From assembly GCA_020852815.1 (NCBI GenBank), contig JADZAN010000015.1, positions 1-64,000 of the forward strand: a stretch of DNA of 64,000 bases. The letters are read 5' to 3'. The stretch comes from Gemmatimonadaceae bacterium. Lineage in GTDB: Bacteria; Gemmatimonadota; Gemmatimonadetes; Gemmatimonadales; Gemmatimonadaceae. Every line of letters begins with the position of its first letter. The stretch's first letter is position 1. Position numbers and translations under genes: made by a program. Below the pieces are notes generated by a model, which made no database searches, was not told the origin of the DNA, and saw only the letters and a list, made by a program, of their open reading frames with translations. Below, piece after piece: positions 1 to 64,000 of this stretch.

Positions 1-10
1 CACAAGCACG

Positions 11-112
11 ACACGGAGGTCCACGGAGGGATCGCGGAGTAGCACGGAGGAAATGCTCGTCAGCCGACCACCTCCGTGTACCTCCGTGAATCCTCCGTGA
101 ACCTCCGTGTCA
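11..112. repeat. CCTCCGTG-type inverted repeat array (family C)
   Basis: Three ACGGAGG units (13-19, 23-29, 44-50) face four CCTCCGT units (71-77, 81-87, 92-98, 102-108), giving an imperfect inverted repeat around a loop of about 20 bases, closed by TCAAGCTT. The same architecture recurs at about 21185-21290 and partial copies lie at 12538-12577 and 12891-12953. It sits beyond the 3' end of the minus-strand hydrolase gene. No gene is visible in 1-159. Confidence 0.8.
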
Positions 113-159
113 AGCTTTTGAAGTGGACCTGTATCGACCCTCGAGCCCTCCTGTCCGAA

Positions 160-831
160 TCACGCCATCGCCTGCAGCATGGCTGTTGTCACCTCGATCT
201 CGTTGTCGTTCACGAGGTGCCCCATTCCCTTGTAGATGCGTTCATCGACCACGGCGCCAAGGCGTGTGAGCACTTCCGTGCTCTCGTGCACGCGCGCCAG
301 CGGCACGTGGCTGTCCGCGTCGGAGCACCCGATCAGGACGGGGGTTCCGTCGAGTGAGCCGTCGTAGTCGCGCGGTGTTCCCTCCGGACCAATAAGGCCA
401 CCGCTGAAGGCGGCGACGGCGCCGTAGCGCCGCGCGTGGCGCCCCACGAACTCCAGCGTGAGGCAGGCTCCCTGCGAGAAGCCGGCGAGCGCGATGCGTT
501 CGGCGGGAATCCCAGCTTTCTCGATGTAGGCGACGATGTCACGCAGGGCCTGCACCCCGGACGAGATCCCCGGTTCGTTGTCGGCGATCGGCGCGAGGAA
601 CGAGTAGGGATACCACGTGTTTCCGCTCGCCTGCGGCGCAAACCAGGCAAGATCGGTGGCGCCGAGTTGCGGCGCCAACGACATGATGCTCTCCGCGGTC
701 GCGCCGCGCCCGTGCGTGAGGATGAGCGCGCCGCGCGCGGTGTCGAGTGGCGCGCCGCCAGTGAGGATGTAGCCGCCCTGATGCGGCCCGGTGGGGCCGC
801 CGTGCGGCGGCCCCGGAATCGATTGCGTCAT
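160..831 (-). CDS. Alpha/beta hydrolase, phospholipase/carboxylesterase family (MhqD-like)
   Basis: A 223-residue cytoplasmic serine hydrolase. The nucleophile elbow GFSQG has its Ser near residue 119; an HGRGA oxyanion-type segment lies near residue 40, and CSDADSHVP and GMGH near the C terminus supply the expected Asp and His. No signal peptide is seen. Three in-frame starts exist (GTG 846, ATG 837, ATG 831). I prefer ATG 831 because a GGTGGAG sequence lies 9 bases upstream of it, whereas GTG 846 is inside that sequence. It is the last gene of a minus-strand set with a VOC dioxygenase and a MarR regulator. In Bacillus subtilis the same three families (MhqD, MhqO, MhqR) respond to quinones and azo compounds. 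An esterase role on quinone-derived thioester or ring-cleavage products is inference. Confidence 0.88.
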   Translation of the reverse strand: MTQSIPGPPHGGPTGPHQGGYILTGGAPLDTARGALILTHGRGATAESIMSLAPQLGATDLAWFAPQASGNTWYPYSFLAPIADNEPGISSGVQALRDIVAYIEKAGIPAERIALAGFSQGACLTLEFVGRHARRYGAVAAFSGGLIGPEGTPRDYDGSLDGTPVLIGCSDADSHVPLARVHESTEVLTRLGAVVDERIYKGMGHLVNDNEIEVTTAMLQAMA

Positions 832-870
832 GCGCATGTGCTCCACCGTCAGGTCGTTGAGGGGGGCGGA

Positions 871-1947
871 CTACAGCTGCAAGGGCTGCAGTCCGTTCTC
901 GATCTGTTCGCGCTCTGTCTCCAGCCACGCCGGGAGGCGAAGCTCCGTCCCCAGGGTGGCGATTTCCTCGTCGATCGTGAAGCCCGGGCCATCGGTGGCC
1001 ACCTCGAGGAGGAGGCCGTCGGGATCGCGGAAGTAGATCGACTGGAAGTACGTGCGGTCCATCACCGGCGAGACCGACACACCTAACGACATCAGGTGAT
1101 CGCGCCACGCCAGCTGTTCGTCGGCGTTGGCCGCGCGAAAGGCCATGTGGTGCATCTGCCCCACCCCGCCGCGTGCCGGCCGACCGCCCTTGGGCCACCC
1201 GAAGTAGGTGAGCGCCGAGTGCGGCTTGACCTCCGTGCCATCGTACGACGCCCAGAACCAGTGCTTCGTGCTCGGGTCGTCCTGGTTGAAGGTCTTCTTC
1301 ACGAGCTTGAGCCCGAGCGCACTGTCATAGAAGTCGTTGATGCGTTCCAGGTCGCTGGTGATGGCGCTGACGTGATGGATCCCCTCGAGCGCCATGTCCG
1401 GGGTGATGACCGCCACCGGCTCCGGCCACGTGCGGGCGGCAATGGACGCCTCGTCGCGCGAACCGCGGATCTCGGCGTTGGACGGCGGCGCCAGTTCCCG
1501 CCTGCCTAACGCCTCGATCGGTTCGTCCACGGTGTATCCGGGACCGCGCGTGGCAATCTCCAGCACCTGCCCGTCGGGATCGCTGAAGTAGATGGAACGG
1601 AACCAGCCGCGGTCGAAGGGACCGCTCACCGGGACGCCAGCGTCGTTGAGGCGCCGCTTCCACTTGAGCTGCGCCTCGGGCGTGGCAACGCCCAGCGCCA
1701 GGTGATGCACGCCACCCACCCCCCAGCGACCGCGGGGAACCCCTACCGACTCGAAGAAGGTGAGGATCGTCCCCGGCGCACCGTTGGCATCGCCAAAGTA
1801 GAGGTGATACGACGACGGGTCGTCGAAGTTGACGGTGCGCTTCACCAGCCCCACGCCGAGCAGTTCGCGGTAGAAGGCGATGGTGCGGCGGGCGTCGGAC
1901 GACACCATGGTGACGTGATGGAAACCGGCGGTGCGACGGGTGGTCAT
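871..1947 (-). CDS. Ring-cleaving dioxygenase of the VOC (glyoxalase) superfamily, MhqO/MhqA-like
   Basis: A 358-residue two-module VOC protein. Module 1 begins with FHHVTMVSSD and module 2 (from about residue 170) with GIHHVSAITSD; each ends in a metal-ligand strand of the type DPDGQVLEIAT or DPDGLLLEVAT, so His and Glu ligands are visible. Length fits the ring-cleaving dioxygenase family that opens hydroquinone-like aromatics using Fe(II). The gene lies 39 bases upstream of the hydrolase and is probably cotranscribed. Two starts are close together (ATG 1953 and ATG 1947); GCAGGAG is 7 bases from the second, so 1947 is chosen. A CTCAG-N2-CTGAG palindrome about 70-85 bases upstream resembles the sequence at the marR start and suggests MarR control. 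The exact substrate cannot be read from the sequence. Confidence 0.9.
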   Translation of the reverse strand: MTTRRTAGFHHVTMVSSDARRTIAFYRELLGVGLVKRTVNFDDPSSYHLYFGDANGAPGTILTFFESVGVPRGRWGVGGVHHLALGVATPEAQLKWKRRLNDAGVPVSGPFDRGWFRSIYFSDPDGQVLEIATRGPGYTVDEPIEALGRRELAPPSNAEIRGSRDEASIAARTWPEPVAVITPDMALEGIHHVSAITSDLERINDFYDSALGLKLVKKTFNQDDPSTKHWFWASYDGTEVKPHSALTYFGWPKGGRPARGGVGQMHHMAFRAANADEQLAWRDHLMSLGVSVSPVMDRTYFQSIYFRDPDGLLLEVATDGPGFTIDEEIATLGTELRLPAWLETEREQIENGLQPLQL

Positions 1948-2012
1948 GGTCATGCTCCTGCAGAGGGACAGCGGGTGATGAGGGTGTCCGAGGGGGCCGG
2001 CGTCCGGCCAAA

Positions 2013-2033
2013 TGCCTCAGAACTGAGATATCT
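2013..2033. promoter_or_regulatory. Probable MarR-family operator upstream of the dioxygenase
   Basis: A perfect 12-base palindrome CTCAGAACTGAG (2016-2027) is extended on one side by ATATCT. On the minus strand it reads AGATATCTCAGTTCTGAGG. The half site ATATCTCAGT is shared exactly with the sequence at 2568-2577 over the marR start. The known B. subtilis MhqR site is also an ATCTC...GAGAT palindrome, which supports the call by analogy only. Confidence 0.6.
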
Positions 2034-2081
2034 ACGGAATGAACACGGGGCGCGTCGAAAAGGTGCCCGGGTCGCTCGGCG

Positions 2082-2567
2082 TCAGGGCTCCGGCGTCGCG
2101 GCCGTGAGCCCAAGCTGCTTGAGGAGACGCGCGGCCTGGCGTTGCTCCGATTCGTCCAGCCCCGCCATGGCCTGCGCGATCCGCGCGGCGTGCCGCGGAA
2201 AGATGCGCTTCATCAAGCGCGTCCCCTCGCGAGTCAGCGCCGCGTAGCGCGCTCGGCGATCGCCCTCGCAGTCGCGCCGCTCCACCAACCCCTTGGCCAC
2301 CAGCTTGTCGACCAGGAAGGTGATCCCGCCGCTCGACACGAGGACGCGCTTCTGGATCTCGCCAAGGAGCGTTTGCCCGCGATGGTACAGCAGCTCGAGC
2401 ACGGCGAACTCGCCAATCGACAGTCCGTCGGCGCGCGCGTCGGCGACGGCCTGCTCGTGCACCGCCGCGTGGGCGCGCGCCAGCGTGATCCAGAGCTTGA
2501 GCGCCACCTGCTGCTGGGCAGGAAGGTCGGCGGTCGTGGCTGGCGGGGGATCCTTGAGTCGCGGCAT
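2082..2567 (-). CDS. MarR-family transcriptional regulator (MhqR-like)
   Basis: A 161-residue winged-helix regulator. The DNA-binding module is visible at about residues 50-110: GEFAVLELLYHRG, then recognition-helix region SSGGITFLVDKLVAKGLVERR and wing DRRARYAALTREG. Helical dimerisation segments flank it. ATG 2567 is the start; an ATATCT-N8-AGATAT palindrome directly abuts this codon, so the gene is probably autorepressed. No convincing Shine-Dalgarno is seen, and a leaderless transcript is possible. It is followed 134 bases downstream by the ring-cleaving dioxygenase on the same strand. A redox or quinone-sensing Cys is not obvious; the sequence has no clear Cys near the N terminus, so the inducer is unknown. 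Confidence 0.9.
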   Translation of the reverse strand: MPRLKDPPPATTADLPAQQQVALKLWITLARAHAAVHEQAVADARADGLSIGEFAVLELLYHRGQTLLGEIQKRVLVSSGGITFLVDKLVAKGLVERRDCEGDRRARYAALTREGTRLMKRIFPRHAARIAQAMAGLDESEQRQAARLLKQLGLTAATPEP

Positions 2568-2587
2568 ATATCTCAGTAATAAGATAT
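2568..2587. promoter_or_regulatory. Probable MarR autoregulatory operator
   Basis: ATATCT (2568-2573) and AGATAT (2582-2587) form an inverted repeat with an 8-base spacer touching the marR start codon at 2567. It shares ATATCTCAGT with the palindrome at 2013-2033. It also lies between marR and the divergent cupin gene, so one repressor could control both. Confidence 0.6.
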
Positions 2588-2700
2588 TGACGAACCCCCA
2601 GACGTCAATGCCACCATTCCCGCGCGGCTGGTAACGGACAGTGGCACGCGCTATTCTCTGCCGCGATTCCCCAACCCGCTACGCCCGACCGGAGACTCGC

Positions 2701-3081
2701 ATGTCGTCGAAGGAATGCACGCATCACCCCTGGAGCGAGGTCCCGCTCGAGGACGTCACCTCCCACATCGCCCGCAAGCTCATCACCGGCAACGGGATGA
2801 TGATCGCGCAGGTCTTTCTCAAGAAGGGCGCGATCGTGCCGCGGCACCAGCACCACAACGAGCAGCTCACCTACATCCTCGAAGGGGCGCTGCGCTTCTA
2901 CCTGGACGAGGACGAGTCGCGCGTGCAGGACGTGCGCGCCGGCGAGGTGCTGCACATCCCGGCGTGGGCCTGGCACAAGGCCGAGGCGCTCGAGGACACG
3001 CTCGACGTCGACATCTTCAATCCGCCGCGTGAAGACTGGCTGAACAAGACCGACGACTACCTGCGATCCGGAAACAAGTAG
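2701..3081 (+). CDS. Single-domain cupin protein
   Basis: A 126-residue cupin. Motif 1 is RHQHHNEQLTYILEG (HxH...E type) and motif 2 is GEVLHIPAWAWHKAE, giving three His and one Glu as metal ligands. ATG 2701 has GGAGA 5 bases upstream; an upstream in-frame GTG at 2641 lacks such a site and would add a basic tail, so 2701 is chosen. It is divergent from marR with the palindromic operator in the shared upstream region. Cupins of this size often act as quercetinase-like or sugar-binding enzymes. Here a link to aromatic ring handling is suggested only by its neighbours. Confidence 0.85.
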   Translation: MSSKECTHHPWSEVPLEDVTSHIARKLITGNGMMIAQVFLKKGAIVPRHQHHNEQLTYILEGALRFYLDEDESRVQDVRAGEVLHIPAWAWHKAEALEDTLDVDIFNPPREDWLNKTDDYLRSGNK

Positions 3082-3153
3082 CGCCCCCCAAGTGGAGGGC
3101 GCAGTGGAACCAGGGGCGCGCATCGCACGTCGCGGGGCGCGCTTTCGCGTTGC

Positions 3154-3477
3154 CTAACGGGCGCGGCGGCTATGCAGGAAGTGGCGCACCGCGCCGACCA
3201 GCGCAATGGCAGCTCCCGCCGCGATGAGCCAGATCCCCAGCCTGGTCTGGCTGTCGTGGAATTCGGTGCGGGCCACCCAAGTCTCGCCGAGTGGTGCCGG
3301 GTACGTCCCAGCCGCCAGCGATTGAAGCGCGCTTCGGCCGAGGAAGAAGAGCGAGACGCCTCCCACCAGAAGGAGCGCCGCCACGCCGTCTACCACGCGA
3401 TCCGTGAAACGCACCGAGGCCGGCGGCGCACTGGCGATCAGGTCGGCTGAATCGGTCGGGGCGGTCGGGGCAGTCAC
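3154..3477 (-). CDS. Small membrane protein, function unknown
   Basis: A 107-residue protein not recognised as a named family. After a Pro/Ala-rich N-terminal stretch of about 25 residues it has one hydrophobic segment (GVAALLLVGGVSLFFLG) and a second near the C terminus (LGIWLIAAGAAIALVGAV), ending in a basic tail HSRRAR. The arrangement is two membrane helices with a short external loop. Its stop codon TAG is part of a CGTTAGG motif discussed in the findings. It is convergent with the cupin gene and stands alone. Confidence 0.6.
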   Translation of the reverse strand: MTAPTAPTDSADLIASAPPASVRFTDRVVDGVAALLLVGGVSLFFLGRSALQSLAAGTYPAPLGETWVARTEFHDSQTRLGIWLIAAGAAIALVGAVRHFLHSRRAR

Positions 3478-3683
3478 AGGGGGCGAGGACGGGTGTTTGG
3501 AGTCGGATCGGAGGAACCCGGGCAGAAGCGATTCAGGAGTCGCCTCCCTCAGGACGATACTCGCGCCCAGAGGGCACGCGTGACGTCGAGGTGACAGCGC
3601 TCGCTATCGTGACGGTTCGTGCGTCACGTCGCGAACACGTTGTGGCGTAACGCGTTGCCCTCGCCACGCTTCGGTCGTCCTCG

Positions 3684-4805
3684 ATGGTGATGCCTCCCCC
3701 TCCCTCGCGTTCCTCACACCGCGCCGCGAAGCTCCGAGTGATATCGGCCGTTGCGGCGGCGGTGCTCATTGTTGCCGCGGCCAGCCGCGGCGTGACCGCC
3801 GGTGAAACGGCTCAGCGCGGCGAGTCGACGCCCCCCGCGCCTCTCGCGGAGCTGGTCAACGTCCCCGTCGTCAGCAACGGGTCGGTTCCGGTCGACGCCA
3901 TCGACTTCGATTCGCTCAGCGGACGCTCGGGCGACCTTCGGCTCCGCATCATTTCTCCCGCGGAGCTCGACGCCTACCCCACCCTGGTCGAGCGGCTGGG
4001 CGAGGGGATCCGCACCCCAGGGGTCCACGACGTGCGCGCCAGCGATGGGGCGGCGCGTTTCGCCTTTGCGACGCTCACCCCGTGGCAGCGGAAGCTCGGC
4101 AGCTATGTCAACGGCTACCACCTGGGGGTCTGGCCGGGGGAGCAGCGCGCCGTCAGCGAGCAGTACGAGAACCCTGAGGGATTCATCGAGGTCACGCGCG
4201 AGAGCGCGGACACGCCGCTCTCGACGCATTTCGCGCTGCGCGACTTCATCACCCACGATCAGCAGTCGGTCTGGCCCAAGTACATCGTCCTGCGTGAGGA
4301 CCTGATCGACAAGCTCGAGCTGGTGCTCAACGCCCTGCAGTCGTTCGGGGTGGCAACGCAGCACATCGTCGTCCTGTCGGGCTTTCGCTCGCCACAGTAC
4401 AACGCGCGCGGCGTGGGGGAGGGGATGGCGCGCTCCAGCCGCCACCAGTTTGGCGACGCTGCCGACATCATCATCGACGCCAACCGCGACGGGAGGATGG
4501 ACGACCTGAACTTCGACGGGCGCGTCGACTTCTCCGACGTCCAGGTGATTGACCGCGCGGTGGCGCTGGTGGAGCACAAGTGGCCCGACCTGGTCGGCGG
4601 GCTCGGTCTTTACCACGAGACGGGGCCGAGTGGGCCGTTCACGCACATCGACGTTCGCGGGACGCGGGCGCGGTGGACCAACGTCGGCCGGCGTCGTCGC
4701 CCCGCGAGTGGCGCCTGGTCGGGTGTGACCGCAGGCGTGGCTCGTCCGTCTGGATCGTGTCAGGCCGATGGCGCGATGGCCGTCCTCTGCCAGGGGCGCC
4801 GGTAG
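3684..4805 (+). CDS. Secreted M15-type peptidase (DUF882/YcbK-like), cell-wall directed
   Basis: A 373-residue exported protein. Residues 1 to about 40 form a signal peptide (hydrophobic VISAVAAAVLIVAAAS). The C-terminal half carries the zinc-peptidase motifs of the M15 fold: SGFRSPQYN, then SRHQFGDAADI (SxHxxGxAxD) and HIDVRG. Related enzymes are D,D- or L,D-carboxypeptidase-like and act on peptidoglycan cross-links. Between the second and third motifs is an insertion DANRDGRMDD...DGRVDFSD that looks like a pair of dockerin/EF-hand calcium loops. The residues after HIDVRGTRARW are a low-complexity tail of unknown use. The start at ATG 3684 has no strong ribosome site. The gene ends at a long hairpin and is convergent with a GNAT gene. 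Confidence 0.82.
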   Translation: MVMPPPPSRSSHRAAKLRVISAVAAAVLIVAAASRGVTAGETAQRGESTPPAPLAELVNVPVVSNGSVPVDAIDFDSLSGRSGDLRLRIISPAELDAYPTLVERLGEGIRTPGVHDVRASDGAARFAFATLTPWQRKLGSYVNGYHLGVWPGEQRAVSEQYENPEGFIEVTRESADTPLSTHFALRDFITHDQQSVWPKYIVLREDLIDKLELVLNALQSFGVATQHIVVLSGFRSPQYNARGVGEGMARSSRHQFGDAADIIIDANRDGRMDDLNFDGRVDFSDVQVIDRAVALVEHKWPDLVGGLGLYHETGPSGPFTHIDVRGTRARWTNVGRRRRPASGAWSGVTAGVARPSGSCQADGAMAVLCQGRR

Positions 4806-4835
4806 GCGGCAAACCTGCAGGGGACGGGCCTAGCA

Positions 4836-4873
4836 AACGACAAGGGTGGTGCGAGAGCACCACCCTTGTCGTT
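4836..4873. terminator. Bidirectional hairpin terminator
   Basis: A perfect 17-base-pair stem: left arm 4836-4852 (AACGACAAGGGTGGTGC), loop GAGA 4853-4856, right arm 4857-4873. It lies between convergent genes (peptidase and GNAT). The stem ends in AAC/GTT, so a short U run exists on each strand, consistent with terminating both. Confidence 0.8.
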
Positions 4874-4958
4874 AGAAGACGAGAAGACGAGAGGACGAGA
4901 AGCCTGCCCCAGCGAAGGCTGGGGACGAGAAGCCTGCCCCAGCGAAGGCTGGGGACGA
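4874..4958. repeat. GACGAGAA/hairpin intergenic repeat (family B)
   Basis: Tandem GACGAGAA or GACGAGAG octamers are followed by two 30-base copies of a module containing the hairpin CCCCAGC-GAAG-GCTGGGG (4907-4924 and 4937-4954). Related copies occur at about 21060-21165, 21340-21422, 38677-38812 and 62583-62652. It lies immediately beside the terminator and in front of the GNAT stop codon. Confidence 0.85.
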
Positions 4959-4964
4959 GAGGAG

Positions 4965-5489
4965 TCAGGGCTCGGCTTCTCGCACCAGCGAGTAGTTCCA
5001 CTCGTCGCGCAGCTCGCCGTCCTTGATCGCGCACTTTCGCGCCAGGTATGTGCGCTCGAAGCCGGCCTTCTCCAGGACGCGGGCCGACGCGGGGTTGTGC
5101 GTGAAGACGGCGGCGGTGAGGTGATGCAGCGCGGTGCTGCGCCACAACCACTGCACGAAGCCGCGCAGCGCCTCGGTGGCGTAGCCCTTCCCCCGAGACT
5201 CGGCGCACAGCCAATACCCTACCTCGCTGCGCACCCGGTTGATGTCCTCGCCGGGAATGTGGCCTATGGCGCCAATCACGACGTCGCCGACCGTGATGGC
5301 GAAGTTGGTCTGCGGCTCCTGCGACAGGCAGGTGGCGATGTGGGCGGCCGCATCTGCCTCCGTGTAGGGAAACGGAAAGCGGTCGCGCACCATCAACCAG
5401 ACCGACCGGTCGTTGGCGATGGCGGCCAGGCGCGGCACATCGTCCGGGCGCCACGAGCGGATGGCGCAGCGTTCGAGGGAGAGGAGCAT
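4965..5489 (-). CDS. GNAT N-acetyltransferase (RimJ/RimL type)
   Basis: A 174-residue acetyltransferase of the RimJ/RimL branch. It starts with the typical beta strand CAIRSWRPDDVPRLAAIAND, carries EVGYWLCAESRGKGYATEALRG (acetyl-CoA pyrophosphate loop, RGKGYA) at about residues 90-115, and ends with the conserved THNPASARVLEKAGFERTY segment. Such enzymes acetylate N-terminal amines of ribosomal proteins or small molecules; the acceptor is not predictable. The gene lies just upstream of the amidohydrolase stop on the same strand order (20 bases after it), so it may be the last gene of that transcript. Confidence 0.9.
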   Translation of the reverse strand: MLLSLERCAIRSWRPDDVPRLAAIANDRSVWLMVRDRFPFPYTEADAAAHIATCLSQEPQTNFAITVGDVVIGAIGHIPGEDINRVRSEVGYWLCAESRGKGYATEALRGFVQWLWRSTALHHLTAAVFTHNPASARVLEKAGFERTYLARKCAIKDGELRDEWNYSLVREAEP

Positions 5490-5509
5490 GCGCGGGAAAG
5501 CCTAACGCA

Positions 5510-6886
5510 TCACGGACGCTTCACCACCGCGCCCCCCTTCATCACGAAGGTCACGCGCTCCAGCTCGGACACGTCGGTCAGCGGGTCTCCGGCGACCGCT
5601 ATGAGGTCCGCATGACTCCCGGGTGCAACCACGCCGACCTTTCCTTTCCATCCGATCAACTCGGCAGCGTTCACCGTTGCCATCTGGATGGCCTGCATCG
5701 GCGTGAGCCCGAGGTACTTCACGAGGAGGGCGAACTGCCGCGCGTTGAGTCCGTGCGGGTAGACGCCGGCATCGGTCCCGAAGGCGAACTTCACTCCGGC
5801 CTTGTAGGCGCGGCTCCAGTTCACGTCCTGTGACCCGCGCAGCTGTCGTTCCTTCTCGATGATCTTCTCGGGCCATGCATTCTCGTGCGCGTGCTCGAGG
5901 AGATAGACATCGGTGAGGATGTCAGGGACGATGAAGGTCCCCTTCTCCAGCATGATGCGGATCCCCGCGCTGTCGACGAGCCCGCCGTGCTCCACCGACG
6001 CCACGCCGGCGAGTGCAGCGCGGCGAATAGCCTCGGCGCCGTGGGCGTGCGCCGCGACCTTTCGCCCCCACATGGCCGCCTCCTCGACGACGGCGTTCAT
6101 CTCGTCCTGCGTGTATTGCGGCGCGCCAACCGACTCCTCTTCGCTCAGCACGCCGGCACCGGCGAGGATCTTGATCTGGTCGGCACCGCGCTTGACGTTC
6201 TCGCGCACGCGCTTGCGCAGGGCATCGATGCCGTCGGCGACGCCGCTCTCTCCCTCGAAGCGCACGTTGGGGGCGAAGCCGTTCAGGTCACCGTGCCCGC
6301 CGGTTGCGCTGAGGGAGTACGTGGCAACCAGCATCCGCGGCCCCGGAATGTCGCCGCGGTCGATCGCGTTGCGCAGCGCAACGTCGACGTAGGAGCCGCC
6401 GCCCACGTCGCGCACCGTGGTGAACCCCGCCTCGAGCGTGCGACGCGCATGGAGATGGGCGCGCACCGCGTCGTCGATGGGCGACCGCCGAAAGAGGTCG
6501 TCGTAGTAGCTCCCGCTTTCCGACGTGAGGTGTGTGTGGACGTCGAGCAGCCCGGGGAGGAGCGTGGCCGCGCCGAGGTCGATCACGTCGGCGCCGTTAG
6601 GCACCTTTCCCCGTTCCTCGACGCGGAGCACCGAGTCTCCTCGTACCACGACGACAACCTGGTCGAGCCTGCGCGCGCTGGCCGGATCGACGAAGTGGGC
6701 CGCCTTCACGGCGGTGAGGCGGCGTGGGGTGCTGCTGGCGCCGCTCCCCTGCGCGCTGGCCGGCGAGGCGACCGCGAGGCACGCTCCCGCGACTCCGAGG
6801 GTTAGGAGCGTAGCCGGGATGTCGGTGACAGCTCGGCGCGCGGTGCGCGCGATGCGCGCGGTGCACTTGATGAGACGAGGATGCAT
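5510..6886 (-). CDS. Secreted amidohydrolase (imidazolonepropionase-like/Xaa-Pro dipeptidase type), copy 1
   Basis: A 458-residue metal-dependent hydrolase with an N-terminal signal peptide (residues 1 to about 40, ending ASPASAQG). Metal-binding motifs are LLDVHTHL (HxH), AAHAHG, SVEHGG and FGTDAG in the expected order. The C terminus carries the usual small beta module (GSHADLIAVAGDPLTD ... VMKGGAVVKR). Enzymes of this type hydrolyse cyclic imides, amides or prolyl dipeptides in the periplasm; substrate unknown. The open frame reaches 7123, but ATG 6886 gives the signal peptide directly, and the extra upstream part is low-complexity and overlaps the divergent gene's promoter. It is divergent from a paralogue at 7150. 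Confidence 0.9.
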   Translation of the reverse strand: MHPRLIKCTARIARTARRAVTDIPATLLTLGVAGACLAVASPASAQGSGASSTPRRLTAVKAAHFVDPASARRLDQVVVVVRGDSVLRVEERGKVPNGADVIDLGAATLLPGLLDVHTHLTSESGSYYDDLFRRSPIDDAVRAHLHARRTLEAGFTTVRDVGGGSYVDVALRNAIDRGDIPGPRMLVATYSLSATGGHGDLNGFAPNVRFEGESGVADGIDALRKRVRENVKRGADQIKILAGAGVLSEEESVGAPQYTQDEMNAVVEEAAMWGRKVAAHAHGAEAIRRAALAGVASVEHGGLVDSAGIRIMLEKGTFIVPDILTDVYLLEHAHENAWPEKIIEKERQLRGSQDVNWSRAYKAGVKFAFGTDAGVYPHGLNARQFALLVKYLGLTPMQAIQMATVNAAELIGWKGKVGVVAPGSHADLIAVAGDPLTDVSELERVTFVMKGGAVVKRP

Positions 6887-7149
6887 GCGGGCGTGCGAGT
6901 GAAGCCCCAACCTCTCAAGATCGGGCGTCGCTGTCCAGCGCCCGCGGCAAGCCCGCGGGTGAGGCAAGCCGGCGGGCGCGGTTGCTTGTGCCGAGCGGAG
7001 GCAGCGATACATTCGCGCCCGATTGGGGGTGCCGCGGGTGCGGGTGCGGGTGCGAGCGCGCGCTGCACGCGCTGCCGGCGGCGCGTCCCCAGTCTCGCCT
7101 GCTGTTTCGCTACCCCAGGACACACCTCATCCCCGCCAGGGAGAAGACG

Positions 7150-8427
7150 ATGTCGCCAGTGTTCATCACGGCTTTGTCCGCGCCGCGCCGCACGAGCGTG
7201 TCACGCATCTGTCGCGTGCGCCGCGCGCTGCAGCTGACGGTACTCGTCGCGGCGAGCGCGACGGCGCTCGAGGCGCAGTCGGCGGCCATCACGGCGCGCC
7301 GAGTGTTCGACGGGACGCGGCTCCTGACCAACGCGACGGTGGTCGTGGAGGGGGGACGTATCGTGAGCGTGGGGGCACTTCCCGCCACGTTCCGCGGCGC
7401 CCGCTACGACCTCGGCGACGCCACGCTCATGCCGGGGCTGATGGACGTGCATGCGCACGTGGTCTGGCACTTCAACGCGCAGGGGCGCTTCCATACCAAC
7501 GACGACGGCGAGACGGATGCGCAGGGGGCGATCGCCTCGGCGGCCAACGCGTACGCGACCCTCATGTCCGGCGTGACGACCATCCAGTCGCCGGGGTCGC
7601 CCGAAGACAAGGACCTGCGCGTGGCGATCGACCGTGGCGCGCTCCCCGGGCCGCGGCTCCTCACGTCGCTTGGCTCGCTGAGCGAGAGCAGCGGCACGCC
7701 CGACGAACTGCGCGTTAAGGTGCGCGCCTTCAAGGCGCGCGGCGCCGACTTCATCAAGCTGTTCGCGTCGAAGTCGATTCGAGAAGGCGGGGGGCAGACG
7801 ATGACCGACGCGCAGCTGCAAGCGGCGTGCGGTGAGGCGCACGCGCAGGGACTGCGCGTCCTGGTCCATGCGCACGCCGCCGAGGCGATGAAGGCGGCGG
7901 TCAATGCCGGCTGCGACCAGGTGGAGCACGGCGTGTTTGCGACCGACGAGGTGTTGCAGCTGATGATCCGCAAGGGGACGTACCTCTCGCCGCAGTGCGG
8001 GCTCGTGTTCCGCAACTACCTGGACAACCGGGCCCGCTACCAGGGGATCGGCAACTACAACGACGCCGGTTTCAAGTCGATGGAGGAGTCGTTGCCGCTG
8101 GGGATTGCCGCGGTGCGAAAGGCGACGCACACGCCGGGGCTCAAGGTCGTCTTCGGGACCGACGCGGTTGCCGGGGCGCACGGGCGCAACGTGGAGGACC
8201 TGATCTGCCGGGTGAACGAGGCGGGACAACCGCCGCTGGAGGCGCTGGCGAGCGCGACGTCGGTGGCGGCGCAGTCGATGAAGATGGCCGACTCGTTAGG
8301 GACGATTGCCCCGAGGATGGTGGCCGACCTCATCGCCGTGCGCGGCGACGTGATGAAGGATGCAACGGCGCTGCGCCGGGTGAAGTTCGTGATGAAGGGC
8401 GGGCGCGTGTACCGCAACGACCAGTGA
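7150..8427 (+). CDS. Secreted amidohydrolase, copy 2
   Basis: A 425-residue exported amidohydrolase. ATG 7150 has AGGGAG 6 bases upstream and begins a signal peptide ending near LEAQS, so the longer frame from 6982 is rejected. Metal motifs: LMDVHAHV, VHAHAAEA, QVEHGVF and FGTDAVAGAHGRN; C-terminal PRMVADLIAVRGD ... VMKGGRVYRN closes the composite beta module. It resembles the frameshifted copy at 15280 most closely (shared NYLDNRARYxGIGNYN-like and GTDAxAGAHGRN segments). The stop overlaps a GTG of the following PQQ dehydrogenase (GTGA), so the two are probably translationally coupled. Confidence 0.92.
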   Translation: MSPVFITALSAPRRTSVSRICRVRRALQLTVLVAASATALEAQSAAITARRVFDGTRLLTNATVVVEGGRIVSVGALPATFRGARYDLGDATLMPGLMDVHAHVVWHFNAQGRFHTNDDGETDAQGAIASAANAYATLMSGVTTIQSPGSPEDKDLRVAIDRGALPGPRLLTSLGSLSESSGTPDELRVKVRAFKARGADFIKLFASKSIREGGGQTMTDAQLQAACGEAHAQGLRVLVHAHAAEAMKAAVNAGCDQVEHGVFATDEVLQLMIRKGTYLSPQCGLVFRNYLDNRARYQGIGNYNDAGFKSMEESLPLGIAAVRKATHTPGLKVVFGTDAVAGAHGRNVEDLICRVNEAGQPPLEALASATSVAAQSMKMADSLGTIAPRMVADLIAVRGDVMKDATALRRVKFVMKGGRVYRNDQ

Positions 8428-8432
8428 CGATC

Positions 8433-10403
8433 ATGACGCGCTCGCGGCGCGCGGCCGTCATCGCATTGGCGGCGGCCGCTGTCCTCGCCCCTTCGCTCGT
8501 GCTGTCGCAGGGAAACGGGAGGGAGAGGGGAACGTTGGTCGAGTGGCCCACCTACGGCGGCGATGCCGGTGGGATGAAGTACTCGCCGCTCGCCGACATC
8601 AACCGCGGTAATGTGGCGCGGCTCGAGCGGGCGTGGCAGTGGAAGACCGGCGACCCGGCCAATCCCCCGGCAGACTCGGGGCGGCCGGCGCGCCCGGGGA
8701 ACTTCCAGGCCACGCCGCTGATGATCAACGACACGTTGTACCTGCCGACACCGCTCAACCAGGTGGTGGCGCTCGACGCGGGCACCGGGCGCGAGCTGTG
8801 GCGCTTCGATCCAGGCGCCTATCGCGCGGGACAGCCGTCCAACGGGACGGGGCTCGTGCACCGCGGCGTCGCGCAATGGAGCGACGGCAGTGCGCGCCGG
8901 ATCTTCATCAACTCGCGCTGGCGCCTCATCGCCATCGACGCGGCCACCGGGCGCCCCATTCCATCGTTTGGCAGCAACGGGGAGATCGACCTCACGGCGC
9001 AGCTCGATCGCCCGGTGAACCGCCGGCACTACACCAACACGTCGCCACCGGTGGTGTGGGGCGATCTCGTCATCCTCGGCAATGGCGTTGGCGATCGTTT
9101 GGCCTACAAGGGCGACCCACCGGGTGACGTGCAGGCGTTCGACGTGCGCACGGGACGGCGCGTGTGGGCCTTCCGCACCGTCCCCGTATCGGGCGAGTTC
9201 GGCAACGACACGTGGCGTGACGAGTCATGGAAGTTCACCGGGCACACCAATGTCTGGGCGCCGTTCACCGTCGACTCGGCACGCGGGATCGTCTTCCTCC
9301 CGGTGGGGACGCCGAGCAACGACTGGTACGGCGGGCGCCGCAAGGGGGCGAACCTGTTCGGGGAGGCGCTGGTGGCGCTCGACGCGCGGACCGGGAAGCG
9401 CCTCTGGCACTATCAACTGGTGCATCATGGGCTTTGGGACTACGACCTCCCGGCGCCGCCTAACGTGGTGACGATCCGCCGGGGGGCGCAACGCATCGAG
9501 GCCGTGGTGGCGCCCACCAAGCAGGGGTGGGTCTTCGCCTTCGACCGTGTGACGGGGAAGCCGCTGTGGCCCATCGACGAGCGCCCGGTGGCGGCGAGCG
9601 ACGTGGCGGGTGAGGAGGCGTGGCCCACGCAGCCGGCGCCGCGACGGCCGGCGGCGTTCGCGGCGCAGGGGTTCGAGGCATCGGACGTCATCGCCTTCAC
9701 GCCGGCCGTGAAGGCCGCGGCGCTGGCCCAGCTGCAACAGTTCAGGACGGGCCCGCTGTACACGCCACCGTCGACCCGGGGGACGGTGACGATGCCGGGG
9801 GCGATCGGCGGTGCGGGGTGGGGCGGCGCCGCCTTCGACCCGGAGACGAACCTGCTCTACGTGAAGGCGACCAACGCGCCGGCGCTATGGAAGCTGGCCG
9901 AGCGTGCGGCGGCCTCGGACACCAACGACAACCGCTTCTTCACCGACCCGGCGGCGCCGTCGTTAGGCGTGACGGTGCCGGGCTTCGAGCGCGACGCGCA
10001 GGGGAACGCCGTGCCGCCGCTCCCCATCAGCAAGCCGCCGTACGGGACCATGACGGCGATCGACCTGGCGACGGGGGCGATTCGCTGGCAGGTCCCGCTG
10101 GGCGACACGCCGGCGGTGCGCAAGCACCCGGCGCTGGCCGGCGCGACGCTGCCGGCCGCGTTAGGCGTGGCCGGCTCGCCGGGACCGCTGGTGACGCGTG
10201 GCGGCCTGGTCTTCGCCTCCGGCGGCGGCAACGTGCTCTACGCCCTCGACGCCGCCACGGGGGGCGTGCGCTGGTCGCACGACCTGGGGACGATGGGATA
10301 CGCCAACCCGATGACCTACCGCACGCGCGCCGGGACGCAGTTCGTGGTGATCGCGACCGGCATGGGCGGGAACACCGCGCTGCAGGCGTTCGCGCTTCGG
10401 TAG
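8433..10403 (+). CDS. Periplasmic PQQ-dependent dehydrogenase
   Basis: A 656-residue quinoprotein with a signal peptide (LALAAAAVLAPSLVLSQ). The beta-propeller blades show the recurring quinoprotein signature: ALDAGTGRELWRFD, DVRTGRRVWAFRT, ALDARTGKRLWHYQ, AIDLATGAIRWQVP and ALDAATGGVRWSHD. Length and blade pattern fit the glucose-dehydrogenase-like group that oxidises sugars or alcohols with PQQ and passes electrons to the respiratory chain; no haem-c domain is present. ATG 8433 is chosen; an alternative GTG at 8424 overlaps the previous stop codon. No PQQ-synthesis genes are in the window, so the cofactor must come from elsewhere. Substrate unknown. Confidence 0.9.
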   Translation: MTRSRRAAVIALAAAAVLAPSLVLSQGNGRERGTLVEWPTYGGDAGGMKYSPLADINRGNVARLERAWQWKTGDPANPPADSGRPARPGNFQATPLMINDTLYLPTPLNQVVALDAGTGRELWRFDPGAYRAGQPSNGTGLVHRGVAQWSDGSARRIFINSRWRLIAIDAATGRPIPSFGSNGEIDLTAQLDRPVNRRHYTNTSPPVVWGDLVILGNGVGDRLAYKGDPPGDVQAFDVRTGRRVWAFRTVPVSGEFGNDTWRDESWKFTGHTNVWAPFTVDSARGIVFLPVGTPSNDWYGGRRKGANLFGEALVALDARTGKRLWHYQLVHHGLWDYDLPAPPNVVTIRRGAQRIEAVVAPTKQGWVFAFDRVTGKPLWPIDERPVAASDVAGEEAWPTQPAPRRPAAFAAQGFEASDVIAFTPAVKAAALAQLQQFRTGPLYTPPSTRGTVTMPGAIGGAGWGGAAFDPETNLLYVKATNAPALWKLAERAAASDTNDNRFFTDPAAPSLGVTVPGFERDAQGNAVPPLPISKPPYGTMTAIDLATGAIRWQVPLGDTPAVRKHPALAGATLPAALGVAGSPGPLVTRGGLVFASGGGNVLYALDAATGGVRWSHDLGTMGYANPMTYRTRAGTQFVVIATGMGGNTALQAFALR

Positions 10404-10490
10404 CCCTGGCACCGGCGGGAGGTGTGACACGTAGTGCATCACGCCGCCGGATGCGCGGCGCTTCCTTCATTCGGGATGACCGTGATGACC

Positions 10491-11063
10491 ATGGAGACTC
10501 TGCTCGGCGTTGCGTTAGGGCTCGGACTCGCGGCCGCGGCTGGGCTGCGCGTCTTTGTCCCCGTCTTCGGGGCGGGGCTAGCGGCGCACTTCGGCGCGCT
10601 CCCGTTGTCGCACAGCTTTGCGTGGGTAGGGTCGACGCCGGCGCTCATTGCGTTCGGCACGGCGACGGTGCTCGAGATCGGCGCGTACTACATCCCGTGG
10701 CTCGATCACGCGCTCGACGTGGTGGCGTCGCCAGCGGCAGTGGTGGCTGGCATCGTCGCCAGCGCCGCGGTGATGACCGACCTTCCGCCGTTTGTCACGT
10801 GGACCGTGGCGATCATCGGTGGTGGCGGCGCGGCCGGCCTCGTGCAGATGCTCTCCGTGGGGGCGCGCGTCAAGTCGACCGTGACGACCGGCGGGCTCGC
10901 CAATCCGATCGTCGCCACGGGTGAGACCGTGGGGGCGATCGGGATCACCGTCATCGCGATTCTCGTTCCGCTGCTGGCCCTCGCCGCTTGCGTCGTGTTC
11001 ACCTACGTTCTGGCGCGCATCCTCCGGCGGCGACGCGCGGCGCGTGCGCGCACCGTCGCCTAG
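10491..11063 (+). CDS. DUF4126 family integral membrane protein
   Basis: About 190 residues with five to six hydrophobic segments. It begins METLLGVALGLGLAAAAGLRVFVPVF, which matches the family's usual N terminus, and contains IPWLDHALDVVASPAAVVAG and VKSTVTTGGLANPIVATGE, the latter a family hallmark. It ends in an Arg-rich cytoplasmic tail. Earlier Met codons (10434, 10476) are in frame, but 10491 fits the family start. The function of DUF4126 is unknown. The gene follows the PQQ dehydrogenase and precedes a secreted protein on the same strand. Confidence 0.82.
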   Translation: METLLGVALGLGLAAAAGLRVFVPVFGAGLAAHFGALPLSHSFAWVGSTPALIAFGTATVLEIGAYYIPWLDHALDVVASPAAVVAGIVASAAVMTDLPPFVTWTVAIIGGGGAAGLVQMLSVGARVKSTVTTGGLANPIVATGETVGAIGITVIAILVPLLALAACVVFTYVLARILRRRRAARARTVA

Positions 11064-11088
11064 CGTTCACTCTCGAAACAGACTGGCC

Positions 11089-12315
11089 ATGCGCAACCTG
11101 CTTCCACTCCTGGTGCCCGCGATGTCGGCGCTGACGTTCGCGCCTGGACCAGCGCGCCTGGCCGCTCAGGCGCCGCGGCAGACCGACGCCGATCACTACA
11201 CGCGCTACGAACTCCTGGCGCCCGGGACGGGGAAGTTCAGGATCATCTATGAGGTGACCGCCACCACCGCCGGCGCAACCGCGTACTACAATCCCATCCG
11301 CAAGGGGAGCGTTGCGACTGACGAGGCGGTGTTCGACCGCATGACCGGCAAGCCGCTCCCCTTCGAGGTCGTGGGCGGCGTGGCGGCGCGCGCCGGCGGC
11401 GTGCGCGGCGCCGATTCGACGCAGGAATACATCAAGGTCTCGCTGGCGCGTCCCGTCCCGACCGACGGCGAGGGGCGCATCCGCATCGACAAGACCTATG
11501 AAGACGCGCGCAGCTACCTGGCCGGCGGCGACTCGGTGGTCTTCACCCGCCCGTTAGGCATCCGGAAGAACGCGGTCGTCCTCCCGGTCGGTTACGAGCT
11601 GGAGTCGGTGAACTACCCGTCGCAGGTGCTGCGCGAGGGTGACGGGCGCATTGCCGTCTCGTTCATCAACACCGGCGTGGGCGACGTGCCGTACATCGTG
11701 AAGGGGCGTCGCATCGCGCACGCCGGCGCCGGGCGCGCCGCGGCCGGCGAGACGGCGCGCCTGTCCGAGCGCGCCTACCAGGATCGCGAGATCGTCTACT
11801 TCCTCCAAGCGCCGGAAACGCACGCCTTCGATCTCTACCACGACTACACCGAATCGCGTCCTGGCGTGAACAAGTACCTCAACGTCGTGCGCGCCGGCAG
11901 CAAGGCGTCGCGTCCCTCGGCGCGCGTCCTCGACACCGGCGAGGAGCTCGTGGTGCGCACGCTACGCGGCGAGGCGATCACGAGGGCGAAGCTCGACATC
12001 GGCGAGACGGTGAAGCCCGAGACCGAGGTCGTGGTCATCGACTTCGCGGCGCCCGGGGCCGGCGAGTCGAAGCGCTTGCGCATCAGCGAGACCTACACCG
12101 ACCCGGCGCGTTACACGCTCAAGGGAGACACGCTGGTTTGGGACCGCGCCTTCGGGTGCCCGGCGAACGCCATGGTCCTGCCCAGTGGATGGGTATTGGC
12201 AAACTGCTCCGTGCCGGCCACCGTGAGCCGCACCGACGACGGTCGCGTGCGGCTGGACTTCGTGAACCAGCGCAACGACGAGATCGCGGTGTATCTCACG
12301 GCGGTGCGGCGTTAG
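11089..12315 (+). CDS. Secreted protein with an internal duplication, function unknown
   Basis: A 408-residue exported protein not recognised as a named family. A signal peptide ends near RLAAQA. Two homologous segments are visible: about residues 120-190 (RIDKTYEDARSYLAGGDSVV ... KNAVVLPVGYELESVN ... GRIAVSFIN) and about 330-400 (RISETYTDPARYTLKGDTLV ... ANAMVLPSGWVLANCS ... GRVRLDFVN). Each looks like a beta-rich sandwich unit. The N-terminal part (YELLAPGTGKFRIIYEVTA) is also beta-rich. Its stop codon TAG lies within a CGTTAGG motif. It ends at the large repeat field. A binding or structural periplasmic role is possible, but this is a guess. Confidence 0.7.
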   Translation: MRNLLPLLVPAMSALTFAPGPARLAAQAPRQTDADHYTRYELLAPGTGKFRIIYEVTATTAGATAYYNPIRKGSVATDEAVFDRMTGKPLPFEVVGGVAARAGGVRGADSTQEYIKVSLARPVPTDGEGRIRIDKTYEDARSYLAGGDSVVFTRPLGIRKNAVVLPVGYELESVNYPSQVLREGDGRIAVSFINTGVGDVPYIVKGRRIAHAGAGRAAAGETARLSERAYQDREIVYFLQAPETHAFDLYHDYTESRPGVNKYLNVVRAGSKASRPSARVLDTGEELVVRTLRGEAITRAKLDIGETVKPETEVVVIDFAAPGAGESKRLRISETYTDPARYTLKGDTLVWDRAFGCPANAMVLPSGWVLANCSVPATVSRTDDGRVRLDFVNQRNDEIAVYLTAVRR

Positions 12316-12526
12316 GGGCGGTGGTTGGGCGGTGTCGCGACTCCGAATGCGATAGACGCAACGGCAAGGTCTTTCAGCGCGGCACTCGCGGTAGGGCGAG
12401 ATCGAGATCTTTCACCACAGAGACGACGGAGTAGCTGTGTTGAAAGCCTAGCGGTGGTGGCCACGCCGGGTTGCCACCGCTGCTGGGATATGCGCGTCGC
12501 GTTGAGGATCAGGGCACGCTGCGGCA
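12316..12526. other. Intergenic, no gene seen
   Basis: Between the secreted protein gene and the composite repeat field. It contains a short ACGACGGAG unit reminiscent of family C near 12425 but no convincing gene. Open frames here and in the adjoining repeat field are by-products of GC-rich repeats. Confidence 0.6.
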
Positions 12527-13252
12527 CTCCTTCGTTTGCCTCCGTGTCTCCTCCGTGCGCCTCCGTGTCGAGCTTGTGACGTTGCGGTCGCGGATGCCCG
12601 AGGCAGGGATCGAGAGCGTGCCGAGAACAAATGGATCCCAGCTTTCGCTGGGAAGGTGGGCGCGGGGGCTGGGTTCGGCGCGCTGCGGGGCTGGGTTCGG
12701 CGCGCTGCGGGGCGCTTGAGGCGGCCGATCGCGAGTGTGTCGAGGACAAATGGATCCCAGCTTTCGCTGGGAAGGTGGGCGTGGGGGCTGGGTTCGGCGC
12801 GCTGTGGGGGCTGGATTCGGCGCGCTGTGGGGGCTGGGTTCGGCGCGCTGTGGGGGATGGGTTCGGCGCGCTGCGCGGCGCTCCTTCGTTTGCCTCCGTC
12901 TCTCCTCCGAGCGCCTCCGTGTCTCCTCCGTGCTACTCCGTGTCGAGGTTGTGACGTTGCGGTCACGGATGCCCGAGGCAGGGTTCGAGAGCATGCCGAG
13001 GACAAATGGATCCCAGCTTTCGCTGGGAAGGTGGGCGTGGGGGCTGGGTTCGGCGCGCTGTGGGGCGCTTGAGGCGGCCGATCGCGAGTGTGCCGAGGAC
13101 AAATGGATCCCAGCTTTCGCTGGGAAGGTGGGCGTGGGGGCTGGGTTCGGCGCGCCGCGGGGGCTGGGTTCGGCGCGCTGCGGGGTTGGGTTCGGCGCGC
13201 TGCGGGGGCTGGGTTCGGCACGCCGCGGGGCTGGGTGCGGCGCGCCGCGATG
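12527..13252. repeat. Composite nested repeat field: two about 360-base super-units
   Basis: Super-unit 1 (12527-12880) and super-unit 2 (12881-13252) each contain, in order: a CTCCTTCG start, several CTCCGTG units, a spacer GTTGCGGTCRCGGATGCCCG, and two copies of ACAAATGGATCCCAGCTTTC... hairpin modules. The hairpins CCCAGC-TTTC-GCTGGG lie at 12637-12652, 12756-12771, 13012-13027 and 13109-13124. Each hairpin is followed by one to six copies of a 22-23-base tandem unit beginning GGGCTGGGTTCGGCGCGCTG; the paired hairpins in each super-unit are linked by a GCGCTTGAGGCGGCCGATCG spacer. The field fills the gap between two convergent genes. Confidence 0.9.
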
Positions 13253-13279
13253 CCAGCCCGAGACGGCCGCGACTCTCCC

Positions 13280-14974
13280 TTACGGCACGACCTTCGTCAC
13301 CCTGAACGGATCCCGCACCGGATCGTTGGCCGGCGCCAGCTTCCGCGAGTTCTGCACCATCCGCTCCACCTCGGCCATCAGCTTGTCATTGTTCACCACC
13401 ACGCCGTCCTTGATAGTGTGCACGATCCCCTTCGTGCGGTACATCTTGCCGTCCTTGTCGAGCGTGAGGTCGCCGAAGGAGTACATGAACTTGAGGTTCG
13501 CCGCGGGGTTGCCGTCGACCAGGAGGAGGTCGGCCTTGTAGCCGGGGCGCACGAGGCCGAGCGAGGGTTCGAGCAGCGTCTGCGCCGAGTTCCAGGTTGC
13601 GGTCTTGAGCACCTCGAGGTTGTGCATGCCGGTCTCGCGCTGCAGTTGCAGCTCACGGATCGACGAGAAGCCCGGCGTCGCCCAGATGTAGTTGTCGTCG
13701 GTGCCGAACGCCACGCGCCCGCCACGCTTGTTGAACTCGTAGATCAGGTCCCCCCACAGCCGGAACGCCGTCGTCCAGTAGTACTCGTCGTCGCTCGTCC
13801 AGTCGTAGTGGAAGGCGCCGTGGAACGCCGGGTTCGGCATGTTCCAGTTCCACAGCGCCTGATGCGTGTACTTGTCCGTCCACGGAAGCGACGTCGCCCG
13901 CACCATGTCGCGGTTGGCCTCGTACACCACGCGCGTGGGAAGCATCGTCACGCCGCACTTCACGAGCGAGTCGGCCACCTCGTTCAGCAGGCGCTCCCGG
14001 TTCGTGTAGGTCCACACCTTCCCCGCTTCGCGGAAACGATCGTTCTCATTCCCGTAGTTGTAGTTGCGCGGGAAGTCCTGCGTCTTGTTGTCCAGCGCCG
14101 ACTCGGCGTAGCCGTAGTGGTGCTCGATCATCGTGATCCCCGCGCACGCCGCCTTCACCGCCTGCGTCACCGCCGTGTTGGACGGCTGCAGGTGGAACGA
14201 GGTGATCATCCCGTTCTCCTTCGCTGCCTTGGCGATCGCCGTGACCAGCTCCAGCGACCACCCTAACGGGTCCATCGAGATCACGCGGTTCCCGTTCGCC
14301 GCCATCGCCTTCACCACCTGCGGCGCCATGGCCGGGTCGTCCAGCTCGCGGCGCGAGAATCTCGTCCCGGCGCCGTAGCTCACCAGCGGGAACATCCGCG
14401 GCGCCACGATCTCATTGTTCGCGCTCTTCTTCGCCTCCGCCATGCCGTCGGCAAAGCCGCGATCGGCGGCGTTCACCATCGTTGTGACGCCCATCGCCAG
14501 CTTGAGGTAGTAGACGTACTCGATCTCCTCGGGCAGCGTACGGATGTGCGTGTGCAGGTCGATCATCCCGGGCATCACGTACTTCCCACCGGCCTCGATG
14601 ATCCGGTCGCCCGTCATCCGCTCGCCCGCACCGCGCCGCTCAGCTGCAACCGGGTCGAAGGGGACCATCTGCGTGATCATGTTCCCCTCGATCTTGATGT
14701 CGTACGGCCCGGTCGGCGGTCCACCGTGTCCGGGAATCACCATCGCGTTGCGGATCACGAGCGACTTGTACGGCCCCTCGGCCAAGTCGCCGAATTTCTT
14801 CGTGACGATCGCCGGCGCCGGCGCGGCCGCGGCCGTCGTCGTGGGGCGCTGTTGCGCCCCCGCGAGCGAGGCGAGGGATGGCGTCAGCAGCGCGGCAAGC
14901 GCCAGCGGCTGCGTGATGCGGGCTACGCGTGCAACGCGGGCATCGAGTGCAATGCGTGGAGTACGGAACGACAT
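13280..14974 (-). CDS. Secreted amidohydrolase, copy 3 (long form)
   Basis: A 564-residue exported metal-dependent hydrolase. The signal peptide spans about residues 1-42 (LALAALLTPSLASLAGAQQ). Metal motifs: GMIDLHTHI (HxH), SFHLQPS, IEHHYGY and FGTDDNYIW. The C-terminal module has LGLVRPGYKADLLLVDGNPAANL and IVHTIKDGVVVNN. It is about 100 residues longer than its neighbours, mainly between the third His and the catalytic Asp. The open frame extends to 15160, but ATG 14974 begins the signal peptide. It is divergent from the frameshifted copy at 15280. Substrate unknown; an amidase or imidase role is a family-level expectation. Confidence 0.9.
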   Translation of the reverse strand: MSFRTPRIALDARVARVARITQPLALAALLTPSLASLAGAQQRPTTTAAAAPAPAIVTKKFGDLAEGPYKSLVIRNAMVIPGHGGPPTGPYDIKIEGNMITQMVPFDPVAAERRGAGERMTGDRIIEAGGKYVMPGMIDLHTHIRTLPEEIEYVYYLKLAMGVTTMVNAADRGFADGMAEAKKSANNEIVAPRMFPLVSYGAGTRFSRRELDDPAMAPQVVKAMAANGNRVISMDPLGWSLELVTAIAKAAKENGMITSFHLQPSNTAVTQAVKAACAGITMIEHHYGYAESALDNKTQDFPRNYNYGNENDRFREAGKVWTYTNRERLLNEVADSLVKCGVTMLPTRVVYEANRDMVRATSLPWTDKYTHQALWNWNMPNPAFHGAFHYDWTSDDEYYWTTAFRLWGDLIYEFNKRGGRVAFGTDDNYIWATPGFSSIRELQLQRETGMHNLEVLKTATWNSAQTLLEPSLGLVRPGYKADLLLVDGNPAANLKFMYSFGDLTLDKDGKMYRTKGIVHTIKDGVVVNNDKLMAEVERMVQNSRKLAPANDPVRDPFRVTKVVP

Positions 14975-15190
14975 GGCGGTGTCAGATCGGGACGAATCGC
15001 GAAGGTGGCGTCCGCGAGGGACGACGACGGAAGTGGCTACGGTTCCAACGCGGGCGAGGAAGGGAGTGTTGGGGCCAACGGAATCAACGTCACTGAACGC
15101 TCTCCCATCCCGAGCCGTGGCGCGGGAAGAGAAGTGACGGAGCACCGGCGTTGGACGCAAGGACGTTCGACGTTAACGTTGCGCCCCAGA

Positions 15191-15264
15191 ATCGCCGCGC
15201 TCCAGCGGCATCGCCGCGCTCCAGCGGTATCGCCGCGCTCCGGCGGCATCGCCGCGCCTCGACG
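15191..15264. repeat. 19-base tandem repeat in a divergent promoter region
   Basis: Three near-identical 19-base units beginning ATCGCCGCGCTCCAGCGG start at 15191, 15210 and 15229, followed by a partial fourth at 15248. The array ends 16 bases before the ATG of the frameshifted amidohydrolase, in the 305-base gap between two divergent genes. No gene is seen in the rest of 14975-15279. Confidence 0.85.
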
Positions 15265-15279
15265 CCTCGCACTGTCGCC

Positions 15280-16610
15280 ATGCACACGCACTCATTCGTT
15301 CGCAATGCGCTGACTTCGGTCGCCCTCGTCGCCACGGCGTCGGTGCTGCCGGCGCGACACGCCGAGGCACAGGTCGCACCTGTCCCGCCCCCTGCACCGC
15401 CGGCGCGACCGATGCGACTCCTGACCGATCTCGCCTTCGACGGCCGCGGCGGGGTGATCACACGGCGCACGGTGACGATCGCGAACGGCCGCATCGCTGC
15501 AATCGATAGCGCATCGCCGGACGCGGGTGCGGCGGTTACGCAGGAAGCATCGGACACGGCGACGACGATCGACCTGCGCGGGTACACGGTCATGCCCGGG
15601 TGGATCGACACGCATGTCCACCTCGATTCGCACTTCGATCGCAGCGGTCGCATCGCAACCGAGACCGAGCCCGCAGCCGAGTGGGCGTTGGGGATCGCGC
15701 TCGCCGGGTGGGAGACGTTGCTCGGCGGCTTCACGACCGTGCAGACGGTCGGCGACCCGAGCGAGGGCGCGGTGCGGGACATCGTGCGCGACCACGGCTT
15801 CCGGGTCCGCGCATCCTCAGCTCGTTCGCCCCCATCGTCGGGAAGGGTGACAGCACGGGGAGCGACGAGCGGTTGCGCGCGATGGTGCGCGAGCGCAAGG
15901 AGCAGGGGGCCGACCTGGTGAAGATCTTCGCCTCCACGTCGCAGCGCGTGGGGGCGCGCCCCACGCTCACGCAGGCGCAGCTGGCGGTGCTGTGCGGGGA
16001 GGCCAGGTCGTTAGGCATGCGCACCATGGTGCACGCCTACCGATCGCAGGTGGCGGCGGCCGCACTCGCCGGCTGCACGCAGGTGGAGCACATGACCTAC
16101 GCCACGCGGGAGGAGATCGCGACGGCGGCCAAGGCGGGCGCCTATCTCAGTCCGCAGGTGGGGCTGGTCGTGCAGAACTACCTGGCCAACAAGGCGCGCT
16201 ACCTGGGCGTGGGGAACTACACGGAGGAAGGGATGGCGACGATGGGGCGCGACCAGCCACTCGACTTCGAGGTCTGCCGGTACGCAATGGCGGCACCGGG
16301 TGCACAGGTCGTCTTCTCGACCGACGCCACGGCGGGGGCCCACGGGCGCAACGCGGACGAATTCATTGGCCGCATCGAGCACTGCGCGCAGGCGCCGATG
16401 GCGGCGCTCGTGTCGGCGCAGTCGCTGGCTGCGAGGGCCATCGGCATGGGCGACCGGATCGGGACGCTCGCCGCAGGATACGACGCCGACGTCATCGCGC
16501 TGGACGGCGATCCGCGAAGCGATCCCACCGCGGTGCGGCGCGTGGTCTTCGTGATGCGGGGCGGGGTGATATACAAGTGGTCCGGGCTAGCGGCGGGGCG
16601 GCGCCGGTAG
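15280..16610 (+). pseudogene. Secreted amidohydrolase, copy 4, interrupted by a single-base frameshift
   Basis: The 5' part (ATG 15280, signal peptide ending HAEAQV, motif MPGWIDTHVHLDSH) runs in one frame to about 15800. The rest (RLPGPRILSSF..., VHAYRSQ, QVEHMTY, FSTDATAGAHGRN, GYDADVIALDGDP, VFVMRGGVIYKW) continues in another frame to 16610. Comparison with the intact paralogue at 7150 (AIDRGALPGPRLLTS) places the break near 15800-15804, where DHGF should become a Gly-x-Leu-Pro-Gly stretch; loss of one base explains it. All catalytic residues are present on either side and the downstream half shows no other damage, so this is either a recent pseudogene or a sequencing or assembly error. 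No slippery heptamer is seen, so programmed frameshifting is unlikely. The 3' end overlaps the convergent ggt gene by 24 bases. Confidence 0.85.
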
Positions 16611-18347
16611 CGGCGTCCCCTGTGGCGCGGCCTGCCCGTCATGACGGGGCTCGCTGGCGCCGAAGTTCACGCCGCCGGGAGTTCGGAGCACCGCCTGCCC
16701 CCAGCCAAAGACGCTCGACCGCGGCCCCACATCGCGCACATCGTGCCCCATGGCCTTGAGCTCGGCGCGCACGCTGGCGGGAACGAGCGTCTCCACGTTC
16801 ACGTCGCACCCCTCGAACGAGGACTTGGAGAATCGCCCAGCCTCCAGCGCCTGCTGTATGGTCATCCCGTGGTCGGCGATGTTGGAGACGAACTGCGCGT
16901 GCGCCTGCGACTGGTTCCACCCGCCCATGATGCCGAAGCCGATGCGCACGCCATCCTTCTCCATGAAGCCGGGGATGATCGTGTGCAACGGGCGCTTGCG
17001 CGGCGCGAGGACGTTCACCGCATTCGCGTCGAGGGAGAAGAGCGAACCACGGTTGTGCAGCAGGACGCCGGTGCCCGGCGCGGTGAGGCCCGAGCCAAAC
17101 TCGGAATAGATGGACTGGATGAGCGAGACGATGTTCCCGTCCTTGTCCACGACCGTCAGGTAGATCGTCTCGCTCCCCTTCACGCCGCTCACCGATGCGT
17201 ACTGGGCCGGTGGCACGTCGCAGGTTGCCCGTGCCGGGTTGATCGCCTTCGCACGCTCGGCGGCCTTTGCCTTGTCGAGCATGGCCCTGGCCGGCACGGT
17301 GGTGAAGTGCGGGTCCGCGGTGTACCTGAGCATGTCGGCGTAGGCCAGCTTCTTGGCCTCGATCATCGTGTGCAGCGCGCGCGTGCTGTGAAAGCCCCAC
17401 GCCTGCATGGGGAACTGCTCCATGAGGTTGAGCATCATCAGCGCGGCGATTCCCTGTGTTGGCGCGGGGAGTTCGTACACCGTCCACCCGCGGTACGTGG
17501 TGCTGATCGGGTCCACCCAGTCGGGTTGCAGCTCGCGGAGGTCGTCGAGTTGCAGCGTCCCCCCTTCCTCCCGCGACAGGCGCACGATGGCCTCGGCCAC
17601 GGGACCAGTGTAGAAGCCGTCGCGACCGCTGGCGGCGATGCGGCGCAGCGTGGCGGCAAGGTCGGGGTTGCGGAACACGTCGCCTTCCCGGGGCGCGCGC
17701 CCCCCATCGAGCAGGAAGGTGGCCCGGGTATACGGGTTGGCCGAGAGCTTGGCGACGGCGTTCCCCCACATGCGGGCCACCTGTTCGGTGACTGGGAAGC
17801 CATGCTCCGCGTAATGGATGGCCGGAGCGAGCAGCGCGGCGAAGCCTAACGTTCCGAAGCGATCATGCAGCGCCTGCCACCCCGCCACGGCGCCGGGAAC
17901 GGTGACGGCATGGATCCCGTGCACGCGCGTTTCTCCCTTGGCGCGCAACATCGCCGCGTCGAGTCCGCGTGGCGACCACCCGGCGGCGTTGAGCCCGTGC
18001 AGCCGTCCCGTCTTCGCCTCGTAGACGATGGCGAAGAGGTCTCCGCCAATGCCATCGCCCGACGGCTCGGTGAGGGCAATGACGGCGTTGGCGGCGATGG
18101 CGGCGTCGATCGCGTTCCCTCCCTGCTCGAGGATCTGCGTCCCCGAGCGCGCCGCGAGCGGCGACGACGACGCCACGATGCCGAGCGTGGTCGTGACCAT
18201 CGAGCGGCCGACGACCGGGAGCGGCGCCGCGGCAGTGGATTGCGCGTCCGATTGCGAAGGGAGCATGGCGAGGAAGGCGAGCGACGGGAGCGCGGCGCGA
18301 CGGAGGGTCCGCGGCGTGACGCTGGACGAATCGAGGGGTGTCGGCAT
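16587..18347 (-). CDS. ggt: Gamma-glutamyltransferase (periplasmic)
   Basis: A 586-residue Ntn-hydrolase precursor with a signal peptide (LPSLAFLAMLPSQSDAQ). It has the large-subunit motifs ILEQGGNAIDAAIAA and EPSGDGIGGDLFA, and the autocleavage region GSETIYLTVVDKDGNIVSL, where the Thr after GSE is the expected nucleophile of the small subunit. The C-terminal subunit has PRKRPLHTIIPGF and a GIMGGWNQSQ segment typical of the YwrD-like subgroup. The enzyme would hydrolyse or transfer gamma-glutamyl groups from glutathione and peptides in the periplasm. ATG 18347 starts the signal peptide; the longer open frame is low-complexity. It is divergent from the transglutaminase-like gene. Confidence 0.93.
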   Translation of the reverse strand: MPTPLDSSSVTPRTLRRAALPSLAFLAMLPSQSDAQSTAAAPLPVVGRSMVTTTLGIVASSSPLAARSGTQILEQGGNAIDAAIAANAVIALTEPSGDGIGGDLFAIVYEAKTGRLHGLNAAGWSPRGLDAAMLRAKGETRVHGIHAVTVPGAVAGWQALHDRFGTLGFAALLAPAIHYAEHGFPVTEQVARMWGNAVAKLSANPYTRATFLLDGGRAPREGDVFRNPDLAATLRRIAASGRDGFYTGPVAEAIVRLSREEGGTLQLDDLRELQPDWVDPISTTYRGWTVYELPAPTQGIAALMMLNLMEQFPMQAWGFHSTRALHTMIEAKKLAYADMLRYTADPHFTTVPARAMLDKAKAAERAKAINPARATCDVPPAQYASVSGVKGSETIYLTVVDKDGNIVSLIQSIYSEFGSGLTAPGTGVLLHNRGSLFSLDANAVNVLAPRKRPLHTIIPGFMEKDGVRIGFGIMGGWNQSQAHAQFVSNIADHGMTIQQALEAGRFSKSSFEGCDVNVETLVPASVRAELKAMGHDVRDVGPRSSVFGWGQAVLRTPGGVNFGASEPRHDGQAAPQGTPLPAPPRR

Positions 18348-18486
18348 GGGGCGACATTCGACCGTGCGGCGTCGCTCGTCAAGGCGGCGTGATTCGCCTG
18401 CACGGCCGGGAAAGTGGCGCTGGCCTCCGCGCCTCGGGCTTGGTAGCGTTCGCGCGCCCAATCGCGACCTGGCCATCTTTCCGCCC

Positions 18487-19176
18487 ATGTCCCGTCGTCC
18501 GGATCTCGACGCACTCCTCGTCCCGCCGCTCCGCACGCCGGGGCGCGCCGCGTACACCGCTGCTGAATGGCGCCTCATCGAGCGGCTGCGCACGCCTCGT
18601 CAGGTGCAACGTTACCTGCGCTCGCTGCCATACAATTGGGAACACACGCTGCGCAGCTTTCGCGGTTCGGTGGCGGTGGGGCGGGCCCACTGCCTGGAGG
18701 CGGTATTTTTTGCCGCCGCCATCCTGGAGCACCACGGCTATCCGCCGACCGTTCTCGACATCGAGTCGGATGACGGGCTCGATCATGTCCTCTTTCTCTT
18801 CCGGGAGGGTGGGAAGTGGGGGACGGTGGCGCGCTCGCGGGACTTCGGGTTGCACGGGCGCCCCGCGGTCTTTCGCACCATTCCCGCCCTCGTGTCTAGC
18901 TACATGGACCCGTACGTGGACGGGACTGGGCGCCTCAACGCGTGGGGCGTGGCCCACCTAGACCAGCTGACGAGGGCCGACTGGCGCCTAAGCGGCAAGA
19001 GCGTGCGACGGGTCGAGCGCGCCCTCATCGACATGCCGCATGCTCCGCTGGCGATGGGTGAACGGCGCTATCGGAGAGCGCTGCGCCGCTTCCAGGCGTT
19101 CAAGGCGAGTGGGCGGGCCATCACGCGGCGCTCCCAGCGCGCGCTGTACGGCGAGCAGGTCGACCGCTGGTGGTAG
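18487..19176 (+). CDS. Transglutaminase-like cysteine protein
   Basis: A 229-residue cytoplasmic protein with a papain-like transglutaminase core: AHCLEAVFFAAAILEHHGYPP carries the nucleophile Cys near residue 73, and DDGLDHVLFLFREGGKWGTVARS carries the His near 101, followed by candidate Asp residues. It begins after ATG 18487 with a helical lead (EWRLIERLRTPRQVQRYLRS). The C-terminal third is basic. Members of this superfamily act as peptidases or amide-forming enzymes, and many remain uncharacterised. It is a single gene, divergent from ggt with a 139-base shared promoter region. Confidence 0.78.
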   Translation: MSRRPDLDALLVPPLRTPGRAAYTAAEWRLIERLRTPRQVQRYLRSLPYNWEHTLRSFRGSVAVGRAHCLEAVFFAAAILEHHGYPPTVLDIESDDGLDHVLFLFREGGKWGTVARSRDFGLHGRPAVFRTIPALVSSYMDPYVDGTGRLNAWGVAHLDQLTRADWRLSGKSVRRVERALIDMPHAPLAMGERRYRRALRRFQAFKASGRAITRRSQRALYGEQVDRWW

Positions 19177-19309
19177 CGCGCCAGGGTGCGGCAGCGTGCG
19201 GCGAGGTGCAACGCGCACGCCCTGAGGGCGACGTCGTGTCGACGTCAAGTCCAGGAACAGAGACGTGAAGGCACCGTGAACGTGCCGCGTTGGTCGCTCC
19301 GCGTTTCTA

Positions 19310-21058
19310 ATGAAATCGGGTCTTCCGCTTTCTTTGATCAGACCCAATCTTTGCAGCGCCTTCGGGGCGCGATGTCGACGGCACATCGCGTCTCTCTTCC
19401 TTCCCGCCGTCACGCTCCAAACCGACCGGCTCCCTGCCATCATCGGTTGGAGACTGCGACTGCTTCCGACCTTGACGGCTGTCCCTCCTGTTGGGGAGCG
19501 CCTGCCTCCCGAATCGAAATCGTGTTCATTCCTCGACCTCACGAGTGAGGGGATCTGGCACGCGTGTGCCACACCCGGCATTGCCATCACGCTACCAGTG
19601 GAGGAACAGGTACGACTGATCCTGCGCGATGGCGTCATGGTGGAGTGCAACGACGCCATGGCGCGCATGTGCGGACTCCGCAAGGGACCGCAGCTCACGG
19701 GGCTCAGGATCGGGCAGTTGATCGCGGAGGGAGATCCGCAGAACCAGGACTACCTGAGCGCGTTTGTGCGCAACGGCTATCGCCTGGAGGGACACGAGTC
19801 GATCGAGCGCACGGTCGACGGGACGCGGCGCATTGTCCTCAACTCGCTGGTGGGGATCGTGCGCGATGGGATGCTGGTCGAGGCGTGGGGCTCGCAGACG
19901 GACATCACCGAGCACAAGCGCGCCGAGGCGCAGGCCCGTCAGGCGCAGGCGATGGATGCGGTGAGCCGTCTCGCGGGGAGCGTCGCGCACGACTTCAACA
20001 ACCTTCTCACGACGATCCTCACCTCGGTCGAACTTCTGCTCGACCAGTTCGACTCGGCATCGCCAGCGCGGAGCGACGCGGAGGAAATTCGTCGCTCGGC
20101 GCGGCGGGGGGCCGAGCTTACGCGACAGCTCCTCGCGCTGTCCCGCCAGCAGGTGCTCGCGCCGCGCCCGATCGACGTGCATGCACTGGTGCGACGCATC
20201 GAGGGCGACATTCGCAACGTCTTTGCCTCGACGGCGAAGGTCGACTTCACCTTCGGCGACGGACCGGGGATCGCGCACGTCGACATGGAGGAGTTGGAGC
20301 AGATGCTCGTCCACCTCGCGACGCACGCCGCCGAGGTGATCGGCGAGCGCGGCGCATTCGCGATGGACGTGCGTCGCGACCGCGTGGCCGAGGCGCGGGC
20401 CGCGCTCCCCGACCTCGTGGCACCTGGCGAGTACGTCGCCATCCGCCTGCAGCACTCCGGCGTGCAGCTCTCGTCGCAGATCGGGCCGTCGCTCCTCGAG
20501 CCATTCGCTGGCTCGGAGATTCCCTCGTTAGGCTCCGGGCTGGCGCTGGCGACCATGTACGGCTTCGTGCGGCAGAGCGGCGGGGCGGTGGTGCTCGAGC
20601 CTGCCCAGACCGGGGTCTCGCTCACCATCTACTTCCCGGCGTCGTCGCTCCCGACGCCGGCGATGCCGTCGCACCTGGCGAGCGACCGCAGCGGGCGGCG
20701 CACCGTACTTCTGGCGGAGGACGAGCCCACCGTCCGCCTGATGATGAAGCGCGTCCTCGAGCGCGCCGGCTTCTCCGTGATGCAGGCCAGCAACGGCGAG
20801 GAGGCGCTGGAAATCGCGCGCGCCTACGACTCGACGATCGACATCCTGGTCACCGACGTGATCATGCCCGGCATGGGAGGCGGCGAACTCTCGCGCGTCC
20901 TGCGCCGCGAACGCCCCGGGATCCGGATCCTCCACGTCTCCGGTTACACGGCGGGCGCGCTACGCCATCACGATGTACTGCAAGCGGGCGCCGCGTTCCT
21001 GCAGAAGCCGTTCTCGCCGCAGACTTTCTTGGCGAAGCTGCAGGAGATACTCGTCTGA
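19310..21058 (+). CDS. PAS / histidine-kinase-like / receiver hybrid protein with degenerate ATPase domain
   Basis: Up to 582 residues. Domains: a PAS module beginning SFLDLTSEGIWHAC (about 75-200), a dimerisation/phosphoacceptor helix VAHDFNNLLTTI (His about 225), an ATPase-fold region (about 330-445) and a C-terminal receiver (about 465-580, LAEDEPT, phosphoacceptor Asp in LVTDVIMPGM, Lys in LQKPF). The ATPase region lacks key residues: the N-box reads EQMLVHLATHAAEVIG, with His where Asn is expected, and the G1 box reads LQHSGVQLSSQ where a DTGxGM sequence is expected. G2 is partly kept (GSGLALATMYG). It is therefore doubtful that it autophosphorylates; the receiver looks intact. The start is uncertain: about 70 residues before the PAS domain are not recognisable. 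Confidence 0.85.
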   Translation: MKSGLPLSLIRPNLCSAFGARCRRHIASLFLPAVTLQTDRLPAIIGWRLRLLPTLTAVPPVGERLPPESKSCSFLDLTSEGIWHACATPGIAITLPVEEQVRLILRDGVMVECNDAMARMCGLRKGPQLTGLRIGQLIAEGDPQNQDYLSAFVRNGYRLEGHESIERTVDGTRRIVLNSLVGIVRDGMLVEAWGSQTDITEHKRAEAQARQAQAMDAVSRLAGSVAHDFNNLLTTILTSVELLLDQFDSASPARSDAEEIRRSARRGAELTRQLLALSRQQVLAPRPIDVHALVRRIEGDIRNVFASTAKVDFTFGDGPGIAHVDMEELEQMLVHLATHAAEVIGERGAFAMDVRRDRVAEARAALPDLVAPGEYVAIRLQHSGVQLSSQIGPSLLEPFAGSEIPSLGSGLALATMYGFVRQSGGAVVLEPAQTGVSLTIYFPASSLPTPAMPSHLASDRSGRRTVLLAEDEPTVRLMMKRVLERAGFSVMQASNGEEALEIARAYDSTIDILVTDVIMPGMGGGELSRVLRRERPGIRILHVSGYTAGALRHHDVLQAGAAFLQKPFSPQTFLAKLQEILV

Positions 21059-21421
21059 GGACGAGAAGACGAGAGGACGAGAAGACGAGAAGACGAGAAG
21101 ACGAGAAGCCTGCCCCAGCGAAAGCTGGGGACGAGGGGCCTGAGCCCATCGAAGGCGGGGGATGAGGTAGGGCATGGACTGAAGCTTGACACGGAGGTAC
21201 GCGGAGGGGCACGGAGGAAGGTCGCGCCATGACAAACTCCTCCGTGCGCCTCCGTGCTCCCTCCGTGATCCTCCGTGTCGTGCTTTCTGTGTTGGGGGCT
21301 CCACTTCCCCTTGGCGTCGCGCGCAGGCCTCTCGCACCCCACCCCCTCGTCCCCAGCTTTCGCTGGGGCAGGCTTCTCGTCCTCTCGTCTTCTCGTCTTC
21401 TCGTCTTCTCGTCCTCTCGTC
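21059..21421. repeat. Large inverted repeat field: family B, family C, family B reversed
   Basis: This gap of about 360 bases between convergent genes has no gene. 21059-21165 carries GACGAGAA octamers and the hairpin CCCCAGCGAAAGCTGGGG. 21181-21290 carries ACGGAGG units facing CCTCCGTG units, as at 11-112. 21340-21421 is the reverse complement of the first block (CCCCAGCTTTCGCTGGGG followed by CTCGTCTT octamers). The whole field is an imperfect giant palindrome. Confidence 0.9.
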
Positions 21422-22702
21422 CTACGGTGTATACGTCGCCCGCCCAACCCCAGAGAGCGACGAGACGATGAGCAGTGCCCACTGCGGCCCCTTCCACCCC
21501 TCCTTGCCGTCGTCGTAGGACTCGGTGATCGCGTGCGCGCCGCTCCCGATGCCGCCGCCGGAGATGGTGATCGCGGGAATGCCGAGGCTCATCGGGATGT
21601 TGGCGTCGGTACTGCTGGCGCCCGTGCGCGAGGTGAAGCCGAGTGACTTGCCGGCGGCGAGCGCGGTGCGCGCGATGAAGGAGGTGTCGTTCACCTGCGC
21701 CGCCGGGCGGAACCCCATCTCGGTGATCTTGAGCGACACGCTGTCCTTCGATCCCGGCAGGCGCGCGTTCTCCTCGCGCAGCGCGGCGGCCAGCACCGCG
21801 CGGAACTTCGCATCCACCTTGGCCAACTCGTCCGGCGACTCGGAGCGCATGTCCACTTCCATCTGCCCCATCGGCGAGATGGTGTTGACCGACGTGCCGC
21901 CAGACACAATGCCGACGTTGAACGTCGTCTTGGGCGTCCTGGGAACCTGGAAGTCGGCCATCTTGGCAATCGCGCGACCCATCGCGTGAATCGGGCTGGG
22001 CATGCCGAACGCGCCATAGCTGTGCCCGCCCGGACCAACGAACTGCACGAGGTAGCGATTGCTTCCCACGCCGCCAGTGGTGAGGCCCAGGCCAATGCCG
22101 TCGACGGAGATGAAGTAGTCGATCTTCATCGGCGGCTTGCGGAACAGGTAGCGCATCCCGCGCAGGTTCCCCGGCCCCTCCTCGCCCACGTTGGCGATGA
22201 AGAGGATCGTCCCCGGCGTTTGCACCTTTTGCGCCTGCATGGCGCGCGCAACGGCGAGTACGGTCGCCAGCCCGCGGCAATCGTCGCCGATTCCCGGGGC
22301 CGTGTACTTCGAGCCGTCCTGCTTCACCTTCACGTCCGTCCCCTCGGGGAAGACGGTGTCGAGGTGACCGGCAATCGCCACGGTGGGGCCATTCCCCTGC
22401 CCTTTCCGCTCGGCGATCACGTTGCCGATCGAGTCGATCGTCACGCTGAGCCCTAACGCTTCGAAGCGTCGCTTCATCTCCAGCCCGCGCTTCTCCTCCT
22501 TGAACGGCGGGGCGGGGATCTCGCAGATCGAGACCTGTTGCTCGAGCGTCCACGCGTTGTCGCGCTGGATCTGCTCCATCGCCGCCTTCACGGCGGGGTG
22601 CGTGGTGGGAATCGCGGGCTGCTGCGCGATGAGCGGGAGCGCGGCGACGGCGAGGAGCGCGGTCGCGGCGGCGGTGGACGAGGCGTGCGTGCGAAACGAC
22701 AT
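21422..22702 (-). CDS. Secreted M20-family metallopeptidase
   Basis: A 426-residue exported peptidase with a signal peptide ending PLIAQQP. The di-zinc ligand motifs of the M20/T-type fold are present: AGHLDTVFPEG (His, Asp), GIGDDCRGLA (bridging Asp), ANVGEEGPGNLRG (catalytic Glu and ligand Glu), SVDGIG (Asp) and GAHAITESYDDG (His). A dimerisation domain lies between (about 215-325). Such enzymes release amino acids from di- or tripeptides. ATG 22702 starts the signal peptide; the gene follows the asparaginase by 40 bases on the same strand. Its stop codon lies at the edge of the repeat field. Confidence 0.92.
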   Translation of the reverse strand: MSFRTHASSTAAATALLAVAALPLIAQQPAIPTTHPAVKAAMEQIQRDNAWTLEQQVSICEIPAPPFKEEKRGLEMKRRFEALGLSVTIDSIGNVIAERKGQGNGPTVAIAGHLDTVFPEGTDVKVKQDGSKYTAPGIGDDCRGLATVLAVARAMQAQKVQTPGTILFIANVGEEGPGNLRGMRYLFRKPPMKIDYFISVDGIGLGLTTGGVGSNRYLVQFVGPGGHSYGAFGMPSPIHAMGRAIAKMADFQVPRTPKTTFNVGIVSGGTSVNTISPMGQMEVDMRSESPDELAKVDAKFRAVLAAALREENARLPGSKDSVSLKITEMGFRPAAQVNDTSFIARTALAAGKSLGFTSRTGASSTDANIPMSLGIPAITISGGGIGSGAHAITESYDDGKEGWKGPQWALLIVSSLSGVGRATYTP

Positions 22703-22742
22703 GGCGTGCGAGATGGATCGTGGCTGGGGAGTGGAGCGGGAC

Positions 22743-23837
22743 TCAGCGCGCGTCGAACACGTCGGCCATCGCGCCGGCGTCGAGACCGACGCCAAGGGCG
22801 AGCATGAGGAGGATGCGTGCCTTCTGCGGATTGAGGTCGGTGGCGCCGATCGTGGCGCCGATTGTGGCGCCGGTCGCGGCGTCGCGGCCCTGCGACGAAG
22901 CATCGCGCGAGCCGCTGCCCCGCCCCATTCCTACGCGCCCGCTCCCGGTACGGTTGGAGATCACGACCGTCACGCCGCGCTGAGTGGCGCGTTCGAGGGC
23001 GCGCGACATGGCCGGCGTCGCGCCACCGCGCCCCACGCCAGCCAGGACGAGCCCGCGCGCACCCGCATTCACGAGCGCGTCGACCTGCACCGAGTCGGCG
23101 CCGATGTACGCGTACACCACGTCGACCCTCGGAAACTCGCCAATCCGCTTGAGGTCGAAACGGGGGGCGGCACAGCGCCCCGAAGGCTGCGCTGGAGGAG
23201 GACGATGAAAAACGAGCGTGTCGGGATCGGCGAGCCCCAGGACGCCGGCATCGGGGGCGGTGAAGGCGTTGAGCCGCGTGGTGTTGCTCTTGGTCACGTC
23301 GCGAGCCGCGAAGATCTCGTCGTTCATGAGGACGAGCGTCCCCCGTCCGCGCGCGAGCGGGGCAACAGCGGTGCGAACGGCGTTGCGCAGGTTGGCCGGC
23401 CCATCGGCGCCCGCCCAGTTGGCCTGGCGCATGGCCCCGGTCAGGATCACGGGCTCGCACCCGCCCACCGTGAGGGAGAGGAAGTACGCCGTCTCCTCCA
23501 TGGTGTCGGTGCCGTGCGTGATGACGTAGCCGGCGGGGGCGCCGTCGCCGGATTGCAGCTGCCGGATGCGCGCCGCCAGCGCGCGCCACATCGCCTGCGT
23601 CACGCTCCCCGAGGCCACGTTGCTGAACTGCTCCACCGTCACGGTGGCAAGGCGCCCCAGGTCGGGGATCGCATCGGCCAGCTCGCGCCCGCTGCGGCGC
23701 CCGCCGTCACCGATGTTGGAGATCGTCCCGCCCGTGGCGAGGACGTGGACGCGCGGCGGCGCGCCCTGCGCCCCCAGCGATGACGTCGCGGCGAGCGCGA
23801 GGGCCGGCAGGAGCGCTCGCGTCGCCGCCCGCGCCAT
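22743..23837 (-). CDS. Type II (periplasmic) L-asparaginase
   Basis: A 364-residue exported asparaginase. The signal peptide spans about 1-23. Catalytic signatures are VLATGGTISN (first Thr), ITHGTDTMEET (second Thr and Asp) and DVTKSNTTRLNAF (Lys). The family C-terminal segment LNPQKARILLMLAL is present. Just before it is an unusual low-complexity insertion with GATIGATIGAT, encoded by three 12-base tandem units at about 22840-22875. It hydrolyses L-asparagine, often also glutamine, to the acid and ammonia. The start is only 2 bases past the stop of the aminotransferase gene, so the two are coupled. Confidence 0.93.
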   Translation of the reverse strand: MARAATRALLPALALAATSSLGAQGAPPRVHVLATGGTISNIGDGGRRSGRELADAIPDLGRLATVTVEQFSNVASGSVTQAMWRALAARIRQLQSGDGAPAGYVITHGTDTMEETAYFLSLTVGGCEPVILTGAMRQANWAGADGPANLRNAVRTAVAPLARGRGTLVLMNDEIFAARDVTKSNTTRLNAFTAPDAGVLGLADPDTLVFHRPPPAQPSGRCAAPRFDLKRIGEFPRVDVVYAYIGADSVQVDALVNAGARGLVLAGVGRGGATPAMSRALERATQRGVTVVISNRTGSGRVGMGRGSGSRDASSQGRDAATGATIGATIGATDLNPQKARILLMLALGVGLDAGAMADVFDAR

Positions 23838-23839
23838 GC

Positions 23840-24709
23840 CTAACGTCCCCCCGCCGGCACCGCCCCATAGATGCGGGCGGCCAGCGCGTCGTACAACGCC
23901 ATCGACACCTTTCCCGGCTTCCCGTCGCCCACCGGCGCCCCGTCGATCGACACGATCGGCATCACGTCGGTCGTGGTCCCGGTGAGGAAGGCCTCTTGCA
24001 GCTGCGGGAGATGGTGGAGGTGGAACGGCGTCTCGTTCACCGCCATCCCCAGCTCGCGCGCCACCTCGAGCACGACGTCGCGCGTGATCCCCGGAAGGAT
24101 CAGGTTGCTCGACGGATAGGTGCGCAGCTCACCGTCGATCACCCCGAACACGTTGGTGTGCGACCCCTCGGTGACGGCGCTCTCGCGCACGAAGATCGCC
24201 TCGAAGACGCCATGGTCGACCGCATGCTGCTTGGCCATGACGGCCGCCAGCAGGTTCACGGTCTTGATGTCGCAGCGCGACCAGCGGATGTCGGGATACG
24301 TCACCACCGCAATCCCGTTCGAGCGCTTCTCGGTGGGGAGCGAAAAGCGCTGCGCCGAGAGGAAGACGGTGCACGGCGTACCCGCCGGCGGAAAGTGATG
24401 CGTGCGCGGCGCCGCACCGCGCGTGATCTGCAGGTAGACGGTCCCTTCGCCCGACGTGATGTCGTTGCGCTTGAGCAGCTCGAGCGAGACGGCCTCGATC
24501 TCAGCGAGCGAGATGGACGGTTCGAGGCGCAGCTCGCGCAACCCGCGCGCCAGACGCGTCATGTGGCGCCCCGACTCGAACAGGCGACCATCGACGGCAC
24601 GAGTCACCTCGTACACGCCGTCGCCAAAGAAGAAGCCGCGCTCGTCGACCGAGAGCTTGGCTTCGCCGCGGGGGAGGTACTCCCCGTTGAGGTACACGAT
24701 GCTGGACAT
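23840..24709 (-). CDS. dat: D-amino-acid aminotransferase (class IV PLP)
   Basis: A 289-residue fold-type IV aminotransferase. VYLNGEYLPRGEAKLSVDERGFFFGDGVYEV is the family N terminus (Arg and Tyr near residue 30). The PLP Lys is in CDIKTVNLL (about residue 149), followed by EAIFVRESAVTEGSHTNVFGV and a TGTTTDVMPI phosphate-binding loop. Length matches the Bacillus D-alanine aminotransferase (about 283). The upstream open frame to 24745 would run into a hairpin; ATG 24709 has AGGGGA 6 bases upstream and is chosen. It makes D-glutamate and other D-amino acids or recycles them. It heads an operon with asparaginase and M20 peptidase, suggesting amino-acid salvage. A branched-chain aminotransferase is the alternative. 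Confidence 0.88.
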   Translation of the reverse strand: MSSIVYLNGEYLPRGEAKLSVDERGFFFGDGVYEVTRAVDGRLFESGRHMTRLARGLRELRLEPSISLAEIEAVSLELLKRNDITSGEGTVYLQITRGAAPRTHHFPPAGTPCTVFLSAQRFSLPTEKRSNGIAVVTYPDIRWSRCDIKTVNLLAAVMAKQHAVDHGVFEAIFVRESAVTEGSHTNVFGVIDGELRTYPSSNLILPGITRDVVLEVARELGMAVNETPFHLHHLPQLQEAFLTGTTTDVMPIVSIDGAPVGDGKPGKVSMALYDALAARIYGAVPAGGR

Positions 24710-24725
24710 GGCTTCCCCTGTCGTG

Positions 24726-24764
24726 AAACGACCCGTGCCCTCCACTCGGGGGCACGGGTCGTTT
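24726..24764 (-). terminator. Hairpin terminator after the YVTN propeller gene
   Basis: A perfect 15-base-pair stem (24726-24740 with 24750-24764; minus-strand arm AAACGACCCGTGCCC) with a 9-base loop. It lies between the stop of the propeller gene (24842) and the start of the dat operon (24709), so it probably ends the former on the minus strand. The stem ends in GTTT. Confidence 0.75.
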
Positions 24765-24841
24765 TCTACGGCGGGGAGGGCGTCAAGTCAAGCCAAGTCC
24801 GCCGCGCATCGCGATCGTCACCGCCATGGTCGCCCGCACGG

Positions 24842-25915
24842 TCACGGAAGGCGCGCGATGAAGGCCATCCCGTCGGGGTTGTTCCCGGCGTTGATGGTGC
24901 GAGTCACCGATAGCGTCGCGAGATCGAGTTCGACGACCTCACCCAACGCCGCGGTCGCCACCCAGGCGCGCTTTCCGTTGGGGTCCATGAGGATGCCGAG
25001 CGGGACGGCGCTGTTCCCCATGTCGCCGAGCACCGCCTCGGCCTTCTTCTTGGACGGATCGAAGGGGATGGTGATGGTCGCGACCTGGGCGCGCCGGGCG
25101 ACGTCGTACACGGTGATGGTCCCCGCCGCCGCATTGGAGACCAGCGCCCGCTTGCCGTCGAGGGTGAACTTGAGGCGGTTGGGGAAGCGCATCGTCGGCA
25201 GCGACCCTAACGAGTCCATCGTTGCGGCATCGAGGATGGTGAGGTAGTCGAGGTTGCGGTCGGCCGCCCACACCTCCTTCCCGTCGGGTGAGACGTCGAT
25301 CGCCTCGGGTCCCTTCCCCGTCACCTTGACCCGCACGGTCTTCCCTGCCGCCAGGTCGACCTTGGACACGCTCCCCGACCCGATGTTCGCCGTATACGCG
25401 GTCCGCTCGTCGGGGGCCAGCGCGACCATGTGCGAGAGGTTCTGCTCGGTGGGAATCGCCGTGGCGACGGTCCCGGCCGCGACGTCGACGACCAGCAGCG
25501 CCTTTCCCAGCTCCGAGGTGACGAGGACGCGCCGCCCATCCTTCAGCCAAACGATCCCGTGCGGGCGGCGCCAGTCGCCCAGGGAGATCGTGCGCGGCGC
25601 CGCCTTCCCCGCCAGGTCGAGGACGGTGAGCGAGTTGCCCGGCCCCTGATTCCCGTAGTTTGTCACCACCGCCGTCGCCCCGTCGGGCGAGACCGCCACC
25701 TCGTGCGGGCCATCGCCCGTGGGGAAGGTGCGCACGATTGTGGCCGTCGCGAGGTCGACGATCGAAGCCTTCGCGTCGCTCTTGTTGAGGACGATCAGCG
25801 CCGGTCGCGCCGGCTGCGCCGGGAGCAGCGCCGCCAAGAAGGTCGACGCGGCGATCGCGCCGGCCAGGGCAAGCGCCGCGACAACGGCACGCGTTGATAA
25901 GAGACTGACGCGCAT
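24842..25915 (-). CDS. Secreted YVTN-type beta-propeller protein
   Basis: A 357-residue exported protein. The signal peptide is MRVSLLSTRAVVAALALAGAIAAS and following. About seven propeller blades are visible with the repeat HxVAVSPDGATAVVTNYG, GIVWLKDGRRVLVTSELG, MVALAPDERTAYTANIGSG, AIDVSPDGKEVWAADRN, LKFTLDGKRALVSNAAAG and GILMDPNGKRAWVATAALG. No catalytic residues are evident; such proteins are binding or lactonase-like scaffolds. ATG 25915 begins the signal peptide; earlier starts add a Pro-rich tail. Confidence 0.85.
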   Translation of the reverse strand: MRVSLLSTRAVVAALALAGAIAASTFLAALLPAQPARPALIVLNKSDAKASIVDLATATIVRTFPTGDGPHEVAVSPDGATAVVTNYGNQGPGNSLTVLDLAGKAAPRTISLGDWRRPHGIVWLKDGRRVLVTSELGKALLVVDVAAGTVATAIPTEQNLSHMVALAPDERTAYTANIGSGSVSKVDLAAGKTVRVKVTGKGPEAIDVSPDGKEVWAADRNLDYLTILDAATMDSLGSLPTMRFPNRLKFTLDGKRALVSNAAAGTITVYDVARRAQVATITIPFDPSKKKAEAVLGDMGNSAVPLGILMDPNGKRAWVATAALGEVVELDLATLSVTRTINAGNNPDGMAFIARLP

Positions 25916-26059
25916 CTTGGCAGGGGGCGGTATGGGGGGGGGGCGAAGCTGCGACCGGCAGGGTGCAGGTGCGACGACGTCGTCCGGCCCAGACGCTAAC
26001 GCCACGCGCGCCGGGGTGCCAACGCGACGGTGACCAGTCGTTTCCCGGAGGCCGCGGGC

Positions 26060-26719
26060 CTAGCGCAAGAGCGTCGGGCGCGCGAGGCCGTCGCTTTCGT
26101 CGCGGAAGAAGGGGAGGCTCCCCCACTGCACGAGGGCAATGCCGGCCACGCGCGCCGCATCGACCTCGTGGTCGTCCCGCGGATTGCGCGCCACCAGCTG
26201 CAACCCCCGCGCACGCGCGAACTCGCCGAACGTGACCATGGCCCGGAAGACATCGGGGACTGCACCAGCACCATGCACGAACTCCGGTGACAGGCGAACA
26301 TACGTCGGCCGGGCCGCGGCGAGGAGTTCGAGCATCGTCCGCCCCCACAGGTCCCGCACCTCCACCATCGACGGGATCCCCAGCTCGTTGGCGCTGGCCA
26401 GGGCGTGCCGCAGGAGCCCGGCGTCGAACGTTGCCGGCGTCAAGGCGAGCGTGAGCATCGAGCGCGATCGGGACGACGCAATGGTGCGCAGCACCGGCTG
26501 CACATAGACATCGAAATCACGCAAGCCATCCACGTCGGAGTAGATGGCGTACGCCGACAGCACCAGCTCCTTTCGCCGTTCGTGCAGGAGCGCACGCTCG
26601 GCGCAGTTGTTCGGGACCGTCAGCTTCCAGAGCGATTCGCGCGCGAGGACGACGCGCGGCTTCGGCTGCAATGGTTGCGGATCCACGGCGCGATGCCTCA
26701 GGCGGCGATAGAGTGACAC
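26060..26719 (-). CDS. EAL-fold-like protein, degenerate, probably non-catalytic
   Basis: A 219-residue protein whose second half can be laid on the end of an EAL domain: LGIPSMVEVRDLWGRTMLELLAAARPTYVRLSPEFVHG matches the position of the DDFGTGYSSL...LKIDRSFV region, and ARARGLQLVARNP the LGLxVVAEGVE region. The metal-binding DD pair and the EAL signature are absent, so phosphodiesterase activity is unlikely. The N-terminal half (VPNNCAERALLHERRKELVLSAYAIY) is not recognised. It starts at GTG 26719, 22 bases inside the receiver gene, so translation is coupled. The family assignment is tentative. Confidence 0.5.
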   Translation of the reverse strand: MSLYRRLRHRAVDPQPLQPKPRVVLARESLWKLTVPNNCAERALLHERRKELVLSAYAIYSDVDGLRDFDVYVQPVLRTIASSRSRSMLTLALTPATFDAGLLRHALASANELGIPSMVEVRDLWGRTMLELLAAARPTYVRLSPEFVHGAGAVPDVFRAMVTFGEFARARGLQLVARNPRDDHEVDAARVAGIALVQWGSLPFFRDESDGLARPTLLR

Positions 26720-27084
26720 AGCACCCTCGCCAACCGCGCCGTCGGAAGATGACGCTCAAGTACCTGATCGAACCCGGGAAGCGCACCCGCGTTCGGTCCC
26801 CCCTCCGAGCACTCCACGGCGAGCGCGACGAGGCGCGCCATCGGCAGCCGGAGTCGGCTCTCGAAGGCCAGCGCGCATGCGTCGTGAACGTTGACCGGCG
26901 AGACGCCGACGACTATCGCGTCATAGTGCAGGTGCTGCACGAGCGCCCTGGCGTCTGCGATCCCCTCGGCGCCGTCGACGCGACAGCCGCGGAAAGTGAG
27001 GTACTCGCTCAGGGCGAAAAGAAGCGCGCTCTCGTCATCGACGATGAGGACGCGCTGGCAGGAAACGTTCACAGAATCGCTCAC
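26698..27084 (-). CDS. Stand-alone receiver-like domain lacking the phosphoacceptor Asp
   Basis: A 128-residue protein with a receiver fold: RVLIVDDESALLFALSEYLTFRG (acidic pair), then YDAIVVGVSPVN at strand 3, where the expected Asp is replaced by Gly. The usual Lys near the C terminus is not evident. No output domain follows. GTG 27084 places the beta-1 strand 13 residues in; longer starts add low-complexity sequence. The gene overlaps the EAL-like gene downstream. It probably works as a phosphorylation-independent partner or adaptor; this is inference. Confidence 0.72.
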   Translation of the reverse strand: MSDSVNVSCQRVLIVDDESALLFALSEYLTFRGCRVDGAEGIADARALVQHLHYDAIVVGVSPVNVHDACALAFESRLRLPMARLVALAVECSEGGPNAGALPGFDQVLERHLPTARLARVLCHSIAA

Positions 27085-27254
27085 TCGATCGGGGCGGACG
27101 AGGCAAGGAAAAGCAAGGCGCTTGCCACGGCCCGGCACCGCAGAGCAACTCTGCAACTAGATGCGCAACAACGTTTTAGCGATTCGGTTCATCGCGCGAT
27201 TCCACACCCGGCATCCCGTTGACGGACGCTCGGTCTGGAAGGTGGATCGACGGC

Positions 27255-27758
27255 TCAGCCGTCGAGCATTCGACGCACGAGGTGGTGGAAGGCGTCGTCG
27301 ACCACGTCGCCCGTTCGCGCCGAGGTGCGCAGCACTGGTATCCCCGTGGGGCCGTTGGCCTCGACGAAGTGATCGTCCATCACCCAGCTATCACCCAGGT
27401 CGCTCTTGTTGAGGAGGAGAAGTGACGGGACGTGGCCGAGCGTGTCCTCGGCAAGGGCGCGAATGGGTTTGACCAAGGCGAGCGTCTCGGGGCGTGTCCC
27501 GTCGGCGACGTAGATGAGGCCCGAGGCGCCGCGCAGGTACGAGAGTCGTACGCGCTGGAACTCGTCCTCGCCCTGCAGGTCCCACAACAGGAGCGAGACG
27601 GTGGTGTCGCCAATCGTCACCAGCTTGCGGTCGATCTTTACCCCGATGGTCGCCTGGTACTTCTCGGAGAAGATCGACTCCACGAAGCGCCGGACGAGGC
27701 TCGTCTTGCCAACGGCGGTTGCGCCGAGCATGCAGACTTTGCGTTGGACGACGGGCAT
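27255..27758 (-). CDS. Rab/Ras-like small GTPase
   Basis: A 167-residue stand-alone GTPase. G1 GATAVGKTS (about residues 12-20), a switch I Thr in YQATIGVKI, G3 WDLQGEDEF, G4 NKSD and G5 TSARTG are all in order. The overall layout is that of eukaryotic-like Rab/Arf-type GTPases found in some bacteria rather than translation factors. No membrane anchor or C-terminal Cys is seen. It is the last gene of a minus-strand run after the coiled-coil and OmpA-domain genes. Such bacterial small GTPases (for example MglA) control polarity or surface machinery; no MglB/roadblock partner is visible here. Confidence 0.92.
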   Translation of the reverse strand: MPVVQRKVCMLGATAVGKTSLVRRFVESIFSEKYQATIGVKIDRKLVTIGDTTVSLLLWDLQGEDEFQRVRLSYLRGASGLIYVADGTRPETLALVKPIRALAEDTLGHVPSLLLLNKSDLGDSWVMDDHFVEANGPTGIPVLRTSARTGDVVDDAFHHLVRRMLDG

Positions 27759-27824
27759 GTCCGGTGGCGGGAGGCTGGGGTGGCAGTGCGACGGCGGCGG
27801 AAAGATGCGGAGCGCTGCGGAAAG

Positions 27825-29501
27825 CTATGGTCGCTCGAGCCTGATGCGGAGTCGCAGCGTGCGCCCGGTGCGCGAGACGTTGGAGGTGTCGAGACCGGCA
27901 AGGAGTGACTGGACCGTGACGCCGCGCGCTTCGAGTGCGGAGCGCATGCGCTGGGCGCGGGCGCGTCGGAGGCGTGCGTTGGCTTCTTCCGTACCCACGC
28001 GGTCGGCGGAGCCGATCAGCTCGATGTGTGGTGAGCGCCCGGCGCGGTCGGCATCACCCATGAAGGTGCGCAAGCGCGCGGCGAGCGAGTCGATGCGTGC
28101 GCTCTGTTCAGCGACCGGCGAGGTGCCGCCCATGGGGTAGTCGAAGACGATGGCCTCGATGGAATCGGCGGCGGCGCGCAGGGCGACCTCGGCGGAGTCG
28201 CGGAGTTCCGTCAGGCGCAACTGGGCAATGCCGGGGACGGCGAGGGCAAGGCGCTGGGCCTCGGCGCGCCATGCCGCCGAGGCCATGCCGCCGGGGACGA
28301 GCGTGTCGCCCGCCAGGCGCAACGTGGTCGTCGCCGCCGGCGCGAGGAGCGCCTGGGCCCGGCGCAGCACGAACTCGGGGCGGAGGGCAATGTACGGCTC
28401 CCACTTGTCGGCAATGCGTGACGAGTCGAATCCCGCCGCGGCGGCGAGCGCCTTGGGGTCGCGCGCCAGCGGATCGCGCAGCCCCGTGACGACGAAGCGC
28501 CCGTCGCTGTGCCCCGTGGAGCCCACCACCACCCCCGGTTCCTGGCGAAGCTGGCCCAGGTAGCGGTCGAAGCGCCGCTGCTCCAGCACGCGCGGAACGG
28601 CGCACCATCCCACTACGGCCAGGACGCCAACCCCTAACAGGATGGTGCGCCACTGCCCGGCGCGCGCGGGCGTGCTGGCCTGCGACACGAGGCACCGCTC
28701 GAGGATCCCGTCGCGGATGGCAAAGGGGACGCCGGTGGCGCCAAAGCGCTCGATCTCCTCGGCGTGCGCCAGGTGCAACTCCTCCACCGCACCCTGCAGC
28801 GTCTCGCGCAGCGTGAGCGGCGGCTGGCCGCGGATGACGGCGGCAACGATGGCGCCGGGGCCGCTCTCCGCCCACACGGTGAGGTCGCCCAGTGCCAGCG
28901 AGTCGAGCGACTCGTGCTCCGACACCTTGAACGAGTCGCGCGCAAAGTCGCGCAACGCCGTCATCATCGAGGCCACGAGGTCAGGCGCCAGCGCCTGCAC
29001 CCCGGGGGCGGTGCGGTGCTCGATGAGGAGCCCCGAGTCGCGGTGGATGACGAAGAGCTGCTCGACGCGGAAGACGAGCGAGTGCGACAGCACCACCTCG
29101 CCGAACGACTTCCCGGTGCGCATCGCCTCCATGCGCCAGGCCAGCCCGCGGAGCGAGACGGTGTGTTCGAGCGTGGTGTTGAGCGACTGGACCAGTTCGC
29201 CGAGTGCGTTGGAGATGGCGCGGCGGATGGCCGGCCCCATGACGGGGAAGATCGCGTCGACGAGCGGCTGGGGGTCCTTGCGCACCGACGCCTTGATGGC
29301 CTCGCCGACCACCGATCCCAACGCGGCCCCCATGCGGTCGTCGGCGGCGGCGCGGCGCGTGATGGCCTCGGGCAGGATGCGCGCCACGTCCTCCACGTGC
29401 AGCGCGGGGCTGGCGAGCTTGCGCTCGATGTCGCGGATGCGCGCGCGATCGGGGTCGAGTAGGAGCGCGCGAAGCTCGGCGAGACGGTCCTCGCCGTTCA
29501 T
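27825..29501 (-). CDS. Membrane protein with C-terminal OmpA-like domain, partner of a small GTPase
   Basis: A 558-residue protein. The N-terminal 300 residues are cytoplasmic-looking and helical (RLAELRALLLDPDRARIRDIERKL; SLRGLAWRMEAMRTGKSF; VIHRDSGLLIEHRTAPG), then one transmembrane helix (WRTILLGVGVLAVVGWCAV, about residue 272). The region after it includes a BON-like module (FDRYLGQLRQEPGVVV...), and the C terminus is an OmpA/MotB peptidoglycan-binding domain (HIELIGSADRVGTEEANARLRRARAQ). It thus links the cytoplasm to the wall. ATG 29501 is chosen; a GTG at 29540 is possible. It sits 67 bases before the GTPase gene. Confidence 0.82.
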   Translation of the reverse strand: MNGEDRLAELRALLLDPDRARIRDIERKLASPALHVEDVARILPEAITRRAAADDRMGAALGSVVGEAIKASVRKDPQPLVDAIFPVMGPAIRRAISNALGELVQSLNTTLEHTVSLRGLAWRMEAMRTGKSFGEVVLSHSLVFRVEQLFVIHRDSGLLIEHRTAPGVQALAPDLVASMMTALRDFARDSFKVSEHESLDSLALGDLTVWAESGPGAIVAAVIRGQPPLTLRETLQGAVEELHLAHAEEIERFGATGVPFAIRDGILERCLVSQASTPARAGQWRTILLGVGVLAVVGWCAVPRVLEQRRFDRYLGQLRQEPGVVVGSTGHSDGRFVVTGLRDPLARDPKALAAAAGFDSSRIADKWEPYIALRPEFVLRRAQALLAPAATTTLRLAGDTLVPGGMASAAWRAEAQRLALAVPGIAQLRLTELRDSAEVALRAAADSIEAIVFDYPMGGTSPVAEQSARIDSLAARLRTFMGDADRAGRSPHIELIGSADRVGTEEANARLRRARAQRMRSALEARGVTVQSLLAGLDTSNVSRTGRTLRLRIRLERP

Positions 29502-29560
29502 TGACACTTCACGCTCGCTCTGTCGCAGTGGTTCGGCCACGGGCCCGGCCCGGCGGATGC

Positions 29561-30121
29561 CTAACGCTGCTCGCCGTCGGCCAGCCGCTGGGCGAACTCG
29601 GCGAACATCGCGGCGATGTGTGTGCGGTCCGCCTTGGCGCTCCGCAGGTCGAAGGCCTCCCGGCGCAGCGTTTCCGACAGCTCCTGGTGCCGGCGCGAAT
29701 GATCCTCCGCCAACTGGCGCAGCTGGTCGGTGATGCTGTTGCGCAGCTCGCGTTGCTGTTGCGCCACCTGCTCCGCCAGCGCGCTGATGCGGTCGGACAG
29801 CTCGCGGTTCAGGTTGGCCGTCGCATCCATCGCGTCGCGCACGCCCTGCTTGCGATCGCGCTGCTCGGAGGAGAGCGAACCGGCCAGCGACTCGAGTTCG
29901 CCGCGCAGGTGCTGCTCCGACGCGCTCAGGCGGCGATGCATGTCGTCGCGCAGCTCCCCCGACTCGCGCAGCAATCGCTCCTCGAACGTGGAGAAGCGCC
30001 GGTCGTAGTCGCGCATCTGCGACCCGAACAGGATGTCTCGGATCTTGTCGACGTTCCCCGTGTCGGGAGGCGTCGGCACTGGCGCCGTATCCGGGATTGC
30101 GCCGTTCGTCATCTCGCTCAT
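29561..30121 (-). CDS. Coiled-coil protein, cytoplasmic
   Basis: A 186-residue, almost entirely helical protein: VDKIRDILFGSQMRDYDRRFSTFEERLLRE is followed by long heptad-rich segments (QRDRKQGVRDAMDATANLNREL; ALAEQVAQQQRELRNSITDQLRQL). The start is a choice: ATG 30292 is in frame, but codons 30122-30292 have a much lower GC third position than the rest and read as low-complexity; ATG 30121 has AGGG nearby, so it is preferred. From memory, proteins with an almost identical ILFGxQMRDYxxRF box occur beside OmpA-domain and small GTPase genes in cyanobacteria; this needs checking. Its TAG stop is part of a CGTTAGG motif. Confidence 0.72.
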   Translation of the reverse strand: MSEMTNGAIPDTAPVPTPPDTGNVDKIRDILFGSQMRDYDRRFSTFEERLLRESGELRDDMHRRLSASEQHLRGELESLAGSLSSEQRDRKQGVRDAMDATANLNRELSDRISALAEQVAQQQRELRNSITDQLRQLAEDHSRRHQELSETLRREAFDLRSAKADRTHIAAMFAEFAQRLADGEQR

Positions 30122-30295
30122 CGTGTCCAGCCCTGGGAGCGTGGCGTCGCCGCTGCGCTCCCGTTCAGTGGTGAAGGTGTCCCGTTTATCGGTTGTCGGT
30201 CCAACGGCGCCGGCCGCCCCGTGTGCCCCATGTGCCCCGTCCGCTCCAACTGGTGGCGATGCATGTGTGGCGCGCTTCGCTTTTCGCCCCATTGG

Positions 30296-31666
30296 TTACC
30301 GGGCTCGTTCCCGGGTAACGACGATCTGCATCGCCTTCAGCTTCTGGTACAGCGTGGAGCGCGGGACCCCGAGCCGGGCGGCCGCCTGCTCCACGTGTCC
30401 ATGGACCGCCTGCAGCACGCGCACGATATGGCGCCGCTGCAACTCGTCTAATGTCAACTCCAGGTCTACCTCACCGGAAGGTGCGGCGACGGGCGCGGCC
30501 TCGAAACTGAGGTCTTCGGCGCGCAATTCCTGGCGGTTGGAGAGGAGGACGGCACGTTCAAGGACGTTCCGGAGTTCGCGGATGTTCCCCGGCCACCCAT
30601 AGCGCGCCAGCGCCCGGTGGGCGTCCATGGTGAGCTCCACGCGCGGCCTCCCCAGCTCCACCGACAGCCGGTCGAGGAGCTGGCGCGCCAGCACCGGGAT
30701 GTCCTCCACGCGATCGCGGAGCGACGGGACGGTGATGGGGAGCGTGCTGATGCGGAAGTAGAGGTCGCTGCGGAACTTGCTCTCCGATACCTGGCGCGAA
30801 AGGTCCTGGTGCGTGGCGGCGATGAGCCGGACGTCGACCTGCCGGTCGCGCAGCGCCCCGACGCGGCGAAACGTCTGCTCCTCGAGGACCTTGAGGAGCT
30901 TGGGTTGGAGGACGAGTTCCAGGTCGCCGATCTCGTCCAGGAACAGCGTCCCGCGGTGCGCCAGCTCGACCAGTCCGGTCTTCTGCGCCACAGCACCGGT
31001 AAAGGCGCCGCGCTCGTGACCGAACAGTTCCGATTCCAGCAGTTCGCGCGGGAGCGACGCGCAGTTGAGGTCGACGAACGGCTGATCGGCGCGCAGCCCG
31101 TGCATGTGAATCCAGCGCGTGAGCACACCCTTTCCCGCCCCCGTCTCACCCAGGATGAGGATAGGGCGCTCGGCCGTCGCCACGCGCTCCGCCTGTTCGC
31201 GCAGCCGCGCGATGGCGCGTGACGTACCGACAAAAGGGTCGATGGACACGCGGCGTTGCTTGGCACTGCGCGCTTGTTGCTGCTGGCGGTCGCGCTGGCG
31301 CTCCATCGCGCGCTGCAGCACCACGAGGAGCGCGGGGAGCGAGACGGGCTTCGTGAGGAAGTCGTCCGCGCCCTGCTTCATGGCCTGCACCGCCAACTCC
31401 ACCGTTCCGTGCCCGGTGAGGATCACGACCGGGACGTGCGCATTGATGGAGCGCAGGCGCGGGAGGAGTTCGAGCGCGTTCCCGTCTCCCAGCATGTAGT
31501 CGCTGAGGACGAGGTCGGGGCGGTACTCGATAAAGGCGGACTCGGCCTCGGCGCAGCTGGGTGCCTCGATCAACTCGAAGTCGTGCACTTCGAGAAAGTC
31601 GCGGATGGCGAAGCGAATCGCGGCATCATCCTCGACCAGGAGCAGGCGTGTCTTGACGTTCGGCAT
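30296..31666 (-). CDS. Sigma-54-dependent response regulator (NtrC family)
   Basis: A 456-residue activator: receiver (residues 5-125; LVEDDAA, Asp in LVLSDYML, Lys in LTKPVS), AAA+ domain (about 145-380) with Walker A GETGAGKG, the sigma-54 contact loop GAFTGA, Walker B LFLDEIG and Arg finger region FRSDLYFR, and a C-terminal Fis-type helix-turn-helix (AAARLGVPRSTLYQKLK). It activates sigma-54 promoters by ATP hydrolysis. Its ATG overlaps the kinase stop by one base (TGATG). Targets may include the downstream coiled-coil/OmpA/GTPase genes, but I found no clear -24/-12 site between 30122 and 30295. Confidence 0.95.
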   Translation of the reverse strand: MPNVKTRLLLVEDDAAIRFAIRDFLEVHDFELIEAPSCAEAESAFIEYRPDLVLSDYMLGDGNALELLPRLRSINAHVPVVILTGHGTVELAVQAMKQGADDFLTKPVSLPALLVVLQRAMERQRDRQQQQARSAKQRRVSIDPFVGTSRAIARLREQAERVATAERPILILGETGAGKGVLTRWIHMHGLRADQPFVDLNCASLPRELLESELFGHERGAFTGAVAQKTGLVELAHRGTLFLDEIGDLELVLQPKLLKVLEEQTFRRVGALRDRQVDVRLIAATHQDLSRQVSESKFRSDLYFRISTLPITVPSLRDRVEDIPVLARQLLDRLSVELGRPRVELTMDAHRALARYGWPGNIRELRNVLERAVLLSNRQELRAEDLSFEAAPVAAPSGEVDLELTLDELQRRHIVRVLQAVHGHVEQAAARLGVPRSTLYQKLKAMQIVVTRERAR

Positions 31667-32862
31667 CACGGTATTGAAGTCCTCCCATCCGCTGCAGCTC
31701 GTGCGGCTCCTGCGCCAGGGAGGATGACGCGCAGGCATGCCCCCCCGTCCTCGCGGTTGGCGGCCGCGATTTCCCCGCCATGATCGTGCACCAGGCGGTG
31801 CGCGAGCGCGAGCCCCATCCCCGTCCCGCCTTGTCGGCGCGAGAAGAACGGCTCGAAGATGCGCGCCTCGTCGCCATTCCAGAACCCCGGACCGCGATCG
31901 AGCACGAGGAACTCGACCGCCGGTTCGTCCCGCCAGGTGGCCCGGTGCAACCGCAGCTCCACCGTGCTCTCGCGCGGGGCGTGCTGGATGGCGTTCGTGA
32001 CGAGGTTGTGGAGGACCTGCACGGCGCGCTGCCGGTCGGCGCGCACCAGCGGCAGGTCGGGGCCCTCGGTCACGGAGAGTTGCACCTGCTCGCCCGACGC
32101 GAGTGCTCGCGCCAGGTCGAGCGCGATGTGCACGAGCGCCACCGGGTCGGTGTCCTCCAGCGAGAGGACCGCCGGCTTGCCGTAATCGAGGAGTTCGCGC
32201 ATGAGCGCGTTGAGGCGCTCCACCTGCGCCGCGATGACCGGGAAGTAGCGTTGCACCTCCGGGAGCGCGCCCACGCGCGTGCGCATGGCATCGAGCGTGG
32301 ACGAGATGGCAAACAGCGGATTGCGCACCTCGTGCGCCACCGCGGCAACCAGGGCGCCGACGCGCGACAGCGTCTCCTGGCGACGCAGCTGTTCGTGCAA
32401 TTCCACGGTGCGCTGGTGGGCGACCCGCTCGGCGTGCAGCTCGCGGGCCGCTTCCTCGGCGCGCACGCGCTCCGTGACATCGTGCACGATCATGTGGACC
32501 AGGGCGCGCGCGCCCATCGACAGCGGGCCGGCGTAGATCTCCACCAGGCGCAACTCGCCCGAGGCATGGCGATGTGGAAAGCCGTACGAGTGCGCGCCAA
32601 TTTCCGCCGCGACCTCCAGCGTCTGCAGCACGTCGTCGTCGGGAATGGCGGCGAGGTCGGTCAGGGCACAGCGCGTGAGCACGTCGCGCGGGAGGCCGTA
32701 GAAGTCGGACGCCGCGCGGTTGGCATCGACGATGGCCCCGGTGGCCGGGTCGACCACCAATTGCACCGCCACGTTCTGCTCGAAGAGCTGACGGTAGCGA
32801 TCGTGGGTGGTGTCGAGCGTCCCGGTGGGCGTACGGTCGTGCGCCCGAAGGTCGTCAGCCAT
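31666..32862 (-). CDS. PAS-domain sensor histidine kinase
   Basis: A 398-residue soluble kinase, partner of the NtrC-type regulator. PAS domain at about 25-140 (RYRQLFEQNVAVQLVVDPATG). HisKA helix with VAAVAHEVRNPLFAI (His about 175). HATPase with intact N-box (VLHNLVTNAIQHA), G1 VLDRGPGF and G2 GGTGMGLALAHRLV. No membrane segment, so it senses an intracellular cue. The start at ATG 32862 is chosen over 32913, whose extension is Arg-rich and low-complexity. It is the first gene of a minus-strand set that continues through 27255. Confidence 0.94.
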   Translation of the reverse strand: MADDLRAHDRTPTGTLDTTHDRYRQLFEQNVAVQLVVDPATGAIVDANRAASDFYGLPRDVLTRCALTDLAAIPDDDVLQTLEVAAEIGAHSYGFPHRHASGELRLVEIYAGPLSMGARALVHMIVHDVTERVRAEEAARELHAERVAHQRTVELHEQLRRQETLSRVGALVAAVAHEVRNPLFAISSTLDAMRTRVGALPEVQRYFPVIAAQVERLNALMRELLDYGKPAVLSLEDTDPVALVHIALDLARALASGEQVQLSVTEGPDLPLVRADRQRAVQVLHNLVTNAIQHAPRESTVELRLHRATWRDEPAVEFLVLDRGPGFWNGDEARIFEPFFSRRQGGTGMGLALAHRLVHDHGGEIAAANREDGGACLRVILPGAGAARAAADGRTSIP

Positions 32863-33068
32863 GGATCGGCGAGTCCGCAAGTGGCGAAGCGAAGCGGACA
32901 GTCGCCTCGCCACGGCTACATACGGACACCCGGGAGTGGTGTCAATGCCGGGACATGCGCGACGACCGTCTCGCCGGTGGGCGAAACGGCCGTTTGCGGC
33001 TGGCGTTCATCGCCATGCGAGTGCGAAACATGCGCGAAACATGCGACATGTGTCGCGCGCACCTCTGC

Positions 33069-33881
33069 TCACCGCTTGGCGAGCAGCTCCTCGATCAACT
33101 GGAGTCCGCGCGGATCGTCCGATTGCCCCAGCCAGAACAGCGCTTTCTTGCGCAGCTCCGGATCGCGCGACGTACGCACGACCTTGATGAGGGCGGGGAT
33201 CCCCTCGTCGCGCGGGCGCTGGGACAGGGCGAAGATCGCCTGTTCGCGCACGTCGCGATCGAGCGCCGCCTCGCCCACCAGCTCGTCGAGACCGGCCGTC
33301 GCCGGCGCCTCGGCCAGTTGTCCGAGCCAGAAGACCGCCTGGCGCCGCACCTCTCGCGGGCGCGAGTCGTCGCGCGCCAGTTGCAGCAGGTCGCGCCAGA
33401 CCTCGACCGAGTCGATCACCGTGAGCGGAAAGATGGCGGAGTGCGCCCCCTTTCCCTGGTTGGTGCGAGCGACGCCGAGCAGGAGGGAGGCCGCGTCCTT
33501 GGTGGAGAGCTGTCCCAGGTCGGTGGCGGACGACTCGGTGCGCCACCGTCCGCCGACGTAGAAGCGCACCTCGCGCACCCGCCCCGCGTCCTTGTCGATG
33601 ACGATGCGTCCCGGGCCGTGCTCGCAGTCCACATCGTATTCCACGTCGCGCGAGTAGCGATCGCCCCACGTGGTGCGCCCGCGGCGGTCGCCGTTGCGCC
33701 AGATGCTCTGGCCCGACCCGCACACGTCGGGGCGGAGGTTGACGGTGAAGCGCACGCGCCCGTCCTGCACCGCGGCGAGGCGTCGCGCGGCGTCCTGGCC
33801 TTGCATCTGACGGTGAGGGACGAGGGCGAGCGTGACCAGCAGCGCCCCGAGCGTCCCGCGCACGAGCGAGGTCGTGATCAT
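33069..33881 (-). CDS. Secreted HEAT-repeat protein, short
   Basis: A 270-residue protein with a signal peptide (TLGALLVTLALVPHRQ). After a beta-rich N-terminal part (about 35-120) come about three HEAT-like units with the core REVRRQAVFWLGQ, REQAIFALSQRPRD and LRKKALFWLGQSDDPRG. These cores are nearly identical to those in the upstream gene. The ATG overlaps the upstream stop (ATGA), so the two are coupled. HEAT repeats make helical scaffolds; the partner is unknown. Confidence 0.82.
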   Translation of the reverse strand: MITTSLVRGTLGALLVTLALVPHRQMQGQDAARRLAAVQDGRVRFTVNLRPDVCGSGQSIWRNGDRRGRTTWGDRYSRDVEYDVDCEHGPGRIVIDKDAGRVREVRFYVGGRWRTESSATDLGQLSTKDAASLLLGVARTNQGKGAHSAIFPLTVIDSVEVWRDLLQLARDDSRPREVRRQAVFWLGQLAEAPATAGLDELVGEAALDRDVREQAIFALSQRPRDEGIPALIKVVRTSRDPELRKKALFWLGQSDDPRGLQLIEELLAKR

Positions 33882-35641
33882 CCGATGAGATCCTCCAGGA
33901 ACTTCGCGGCCCGCGGGTCGCGTGACTGGGACAGCCAGAAGATCGCCTTCTTGCGCAGCTCCTTGTCCTTGTCCGACCTGGCGATCTCCATGAGCTTGTC
34001 GACCGCCGCCGCGTCGCGGCGCTGCGAGTAGACGAAGATGATCTGCTCCTTCATCTCGCGATCGTCGGCCTTGTTGTAGAGCGCCGCCAGGTCGTCCATC
34101 GACGTGGCGCGGCTCTGGCCGGCCCAGAAGAGCGCCTTCTTGCGCATCTCCATCGGCTCCTTGCCGTTCATCGCCAAGTCGAGGAGCCAGCGATTGTTGT
34201 CGGTGGCGCGCGTCTGGGAGATGGAGAAGATGATCTTCTCCTTGAGTTCCTCTTCCTTCACGCGACCGTAGAGGCTCCGCAGCAGGTCGGCGTTGGCGCC
34301 ATCGCGCTGCTGGCCGAGCCAGAAGATCGCCTGCTCGCGCACCTTGAGGGCGGCGCCGTCGCGCTGCGCCAGGTCGCGCAGGATGGTCGAGGCGCGCTGG
34401 CTGCGGTGCTGCGACAGGGCGAAGACCGCCTTCTGCAGCACTTCGTCGTTGGACTCCTTCTGCAGGATCTCCTGCAGCATCTCCACCGCGCGCTCGTCAC
34501 GCGTCTGCCCCAGCCAGAAGACCGCCTGCTCGCGCACCTCGCCATCGGGATCGTTGCGCACGGCCCCCATGAGGATGTCGGCGGCGCGCGCGTCTCCCTT
34601 TTGCGAGACGAGGAAGACCGCCTTGCGACGCAGCGAGACCGAGCACTTGTCGCGGCGCGCGAGGACCTTCTCGAGGATCGGGAGGGCGCGATCGGCGTCC
34701 ATCTGGAGGAGGGCGTTGAGCGCGGCGATGCGCTCGTCGTCGTCCTCGTCGGGGCAGCCGGGTTCCTGCGACGACGCGGAGCGACGCGCCGACGGCGGCA
34801 TTGGAGGACGCGGCGGGCGCGGGGCACGCACGGTCGTCATGCGGCTTCCGCCTCGCGACTCCCCCGCCCCCGCGCTCTCCGCCACCTGCGCCGCGCACTG
34901 CTCATCACCGCGCTTGGCCAGCTCGCCACAGACGCGGATCCGCAGCGTGCTTGCATCGCCCAGCGTTGCAGCCGACGGGAACTCCTCGTTCAGCCGGTCG
35001 AGCGCCGACAGTGCCTCGTTGAGCGAACCCGATGCCCCGTCGCGATAGAGCGAGTAGGCGTTCCAGTACAGCGCGTCGCCGGCCAACGGCGCCTTGCCGG
35101 CGCGCTTCGCCACTTCCATGAAGAGATCGGCCGCCTTGCGATAGTCGCCGCGGTTCATCCGCTCGCGCGCCTGGCGATAGAGCGAATCCGACACCTGGTC
35201 GTTGCTCCACGGCGTGCGGGCTCGCGACGGGAGGATCACCGCGTCCTCGTCGAGGTCGGCCAGCGTCGCCAGCGTCGCCAGTGACGACAGCGACGTGAGC
35301 GCGGTGAATTCGCGCAGTCGCGACAGTCCGGCGACCGACGCGGACAATCCCCCCGCATCCATTGCGAGTCGGTAGTCGGCGTGGGCGAGTGCCCGCGCCG
35401 CCGCGACCGACGGCGCCGAGGCCGAGCGCGCCGCGCGAGCGGCGGCCGCCAAGGCCCGCGCAGCCGATGCCGCCGATGCCGCCGATGCCGCCGTCGCGGC
35501 GCCCGACACGACGACCTGCGCGGTGAGCACGACCGGGGTCAGCGCCGACAGCCCGCCGAGCGCTGCGATGGACACCACGGTCGTCAGGCGTCGCGCCACG
35601 GCGCGGCCGGGGATCTGGAGGGAGGGATGGGGGGTCATCAT
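33878..35641 (-). CDS. Secreted TPR/HEAT-repeat protein, long
   Basis: A 587-residue protein with a signal peptide followed by an Ala-rich stretch (AATAASAASAASAARA) coded by 9-base units near 35470-35500. TPR-like helices lie at about 160-230 (DSLYRQARERMNRGDYRKAADLFMEVAKRAG). The C-terminal 300 residues contain about eight HEAT-like units spaced about 33-38 residues apart with the core [KR]xxxF[WA]LxQ (QAVFWLGQTRD, KAVFALSQHRS, QAIFWLGQQRD, KALFWAGQSRA, KAIFWLSQSRD). It is the third gene of an ECF sigma operon, so it is probably part of the response. Confidence 0.85.
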   Translation of the reverse strand: MMTPHPSLQIPGRAVARRLTTVVSIAALGGLSALTPVVLTAQVVVSGAATAASAASAASAARALAAAARAARSASAPSVAAARALAHADYRLAMDAGGLSASVAGLSRLREFTALTSLSSLATLATLADLDEDAVILPSRARTPWSNDQVSDSLYRQARERMNRGDYRKAADLFMEVAKRAGKAPLAGDALYWNAYSLYRDGASGSLNEALSALDRLNEEFPSAATLGDASTLRIRVCGELAKRGDEQCAAQVAESAGAGESRGGSRMTTVRAPRPPRPPMPPSARRSASSQEPGCPDEDDDERIAALNALLQMDADRALPILEKVLARRDKCSVSLRRKAVFLVSQKGDARAADILMGAVRNDPDGEVREQAVFWLGQTRDERAVEMLQEILQKESNDEVLQKAVFALSQHRSQRASTILRDLAQRDGAALKVREQAIFWLGQQRDGANADLLRSLYGRVKEEELKEKIIFSISQTRATDNNRWLLDLAMNGKEPMEMRKKALFWAGQSRATSMDDLAALYNKADDREMKEQIIFVYSQRRDAAAVDKLMEIARSDKDKELRKKAIFWLSQSRDPRAAKFLEDLIG

Positions 35642-35653
35642 ATGGACGTCTCC

Positions 35654-36484
35654 TTACGTACCGCTGGTGTAGCCGGCGGGAATGGTCGAGCGAAGGCGGG
35701 AGAGGACGGCGCCGCGCTCGATGGAGCGCTGGACCAGTCCGCGATCGGCCGACGATTCGGCCGGGAGTTGCACGATCTGCGCGAGCACCAGTTCGAGATC
35801 CTCGAGAAGGTGGCGGCGCTGGGCGTCGCTTGCAGCTGGCGAATCGAGGAGCAAGCGCGTGTCGACCAGGAGGTCGCGCGCCCAGCGGTTCATCGAGGCG
35901 GGCGCCTCCATCGACCCATCGCGGTTCGCGCGGAAGGCCGTCAGGAGCGCTTCGGCGCGCGAGAGGTGCTGGACGGCGGCCACATCGTAGATGGCGCCAC
36001 CGTCCGGCGTCGCCCGCGAACCGGGAGTCGCCGAGGGCGTGCGGCCGGAGCTCGAGGACACGTCGCGCGCGGGGAGCTGCGCGCTGGGCGATGCATCAGG
36101 GCCAGCGGGAGCCGACGCGAGCGACGGCGCATCGGGCGACGTCGCCTGGCGTGCCGACCACAGTCGCCCGATCCCGACGCCAGCGGCGAGGATGGCGACC
36201 GCGGCGGCTCCCTGCCAGTAGCGCATCATCACGCGGCGACGGGCGATCGGCACGACCGTCGCGCCGGCGGGCGCCGTAGCGTGCGAGGTAGCCGGCGCCG
36301 CGGCGCGCGCGGCGTGCAGCGCCCCCTCGATCGCTCCCCACATCGCCGCGCGCGGCGCGGCCGGGAGGGCGTCGGGCGGGCGGTTGTATTCCCCAACCGC
36401 CGATTGCAGCCAGTGGTCGAACTTCTCGTCGCTCATCGCATCCGGCCCTTCGGCGTGGCCGTCGTCTTCAGATTCGTGGTTCAT
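35654..36484 (-). CDS. Membrane anti-sigma-like protein
   Basis: A 276-residue single-pass protein. The N terminus carries an acidic region and the box DEKFDHWLQSAVGEYNRPPDALPAAPRAAMW, which I associate with anti-sigma-like proteins in this phylum rather than with a zinc finger (no HxxxCxxC). A transmembrane helix (QGAAAVAILAAGVGIGRLW) is at about residue 100, then a Pro/Ser-rich external linker and a helical C terminus (LSRAEALLTAFRANRD). ATG 36484 overlaps the sigma factor stop (ATGA), the usual arrangement for a sigma/anti-sigma pair. Confidence 0.72.
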   Translation of the reverse strand: MNHESEDDGHAEGPDAMSDEKFDHWLQSAVGEYNRPPDALPAAPRAAMWGAIEGALHAARAAAPATSHATAPAGATVVPIARRRVMMRYWQGAAAVAILAAGVGIGRLWSARQATSPDAPSLASAPAGPDASPSAQLPARDVSSSSGRTPSATPGSRATPDGGAIYDVAAVQHLSRAEALLTAFRANRDGSMEAPASMNRWARDLLVDTRLLLDSPAASDAQRRHLLEDLELVLAQIVQLPAESSADRGLVQRSIERGAVLSRLRSTIPAGYTSGT

Positions 36485-37032
36485 GCGCTCCATGCTCCTG
36501 CGAAATCCGCGAGCGCCTCGCGGAGTCGACCCCGGGCGCGAAAGAGCTGCGCCTTGGAGGTGCCGGCCTGGATGCCGAGCATCTGGCCGATTTCTTCGTG
36601 TGTGTAGCCTTCCACGTCGTGCAGGACAAACACCGTGCGGTAGCCTTCGGGGAGTGCATCGATGGCCCGGTGCAGCCGGTCCTTCAGGTCCGGGTCGGCG
36701 TGGCGCGGCGTCGTGCCTAACGACTCGGCGGCTTCGAGGACCGTTTCCCGCAGGCGCAACCGCTTGACCTTCCGCAAGCCGTTGAGTGCCACCGAGACGG
36801 CGATGGCGTGCAGCCAGGTGGAGAAGGCCGAGTCGCCCCGGAAGTCCGCCAGCCGCTCGAAAGCGCGGATGAAGGCTTCCTGGGTGAAGTCGCGCGCGAG
36901 TTCCTCGTCTCCCGCGAGGCGAAACGCCAGGCGGTAGATCCGGTCCACATTCGCCTCATAGAGCGCGCGCTGGGAGGGACGGTCGCCCATCCGTGCACGC
37001 TCGATCGTTGCGGCATCCGCTCGCTCGTTCAC
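36481..37032 (-). CDS. ECF-type RNA polymerase sigma factor
   Basis: A 183-residue sigma-70 family ECF factor with region 2 (ALYEANVDRIYRLAFRLAGDEELARDFTQEAFIRAFERL...FSTWLHAIAVSVALNGLRK) and region 4 (LPEGYRTVFVLHDVEGYTHEEIGQMLGIQAGTSKAQLFRARGRLREAL). GTG 37032 is preferred because GGTGGGT precedes it; the open frame extends to 37224 with Arg-rich sequence. It heads a four-gene operon with anti-sigma and two HEAT-repeat proteins, each coupled by short overlaps or small gaps. Confidence 0.93.
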   Translation of the reverse strand: MNERADAATIERARMGDRPSQRALYEANVDRIYRLAFRLAGDEELARDFTQEAFIRAFERLADFRGDSAFSTWLHAIAVSVALNGLRKVKRLRLRETVLEAAESLGTTPRHADPDLKDRLHRAIDALPEGYRTVFVLHDVEGYTHEEIGQMLGIQAGTSKAQLFRARGRLREALADFAGAWSA

Positions 37033-37235
37033 CCACCCACCGTTGGTTTGGCCGGCCGCGCGAGCGGCAGGGGACCGATCACGCGACCGCCCTTGGGACA
37101 CGGGCTCCGCCGGAATGGTTGCGCGCCGCCGGGAGCGGCGCCATTGCCCTCGCCCACTGCGGCGAATGGGGCGCGGGATAAGGAAGTCGGGCACAGGGTC
37201 GCCGTTTGGCGAGCGGGGCGACAATTTGGCGCCCC

Positions 37236-38672
37236 ATGTCCGCCACCCCCAACCCCCCCCAGACCGAGCACGACTCGGTCTGGTTGCGCTGGCTCATCGT
37301 CGTAGGCATCGCCCTCGCCATTGTCGCCTACGGTGCGCCGGCGGGAATCGCCCCCGAGGCGTGGCGCCTCTTCGCGATCTTCATCGCCACCATCGTCGGC
37401 TCCATCCTGCGCCCTGCCCCGGCCGGCGCCGTGGTCCTGTTCGGCGTCTGCGCGATCGCGGCGACGGGGGCGATGACGCCGGCCAACGCGCTCAAGGGGT
37501 ACAGCGACCCGCTCGTCTGGCTGGTGCTGTGCGCCTTCTTCATCTCGCGCGGCGTGATGAAGACCGGGCTCGGCGAACGCATCGCCTACCTCTTCATCCG
37601 CGCCATCGGCCAGCGATCCATCGGGCTGGTGTACGCGCTGGTGGGGACCGACACGCTGCTGGCCACGCTCATCCCGTCGAACAGCGCGCGCGCCGGCGGC
37701 GTCATTTTCCCCATCGCGCGCTCGCTCGCCCAGGCGTACGACTCCAACCCCGGCCCGACGGCGCGCCGGCTTGGCGCCTACCTGATGATGGCGGTCTATC
37801 AGTGCGACGTCGTCGCCTGCGCGATGTTCATCACGGGACAGGCGTCGAACGTCCTCATCGCGCGCTTCGCCCGGGAGGTGAGCGGGGTGGAACTCACCTT
37901 CGCCAGCTGGATGCTGGCCGGGCTCGTTCCCGGGCTCGTCTCGCTGGCGCTGATCCCTGTCCTCCTTTTCCGGATCTATCCCCCCGAGGTCACGCACACC
38001 CCCGACGCCGCGGCCTTCGCCGGGCGCGCGCTCGATCGCATGGGGGCGATGTCGCGCGGTGAGCGCATGATGCTCGGCGTCTTCATTGTCGTCGCGCTGC
38101 TGTGGACCACGACGCGCTGGCACGGGATCAACTACACCGTCGTGGCGCTGATGGGGGTTTGTTTCCTCATCATCACGAAGGTCGTGCAATGGGACGACGT
38201 GATGGGCGACCGCGCCGCCTGGGATGTCTTCATCTGGTACGGCGGGTTGGTGCGCATGGCCGAAGCGTTAGGCGAGACGGGGATCACGAAGCGCTTTGCC
38301 GAAGTGGCCGCATCGCTGACGGTGGGATGGCAGTGGGGGTCGGCGCTCATCGCGCTGGTGCTGATCTACTTCTTTGCGCATTACGCCTTTGCCAGCATCA
38401 CGGCGCACGCCACGGCGATGTTCACGCCGTTCCTCGTGGTGGTGATTGCGGCCGGCGCCCCACCCGCGCTCGCCGTGCTCGCGCTCGCCTTCGCGTCGAA
38501 CCTGGACGCCGCGCTCACGCACTTCGGGACGACGACGTCGCCGATCTACTTCGGTGCGCGCTACGTGAGCCAGCGCGAGTGGTGGCGCCTGGGCTTCGTC
38601 ACCGCGTGCACGACGATCCTGATCTTCGGGACGATCGGTCCGTTGTGGTGGCGCATCCTGGGCCTCTGGTAG
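37236..38672 (+). CDS. DASS-family dicarboxylate/anion transporter
   Basis: A 478-residue inner-membrane transporter with 10-12 hydrophobic segments. Signatures of the divalent anion:Na+ symporter family are present: LIPSNSARAGGVIFPIARSLA (first SNT-type motif, here SNS) and FASNLDAALTHFGTTTSPIYFG near the C terminus (second). ATG 37236 is chosen as the start; the open frame begins at 37206. Substrates in the family are succinate, malate, 2-oxoglutarate or tartrate. It is followed by a PLP enzyme gene after a family B repeat; a metabolic link is possible but not shown. Confidence 0.9.
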   Translation: MSATPNPPQTEHDSVWLRWLIVVGIALAIVAYGAPAGIAPEAWRLFAIFIATIVGSILRPAPAGAVVLFGVCAIAATGAMTPANALKGYSDPLVWLVLCAFFISRGVMKTGLGERIAYLFIRAIGQRSIGLVYALVGTDTLLATLIPSNSARAGGVIFPIARSLAQAYDSNPGPTARRLGAYLMMAVYQCDVVACAMFITGQASNVLIARFAREVSGVELTFASWMLAGLVPGLVSLALIPVLLFRIYPPEVTHTPDAAAFAGRALDRMGAMSRGERMMLGVFIVVALLWTTTRWHGINYTVVALMGVCFLIITKVVQWDDVMGDRAAWDVFIWYGGLVRMAEALGETGITKRFAEVAASLTVGWQWGSALIALVLIYFFAHYAFASITAHATAMFTPFLVVVIAAGAPPALAVLALAFASNLDAALTHFGTTTSPIYFGARYVSQREWWRLGFVTACTTILIFGTIGPLWWRILGLW

Positions 38673-38676
38673 GGGC

Positions 38677-38812
38677 AGAAGACGAGAGGACGAGAAGACG
38701 GGAAGACGAGGAACGGTGGGGGGGCTTACCAACCTCGAATCCCGCGCCGTACACTAGCCCGCACTCGTCCTCTCGTCTTCTCGTCCTCTCGTCTTCTCGT
38801 CTTCTAGAGTCT
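38677..38812. repeat. GACGAGAA octamer inverted repeat (family B without hairpin)
   Basis: 38677-38712 carries GACGAGAR octamers; 38769-38805 carries the complementary CTCGTCTT octamers, so the two arms can pair. The hairpin module seen elsewhere is missing. It lies between two same-strand genes, the only copy in the window not between convergent genes (the one at 11-112 cannot be judged). Confidence 0.8.
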
Positions 38813-38813
38813 C

Positions 38814-39974
38814 GTGCGTCGCCCTCACCTCTCGCTGCAAGACGACGCCGACGCGGCGCCACCGGTTCGCATCGACCAGTTGGAGACGCCGGCGGCGCTG
38901 GTGGACCTCGACACGCTGGCGCTGAACCTGGACCGGATGGCCGAGTATTCAGCATTGCACGGTTTGTCGCTGCGGCCGCACGTGAAGACGCACAAGTCGC
39001 CGCGCATCGCGGCGCAGCAGCTGCGGCTGGGGGCGGTGGGGCTCACCTGTGCCACGCCGCGCGAGCTGGAGGTGATGTCCGACGTCACCGACGACCTCCT
39101 GCTCAACTACCCGCTCCTCGGCGCGCCCAAGCTCGCCCGCGCCCTGTCGCTCCCGCGCGACGTGCAACTGACGGTGGCCGTCGACTCGATGATCGCCGTC
39201 GATGCGCTCGCCGCCGCGGCGCGCATCATGGATCGCCCGGTGAAGGTGTACGTCGAGCTCGACCTGGGGATGCATCGCGTCGGGGTGCAGAGCGCGGCCG
39301 AGTCGATCGCGCTGGCGATGCGCATCGCCGAGCAGCCGCCGCTGCAGTTCGCCGGGATCACCTTCTATCCCGGGCACATCCGCGAACCGGTGCAGGGTCA
39401 GGAGGCGAAGATCGCCCGCCTGCGCGAGGAGCTGGCCGCCGCGCTGGACCTGATGGAGGCAGCGGGGATCCGCCCCGGCGTGGTGAGCGGCGGCTCGACG
39501 CCGCTCGCCTGGCGCATGCACGAGATCCCGGGCGTGACCGAGGTGCGCCCCGGGACCTACGTCTACAACGACCGCACCACCGCGGAGATCGGCGCCTGCA
39601 GCTGGGAAGACTGCGCCTTCACCGTCCTGGCCACCGTGGTGAGCACCGCGGTGGCGGGGCAGGCGGTCATCGACGCCGGCACGAAGGCGTTAGGGCGCGA
39701 ACCGATGCGCGGCGCGACGGCCGAGGGCTTCGCCGCGCTCGTCGACCGCCCCGAGGTCACGGTGCAGCGCATGTCCGAGGAGCACGGCATTCTCGACCTC
39801 TCCAGGACGTCGTGGCGCCCGCGCGTGGGCGACGTGGTCCGCCTCATCCCCAACCACGTCTGCATCGTGGTGCACCTCAACGACGTCATCCACGGGGTGC
39901 GCGGTGACGTGGTGGAGGCCCGCTGGCCGGTCAGTGCCCGAGGGCGGGAAGGAGCGCCGGCAGGAGACGCATAG
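38814..39974 (+). CDS. D-threonine aldolase / alanine racemase-fold PLP enzyme
   Basis: A 386-residue fold-type III PLP enzyme. LETPAALVDLDTLALNLDRM begins the barrel; LRPHVKTHKSPRIA carries the PLP Lys (about residue 61). A metal-ligand segment lies near the C terminus (LIPNHVCIVVHLNDVIHG). Members cleave D-threonine or dehydrate D-threo-3-hydroxyaspartate; PNHVC could supply a His or Cys metal ligand, and the distinction is not possible here. GTG 38814 starts directly after the repeat; a downstream TTG is a weaker option. It overlaps the 3' end of the convergent YceI gene by 44 bases. Confidence 0.85.
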   Translation: MRRPHLSLQDDADAAPPVRIDQLETPAALVDLDTLALNLDRMAEYSALHGLSLRPHVKTHKSPRIAAQQLRLGAVGLTCATPRELEVMSDVTDDLLLNYPLLGAPKLARALSLPRDVQLTVAVDSMIAVDALAAAARIMDRPVKVYVELDLGMHRVGVQSAAESIALAMRIAEQPPLQFAGITFYPGHIREPVQGQEAKIARLREELAAALDLMEAAGIRPGVVSGGSTPLAWRMHEIPGVTEVRPGTYVYNDRTTAEIGACSWEDCAFTVLATVVSTAVAGQAVIDAGTKALGREPMRGATAEGFAALVDRPEVTVQRMSEEHGILDLSRTSWRPRVGDVVRLIPNHVCIVVHLNDVIHGVRGDVVEARWPVSARGREGAPAGDA

Positions 39975-40581
39975 CGGGAACGACCAGGCGCGCTTGCACC
40001 TGCACGCGCCTCCCCACCACGAGGAAGATCGGGTTCAGCACGTCGATGCCGCGCGCCACGCCGACGCCATGCGCATGGCTCGGCACGTCGAGTTCGCCGC
40101 TGAACGCCACGCGCCCGCCGATCCCCTCGCCATCCATGCGCCGCAGCGCGCAGCGCGTGACCATCTCCACCGCGTGATCGCGCAGCGTCAGCACTCCCAC
40201 CACCTGGAGGTCGCCGTTGTCGCGCGTCACACGGCGCGAGGCAAACGTGATGAGGGGGAACCGCGCCGCGTCAAGGAAGGAAGGGCCGCGCAGGTGCCGG
40301 TCGCGCATGGCAAGCCCGGTATCGACGCTCGCCGCCGCGACGTCCACGCGCAGCGTGGCCCGCTCGATGTCGGTGTCGGGGAGGAGCAGCTCCCCCCGCA
40401 GCTTGTTGAAGTGCCCGTCCACGCGCAATGGCCCTAACCACGCGGTGAAGGTGACGCGCATGGTTCGCTCGTCGAGGGCGAAGCGCGTGGGATCGCGCAG
40501 CGTCTCGCGCACCGGCTCGCGCACCGGCTCGCGCACCGGCTCGCGCACGGATTCGCGCATGGGCTCGCGCATCGACATCAT
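39931..40581 (-). CDS. YceI-family protein with Arg-Glu-Pro N-terminal repeats
   Basis: A 216-residue YceI-like lipocalin-fold protein. The YceI core runs from about residue 35: RTMRVTFTAWLGPLRVDGHFNKLRGELLL, SFLDAARFPLITFASRRV and VGVLTLRDHAVEMVTRC. In place of a signal peptide, residues 4-27 are a tandem REPV-type repeat (REPMRESVREPVREPV...) coded by 12-base units at 40500-40575. YceI proteins bind isoprenoids such as polyprenols, usually in the periplasm. The ATG at 40581 overlaps the stop of the CX4CH protein gene (ATGA). It is the last gene of a four-gene operon starting at 42697. Confidence 0.85.
   Translation of the reverse strand: MMSMREPMRESVREPVREPVREPVRETLRDPTRFALDERTMRVTFTAWLGPLRVDGHFNKLRGELLLPDTDIERATLRVDVAAASVDTGLAMRDRHLRGPSFLDAARFPLITFASRRVTRDNGDLQVVGVLTLRDHAVEMVTRCALRRMDGEGIGGRVAFSGELDVPSHAHGVGVARGIDVLNPIFLVVGRRVQVQARLVVPAMRLLPALLPALGH
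40500..40575. repeat. 12-base in-frame tandem repeat
   Basis: About six units close to CTCGCGCACCGG, keeping the reading frame of the YceI gene on the minus strand and encoding REPV-like tetrapeptides. It occupies the position of a signal peptide. Confidence 0.8.
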
Positions 40582-41039
40582 TGGCGCGGCGCGCCACGAT
40601 CGATCCATCGCGCGATCGTGGTGAGCTGGTTGGCGGTCAGCGGCTGCGCCGCGAGCGGCATGCGACTCACGCCGGCTCGCGCCGTTTCGTCGCTCCCCAG
40701 CATCTTCATCAGCCACGAGCGCGCCGAGGCGCCGGGTATCACCAGCGTGTCGACCGGGTTGAGCCGCGCGCGCCGGAGCACGAGCGCGTGATGCGACGCA
40801 GCGGTGCTGAGGTCGAGCCCTGCCTGACGAGTCGCCGCCGAATGGCAGCCGCCGAAGGCGCAACGCCGGTCGAGAATTGGCTGGACGTCGTGCACCAGCG
40901 TCGGTGCGTCCACAACCGCATCGGGGAGCCCGAAGCTGATGACATCGGGCTCGGTGAAGTCGACGCACGCAACACTCCACACGACCGCTGCAAGCGCCCC
41001 CGTGCCGACGGCGGTGGCGCGGCGCAGCGGCGCGATCAT
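40578..41039 (-). CDS. Secreted or lipoprotein with a CX4CH haem-like motif
   Basis: A 153-residue exported protein. The N terminus is a signal sequence ending WSVAC, a possible lipobox. Then comes VHDVQPILDRRCAFGGCHSAA, where CAFGGCH is a CX4CH motif. The C-terminal RMPLAAQPLTANQLTTIARWIDRGAP resembles the distal (Met-ligand) part of small c-type cytochromes. CX2CH is the usual haem site, and CX4CH is rarer, so covalent haem is possible but not certain. The gene overlaps both neighbours (ATGA), so the operon is tightly coupled. Confidence 0.75.
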   Translation of the reverse strand: MIAPLRRATAVGTGALAAVVWSVACVDFTEPDVISFGLPDAVVDAPTLVHDVQPILDRRCAFGGCHSAATRQAGLDLSTAASHHALVLRRARLNPVDTLVIPGASARSWLMKMLGSDETARAGVSRMPLAAQPLTANQLTTIARWIDRGAPRQ

Positions 41040-42046
41040 CGGCCGGCTCCGGTCGCACCGTGCGCGGCGTCCTTCGCGGTGAACGCCACGAGGGCGCGCA
41101 CCGTCGCCACGCTCCCCGGTGCGAAGAACAGCTCACTGGCGACACTCATGCGCGACGTCACCGCCACCCGCATCCCCGCGCCGAGGTGGGGGCGCGTGTC
41201 CTCGAGCTGCAGGATGGGGTGGTCGGTGTCGCGCGTGCCAGCCGCGGTGCGCACGCCAATGTCGAAGCGCGAACGATCGACGCGTCCCCCCGCCAGCAGC
41301 CACGCCTCGCCGCGCCCGGCGCGAAACGTATGCGTCCCCATCAGCTCGCCGGCCATGAGGCGCGGGACAAACCAGTCGTTGCTGTCGTTGCCATGACAGA
41401 CCCGGGCGTAGTACACGGCGAGGTCGCGCCCGCGATTGGCCATGGTCCGCGCGTTGCACGTGATGCTCCCCTCGACGCGCCCGGCCACCAGCGACAGGCG
41501 CGGCGCCAGTCGCACGCCACGCCAGGTGACCACGGTGCGCGACGCGGCGAAGCCCCAGAGGTTCGCCCTGGCGTCGCCAACCGTGAGCGGAGGGACCCAC
41601 GACGCCTCCAGCGTGACCACGGCGGTGCGCACGGCGATGCGCGGCCGCGGGAGGACGCTGGCAAGGTTGGTCGTCTCCGGCTTGTCGATTCCGGGACGGC
41701 GTTGCGCTTCCGACAACCTGGGGATCCAGCTCGCTTCCATCCCCACCGACCAGCGACGCCCCTCCGCCACGGTGCCTAACGGGGAGAAGGCCATCGTCGC
41801 CGAGTAGTACGCGAGCAGCCGCCCTTCGGGTTCCGACGCGCGGTGCACCTGTTCCACCCGCCCCTGCGCCCCTGCCGATGTCGCGTTCATCATCAGTGCG
41901 CTCCCAACGGCTCGGGCCACGCTTGCCACACTCGCTACGCGCGCCACACTCGCTACGCGCGAGAGGGGAACACACCGCCGCCGATCCTTTGCCTGCTCCA
42001 CCCCCACGATCGACGACGGCGTGCCCAGACCTCGCATGCGGCGCAT
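41036..42046 (-). CDS. Outer-membrane-type beta-rich protein, function unknown
   Basis: A 336-residue protein. A long N terminus with the repeated peptide VASVARVASVASVARA leads to a cleavage-like NATSAGAQG. The mature part alternates hydrophobic and polar residues (VGMEASWIPRL, VTLEASWVPPL, GVRLAPRLSLVAGRVEG, MRVAVTSRMSVASELFFAPG), which suggests a beta barrel. Two Cys residues (ITCN, RVCHG) may pair. It is the second gene of the cupredoxin operon, 15 bases after the lipoprotein stop. No family is recognised. Confidence 0.7.
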   Translation of the reverse strand: MRRMRGLGTPSSIVGVEQAKDRRRCVPLSRVASVARVASVASVARAVGSALMMNATSAGAQGRVEQVHRASEPEGRLLAYYSATMAFSPLGTVAEGRRWSVGMEASWIPRLSEAQRRPGIDKPETTNLASVLPRPRIAVRTAVVTLEASWVPPLTVGDARANLWGFAASRTVVTWRGVRLAPRLSLVAGRVEGSITCNARTMANRGRDLAVYYARVCHGNDSNDWFVPRLMAGELMGTHTFRAGRGEAWLLAGGRVDRSRFDIGVRTAAGTRDTDHPILQLEDTRPHLGAGMRVAVTSRMSVASELFFAPGSVATVRALVAFTAKDAAHGATGAGR

Positions 42047-42061
42047 GACGCGCGGCTGTTC

Positions 42062-42697
42062 CTACGGCACCACGACGGTGCCCGACATCCCGCTATGCAG
42101 CGTGCAGACGTACGCAAAGCTCCCCGAGTTGTTGAACGTCCGGGCGACGGAGGTATTGGACGTGTTGCCAATTCCGCTCGGCGCGCCGCTCGTGCCCTGG
42201 AAGTCGACGTTGTGCACGACGGACGAGAAGGTCCACGTCACCGTTCCCCCTTTCGCGAGGGCCACGTCCTTCGGGGTGAAGGTGTTGTTGCCATCGTTTG
42301 CGGTGACGGCGACCGCCGAGGGAAGCGCGCCGTTGACGGTGATGGCGCTCGTCGTCGATTTCGTGACGCCGTTGAGGGCGCCGGTGACGGTAATGGTCGC
42401 CGTCCCCGCGCTGATCCCGAGGACGACGCCGCCCTGCGACACGGCGGCAACGGCGGTGTTGTTCGAGCTGTAGGTGAACGTGGTGGCGGCGAGCGACGCA
42501 CCGGAGGCGTCGCGCCCAGTGGCGGTGAGCGTGGTCGACGCTCCGGCCGCGAGGTTCGCGGTGGCCGGCGTGACCTGCACGTTGTCGAGTGTCGATGCCG
42601 GAGGCGGGTTGGTCGTCCCGCCGTCGCCCCCGCCCCCGCACCCCGCCAGCAGCAACGCGGCGGCCAGCAGCACGAATCTCGGAGCCGATGCGAACAC
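42062..42697 (-). CDS. Lipoprotein with Ig-like (BIG2) and cupredoxin domains, copy 1
   Basis: A 211-residue lipoprotein: lipobox LLLAGC, then a Gly/Thr linker, a BIG2-type bacterial Ig-like domain (about 40-120, TLTATGRDASGASL...SAGTATITVTG) and a plastocyanin-like cupredoxin (about 125-211). Copper ligands are visible: His in SVVHNVDF and Cys, His and Met in YVCTLHSGMSG. Such lipoproteins carry electrons in the periplasm or on the surface. It leads an operon with an outer-membrane protein, a CX4CH protein and YceI. A paralogue is at 62651. Confidence 0.9.
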   Translation of the reverse strand: MFASAPRFVLLAAALLLAGCGGGGDGGTTNPPPASTLDNVQVTPATANLAAGASTTLTATGRDASGASLAATTFTYSSNNTAVAAVSQGGVVLGISAGTATITVTGALNGVTKSTTSAITVNGALPSAVAVTANDGNNTFTPKDVALAKGGTVTWTFSSVVHNVDFQGTSGAPSGIGNTSNTSVARTFNNSGSFAYVCTLHSGMSGTVVVP

Positions 42698-42894
42698 GAG
42701 GACCCTCCCCAGGCTTCTCCAGTGGTGGCGATGCGCGCGGCCGGCGAGGCCGTACAGCGGTGAACGGAGGCGAAGCTAGGACTCCTCCCGCATTGCCCAC
42801 AACGCGCGCGCGGTGAAGGCGCGTGCCGCGCCGGTGAACGGACCGGCGGGGGCGGTGAAGGCGACGGCAAACGGGGCGCCGACCAAGGGCGTGA

Positions 42895-42985
42895 ACGCGG
42901 CACCGCACGTACATCGCACGCGCATCGCACGCGCACGGCACGCGGCACCGCACGCGCACGGCACGCGGCGCCGCCCGCACACGGC
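42895..42985. repeat. Degenerate short tandem repeats (GCACGCG units)
   Basis: About 90 bases of imperfect CGCACGCGCACGGCACGCGG-type repeats between the cupredoxin gene's promoter side and the end of the LytTR regulator gene. The rest of 42698-42993 shows no gene. Confidence 0.65.
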
Positions 42986-42993
42986 AATCGACG

Positions 42994-43803
42994 TCAGGCG
43001 CCGATCAGCTCGCGAACCCTCGCGCGATAGCTCTTCCCGGTCTGCACCCGCGTCCCGTCGGCCAGGACGATGATCCAGTCGCCCTGGAACCAGGGTTGGA
43101 ACTCGCGGATGCGCTCGACGTTCACGATCGCCGAGCGATGGACGCGCACGAAGGTTCGCGCGGGGAGGCGCTGTTCGAGGTTGGAGAGCGTGGCGCGATG
43201 CTCGAAGACCTGCTTCCCCACGTGCAGTCGCGCCACATCGTCGGCCGCCTCGACCCAATCGATGTCCTGCATGCGCAGGTAGAGCATGCGATCGCCCACG
43301 CGCACGGTGAGGCGATCGGCGCCGGCGCGCGCCGACTCCACGGCCTGCATCGCGCCTCCGAGGTCGCCTCCCTTCCCGGCGCGCGAAGGCGCGGCGGTCT
43401 CGCCGGTCGTGGTGAGGCCCCCGTCCGCGGGGCGCAGGAGCCTAACGACACGATCGATCGACCGTGCCAGGCGCGTGCGGTTGACCGGCTTGAGAAGATA
43501 GTCGACGGCGTGCACCTCGAAGGCGGCCAGCGCATGCTGATCGTACGCGGTGACGAAGATGACCGCCGGCATGCGATCGGCACCGACGCCGCGCACCACG
43601 TCGAAGCCACCCCCCTCGGGCATCTGCACATCGAGGAGGACGAGTTCCGGCGCGTCGGCGCGAATGCGCGCGATGGCCGAGGCGCCGTCGCCGCACTCGC
43701 CAATCACCTCGATGTCGTCGCGCGCCGACAGGAGCGACACCATGTGCTCCCGCGCGAGCGGTTCGTCGTCGATGACGAGGGTGCGGACTGGCGCGAGGGG
43801 CAT
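42994..43803 (-). CDS. LytTR-family response regulator
   Basis: A 269-residue regulator: receiver at about 5-125 (LVIDDEPLAREH, Asp in LVLLDVQMPEGGG, Lys in YLLKPV) and LytTR DNA-binding domain at about 165-265 (YLRMQDIDWVEAADD, RTFVRVHRSAIVNVERI). A Gly-rich linker joins them. It partners with the LytS-like kinase gene located 81 bases upstream on the same strand. LytTR regulators often control surface or exopolysaccharide functions; targets are not visible. Confidence 0.94.
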   Translation of the reverse strand: MPLAPVRTLVIDDEPLAREHMVSLLSARDDIEVIGECGDGASAIARIRADAPELVLLDVQMPEGGGFDVVRGVGADRMPAVIFVTAYDQHALAAFEVHAVDYLLKPVNRTRLARSIDRVVRLLRPADGGLTTTGETAAPSRAGKGGDLGGAMQAVESARAGADRLTVRVGDRMLYLRMQDIDWVEAADDVARLHVGKQVFEHRATLSNLEQRLPARTFVRVHRSAIVNVERIREFQPWFQGDWIIVLADGTRVQTGKSYRARVRELIGA

Positions 43804-43884
43804 GGGATGAAGCTACACGCGGGGGAAGTGGCCGGGGCGGTGGCGGCGCGCGTCTCACCGCGCTTCAGCGCGCTTCACCGCGCC

Positions 43885-45234
43885 TCAGCGCATCGCCATC
43901 CCGGCCGACACCAGTCGCGGGGCGGGGTCGGTGTGGAAGGGGATGGTGATCGCGACCTCGAAGCCGCCGTCGACGCGCGCCCGGGCGATCAGGCGGTGTG
44001 CCTCGCCATAGAGGGAGGTGAGGCGCGCCCGTGAGTTGGCCAACCCGACTCCCTCGCGCCGGGTGACGGGATCGGGTTCGCCCACGCCGTCATCGCGCAC
44101 CACCAGCTGCAACGCATCATCGACGCGCGACGCGGTCACGTCGACCATCCCGCCCGAGGCGCGTGGCCCGATGCCGTGCTTGATGGCGTTCTCCACCAGC
44201 GGCTGCAGGATGAGGTTGGGGACGAGCGCCTCGCGCACGCCGTCGTCCACCGTCAGGTGCACGACGAGCCGCCCCTGGAAGCGCTCCTGCTGGATGTCGA
44301 GGTAGTGCTCCAGCACCTCGATCTCGCGCCACACGGGGACCTCCTGCTCGGCAGCGCTCCCCAGCGAGATGCGCAGCAGCTCGCTCAGCCCGTCGACCAT
44401 CCGCTCGGCGCGGTCGGGGGCGCGGTGGATGAGTGCCGTGATGGCGTTGAGCGTGTTGAACAGGAAGTGCGGGTGCAGCTGCAATTTGAGCGTCTGGAGT
44501 TGCGCCTGGTCGAGCTGCGCTTGCAACTGCTCGCTGGCGCGCGACACCTCGGCATACCGGCGCCACACGCGCTCCTGCCAGCGCGTGGCATACGTCGCCA
44601 CCGCACCGGCACAGGCCAGGAGAAAGAGCCGCGCCCCCTCGTCCAGCGGCGACACCCCGTCGCTCCCCAGCGCCTGCACCGGGCTGTGGACGATGGCCAG
44701 GTCGCCGCTGAGCGCGAAGCCGACCACGAGTGCCGCGTACTCCGCCACGGCCAGCGCCGAGACAAAGGCGGCCTTGCGCGTGCTGGAGGCCACGGGAAGG
44801 GCGGCGAGGATGACGAAGTACGCCGTGATGATCGGCGTCTTGAGCGCCAGCATCGGCGTCGACGCCAGCGCGTAGCCGCCGATGATGCAGCTGACGGCGG
44901 TGATGTCGAGCACCGGGTTCACCACGCTCAGCCACGGCGGAAGGCGCCGGCGCCGGTGGAAGAGCGGGACCTGCACCACCGCCCAGGCCAGCGTCGGGAC
45001 GATGATCGCGACGTTCGTCGCGTTGAGCGCGGGCGTCAGCGACGGCGCATACAGCAGCGCCGCCCCCCCCAGGAGGAGGACGACGATGATGCGCACCACG
45101 TTGAGCGCACGCTCGGCGCGATCGCGCTCGACGGCGAGGACCTCGCCCGGCGCCGTCGCGTACGGCACCGTCGGGTCTCGGCGATCGGAGGCTCGGGATG
45201 TCACGCTGCAATACTTCACCCGAGCCGCGACCAT
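43885..45234 (-). CDS. LytS/YehU-type membrane histidine kinase
   Basis: A 449-residue kinase. About six membrane helices lie in residues 45-235 (VVRIIVVLLLGGAALLYA, VAIIVPTLAWAVVQVPLF, ITAYFVILAALPVASS, LFLLACAGAVATYAT). The phosphoacceptor segment is LKLQLHPHFLFNTLNAI (His about 257), followed by LILQPLVENAIKHGIGPRASGG (N-box) and VVRDDGVGEPD. It senses through its membrane domain and probably phosphorylates the adjacent LytTR regulator. The stop of the DUF5916 gene is close upstream on the same strand. Confidence 0.92.
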   Translation of the reverse strand: MVAARVKYCSVTSRASDRRDPTVPYATAPGEVLAVERDRAERALNVVRIIVVLLLGGAALLYAPSLTPALNATNVAIIVPTLAWAVVQVPLFHRRRRLPPWLSVVNPVLDITAVSCIIGGYALASTPMLALKTPIITAYFVILAALPVASSTRKAAFVSALAVAEYAALVVGFALSGDLAIVHSPVQALGSDGVSPLDEGARLFLLACAGAVATYATRWQERVWRRYAEVSRASEQLQAQLDQAQLQTLKLQLHPHFLFNTLNAITALIHRAPDRAERMVDGLSELLRISLGSAAEQEVPVWREIEVLEHYLDIQQERFQGRLVVHLTVDDGVREALVPNLILQPLVENAIKHGIGPRASGGMVDVTASRVDDALQLVVRDDGVGEPDPVTRREGVGLANSRARLTSLYGEAHRLIARARVDGGFEVAITIPFHTDPAPRLVSAGMAMR

Positions 45235-45257
45235 GGCCAGTGACGCGCCGTCGCCGC

Positions 45258-47942
45258 CTACTTCCCCAGCCAGTAGCTCAGCTTGAGGAGGAAGACGTTG
45301 CGCGCCGGGTCGCGAAGCGGTGAGAACACATCGCGCGTGGCCGAGAGATCAGCGAAGTCGGCGCCGCCCTCGCGCTGCTGCTGCCAGACCAGGAAGAGCG
45401 TCGATCCCGGGCGGTACTCCCAGCGCAAGACCGCGTTGCCGCGCAGCGATCGCACCAGGAAGTCCTGCTCGGCGAGCGAGAATGCCGGCGCCGCCCCGCT
45501 CCCGTCGGGGTCGATCACGATCGGTTGCCCGGTCGCCTGGGCATCCCTGGTGACCACACCGCGGTCGCGGCCATAGAAAGCGAAGGCGAAGTCGCCGGGG
45601 GTGGTGAACTCCTTGTACCGGGCAAAGCGCCCCGACGCCACGAACGGCTGGGCCCACAGCTGCAACGTGAGCGTGGGCGAGAAGGTCCACTCGGCGCGCG
45701 TCTCGATCGACAGCTCGCTCTGGTCGATGTCGCCAAAGACCCAGCGCGCGCCGTAGGTCGCGGTGGCCAGCGGGTCGCGCACCTCGGTGACATACTGGTC
45801 CACGTCCCACTGTCGCACGAACTGCGGTTGCAGCTGGAGACGGATCGCGCTCGTGGGCCGGAACTCGGCGCCGAGCGAGACGGTGTGGCGCCACTCGCCC
45901 TGTGCGTTGCGGTTGTACTCGTATTGCAGCTCCCCCACCACGCCGCGGCGCGTGTCGGAGGTGAGCGAGCCTTGCAGCTGCCACTCGCGCGGCTTGCGCG
46001 TGAGCGGGCCGCCGCGCAGCAGTCGGTCATCCACCGTCTCCGGCTGGACGAATCCCCAGAACGAGTAGCCCCAGAAGCTGTTCAGGAGCCCCGACGAGAG
46101 CACCGACACGCGGCGCTCCACCACGTCGCCGTCGAAGTTGGCCGCCTGCGTGCCGTACACCTGCACGTCGTAGTTGCGCAGGTACCGCCCGATGGTCGCC
46201 TCGCGATACTGGATGGCGCCCGACAGCGAGCGGAAGTCGGCACGCGTCTGGAAGCCCAGGTCGTTCACCTCGAAGCCCGGCGAGGTCTCCTCGTACGTCA
46301 AGGAGCCCAGCCAGTGAAGGCCGCCGGTCCGGGCAAACGACAGCGTGCCGAAATAGCCGGCGAGCGAGCGGCGCGTGGTGTCGAGCGAGATCGACTCGGC
46401 GTCGGGGCGCTGGTAGGCGCGGATCGGAGAACGCTGCAGTGCGCTCATCACCCGGCGATCGCCCGCCACGCGACTCCCCGCCATGAAGCCGCTCAATGCC
46501 CACGTGCGGTTCCCCCAGCGATGCTCGAAGTCGGCGCCGCTCACCAGCGCGTTGCGCACAAAGAGCGGCGCCAGCGCCGAGTCGTGCAGGTTGCGCTGCA
46601 CCCCGGTGAGCACCCCACCCACGACCGTGTTCCCCTCGCGGAAGTCCTGGCGCAGGCGCGTGACCATGAACTCGGTGCGCGGCTCCACGATCGCCGACCC
46701 GCGCTCCCCGCTGGACAGGGAGTAGCGCCCATGCTCCTCGCGCGTGAGCGCCCCCAGCAGCCCTAACGAGAGTCCGCGTCGCGTCTTGCCGGAGAGCTTC
46801 GCCGCCGCGGCAATCTCGCTTTGGGCCGGGATGTCGCTGTGCACGGCGCCCAACGCGTCGAGCGAACGGCGCGGCGCACGCCCCACGCGCCGCGTGTAGA
46901 AGAAGTTGCTCGGGTTGTTGTCATTGAAGGTGACGCTCTGCCCGAAGCGGAAGATGTCGACCCCCTCCAGGAAGAAGGGACGACGCTCGGGAAAGAAGAC
47001 CTCGAACGCCGTCAGGTTCACCACGGCGGGATCGACCTCCACCTGCCCGAAGTCGGGGTTCACCGTCGCCGTGAGGGTGAGCCCGGCGGGAAGGCCGTAC
47101 CGCACGTCGGCGCCCACGCGCCCGGACACTTTGGTCGGATCGTGGAACGGGTCGCCAACATCGCCCGGCGTACGCGCCAGCTGCGAGGAAACGTAGGGGA
47201 GCACCTCCAGCCGGCGCGGGACCGCCAGCGAGTCCAGCCCGACCAGGTCGCCGTAGCGCGACACCACGCCGGGATTCTCCGGCGGCATGGGCGACCAGAC
47301 CGAGATTTCCTGGTTGCGCGCCGTGATACGCCCGAACTGAATCCCCCACTTCGACACCCCGTCCGTCCCCACGGAAAAGCGAAGCTGCGAGAGCGGGATC
47401 CGCACCTCGGCGCTCCACCCCAGCGAGTCGACGTGCGCCGCGCTCGCCCACACCGCATCCCACAACGGGTCATTCTCGACGTCGTTGTAGCGGAACTCGT
47501 CGCGCTGCAGCCCCCGCGGCGAGACAGCGAAGACAAACGCGGTCCGGCGATCGAGGTACGAATCCAGCGCGATCCGGATCCAGTCGGAGTAGATGTCGTC
47601 GGAATCGCGACGGGCGATCTGGCGCGCGATCGAGTCCGGGCGCGGGTCGAACATCCGGACCCCGACGTAGATCGCGTCGCGATCGTACAGCACGCGCCCC
47701 TCGGTTCGATACGATGCCTTGGCCCCCGGGTTCGGGCGCGACTGGAGAAAGTCGGTCGCCGGTTCCGCGCGGCGCCAATCATCCTCGTTCAGCCGCCCAT
47801 CTACGCGAATCGCCCCCGTGCGCCACTCGGCGCGCATCGTGGGGCGAGGAAGCGAGTCAGCCTGCTGACCATGGGCTACTGCAGGTAGAACGGCGGTCGA
47901 GCACCCCGCCAGGATCAAGCGGCGGGCGAGAGACATCAGCAT
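45258..47942 (-). CDS. DUF5916 outer-membrane barrel with CBM9-like N-terminal domain
   Basis: An 894-residue outer-membrane protein. The signal peptide includes LARRLILAGCSTAVLPAVAHG. The N-terminal domain (about 25-215) resembles the CBM9-type carbohydrate-binding module (IRVDGRLNEDDWRRAEPATDF; LYDRDAIYVGVRMFDP; SAEVRIPLSQLRF). The rest is a DUF5916 beta barrel (FFPERRPFFLEGVDIF is a family signature) ending in LLKLSYWLGK with a C-terminal aromatic beta strand. The open frame extends to 48065; ATG 47942 begins the signal peptide. A role in glycan or hydrocarbon uptake or adhesion is speculative. Confidence 0.88.
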   Translation of the reverse strand: MLMSLARRLILAGCSTAVLPAVAHGQQADSLPRPTMRAEWRTGAIRVDGRLNEDDWRRAEPATDFLQSRPNPGAKASYRTEGRVLYDRDAIYVGVRMFDPRPDSIARQIARRDSDDIYSDWIRIALDSYLDRRTAFVFAVSPRGLQRDEFRYNDVENDPLWDAVWASAAHVDSLGWSAEVRIPLSQLRFSVGTDGVSKWGIQFGRITARNQEISVWSPMPPENPGVVSRYGDLVGLDSLAVPRRLEVLPYVSSQLARTPGDVGDPFHDPTKVSGRVGADVRYGLPAGLTLTATVNPDFGQVEVDPAVVNLTAFEVFFPERRPFFLEGVDIFRFGQSVTFNDNNPSNFFYTRRVGRAPRRSLDALGAVHSDIPAQSEIAAAAKLSGKTRRGLSLGLLGALTREEHGRYSLSSGERGSAIVEPRTEFMVTRLRQDFREGNTVVGGVLTGVQRNLHDSALAPLFVRNALVSGADFEHRWGNRTWALSGFMAGSRVAGDRRVMSALQRSPIRAYQRPDAESISLDTTRRSLAGYFGTLSFARTGGLHWLGSLTYEETSPGFEVNDLGFQTRADFRSLSGAIQYREATIGRYLRNYDVQVYGTQAANFDGDVVERRVSVLSSGLLNSFWGYSFWGFVQPETVDDRLLRGGPLTRKPREWQLQGSLTSDTRRGVVGELQYEYNRNAQGEWRHTVSLGAEFRPTSAIRLQLQPQFVRQWDVDQYVTEVRDPLATATYGARWVFGDIDQSELSIETRAEWTFSPTLTLQLWAQPFVASGRFARYKEFTTPGDFAFAFYGRDRGVVTRDAQATGQPIVIDPDGSGAAPAFSLAEQDFLVRSLRGNAVLRWEYRPGSTLFLVWQQQREGGADFADLSATRDVFSPLRDPARNVFLLKLSYWLGK

Positions 47943-48086
47943 GTCGCGGAAAGGCGAAGGATTGGGGGGAGATCGCAGCGGCCGTGACTCGTCCGCGGCA
48001 CCACGAACGCCCCGCACGCGAAGTTGGCGCGTGGTGAACGGCGCGCCCAGTCGACGCAAACGCATGATTGCGAACGCGGTATCAAC

Positions 48087-49259
48087 CTATTGACTCGCAA
48101 TGTCTTGCGACACCGCCGAACCACGTTCACCGAAGCGGCGCAGCGCGAACGGGGTCAGGTCGAACGCGCATGTACCGCTGGTCAACAGGTCGGCCGTAAT
48201 CTCACCGATCACGCTCGCGAACTTGAAGCCATGACCCGAGCACGGGCTCAGGACCAGGACGTGCTCGGAGCGCGGGTGCCAGTCGACGATGAAGTGAGCG
48301 TCGGGAGTCATCGTGTACCGGCAGGTTGCCCGCTCCCGCGGGTGCCCCTTGGCGAAGGGGACGAAGCGACGCAGCAGGTCGTAGATCTCGGCGTCCTCGG
48401 CCTCGGACACGGGATTCTCGCCCGGCAGCCGTCCGATGGCGTCGCCCCCGTGGTGGATCCCGATCTTTACACCGTCGCCAAGGTCGGGCTTGGTATAGAA
48501 GAGCGTCCCGTTCTCCAGCTCCCAGATCGAGACGGGCATGCGCTGCGGGGTGTGGTACTCGGGAAAGCGCGCCGGGTCGAACCAGTGAATCGTGCGCGGT
48601 TCCACCCTGAGGAGCTTCCCGATGTCGGGGAGCAGGTCGCCCACCTGCGCCCCCGCCGCTACCACCAACTGGCGTGCGTGAACCGTTTCCTCGCCCAGCC
48701 GGAGCGTCACACCGTTGGGCCCACTGTCCCACCCCTGGATTCGCGTCTCCAGGTGCAGGTCGGCCCCGTGATGGGCGGCCAGTTCGAGGTGCGCCTGCAC
48801 GATCGCCTCCGGAAGGAGGATTCCGGCGCGGTGCTCCAGCACCCCCACCATGTCGTCCAGTGGGGAGAACGCCGGATAGCGACGGTGCAGGTCGCGGGCG
48901 GTGAGGAGTTCGTGCGGGAGTTGATGTTCCTCGGCGCTGAGACGAGTCCCGCGCACCAGGGCGCCGTCCGCGGCGCCCACCATCAACCCGCCGGTCCTGA
49001 TGAAGAAGGTGCGGTCACCGGCGGCGCGCTCCAACTCTCCCCACAGCGCATAGGCCCGTTGCACCAGCGGGACGTAGAGCGGGTGCTCGTGATAGGCCTC
49101 GCGAATCATCCGCGACTTGCCGTGGGACGACCCCACGGCGTGCGGCGGTGAGTGCAGGTCGATCCCGATCACCCGCTGCCCGCGCTTCGCCAGGTGGTAC
49201 GCGGCCGCCCCGCCCATGGCGCCGAGTCCGAGAATGGCGACGTTGTACGACCTGCTCAC
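48087..49259 (-). CDS. Sarcosine oxidase / N-methyltryptophan oxidase-like flavoenzyme
   Basis: A 390-residue FAD amine oxidase, matching the monomeric sarcosine oxidase length. The N terminus has the dinucleotide-binding motif VAILGLGAMGGAAAYHLAKRG. TCRYTMTPDAHFIVDWHP carries the Cys expected for covalent FAD (position about 310), followed by SPCSGHGFKFASVIGE. Substrates in the family are N-methyl or secondary amines; the exact one is unknown. It is a single gene, divergent from the type II secretion operon. Confidence 0.9.
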   Translation of the reverse strand: MSRSYNVAILGLGAMGGAAAYHLAKRGQRVIGIDLHSPPHAVGSSHGKSRMIREAYHEHPLYVPLVQRAYALWGELERAAGDRTFFIRTGGLMVGAADGALVRGTRLSAEEHQLPHELLTARDLHRRYPAFSPLDDMVGVLEHRAGILLPEAIVQAHLELAAHHGADLHLETRIQGWDSGPNGVTLRLGEETVHARQLVVAAGAQVGDLLPDIGKLLRVEPRTIHWFDPARFPEYHTPQRMPVSIWELENGTLFYTKPDLGDGVKIGIHHGGDAIGRLPGENPVSEAEDAEIYDLLRRFVPFAKGHPRERATCRYTMTPDAHFIVDWHPRSEHVLVLSPCSGHGFKFASVIGEITADLLTSGTCAFDLTPFALRRFGERGSAVSQDIASQ

Positions 49260-49401
49260 AGGGTTGCCGAGGTATCGGGTGCGAGGGGGCGCGTGAAGAA
49301 CGGGCGGCGTTGCAGTATCGTAGCGAGTGCCGGTCGCGGGCGGAACGTGACGTACGCCATGCGGCGGGGCACAGCGGAAGTGTTAGTTCTTCCAGCGAGC
49401 T

Positions 49402-49956
49402 ATGCCGGTCGACCTTCACGCGCGCGCCCTGACGACATTTCACGCCATTCACGAGCACTCTCCCTCCCCAGTATCGGGTGGAGCGGGGAGGGCGCTGCAT
49501 GCCGTCGTCGCGTGGCGGCTGTGGGGGGGGCGTGCGCGTCACGGGGTCACGCTGCTCGAGTTGATGGTGGTGCTGGCGCTGCTCGCAGTCGTCGCCGCCT
49601 TCGCGCTCCCGGCGCTGGCCCCTCCCCCGCCACGCGGGGCGACCGTGGCCGACGCCGTTCGCGCGGCCCGAAGCGCCGCCGTGGCGCGGGGGCAGCTCCT
49701 CTCGCTTGCCGTCGACGCTGAGGGCGTGTGGGAGGTACGCGCGCTCCCCCCCGACGATTCGCTGCGCCTGACGGGAGGGGCGCTTCGCACGCCGCCGACG
49801 GCGCCCTTCCGGCTGCAACTCACCCCCCTCGGCGCCTGCGTCGCGGTGTCACGCCTCCCCGCCGAGTTGGCGGGATGGGATGCCGCCGGGTGCACGGCGC
49901 CGGGCATCGCTGCGCAGGCAAACGCGCGTCGCCCGTTGCGCGAAGGAGGGAGATGA
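49402..49956 (+). CDS. gspH: Type II secretion minor pseudopilin GspH
   Basis: A 184-residue pseudopilin by the longest start. The prepilin peptidase site is in ARHG-VTLLELMVVLALLAVVAAF: Gly before Val and Glu at position 5 of the mature helix. The long 47-residue leader before it suggests the real start may be downstream; no ATG or GTG fits better in this frame (a CTG near 49495 has a GGAGCGGGGAGG site). The globular part is small and beta-rich. First gene of the secretion operon; its stop overlaps the ATG of gspI (ATGA). Confidence 0.85.
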   Translation: MPVDLHARALTTFHAIHEHSPSPVSGGAGRALHAVVAWRLWGGRARHGVTLLELMVVLALLAVVAAFALPALAPPPPRGATVADAVRAARSAAVARGQLLSLAVDAEGVWEVRALPPDDSLRLTGGALRTPPTAPFRLQLTPLGACVAVSRLPAELAGWDAAGCTAPGIAAQANARRPLREGGR

Positions 49957-50291
49957 CGCTCCTCGAGGCGCTGGTGGCGCTCGTGATCCTCGGGCTGTCG
50001 GCAGTGGGATACCTCGACGTATTCCGCACCTCCAGCGGCGCGGTGCGCGACGCCGAGGAGTGGGGACGCATCGTGGCGATTGCCGAGTCGGCGATGGAGG
50101 GGGCAACGCTGGGCGATGCGTTGCAGGCGGATCGTGGGAGCGTGTCGCCGCTCGATCGGGGCGACGGATACCAGGAGCGCATCGCGGTGCAGCCGTGGAG
50201 TCCCGGCGTCTCGCAGGTCGTGGTCACCGTGACGTCGCCGCGCGGGACGACCTTCACGCTGCGTCGGCTGGCGCGGGAGCGTCGCCCGTGA
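49953..50291 (+). CDS. gspI: Type II secretion minor pseudopilin GspI, with no visible leader
   Basis: A 112-residue protein. It begins MTLLEALVALVILGLSAVGY: the conserved TLLE with Glu at position 5 is right at the initiator Met, so there is no leader with the Gly needed for prepilin peptidase. GAAGGAGGGAG just before ATG 49953 supports that start. The upstream codons in frame (ARRREMTLLE) also lack Gly. Either cleavage is not needed here or the start lies elsewhere. The rest matches GspI (EEWGRIVAIAESAMEG). It overlaps gspH and gspJ by 4 bases each. Confidence 0.85.
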   Translation: MTLLEALVALVILGLSAVGYLDVFRTSSGAVRDAEEWGRIVAIAESAMEGATLGDALQADRGSVSPLDRGDGYQERIAVQPWSPGVSQVVVTVTSPRGTTFTLRRLARERRP

Positions 50292-51010
50292 CACGTCGTC
50301 GCTGCCGAGCGTTTGGCGGCTCGCGCACCGTGCGGGCAACGCGCGGCACGCGAGCTACGCGGGCCACCCGCGGCTTGCGCGCCGCCTTCACGCTGCTCGA
50401 GGTGATGGTCGCGCTGGTGGTGAGCGGGTTGGTGGTGACGCTGGCGTACGCCACCACGCAGGCGGGCTTCGACACCGAGTTGCGCCTGGGCGAGCATCGC
50501 GATGGTACGGAGCGGGTCATGGCAGTCCGCGCCCTGCTGGGCGATGCGCTGCGCCACCAGGAGGAGGGGCTGCGGGGGGGCGACGTGGTCTTCGCCCTCG
50601 CCGACCGCGTGGCAGATGACGGGAGCGCTGCCGACTCGCTGGCCTTTCTCTCGCGCGGCATCGCGGCGCCCTATGGGACGGGGGTGGCGTGGCGCGTGGC
50701 ACTCTGGCGTTCGCACGACACGCTGCGCGTCGAAGCGCGTCCCACCGAAATGCGCGACGCCGGGCGGCGCGACCCCACGGCGCGCGACGCCTACCCCACG
50801 GCGAGCGACGCCGCCGTCCCGCTCTCGGCCTCGCTTGCCGGGGTCACGGGGGTGGATGTGCAGGCGCTGGGACGTGGGGTGACCGCCGCGTGGCGCTCGC
50901 AGTGGCCGGAGGGCGACGTGGCCCCGGACGCCGTGGCCCTGGTGGTGCAGCGCGCCGGCGCACCGTCGTTGCAGCTGCTGACCCGTCGCGGCCTGGAGCG
51001 TGCCCCGTGA
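50288..51010 (+). CDS. gspJ: Type II secretion minor pseudopilin GspJ
   Basis: A 240-residue pseudopilin starting at GTG 50288 (GTGA overlap with gspI). The leader of about 34 residues contains the repeat RATRGTRATRATRG. The cleavage region is GLRAA-FTLLEVMVALVVSG, with Ala instead of Gly before the Phe. The globular domain is beta-rich (GDVVFALADRVADDG, LWRSHDTLRVEARP). It is expected at the pseudopilus tip with GspI and GspK. Confidence 0.86.
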   Translation: MTRRRCRAFGGSRTVRATRGTRATRATRGLRAAFTLLEVMVALVVSGLVVTLAYATTQAGFDTELRLGEHRDGTERVMAVRALLGDALRHQEEGLRGGDVVFALADRVADDGSAADSLAFLSRGIAAPYGTGVAWRVALWRSHDTLRVEARPTEMRDAGRRDPTARDAYPTASDAAVPLSASLAGVTGVDVQALGRGVTAAWRSQWPEGDVAPDAVALVVQRAGAPSLQLLTRRGLERAP

Positions 51011-51774
51011 CCGCGCCGCCGCCAGTTGCAACGCTCGCCCGCCGGCGCGGGGTAGCGCTCGTCCTCGTCCTCTGGCTCCTCGTCATCCTCGGCGCCATCG
51101 GCGCGTCCGTGGTCGCCAGCACGCGCGACAGTTCGCGCCTCACCGCCAACGCGCGCGCCCGCGTGGTGGCCCGCTACGCCGCCGAGAGCGGGATCGAGGC
51201 CACCCTCGCCGCGATCGACGACTCGCTCGCCGTCCTCACCGACAGCGTTGCGCGGCGCGCCTTCCTCAATGCGCTGGAACCGTCCAACCGCGCCGACGCG
51301 GTCACGCTGGGCGACGCGCGCTTTGCCGTGGCCATTGTCGACGCCAGCGCGCGGCTGGACGTGAACGCTGCCCCCGAGGAGCGGCTGGCACGGCTCTTCT
51401 CGCGCCTGGGCGGCGCGCCGCGCGGCGAGGCGCTGGCCCGCGCCATTCGCACCTGGATCGAGCGCGACGGCCGCACCGTGCACCCGATTCGCTCGCTGGA
51501 GGAGCTGCGCACCATTCCCGGGGCGGACGACGAGCTGTTGCAACTGGCGGCGCCCTTTCTCACCGTCGACGGCGACGGGACGATCAACCGCGCCGCGGCC
51601 AGCGCCGAGGTGATGGACGCCGCGTTCGGCGACGTGCGTGACGCGCCATCTCGGTTGGTGGTCATCTCGCGGGGATGGCTGCACGGACACGCCATGACCC
51701 ACGAGATTCAGGGCGTGTACGCCATTGCCGCCGACCGTCTCGTCCTGGTGCACTGGCGGGAGCGTCCCCTGTGA
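51007..51774 (+). CDS. gspK: Type II secretion pseudopilin GspK
   Basis: A 255-residue protein from GTG 51007 (GTGA overlap with gspJ). RRRG-VALVLVLWLLVILGAIGASVV is the leader and helix; GspK normally lacks the Glu at position 5, as here. The GspK-specific alpha domain features RLDVNAAPEERLARL and SLEELRTIPGADDELLQLA. It is thought to cap the pseudopilus tip. The next gene is 31 bases downstream. Confidence 0.9.
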   Translation: MTAPPPVATLARRRGVALVLVLWLLVILGAIGASVVASTRDSSRLTANARARVVARYAAESGIEATLAAIDDSLAVLTDSVARRAFLNALEPSNRADAVTLGDARFAVAIVDASARLDVNAAPEERLARLFSRLGGAPRGEALARAIRTWIERDGRTVHPIRSLEELRTIPGADDELLQLAAPFLTVDGDGTINRAAASAEVMDAAFGDVRDAPSRLVVISRGWLHGHAMTHEIQGVYAIAADRLVLVHWRERPL

Positions 51775-51805
51775 TCCGCATCACGACCACCGCGAGCCAT
51801 TGTCT

Positions 51806-52972
51806 GTGAGCCCACGCGTTGCCCTCGAGCTGACCCCCGAGCACCTCCGCGCCGTCGTGGCGTCGGGGTGGCGCGACGTGGCGCTGCGCACCGTGGAGGT
51901 CGCGTGGAACCCCGCCGAGCCCGATGGCGCCATCGCGCGGCTGCGCGAACAGGTGGGGAGTGTCGATGCCATTGCGGTCGCCGTGGGGCTCGGCTTCCTG
52001 CACGTGAAGCGGGTGGAACTCCCGCCGGCGCCGCACGCCGATCGCGAGCGGATCCTCGCGCTGGAGGGCGATCGCTTCTTTGCCGCCAGCGCCCCGGTGA
52101 CCGTCGCCCTTGCACCTGGCGGAACGGTGGCGTTCGCCGTCGATGCCGATGCGCTGGAGCGGTGGACCCTCGCGGTGGAGCGCTGGGCGCCGGTGGTGCG
52201 CGTGGACGCCGCGCCGGTGGCGCTGGCGCGGGCGCTGGCGCACGGCGGCGCGACCATCGCGGGCGACTTCGCGCTCGACGCGGGAGCGGGGGAACATGGG
52301 GTGGTGACGCTGCGTGGCGGCGAGTTGGTGTCGGCGCGCCGCATCCCGCGCGCCGCCGGTGTCCCGTCAGGCGCAACGCTTCCCCCCGGGGGCGCCGTGC
52401 CGGCCACGCACCTGGCGGCGTGGGGGGCGCTGCTGGGCGAGGACGAGGATGAGCGGGGAACGCTCGCGCCCACCGCGCGGCGGCGGCGCTTCGCGGCGCG
52501 GCGGCGGCGGCGCCTGGCCGTGGCGGTCGTGGCCGCGGTGGCCGGCCTCGCCTTCGCGCTCCTCGCGGCCGACCGGTGGCGCTCACGCACGCTGCAGGCG
52601 CTCGAGGCGGAGGTCGCGTCGCGGCGCGAGGCGGCGGCCCCCGGCGAGGCGGCGCTGGCGGCGCGCGCGCGCCTCGACCAGGAGGTCGCGATGCTCGGGC
52701 GCCTGGCCGCCAGCCGCAACGGCACCCTGGGGGCGCTCGCCGCCATCTCGGCCGCCCTCCCCGCCGACGCCGTCATCCAGGGGGCGCACGCCGTGGGACG
52801 CGACTGGGAGATCGACGGAACGGCGTCGAGCGCCGCCGCCCTCGTCCCCGCGCTCGACAAGGACGGACGCTTCGAGAACGTGCGCCTGCGCGCGGCCAGC
52901 TCGCGCTTCCGCGACGGCGCGCGCACGCGCGAGACCTTCTCCCTTGCCCTCCGTGTCCGTCCTGGCGCCTGA
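51806..52972 (+). CDS. gspL: Type II secretion GspL-like inner-membrane protein
   Basis: A 388-residue bitopic protein from GTG 51806. The N-terminal part (to about 240) is an actin-like PilM/GspL cytoplasmic fold (VAVGLGFLHVKRVELP; HADRERILALEGDRFF). Then an Arg-rich stretch and one transmembrane helix (LAVAVVAAVAGLAFALLAA, about 250), then a PilN-like periplasmic part (LEAEVASRREAAAP; LAAISAALPADAVI). GspL anchors the GspE ATPase to the membrane. Overlaps gspM by 20 bases. Confidence 0.82.
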   Translation: MSPRVALELTPEHLRAVVASGWRDVALRTVEVAWNPAEPDGAIARLREQVGSVDAIAVAVGLGFLHVKRVELPPAPHADRERILALEGDRFFAASAPVTVALAPGGTVAFAVDADALERWTLAVERWAPVVRVDAAPVALARALAHGGATIAGDFALDAGAGEHGVVTLRGGELVSARRIPRAAGVPSGATLPPGGAVPATHLAAWGALLGEDEDERGTLAPTARRRRFAARRRRRLAVAVVAAVAGLAFALLAADRWRSRTLQALEAEVASRREAAAPGEAALAARARLDQEVAMLGRLAASRNGTLGALAAISAALPADAVIQGAHAVGRDWEIDGTASSAAALVPALDKDGRFENVRLRAASSRFRDGARTRETFSLALRVRPGA

Positions 52973-53516
52973 CGCGCGCGAGCGCCGGACCATCGCCCTC
53001 GGGGGCGCGGTGCTCGCCATCGCCGCCTTCGTCACGATGGTCGTCCTCCCCACCGCCGCGCGCTGGCGCGACCGCGAGGCGATGATCGACGCCTTGCGGC
53101 GGCAGCGCGCGCAGCTCGTCGCGTTAGGCGCGCAGCGCGGCGCGCTGGAGGCGGCGGTGCAGCTGCGGTCGCAGCAGGCCGGAGCGCTCCCCGTGCGCCT
53201 GGTGCGCGGACGCACCCCGGCGCTCGCCGCGTCGGCGCTGCAGGCGCTGCTGCAGGAGTACGCCTCGGCCTCCCGCGTGAGCGTGACGCGCCTCGACGTC
53301 GCCAGCACGCCCGACTCCGGCGCCACCCCCGCCATCCCCGCGCTGGTCTCGGCGGTGAGCGACGTGTACGGCCTCGCCGACTTCCTGTCGCGGCTGGAGC
53401 ATGGCGGGGAATGGGTGGAAGTGACCGAGCTATCGGTATCGCCCAACCCGTCGCTGCGCGGCGAGTTGTTGCAGCTGTCGGTGGCGATTCGCGCCCCGTT
53501 CGTCCTCGAGCCATGA
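52953..53516 (+). CDS. gspM: Type II secretion GspM-like protein
   Basis: A 187-residue bitopic protein from GTG 52953, inside the end of gspL. One transmembrane helix (IALGGAVLAIAAFVTMVVLP) is followed by a coiled segment (REAMIDALRRQRAQLVALGAQRGALEAA) and a small ferredoxin-like periplasmic domain (LASALQALLQEYASASRV; VYGLADFLSRLEHGGEWVEVTELSV). It is expected to bind GspL and, through it, GspE. Confidence 0.84.
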   Translation: MSVLAPDARERRTIALGGAVLAIAAFVTMVVLPTAARWRDREAMIDALRRQRAQLVALGAQRGALEAAVQLRSQQAGALPVRLVRGRTPALAASALQALLQEYASASRVSVTRLDVASTPDSGATPAIPALVSAVSDVYGLADFLSRLEHGGEWVEVTELSVSPNPSLRGELLQLSVAIRAPFVLEP

Positions 53517-53529
53517 CGGGAGACCGCTG

Positions 53530-54057
53530 ATGCGCCGACGCCGTGCCACACTCTTCGCCGTGGCCGCTCTCGGGGCGGTGCTGGGGGGGATCTTCCTCGT
53601 CCTCCCGCCCGCCGTGGGCAACGACGCCGCGCCCCCCCTCCTCGCCGGTGACAGCACGCCGGCGCTCCCCACCCTCGCCCCCGGCAATCCCGCGCTGGCC
53701 GAGGATGTGGTGATCGCCAACGTCTTCTCCCCGCGGCGCTCCCCGCCCACGTCACGCTACTCGCCCCCCGACGCTGCCATGGACTCGTCAGGCGGCGTGG
53801 TGGCCGACACGGCCGCGATGGGCGTCCCTCCGCAGGGTGCGACCGGTGAACCGCAGCTGCTCGGGACGGTGGTCGGCGCCCGCGGGACGCAGGCGTTGTT
53901 GCAGCTGGACCCGCTCGGCGGAAGCGCCCGGTTGTACTCGGTGGGCGACCGCGAGGGCGGATATCGCGTGATCTCCATTGCCCCGGGCTCGGTCGTGCTG
54001 GCCGGTCCGCAGGGGCGCTTGACGTTGCGACTCGTCTCCCCGGAGGACCGCCCGTGA
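53530..54057 (+). CDS. gspC: GspC-like clamp protein with an HR-type domain
   Basis: A 175-residue protein. One N-terminal membrane helix (LFAVAALGAVLGGIFLVLPP), a Pro-rich linker, and a C-terminal domain like the GspC homology region (QLLGTVVGARGTQALLQLDP, ARLYSVGDREGGYRVISIAPGSVVL). In canonical systems GspC links the inner-membrane platform to the GspD secretin. There is no PDZ or coiled-coil extension, so it is a short form. GGGAGA 6 bases before ATG 53530 supports the start. Confidence 0.78.
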   Translation: MRRRRATLFAVAALGAVLGGIFLVLPPAVGNDAAPPLLAGDSTPALPTLAPGNPALAEDVVIANVFSPRRSPPTSRYSPPDAAMDSSGGVVADTAAMGVPPQGATGEPQLLGTVVGARGTQALLQLDPLGGSARLYSVGDREGGYRVISIAPGSVVLAGPQGRLTLRLVSPEDRP

Positions 54058-55916
54058 GGCGTTCCCACCATGTGGTACCAGACCGTCTCCATCGCGCGCG
54101 GCGCGGAGCGCGGCGCACGCTGACGCTCGGCGCGCTGACGCTCTGCACACCGAGGTTTGGCGCGCTGCTCGGTGCGGCGCTGGCAGCGGTCCCCTCGGCG
54201 CTCGCCGCCCAACAAGGCGCAGCCGCTGGCACGCGGCTCGACTTTCGCGATGCCCCGTTAGGCGACGTGATCCGGTCGCTGGCCGCGGCCATGGGACTCA
54301 CGGCGGTCACCTCCGAGGTTCCGGCCGACGCGCGCATCACCTTCTCCACGCCGGCACCCGTGCCGCCAGGTGAACTGGGCGCACTGCTGGAGGGGATTCT
54401 CGAGTCCAAGGGACTCGTTGCCGTGGTGCGGGGGAGCGTGGCGCAGGTGTATCCCGCCGACAAGGCGCCGAAAACCGGGCAGGTGCGCACGGGACTCGAC
54501 TTCCCCGATCCGCCCCCGTTCGGCCTCGTCACGCAGCTCGTCCCGTTGCAGGGAATTCGCGCCGACGAGGGGGCCACGGCGCTTCGGCAGGTGGCCGGTC
54601 CCGGGGCGAGCATCGAAGCGGTGCCGCGGTCCAACGCGCTCCTCATCACCGACCGCGGCGCCAACGTCGCGCGCTTCCTGGATCTCCTGCGCCGGCTGGA
54701 CGAGAAGCCGCAGGGCGAGGCGGGGCTGCGGACCTACGTGGTGAACCTCAAGTATGCCAACGCCGACGACCTCGCCGAGTCGTTAGGTCAGCTGTTCGGG
54801 GTGACGGTGTCGCGCTCGGGGCGCCGTTCGCTGGACGATCTCGCCCTCTCGCGCACGCTGGAGTCGTTCCGCCAGCGCGAAGGCGATGCCTTCCGGATGC
54901 GGCGCGACGTCCCGCTGTCCGTCCCGCTGTCGGCGCCGGCCGCCTCCGCCGCCGGCGCGGCACCCAGCGACAGCGCCATGCCCGGAACGCCGGGGGCGCT
55001 CACCGGGCAGACCACGGTGGTCCCGCACGGGCCCTCCAACTCGCTCCTCATCCGTACCAGTCCCCCAAACTTCCCGCTGCTGCAGGAGACGATCCAGGCG
55101 CTGGATGCGCGGCCGGCGCAGGTGCTGCTCGAGGTCACCGTGGCCGAGGTGACGTTAGGCACGGGCGACCAGTTCGGCGTGGACTGGCGCAGCGTGGGGG
55201 GGAGCACCGACATCTCGTCCGGCAACCCCGACGCCGCCGACTCCAGCTCGCTCCGCGACTTCGCCGTGCGCGTGGTGACGCTGCGCAACGCCAACGTGCG
55301 CGCCATCCTGCGGGCACTCTCCACGCGTTCGCAGGTGCGCGTCCTCTCCACGCCGTCCATCCTCGCGGTGAACAACCGCGAGTCGCGTATCCTGGTGGGG
55401 AGCCGCGTCCCCTTCATCGCGTCGACGCGGCTGGGCAACGATGTCGCCATCGATCGCACCGTGCAGTTCGAGGACGTCGGGACGCAGCTGACGATCATCC
55501 CGACCATCAACGACGACGACTACGTGAGCGTGCAGATCCTGCAGGAGGTCAGCACCCTCACGTCGCAGACGATCCAGTCGGCGCTCAACGCCCCCGTCAT
55601 CTCCACGCGCGAGGCGACGACGCGCACGGTGATTCGCGACGGGCAGACGGTCGTGATCGCGGGGCTCATCGGCGACAACCGCGAAGTGATCGAGAGCGGC
55701 GTCCCCCTCCTCAAGGACATCCCGCTCCTGGGCGCCTTCTTCAAGCGGCGCACCACCAGCCGCAACCGCAGCGAGGTCGCCATCTTCGTGACGCCGTTCA
55801 TCGTGCGCTCCGACGCCGACGCCGACACCATCCGCGAACGTGTGCGCGGGCGGATCAACGGCGCGCAGCCGGGGGCGCTCGACTCGCTGTCCAACCTGCC
55901 GAAGAAGAAGCCGTGA
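54054..55916 (+). CDS. gspD: Type II secretion secretin GspD
   Basis: A 620-residue outer-membrane secretin from GTG 54054 (GTGA overlap with gspC). After a signal sequence come an N0 domain (LDFRDAPLGDVIRSLAAAMG), then N1 and N2 modules (YVVNLKYANADDLAESLGQLFG; GPSNSLLIRTSPPNFPLLQETIQAL) and the secretin core with VRVLSTPSILAVNNRESRI, GTQLTIIPTINDDDYVSVQI and the C-terminal GVPLLKDIPLLGAFFKRRT. The outer-membrane pore for folded substrates. Confidence 0.94.
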   Translation: MRRSHHVVPDRLHRARRGARRTLTLGALTLCTPRFGALLGAALAAVPSALAAQQGAAAGTRLDFRDAPLGDVIRSLAAAMGLTAVTSEVPADARITFSTPAPVPPGELGALLEGILESKGLVAVVRGSVAQVYPADKAPKTGQVRTGLDFPDPPPFGLVTQLVPLQGIRADEGATALRQVAGPGASIEAVPRSNALLITDRGANVARFLDLLRRLDEKPQGEAGLRTYVVNLKYANADDLAESLGQLFGVTVSRSGRRSLDDLALSRTLESFRQREGDAFRMRRDVPLSVPLSAPAASAAGAAPSDSAMPGTPGALTGQTTVVPHGPSNSLLIRTSPPNFPLLQETIQALDARPAQVLLEVTVAEVTLGTGDQFGVDWRSVGGSTDISSGNPDAADSSSLRDFAVRVVTLRNANVRAILRALSTRSQVRVLSTPSILAVNNRESRILVGSRVPFIASTRLGNDVAIDRTVQFEDVGTQLTIIPTINDDDYVSVQILQEVSTLTSQTIQSALNAPVISTREATTRTVIRDGQTVVIAGLIGDNREVIESGVPLLKDIPLLGAFFKRRTTSRNRSEVAIFVTPFIVRSDADADTIRERVRGRINGAQPGALDSLSNLPKKKP

Positions 55917-57538
55917 ACGGCGCCCGGGAGACGGGGGACGGGGGACGGGAGATGGTGACGGCGGAGGCGCTGCGCGTCGCCGCCATGGGCGAGCTCGCAT
56001 CACGCCTTCCACCGGCATATCTCGAGGAGCATGCGCTGGTGCCGCTCGAGGTTGCGGCTGACGGTGCGCTCGTCGTCGCCGCGGGGCGTACGCCCGACGT
56101 CACGGTCACCGACGAACTGGCGCGGCTCTTTGCCCGCGCGGTTCGCGTGGTCGAGGCGCCGCCCTCCGATGTGCAGGCCGCGCTGCTGGGGGCGCGGCGG
56201 GAGACGATCGAGGGAGCAGGCGCCGGCGACGGCGTTGCGGCTGGCGACGCCGGGCTCGGCGACCTGCGCGCGCAGGCCAACGACGCCCCGGTGGTCCAGC
56301 TGGTGAACGCCCTCCTCGGCGACGCGCTGCAGCGCGGGGCAAGCGACGTCCACCTCGAATGCACGCGCGGCGGGTTGCGCCTGCGGTTGCGGCTGGACGG
56401 CGTCCTGCGCGAGGTGGCCACGTACCCCGCCGCGCTGCAAGGCGGCGTGATGTCGCGCCTCAAGCTGCTGGCCGGGCTCGACATCGCCGAGCGGCGACTG
56501 CCGCAGGATGGGCGCGCCCGCGTGAAGCTCGGGTCCCGCGAGGTCGACCTGCGCGCCTCGACACTCCCGGCGCTGCACGGCGAGAGCCTGGTGCTGCGCG
56601 TCCTGGACCAGGGGACGAGTGCCGGCGGCGTCCGCGACCTGGGAGCGCTCGGGATGCCGCCGGCGCTGCGCGTCGCCTTCGAACCGCTCGTCCTGCGATC
56701 GTCGGGACTCATCCTGGTTACCGGCCCCACGGGCTCGGGAAAGACCACGACGCTCTACGCAGCGCTCGCCAGGCGCAACGAGCCCGGGGTGAAGATCGTG
56801 ACCGTCGAGGACCCGGTGGAGTACCAGGTCGCCGGCGTCACGCAGGTCCCCGTGAACCGCAAGGCGGGGCTTGGCTTTGCCAACGTGCTGCGGTCGATCC
56901 TGCGTCACGACCCGGACATCGTGATGGTGGGCGAGCTGCGCGATCGCGAGACCGCCGAGATGGCGGTGCAGGCGGCGCTCACCGGCCACCTCGTCCTCAC
57001 CACGCTGCACACCAACGACGCCCCCGGCGCCATCACGCGCCTCATCGACATGGGAATCGAGCCGTATCTCGTGGCCGCGACCGTGCACGGTGTCCTGGCG
57101 CAGCGGCTGGTGCGCATCACCTGTCCGGCGTGCGCGCAACCCATTGCACCTGGCGATGCCTCGCTCGCCGGGCTCGGTGGCCCCCACCTGCGCAATTCCG
57201 CAACGACGCACGCCCGCCGCGGCGCCGGCTGCGACGCCTGCGGCGGGACCGGCTATCGCGGTCGCACCGGGATCTACGAGCTGTACGTCCCCGACGATCG
57301 CGACCGCCGCTTCATTGCCAGCCATGGGACCATCGACGAGATGCGCCCCGCCGGCCGGAGCTTCTGCGCCCCGTCGCTGCGCGAATCGGCGGCCATGCTG
57401 GTGCACGCCGGCGTGACGACCCCCGAGGAGGTGCGCCGGGTCCTGAGCCTCGAGGACGCCCCGACGCACGACGGCATGCCATCGTTTGTCCGCCGTGAAC
57501 TGCCCGGCCATCGCGCCACCGCGGAGGGCGACGCGTGA
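55913..57538 (+). CDS. gspE: Type II secretion ATPase GspE
   Basis: A 541-residue cytoplasmic traffic ATPase from GTG 55913 (GTGA overlap with gspD). N-terminal GspE/PilB domain, NALLGDALQRGASDVHLE, Walker A GPTGSGKTTT, Asp box TVEDPVEYQVAGVTQV, Walker B DIVMVGELRDRETAE and His box TTLHTNDAPGAITRL. A zinc motif CPACAQ...CDACGG lies at about 400-440. The C terminus is longer than usual, with extra sequence after GRTGIYELY (PAGRSFCAPSLRE). Confidence 0.95.
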   Translation: MNGARETGDGGREMVTAEALRVAAMGELASRLPPAYLEEHALVPLEVAADGALVVAAGRTPDVTVTDELARLFARAVRVVEAPPSDVQAALLGARRETIEGAGAGDGVAAGDAGLGDLRAQANDAPVVQLVNALLGDALQRGASDVHLECTRGGLRLRLRLDGVLREVATYPAALQGGVMSRLKLLAGLDIAERRLPQDGRARVKLGSREVDLRASTLPALHGESLVLRVLDQGTSAGGVRDLGALGMPPALRVAFEPLVLRSSGLILVTGPTGSGKTTTLYAALARRNEPGVKIVTVEDPVEYQVAGVTQVPVNRKAGLGFANVLRSILRHDPDIVMVGELRDRETAEMAVQAALTGHLVLTTLHTNDAPGAITRLIDMGIEPYLVAATVHGVLAQRLVRITCPACAQPIAPGDASLAGLGGPHLRNSATTHARRGAGCDACGGTGYRGRTGIYELYVPDDRDRRFIASHGTIDEMRPAGRSFCAPSLRESAAMLVHAGVTTPEEVRRVLSLEDAPTHDGMPSFVRRELPGHRATAEGDA

Positions 57539-58749
57539 GCCTCTCTTTCCGCTATCGCGCCGCCACCCCCGCCGGGGAGGTGGTCGAGGGGGTGGTGCAG
57601 GCCGACACGCCGCGGGGCGCGATGGACGAGCTGCGGCGACAGACGCTCGTCCCCGTCGATGTCGCGCCCATTGCATCTGACGGAAGCGGCTCGGCGACGC
57701 TGCCGCACTGGCTCGACCGTCGGCGCCGTGATGCCGCGCTGGCCACCGCCGCGCGCACCCTGGCCTCCATGCTTGCCGGTGGCGCCACCCTCGACCGCGC
57801 GCTGCGGTTCGCCGCCGACCACGCGCTGAGCACCGAAGTGGGGAGCGCCCTCAGCGCCGTGCGCAACGACGTGCAGCGCGGCGAGACGCTGGCCAACGCG
57901 CTGCGCGCGCACCAGGACGTCTTCGGGTCGCTCGCCCCCGCCGTGGTGCGCGCCGGCGAGGAGAGCGGGACGCTCGACCAATCACTGGCACGATACGCCG
58001 ATCACGTGGAACGCGCGCGCGACCTGCGCGCGCAACTGCGTGCCACGCTCCTCTACCCCGCCCTGATGGGCGTCGTGGCCGGCGTGGGCATCGTCGTCCT
58101 CCTCACCTTCGTCGTCCCGCGCTTCGTCGCGATCCTCAACGACACCGGCGGGACACTCCCGCTCTCCACACGCCTCCTCATGGCCACCAGCGCCGCCGCC
58201 GTGCGCTGGTGGTGGGCGTGGCTGGCGTTAGGCGCCGTGGTGTTGGTGGGAGGGCGCGCCTGGCTCGCGGCCGCCGCCAACCGCGAACGATGGCACGCTG
58301 CACGCCTCGCGTTGCCTGTGGTGGGGACACTCGAACGCGCGGTGGCCACGGCGCGCTTCTCACGCACCTTCGGGACGCTGCTGCAGGGCGGGGCCCCGCT
58401 GCTGACCGCGTTGCGCGTGGGGCGCGAGGCGGTCGACAACCTCGCACTGGGCGCGGCACTGGAACGCTCGGAGCGCGCCGTGGCGCGCGGCGAACCGGTG
58501 GCCGGGTCGCTGGGGCCGGCACTCCCACCGCTCGCCACGCAGCTCTTCGCCGTTGGAGAGGAGAGCGGCTCGCTCGACGTCATGGCGCTGCGCGTGGCCG
58601 ACACCTTCGACGCCGAATCGCAGCGCACGCTCCGCTCGCTCGTCGCGCTCATCGAACCGCTCCTCATCGTCGCCTTCGGCGCCATGGTGGGATTCGTCGC
58701 CCTCGCCATGCTCCAGGCGATCTACTCGATCAACGCCTCCGCGTTATGA
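57535..58749 (+). CDS. gspF: Type II secretion inner-membrane platform GspF
   Basis: A 404-residue polytopic protein from GTG 57535 (GTGA overlap with gspE). Two cytoplasmic GspF domains: LASMLAGGATLDRALRFAADH (about 80) and RTFGTLLQGGAPLLTALRVGRE (about 285), each followed by a GEESG segment and helices (LLYPALMGVVAGVGIVVLLTFVVPRF; LIVAFGAMVGFVALAMLQAIYSI). Family signature VVRAGEESGTLDQSLARYADHVE is intact. Platform for pseudopilus assembly. Confidence 0.94.
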   Translation: MSLSFRYRAATPAGEVVEGVVQADTPRGAMDELRRQTLVPVDVAPIASDGSGSATLPHWLDRRRRDAALATAARTLASMLAGGATLDRALRFAADHALSTEVGSALSAVRNDVQRGETLANALRAHQDVFGSLAPAVVRAGEESGTLDQSLARYADHVERARDLRAQLRATLLYPALMGVVAGVGIVVLLTFVVPRFVAILNDTGGTLPLSTRLLMATSAAAVRWWWAWLALGAVVLVGGRAWLAAAANRERWHAARLALPVVGTLERAVATARFSRTFGTLLQGGAPLLTALRVGREAVDNLALGAALERSERAVARGEPVAGSLGPALPPLATQLFAVGEESGSLDVMALRVADTFDAESQRTLRSLVALIEPLLIVAFGAMVGFVALAMLQAIYSINASAL

Positions 58750-59219
58750 TCATTCGCATGCGCACTCGCTCGCGCCACCATCGACGTCCGCGCGGCTCGC
58801 GCGGCTCGCGCGGCTTCACGCTGCTCGAGCTCCTCGTCGTGATCATCGTGCTCGCGCTCCTGGCCGGGCTGGTGGCGCCGCAGATCTTCGGGCGCGTGGG
58901 CGAGGCCAAAACGACCACGGCGCGCACGCAGATGGCGCTGCTCGCGACGGCGCTCGACAGCTACCGGCTCGACAACGGCGCGTATCCGTCGAGCGAGCAG
59001 GGGCTGACCGCGTTGCGCGTGAAGCCGACGCGCGAACCCATCCCCGCCAACTGGAAGGGGCCGTACCTTCGCAAGGATGTCCCGCTCGATCCGTGGGATC
59101 GTCCCTACGCCTACCGCTCGCCTGGCGTGCGCAACGCGAACGGGTTCGATCTCATGACGCTGGGGAAGGATGGGAAGGAGGGGGGCGCGGGCGAGGATGC
59201 CGACCTCATCGGCCAGTGA
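58746..59219 (+). CDS. gspG: Type II secretion major pseudopilin GspG
   Basis: A 157-residue pseudopilin starting ATG 58746 (ATGA overlap with gspF). The leader is basic with a 9-base in-frame repeat (RGSRGSRG), then cleavage Gly and FTLLELLVVIIVLALLAGLV. The globular part carries the GspG signature YRLDNGAYPSSEQGLTAL, WKGPYLRKDVPLDPWDRPYAYRSPG and a C-terminal loop DGKEGGAGEDAD, which could bind calcium. It is the last gene of the operon, unlike the usual order in which gspG precedes gspH. Confidence 0.93.
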   Translation: MIIRMRTRSRHHRRPRGSRGSRGFTLLELLVVIIVLALLAGLVAPQIFGRVGEAKTTTARTQMALLATALDSYRLDNGAYPSSEQGLTALRVKPTREPIPANWKGPYLRKDVPLDPWDRPYAYRSPGVRNANGFDLMTLGKDGKEGGAGEDADLIGQ

Positions 59220-59438
59220 CGGCCGTCACGCCGTGACGCACGGCGCGGCGGGCGCTGGCAGTTTGGCACGGTGGCGTCCGTCGGCATTGTGCGCCGCCGC
59301 ACGGACTGATATTGCAGCTCAGCCGTAGCGTTGGCGGGTTGCACGACGCGGTAACGTCAGGCGGATACTGATCGTCGAACCACGATCCACCTCGGTGCGC
59401 GATGTGCGCGCCATCAACACGGGGAGCAGGGGAGCTGT
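59220..59438. other. Intergenic, no gene seen
   Basis: Between gspG and the DUF1800 gene, which is on the same strand. It contains no hairpin as clear as those elsewhere and none of the repeat families. A promoter for the DUF1800 gene probably lies here but cannot be placed with confidence. Confidence 0.5.
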
Positions 59439-61094
59439 ATGCGCCACACCGTGACGGAGCGGGAAGACGGAAACCTGGAGCAGCCGACGGGCGAATGGGC
59501 CGACGCGCTGGACGCGGCCGCCGAGTCGGCAGACGGCGCAGGCGTTAGGCAGGACGAGCGCCCGTCGCGGCGTCGCTTCTTTGCGCTCGGAGTGTCGATG
59601 GCGGCCGCGTCGATGGCGAGCACCGGTGCCGCCGCCGCGCAGCAGGGAACCAAGCCATCGGCCACGCGCACGATGGTCAAGCGACTGTTGCAGCAGCCGC
59701 CCAATCCCACCTTCGACCCGTTCGGGAAGAACACGCCGCCCACGCAGAAGGGGTGGGACTCCGCGCTCACGCGCCTCGTGCGCCGCGTGACCAACGGCGT
59801 CACCGAGGAGGAGCTGAAGCTGGCGCGGAAGCTCGGCTTCGTCGGCTATCTCAACTACCACCTGGCGTACGCAAAGGTCGACGACGCCGTCGCCCAGAAC
59901 TTCGTTGCCCAGAACTATCCCTATCTCGGGCAGACCGTCGACCAGCTGTACAACCTCGACCAGGGGATGCTGCAGAACCAGCTGACCGAGGCGACGCTGT
60001 ACCGGGCCGCCTTCTCCAAGCGCCAGCTCTACGAGCGCATGGTCGAGTTCTGGAGCGACCACTTCAACATCTCGTTCTCGCAGGTCAACTACCTCAAGCT
60101 GGTGGACGACAAGGAAGTCATCCGCCGCCACGCGTTAGGCAAGTTCCCCGACTTGCTCAAGGCGAGCGCGCACTCGCCGGCCATGCTGGAGTACCTCGAC
60201 AACACCCGCAACCGCCAGCGGACGCTCAACGAGAACTACGCGCGCGAGATCATGGAGCTCCACACGCTCGGCGTCGACGGCGGCTACACGCAGGTCGACG
60301 TGCGCGAGCTGGCGCGTGTGCTCACCGGGTGGACGCTCAACGGGCGTGGGACCTTTGCCTTCGACGCCTCGGGGCACGACTTCAGCGCGAAGACGGTCAT
60401 GGGGCAGGTGCTCCCGGCAATGCCGTCGAGCGCCGGCGCCGCCGCCAAGAGCGAAGGCGACCAGATGCTCGACTTCCTGGTGAAGCACCCGAGCACCGCG
60501 AAATTCATCGCGAAGAAGATGCTGCGCTTCCTGCTGGCGTACGACCCCACGGCGGCGCAAGTCACCGCGGTGGCAGCGGTCTACACGCGCACGCAGGGCG
60601 ACATCCCGTCGATGGTGCGCGCCGTGCTCACGCCGGCGAACGTTGCAGCTGCGGCGCCCAAGCTCAAGCGGCCGTACACCTTCCTCCTCTCCGCCCTGCG
60701 CGCGGTGAATCCGGTGGTGAGTGGGGTGACCGCGCCGCGCCGCGCCCTCACGACGCTCGGGCAGCCGATGTTCATGTGGGATCCGCCCGATGGCTATCCC
60801 GATCACGCCGACTACTGGGCGGGAGGCGTGCAACAGCGCTGGAACTACGCCGTCACCCTCGCCAACCTCGGCACGTCGGGCGAGATGACGCTCGACATTG
60901 CGCGCTTCAACGGCACCAATACGCACGACGCCATCATCGCCGCCATCGACAAGGCCGCCTTCGGTGGCGAGATGCCGGAGCGCCTCAAGGCGCAGCTCCT
61001 CGCCTACGTCAAGGTGCAGGCGACGCCGTCCGTACAGCGCGTGCGCGAGACGCTCTCGCTCGCGCTGAGTTCCTCGACCTTCCAGTGGATCTGA
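59439..61094 (+). CDS. DUF1800 family protein (Tat exported)
   Basis: A 551-residue protein with an acidic N-terminal part and a Tat-type signal SRRRFFALGVSMAAASMASTG (twin Arg about residue 44). The DUF1800 core follows: LYERMVEFWSDHFNIS, LLKASAHSPAMLEYLDNTRN, NENYAREIMELHTLGVDGGYTQVDV (family signature) and KFIAKKMLRFLLAY. ATG 59439 has AGGGGAG a few bases upstream. Function is unknown; the next gene is a DUF1501 protein, the standard genetic partner of DUF1800 across several phyla. Confidence 0.92.
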   Translation: MRHTVTEREDGNLEQPTGEWADALDAAAESADGAGVRQDERPSRRRFFALGVSMAAASMASTGAAAAQQGTKPSATRTMVKRLLQQPPNPTFDPFGKNTPPTQKGWDSALTRLVRRVTNGVTEEELKLARKLGFVGYLNYHLAYAKVDDAVAQNFVAQNYPYLGQTVDQLYNLDQGMLQNQLTEATLYRAAFSKRQLYERMVEFWSDHFNISFSQVNYLKLVDDKEVIRRHALGKFPDLLKASAHSPAMLEYLDNTRNRQRTLNENYAREIMELHTLGVDGGYTQVDVRELARVLTGWTLNGRGTFAFDASGHDFSAKTVMGQVLPAMPSSAGAAAKSEGDQMLDFLVKHPSTAKFIAKKMLRFLLAYDPTAAQVTAVAAVYTRTQGDIPSMVRAVLTPANVAAAAPKLKRPYTFLLSALRAVNPVVSGVTAPRRALTTLGQPMFMWDPPDGYPDHADYWAGGVQQRWNYAVTLANLGTSGEMTLDIARFNGTNTHDAIIAAIDKAAFGGEMPERLKAQLLAYVKVQATPSVQRVRETLSLALSSSTFQWI

Positions 61095-61167
61095 CCCGGG
61101 ACGCCCACGCGACCCGCTGCATCGTCACGTCACCGTCTCGCCACCGCCAGGACGCCCGGAGCCAACC

Positions 61168-62481
61168 ATGAGCCACGACCTGCACGACGACTGCGCGTGC
61201 ACCGAATACAACGAACTCGTCAGCCGGCGTGATTTTCTCGGGACCGCCGGCGGAATGTCGGGAGCTGCACTGTATGCCTGGGCCTATCCCGAGTGGCTCC
61301 CCAAGGTCTCGTTTGCCGATTCGTTCGCCAGCGAGCGTGATGTCATCGTCTCCGTCTTCCTGCGCGGCGGCGCCGACGGCCTCTCGTTATGCGCGCCGTT
61401 CGGCGACCCGCTCTACTACACGGGGCGCCCCACCATCGCCATCCCGCGCCCGGACTCCTCCTCGACTGCCACGCGCGGCATCGCCCTGGACAACTTCTTC
61501 GCCTTCCCGCAGGCGATGCGCTTCCTGGTCCCAGCCTATCAGGCAGGGAACCTCCTCGTGGTGCACGGCGCCGGGCTCACATACAACACGCGCTCCCACT
61601 TCGACGCCCAGCACTACATGGAAGTCGGAAAGGCCAACGACGTGAGCGTGAACACGGGATGGCTCGGGCGACATCTCGCGACCACCTCGCCCATGAAGAA
61701 CGGCGCGGCGCTCCGCGGCATCGGCATCTCCGATGGCCTCGTCGATACGCTGAAGGGCGGCCCGCTCACCGTGCCGATGACGGATCCCGCCAACTACGGC
61801 ATCTCCGGGAGCAGCTCGACGCGCAACGAGCGCACCTCGTGGCTCCAGGCCGAGTACACCGACTCGCTCGAGCCGGCAAAGTCCGCGGCGCTCAACGCCA
61901 TCGCCACGATCAACCTCCTCCGCTCGCTCAACATCTCCGGCTACGCACCGGCTAACGGTGCGGTGTATCCCAACACCGGTCTGGCGCGCGGCCTCCGCTC
62001 CTCGGCGGCGCTCATCAAGGCCGATATCGGCGTGGAGGCGATCCACCTCGACATCGGCGGCTGGGACACGCACACCGACCAGAACCCGCTCACCGGCGGG
62101 ATGGCGACGACAATGACGCAGCTGTCGCAGGCGTTAGGCGCCTTCTGGCAGGATTGCATCTCATCCGGGCTTGCGCAGAACGTCTCCGTCGTCGTCCTCT
62201 CCGAGTTCGGGCGCAACGTACGCGAGAACGGGGGGCGCGGCACCGACCACGGGCGCGGCACCGCGATGTTCGCCATGGGGCGCGGCATTCGCGGCGGGCG
62301 CGTCCTCACCAACAACTGGAAGTCGCTCGACCAGGCCAACCTCGTCGACAAGCAGGACCTCCCGGTCACCGTCGACTACCGCGACATCCTTGGCGAGATC
62401 ATCCAGAACCGACTCGGCAACGCCAACCTCGGCACGGTGTTCCCGGGCTACGTGCCGTCGTTCAGGGGGGTAACGCAGTAG
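61168..62481 (+). CDS. DUF1501 family protein (Tat exported)
   Basis: A 437-residue protein starting ATG 61168 with a Tat signal NELVSRRDFLGTAGGMSGAAL. The DUF1501 fold belongs to the alkaline-phosphatase-like superfamily. VFLRGGADGLSLCAPFGDPLYY, LDIGGWDTHTDQNPLTGGM and VVVLSEFGRNVRENGGRGTDHGRGTAMFAMG contain the family's His, Asp and Asn residues. DUF1800/DUF1501 pairs are often linked to cell-surface or exported systems; their role is unknown. 73 bases separate it from the DUF1800 gene. Confidence 0.92.
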   Translation: MSHDLHDDCACTEYNELVSRRDFLGTAGGMSGAALYAWAYPEWLPKVSFADSFASERDVIVSVFLRGGADGLSLCAPFGDPLYYTGRPTIAIPRPDSSSTATRGIALDNFFAFPQAMRFLVPAYQAGNLLVVHGAGLTYNTRSHFDAQHYMEVGKANDVSVNTGWLGRHLATTSPMKNGAALRGIGISDGLVDTLKGGPLTVPMTDPANYGISGSSSTRNERTSWLQAEYTDSLEPAKSAALNAIATINLLRSLNISGYAPANGAVYPNTGLARGLRSSAALIKADIGVEAIHLDIGGWDTHTDQNPLTGGMATTMTQLSQALGAFWQDCISSGLAQNVSVVVLSEFGRNVRENGGRGTDHGRGTAMFAMGRGIRGGRVLTNNWKSLDQANLVDKQDLPVTVDYRDILGEIIQNRLGNANLGTVFPGYVPSFRGVTQ

Positions 62482-62528
62482 CTGGCTGGCGAGGGCGCCG
62501 AGAAAGCGCAGTCTCACGCAAAGCAGTT

Positions 62529-62563
62529 AAGCGGGGGCGCTCCATCAGGAGCCGCCCCCGCTT
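62529..62563 (+). terminator. Hairpin terminator after DUF1501
   Basis: Stem 62529-62543 (AAGCGGGGGCGCTCC) pairs with 62548-62563 with one bulged C and loop ATCA. The right arm ends in GCTTTC. It lies between the DUF1501 stop (62481) and the convergent cupredoxin gene. Confidence 0.72.
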
Positions 62564-62582
62564 TCACATCCCCAGCCTTCGC

Positions 62583-62652
62583 CGAGCCAGCCCCCTCGTC
62601 TTCTCGTCCTCTCGTCCCCAGCCTTCGCTGGGGCAGGCTTCTCGTCTTCTCT
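62583..62652. repeat. CTCGTCTT octamer/hairpin repeat (family B, reversed)
   Basis: CTCGTCTT and CTCGTCCT octamers flank the hairpin CCCCAGCCTTCGCTGGGG, followed by GCAGG and more octamers, up to the stop codon of the cupredoxin gene. It is a reverse-oriented copy of the repeat at 4874-4958 and lies, like that one, beside a terminator between convergent genes. Confidence 0.85.
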
Positions 62653-63292
62653 ACTGCACGACGTCCACTTCGCCCTCCATTCCGGGATGCAGCGAACAGA
62701 CGTACTTGTAGAGGCTCACGGTGTTGAAGGTGCGGTTCACCGTCTGGCTGGCGACCTGTCCCGGGATGTCGGCGGGGGCGCCGGCGATTCGGTCGAAGAT
62801 CACGTTGTGGGCGAGTGACGGGAACACGTAGCTCACCGTCCCCCCCACCTTGAGCGTTGCGTGGAACGGGGTGAAGCTCGTTCCCGGCATGTTTACCGTC
62901 ACCGACGTCGGCGCGGGGGCCACGGTGACCGCGGCGCTTGCGGCCTTCCCCGAGATGGTGGCGGTGATGGAGGCGCTCCCGTTTCCCACCGCCGTCACGA
63001 GACCGGTGGCGGTGACGGTCGCGACGGCGGAGTTGGACGTCTTCCAGCTGGCGGCGGGGGCGCCGGCGATCGTGTTCCCCTGCGCATCCCTGGCCGTGGC
63101 CGCCAGCTGCTCGCTGCGTCCCACCAGCATCGTCAGGCTCGGCGCGTTGAGCGCAACCGACGCCACACCATCGGGGCCGGATGGCGAATCGCCCCCGCCG
63201 CCACACCCCGTCAGCACCAACGGGGTCGTCGCGAGCGCAAGGCAGGAGACGAGGGCGGCGGTGCGCGCCCCTAGGCAACGGGTCAACGTCAT
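62651..63292 (-). CDS. Lipoprotein with Ig-like and cupredoxin domains, copy 2
   Basis: A 213-residue lipoprotein: lipobox LVLTGC, Gly/Ser linker, BIG2-like Ig domain (about 45-125; VGRSEQLAATARDAQGN...SATISGKAA) and cupredoxin domain (about 130-213). Copper ligands: His in SLAHNVIF, and Cys, His and Met in YVCSLHPGMEG. It is a paralogue of the protein at 42062, with the same domain order. Its stop lies in a family B repeat. Confidence 0.9.
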   Translation of the reverse strand: MTLTRCLGARTAALVSCLALATTPLVLTGCGGGGDSPSGPDGVASVALNAPSLTMLVGRSEQLAATARDAQGNTIAGAPAASWKTSNSAVATVTATGLVTAVGNGSASITATISGKAASAAVTVAPAPTSVTVNMPGTSFTPFHATLKVGGTVSYVFPSLAHNVIFDRIAGAPADIPGQVASQTVNRTFNTVSLYKYVCSLHPGMEGEVDVVQ

Positions 63293-63311
63293 GGGTTCCT
63301 CCAGAGGTCGC

Positions 63312-63566
63312 TCAACTTGGCGGCGATCCCTCCCGACTCGCGGTGACTTCGCGCACGGCTGGGCATGCCGGGCCATGCTCGGCGCAGTACCAGCCATGAT
63401 GATCGTGGAAGACCTGGTGGATCCCGCCCTCGCGCTCGTAGCGAACCCGGAACATCCCTCGCACCCGCGTGCGCTCGCCAGCGATCGACTTGTGGTCGAG
63501 TTCCTCGACGAAGATACGCTGCGGCCAGAGGTCGAACTGCAGGTCGGACGAGCGGGTTCCAGCCAC
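63312..63566 (-). CDS. Small Cys/His-rich protein, function unknown
   Basis: An 84-residue protein just upstream of the cupredoxin gene on the same strand. IHQVFHDHHGWYCAEHGPACPAV is rich in His and Cys (CAEHGPAC) and may bind a metal. The N-terminal part (LQFDLWPQRIFVEELDHKS) has no recognised motif. Coding use is plausible but not proven. Not recognised as a family. Confidence 0.5.
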   Translation of the reverse strand: MAGTRSSDLQFDLWPQRIFVEELDHKSIAGERTRVRGMFRVRYEREGGIHQVFHDHHGWYCAEHGPACPAVREVTASREGSPPS

Positions 63567-63795
63567 GACAGGTGATGTGAACGGGGTGCGGTGCCGCGTG
63601 AGGCGTGCGAGCGGAGGTGTCGGAGGGGGAGCGAGAAAATAGCCGTCGCGATCGCGCCATGCAGGGTCGGGAGCGTCCCGGTTGCGGCCTTCGTCTCCCG
63701 GCGCAAGCTTGTGGCCGCCACAGCGTGCCGGTGTGCGCGCTGGAAGCCCTGCGCCTCACTGGCCCTCGCCCCCCGAATCGCCCTTTCGACTCGTC

Positions 63796-64000
63796 GTGCG
63801 CCACTGGCAGCTCCTCTCCGTCGCGCTGCTCGTCACGGTCGCCCTCCTCCTGCGCGCGGAGTACGCGCCGGTGCCGGCGCAGGTGTACCTGTTCAAGCCG
63901 CTCGCGACGATCCTCGTCATCGCTCTCGCCTTCCCGGCGGCGCGCGACGGCGGCGATCGTTACGCCCAGCTCGTGGCCATGGGGCTCCTGTTCTCGCTTG
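63796..64000 (+). CDS. YhhN-family (lysoplasmalogenase-like) membrane protein, 5' part
   Basis: The first 68 residues of a membrane protein cut by the window end. From GTG 63796: HWQLLSVALLVTVALLLRA is a first membrane helix, YLFKPLATILVIALAFPA a second, and YAQLVAMGLLFSL begins a third. FKPLAT and GLLFSL are the conserved N-terminal features of the YhhN/TMEM86 family, which includes lysoplasmalogenases. The start is tentative. Confidence 0.7.
   Translation, partial: MRHWQLLSVALLVTVALLLRAEYAPVPAQVYLFKPLATILVIALAFPAARDGGDRYAQLVAMGLLFSL

Follow-up and report, generated by a model that had tools for sequence, protein, structure and literature searches.

The window analysed here is a 64,000-nucleotide stretch of DNA from a Gemmatimonadaceae bacterium (assembly GCA_020852815.1, contig JADZAN010000015.1). 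It carries a type II secretion system (T2SS) operon of 11 genes, which lie on the plus strand at positions 49402-59219 in the order H-I-J-K-L-M-C-D-E-F-G and are followed by two genes for proteins with twin-arginine motifs. In the motifs below, a slash stands before mature residue +1.

49402..49956, plus strand: gspH, minor pseudopilin (N_methyl, PF07963; sub-cut-off GspH matches; motif HG/VTLLELMVV)
49953..50291, plus strand: gspI, minor pseudopilin, apparently leaderless (GspI profile match; EpsI fold match)
50288..51010, plus strand: gspJ, minor pseudopilin with retained leader, A at -1 (RGLRAA/FTLLEVMVAL; sub-cut-off matches and position)
51007..51774, plus strand: gspK, tip pseudopilin without Glu5, leader retained (RRG/VALVLVLWLLV; NCBIfam GspK, 2.1e-15, sub-cut-off)
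about 51800..52972, plus strand: gspL (C-terminal PilN domain above cut-off; position)
52953..53516, plus strand: gspM (NF040576, 61.4 bits, cut-off 60)
53530..54057, plus strand: gspC (sub-cut-off GspC_delta, 1.6e-6, and XpsN, 0.026; position between M and D as in relatives)
54054..55916, plus strand: gspD, secretin (PF00263, 2.9e-44; best NCBIfam match TIGR02517, 6.8e-98)
55913..57538, plus strand: gspE, assembly ATPase (PF00437, 3.8e-123; best NCBIfam match TIGR02533, 2.3e-153)
57535..58749, plus strand: gspF, platform protein (PF00482, 1.1e-48, above cut-off)
58746..59219, plus strand: gspG, major pseudopilin (TIGR01710, 171.8 bits, cut-off 88.85; PF08334 above cut-off)
59439..61094, plus strand: DUF1800 protein with twin-arginine motif SRRRFFA (PF08811, 2.7e-114)
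61168..62481, plus strand: DUF1501 protein with twin-arginine motif SRRDFLG (PF07394, 1.9e-25)

Family cut-offs were passed by GspD, GspE and GspF in Pfam, by GspG with TIGR01710 and PF08334, by GspM in NCBIfam and by GspL with its PilN domain; GspC, GspH, GspI, GspJ and GspK were named from sub-cut-off matches together with their position. In GspD, both PF00263 and PF03958 score above cut-off, the N0 domain is weak, and TIGR02517 reaches 328.7 bits against a cut-off of 351.35. Likewise, the best NCBIfam match of GspE, TIGR02533, stays below its equivalog cut-off, with PF00437 above its own. The start of gspH is uncertain: ATG 49402 implies a leader of 47 residues, and there is no closer ATG, GTG or TTG. 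That of gspL is either TTG 51800 or GTG 51806. The parts by which a T2SS is recognized are all encoded, namely GspD, GspG, GspE with GspF, the GspC/L/M connector and, elsewhere in the genome, a prepilin peptidase.

An initial annotation of the window had described this order, with gspG last, and gene calls and family searches bear it out. The seven four-base junctions that it counted were found as well, with ATGA overlaps at H-I and F-G and GTGA overlaps at I-J, J-K, C-D, D-E and E-F; the other junctions are a 25-base gap (K-L), a 20-base overlap (L-M) and a 13-base gap (M-C). Scans for promoters and terminators gave nothing above chance. The annotation had further cautioned that another gspG in the genome would make the order apparent only; the whole 5.38-Mb assembly (47 contigs, completeness 100) contains one copy and no second, and the gene order is therefore real. 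Its statement that gspO is absent holds for the operon but not for the genome, in which contig C46 encodes one prepilin peptidase at 72611-73234 with two domains, PF01478 and PF06750 (A24_N). Type IV pilus-type ATPases are also encoded elsewhere in the genome.

To place this order, we compared it with other loci of the phylum, where 50 of 150 sampled genomes gave a GspG match; in stretches of no more than 20 kb, genes were identified with profiles built out from the proteins of the window. The order HIJKLMCDEFG is found in the window and in six further loci (L074, L075, L191, L199, L230 and L231). HIJKLMCDEF, with gspG elsewhere or off the stretch, is found in the loci of genus g4 and in Gemmatirosa kalamazoonensis (G078), whose gspG lies on a 1.04-Mb plasmid; this genome, of the same family as the window, was recognized from a stretch of that replicon with 100% identity to NZ_CP007130.1. 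Other loci read HJIKLMCDEFG (L236), JIKLMCDEFG (L235), LMCDEF with K/I/J inverted and G apart where seen (L048, L052, L058 and L238), EFG-LMCD with HIJK inverted (L232), EGFHIJKLMCD (about a dozen), GFHIJKLMCDE (nine) and, in a non-cyclic arrangement, EGF-LMCD-HIJK (L060). Throughout, L-M-(C)-D is unbroken in every readable locus. Outside the phylum, we sampled 80 loci, picked by similarity from one GspG-profile scan: Desulfobacteraceae, an Acidobacteria MAG and some Proteobacteria have EFGHIJKLMCD, many Burkholderiales have GHIJKLM-x-DEF, and orders that begin with C or D occur in Nitrospinota, Nitrospirota and Gammaproteobacteria. The initial annotation had deemed the order unremarkable if it proved common in many phyla. 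Other rotations do occur elsewhere, which fulfils this in part, but within this limited sample of 80 loci the exact cut before H was found in Gemmatimonadota only.

In a tree of concatenated D, E and F sequences, all Gemmatimonadota T2SSs form one clade (support 100), and the systems nearest to it have the order EFG-HIJK-LM(C)D, a join with 83% in one tree; the trees come from a quick search, with some deep joins weakly supported and the outgroup of one tree set by hand. Within the clade, lineage I (34 rows) has C-D followed by E-F, except in L232, and in lineage II (23 rows) nearly every member has F and G exchanged. The gene order of the window is an ordinary shuffling of three modules, a new permutation of known parts: EFG (motor, platform and major pseudopilin), HIJK (pseudopilus tip) and LMCD (connector from the inner to the outer membrane). 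Relative to the outgroup order EFG-HIJK-LMCD, the window has its EFG block at the tail rather than at the head. On the simplest reading, EFG was relocated from the front of the operon to its end at the root of lineage I or close to it, and other shifts, such as that of E to the tail in GFHIJKLMCDE, took place independently.

The description of the operon as an exact rotation is correct against the textbook list, but the rotation is less remarkable than it seems, given the EFG-HIJK-LMCD order of the nearest relatives and the non-cyclic orders of the same modules within the phylum, which make rotation one outcome of block shuffling rather than a special law. With three blocks, half of all possible orders are rotations. 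We also considered whether the whole operon was duplicated in tandem and complementary halves were then lost, a process that yields only circular permutations. It would account for the several lineages whose orders are exact rotations (with the cut before E, G or H), but not for the non-cyclic orders and inverted blocks within the same clade (L060, L232 and L058), and we regard it as unlikely. No relic of such a duplication was found among the loci examined. An extra 'E' in L240, taken up as a possible relic of gspE duplication, turned out to be a PilT-like ATPase.

The second feature of this operon concerns gspI. In the window, its ATG at 49953 coincides with mature residue +1 (RRRE/MTLLEALVAL), overlaps the gspH stop by four bases and has AAGGAGG just 5' of it. 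A start at +1 is shared by all loci of one subclade of lineage I in which gspI could be read: in 29 of 29, ATG or GTG occupies the +1 position and is followed by T/S-L/I-L-E, and the hydrophobic N-terminus with Glu5 is likewise retained in all of them. Two of these loci, L230 and L231, belong to organisms outside the family. In 15 of the 29, the stretch from the last in-frame stop to +1 contains no ATG, GTG or TTG, and in ten this stop lies just 1-6 codons 5' of +1.

The remaining loci leave room for a different view, namely that this is a plain rotated T2SS whose GspI has an ordinary leader, read from an upstream start or from an unusual start codon. Standard in-frame starts (ATG, GTG or TTG) do lie upstream of +1 in 14 of the 29 loci, the window included, and CTG or ATC codons do so in some. 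The residue at -1, however, is mostly not G or A in these 14, and across the subclade the in-frame position is not conserved (A, L, P, T, Q, V, E, S, K or R, with G in 3/29). With a start codon at +1 in 29/29 loci, and 15/29 unable to form a leader from standard starts, a hydrophilic class III leader with Gly or Ala at -1 is not seen. By contrast, the starts of gspH, gspJ, gspK and gspG in the same subclade still lie upstream, with G or A at -1. Together with the ten loci that have a stop within six codons of +1, this makes an ordinary GspI leader very unlikely.

The controls from other systems agree. G or A stands at -1 in 58/58 GspI proteins from other phyla and in 34/35 from other Gemmatimonadota, the one exception (L067) being a wrong motif match, and an upstream start is present in all pseudopilin matches (316 outside the phylum and 165 in other Gemmatimonadota) bar one such wrong motif match, although GspK could be read in some of the loci only. 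An apparently leaderless GspG in L246 was rejected, as the gene is cut at the edge of the stretch. In the sister subclade, which has the order J-I-K, GspI has an ordinary leader, which places the loss of the leader on the branch where gspI lies directly behind gspH. We conclude that the GspI of one Gemmatimonadota subclade is probably made without a leader peptide, a conclusion that is well supported at the DNA level. Pilin leaders comprise 6-26 residues and, outside archaea, invariably end in Gly (PMC4471445). A literature search without most subscription journals returned no paper on leaderless pseudopilins and none on the T2SS of Gemmatimonas.

The overlap between gspH and gspI could also be read as a site of programmed frameshifting that yields a single H-I fusion protein. 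The frames do come into contact through a four-base overlap in 20 of the 25 loci with a placeable gspH stop; in the other five (L196, L200, L201, L215 and L220), the stop precedes the gspI start by 6-31 bases, with the start at +1 retained. As the N-terminal pilin helix of GspI could, moreover, hardly pack within a fusion, we find this idea scarcely credible.

That the leaderless protein is indeed GspI is indicated by its remaining sequence and its predicted structure. A profile of the 29 proteins without their first 24 residues finds GspI from other phyla (78%, E 1.7e-5), but not GspJ, GspH or GspG. The model of the window's GspI is a pilin with a helix at residues 3-53 followed by strands (mean pLDDT 86.6). 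Foldseek found no match for it in the PDB at E < 0.001; when its candidates were aligned with VIA-align, EpsI (2ret_A) came out on top (Z 9.5, rmsd 2.4, 80 aligned), followed by the XcpGHIJK filament model (9a1f_R; Z 8.5, rmsd 3.0, 102 aligned).

The strong divergence of GspI between genera might suggest that the protein is degenerating and dispensable, and the loss of its leader functionally meaningless. Yet gspI is under purifying selection, as six or more close pairs give dN/dS values of 0.14-0.24 (more distant pairs, which approach saturation, were left out), and Glu5 and the hydrophobic N-terminus persist in 29/29 proteins, which renders degeneration highly improbable. Taken together, we consider it likely that these loci encode a complete, Gemmatimonadota-specific T2SS with a module-shuffled gene order, in a subclade of which GspI is started at +1 without a leader.

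How such a protein might work can be sketched from the sequences. Ribosomes that finish gspH would re-initiate on gspI at the NTGA overlap, coupling GspI to GspH. The protein would then insert with its N-terminus in and its C-terminus out without a basic leader, and with Glu5 retained. It would be independent of the prepilin peptidase and immediately ready to prime the tip with GspJ and GspK; joint priming of the pseudopilus by GspI, GspJ and GspK has been proposed in other systems (PMC4471445). The leaders of GspJ and GspK would still need to be cut beforehand, and the one two-domain peptidase, whose gene lies elsewhere, would mature GspH, GspJ, GspK and GspG. Met1 of GspI is followed by T or S and could therefore be cleaved off by methionine aminopeptidase, which would move Glu5 to position 4. 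That the GspI of this clade is made mature, so that the peptidase need not act on it for tip priming, which the overlap would link to the translation of gspH, is a proposal to which we give even chances.

The genes behind the operon suggest what it may secrete. A DUF1800 gene lies directly downstream on the same strand in 26 lineage-I loci, a DUF1501 gene follows it wherever the stretch is long enough, and nearly all of the encoded proteins have twin-arginine motifs. Where gspG is gone, the pair stands behind gspF, and it also flanks three lineage-II clusters (L057, L061 and L062). These twin-arginine proteins are candidate T2SS cargo. Three further DUF1800 genes in the genome imply that not all members need this T2SS. 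Elsewhere, DUF1800 and DUF1501 genes form an operon of unknown role next to bacterial chitin synthase genes, the Tat motif being on DUF1501 (PMC5122149); no paper linking either family to a T2SS was found in the literature search, which lacked most subscription journals.

Of these observations, the apparently leaderless GspI was unexpected and, with its good support at the DNA level, matters more than the gene order. If true, it would be a natural exception to the rule that bacterial pilin-like subunits have Gly-ended leaders, which a dedicated peptidase cuts, and it would show how far membrane insertion and assembly need a leader. Retained across genera, including in Gemmatirosa kalamazoonensis, such a protein would make it possible to test directly whether tip priming depends on leader, cleavage and N-methylation. 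The gene order makes a more modest point, in that it reveals the groups of T2SS genes that move as modules (EFG, HIJK and LMCD), with an LMCD connector that retains the type IV pilus order, which the textbook operon broke.

Among known systems, the textbook Gsp/Out/Eps operons (C-D-E-F-G-H-I-J-K-L-M) have the same components and, read as a circle, the same order, but they have C-D at the head, so that the LMCD block is split, and a GspI leader that ends in Gly. The Xps system of Xanthomonas is closer: it likewise has eleven components, L-M-C-D after the pseudopilin genes, a GspC-like protein between M and D, and a peptidase encoded outside the cluster (PMC11981180). Its order, E-F-G-H-I-J-K-L-M-C-D (PMC11981180), is not that of the window, whose EFG genes come after D, although the module contents are the same; Xps has EFG at the head and three predicted operons. 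The T2SSs of Burkholderiales (G-H-I-J-K-L-M-x-D-E-F; L088, L099 and L118) are rotated in another way, with D-E-F last, a cut before G, a divergent gspC where seen, and about 1.1 kb between M and D, where a putative gspN is expected. In Xps, no prepilin is known to lack a leader. In the type IVa pilus, the order PilM/N-PilO-PilP-PilQ equals L-M-C-D of the T2SS, but pilMNOPQ serves a pilus machine with a retraction ATPase, unlike the T2SS. Finally, compared with proteins that bear class III signal peptides (PMC4471445), the GspI clade shares the hydrophobic start, Glu5 and the pilin fold, but appears to do without the leader and its conserved Gly-1.

Two genes lie behind the type II secretion (T2SS) operon in the window:

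59439-62481, the DUF1800 and DUF1501 genes, both with twin-arginine motifs

Such a pair, nearly always likewise with twin-arginine motifs, directly follows the T2SS operon at 26 lineage-I loci, and its products are candidate Tat-to-T2SS cargo. At three loci of relatives (L057, L061 and L062), the DUF1800-DUF1501 pair of the lineage-I systems instead adjoins a lineage-II T2SS, which looks like an exchange of secretion systems beside an unchanging neighbour.

Within the operon, the gspH leader would comprise 47 residues if translation started at ATG 49402 (49402-49545); no closer ATG, GTG or TTG is found in this stretch, and the real start may be an unusual codon. In gspJ (50288-51010 in the window) and its relatives of the lineage-I subclade with leaderless GspI, residue -1 is often Ala rather than Gly (6 of 29 read).

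Among the relatives, gspE of locus L048 is made up of two reading frames (13884-15039), reflecting either a frameshift or an assembly error. In Gemmatirosa kalamazoonensis (loci L056 and L196), HIJKLMCDEF is located on a chromosome-size contig, and the sole gspG match lies apart from it, on the 1.04-Mb plasmid NZ_CP007130.1.
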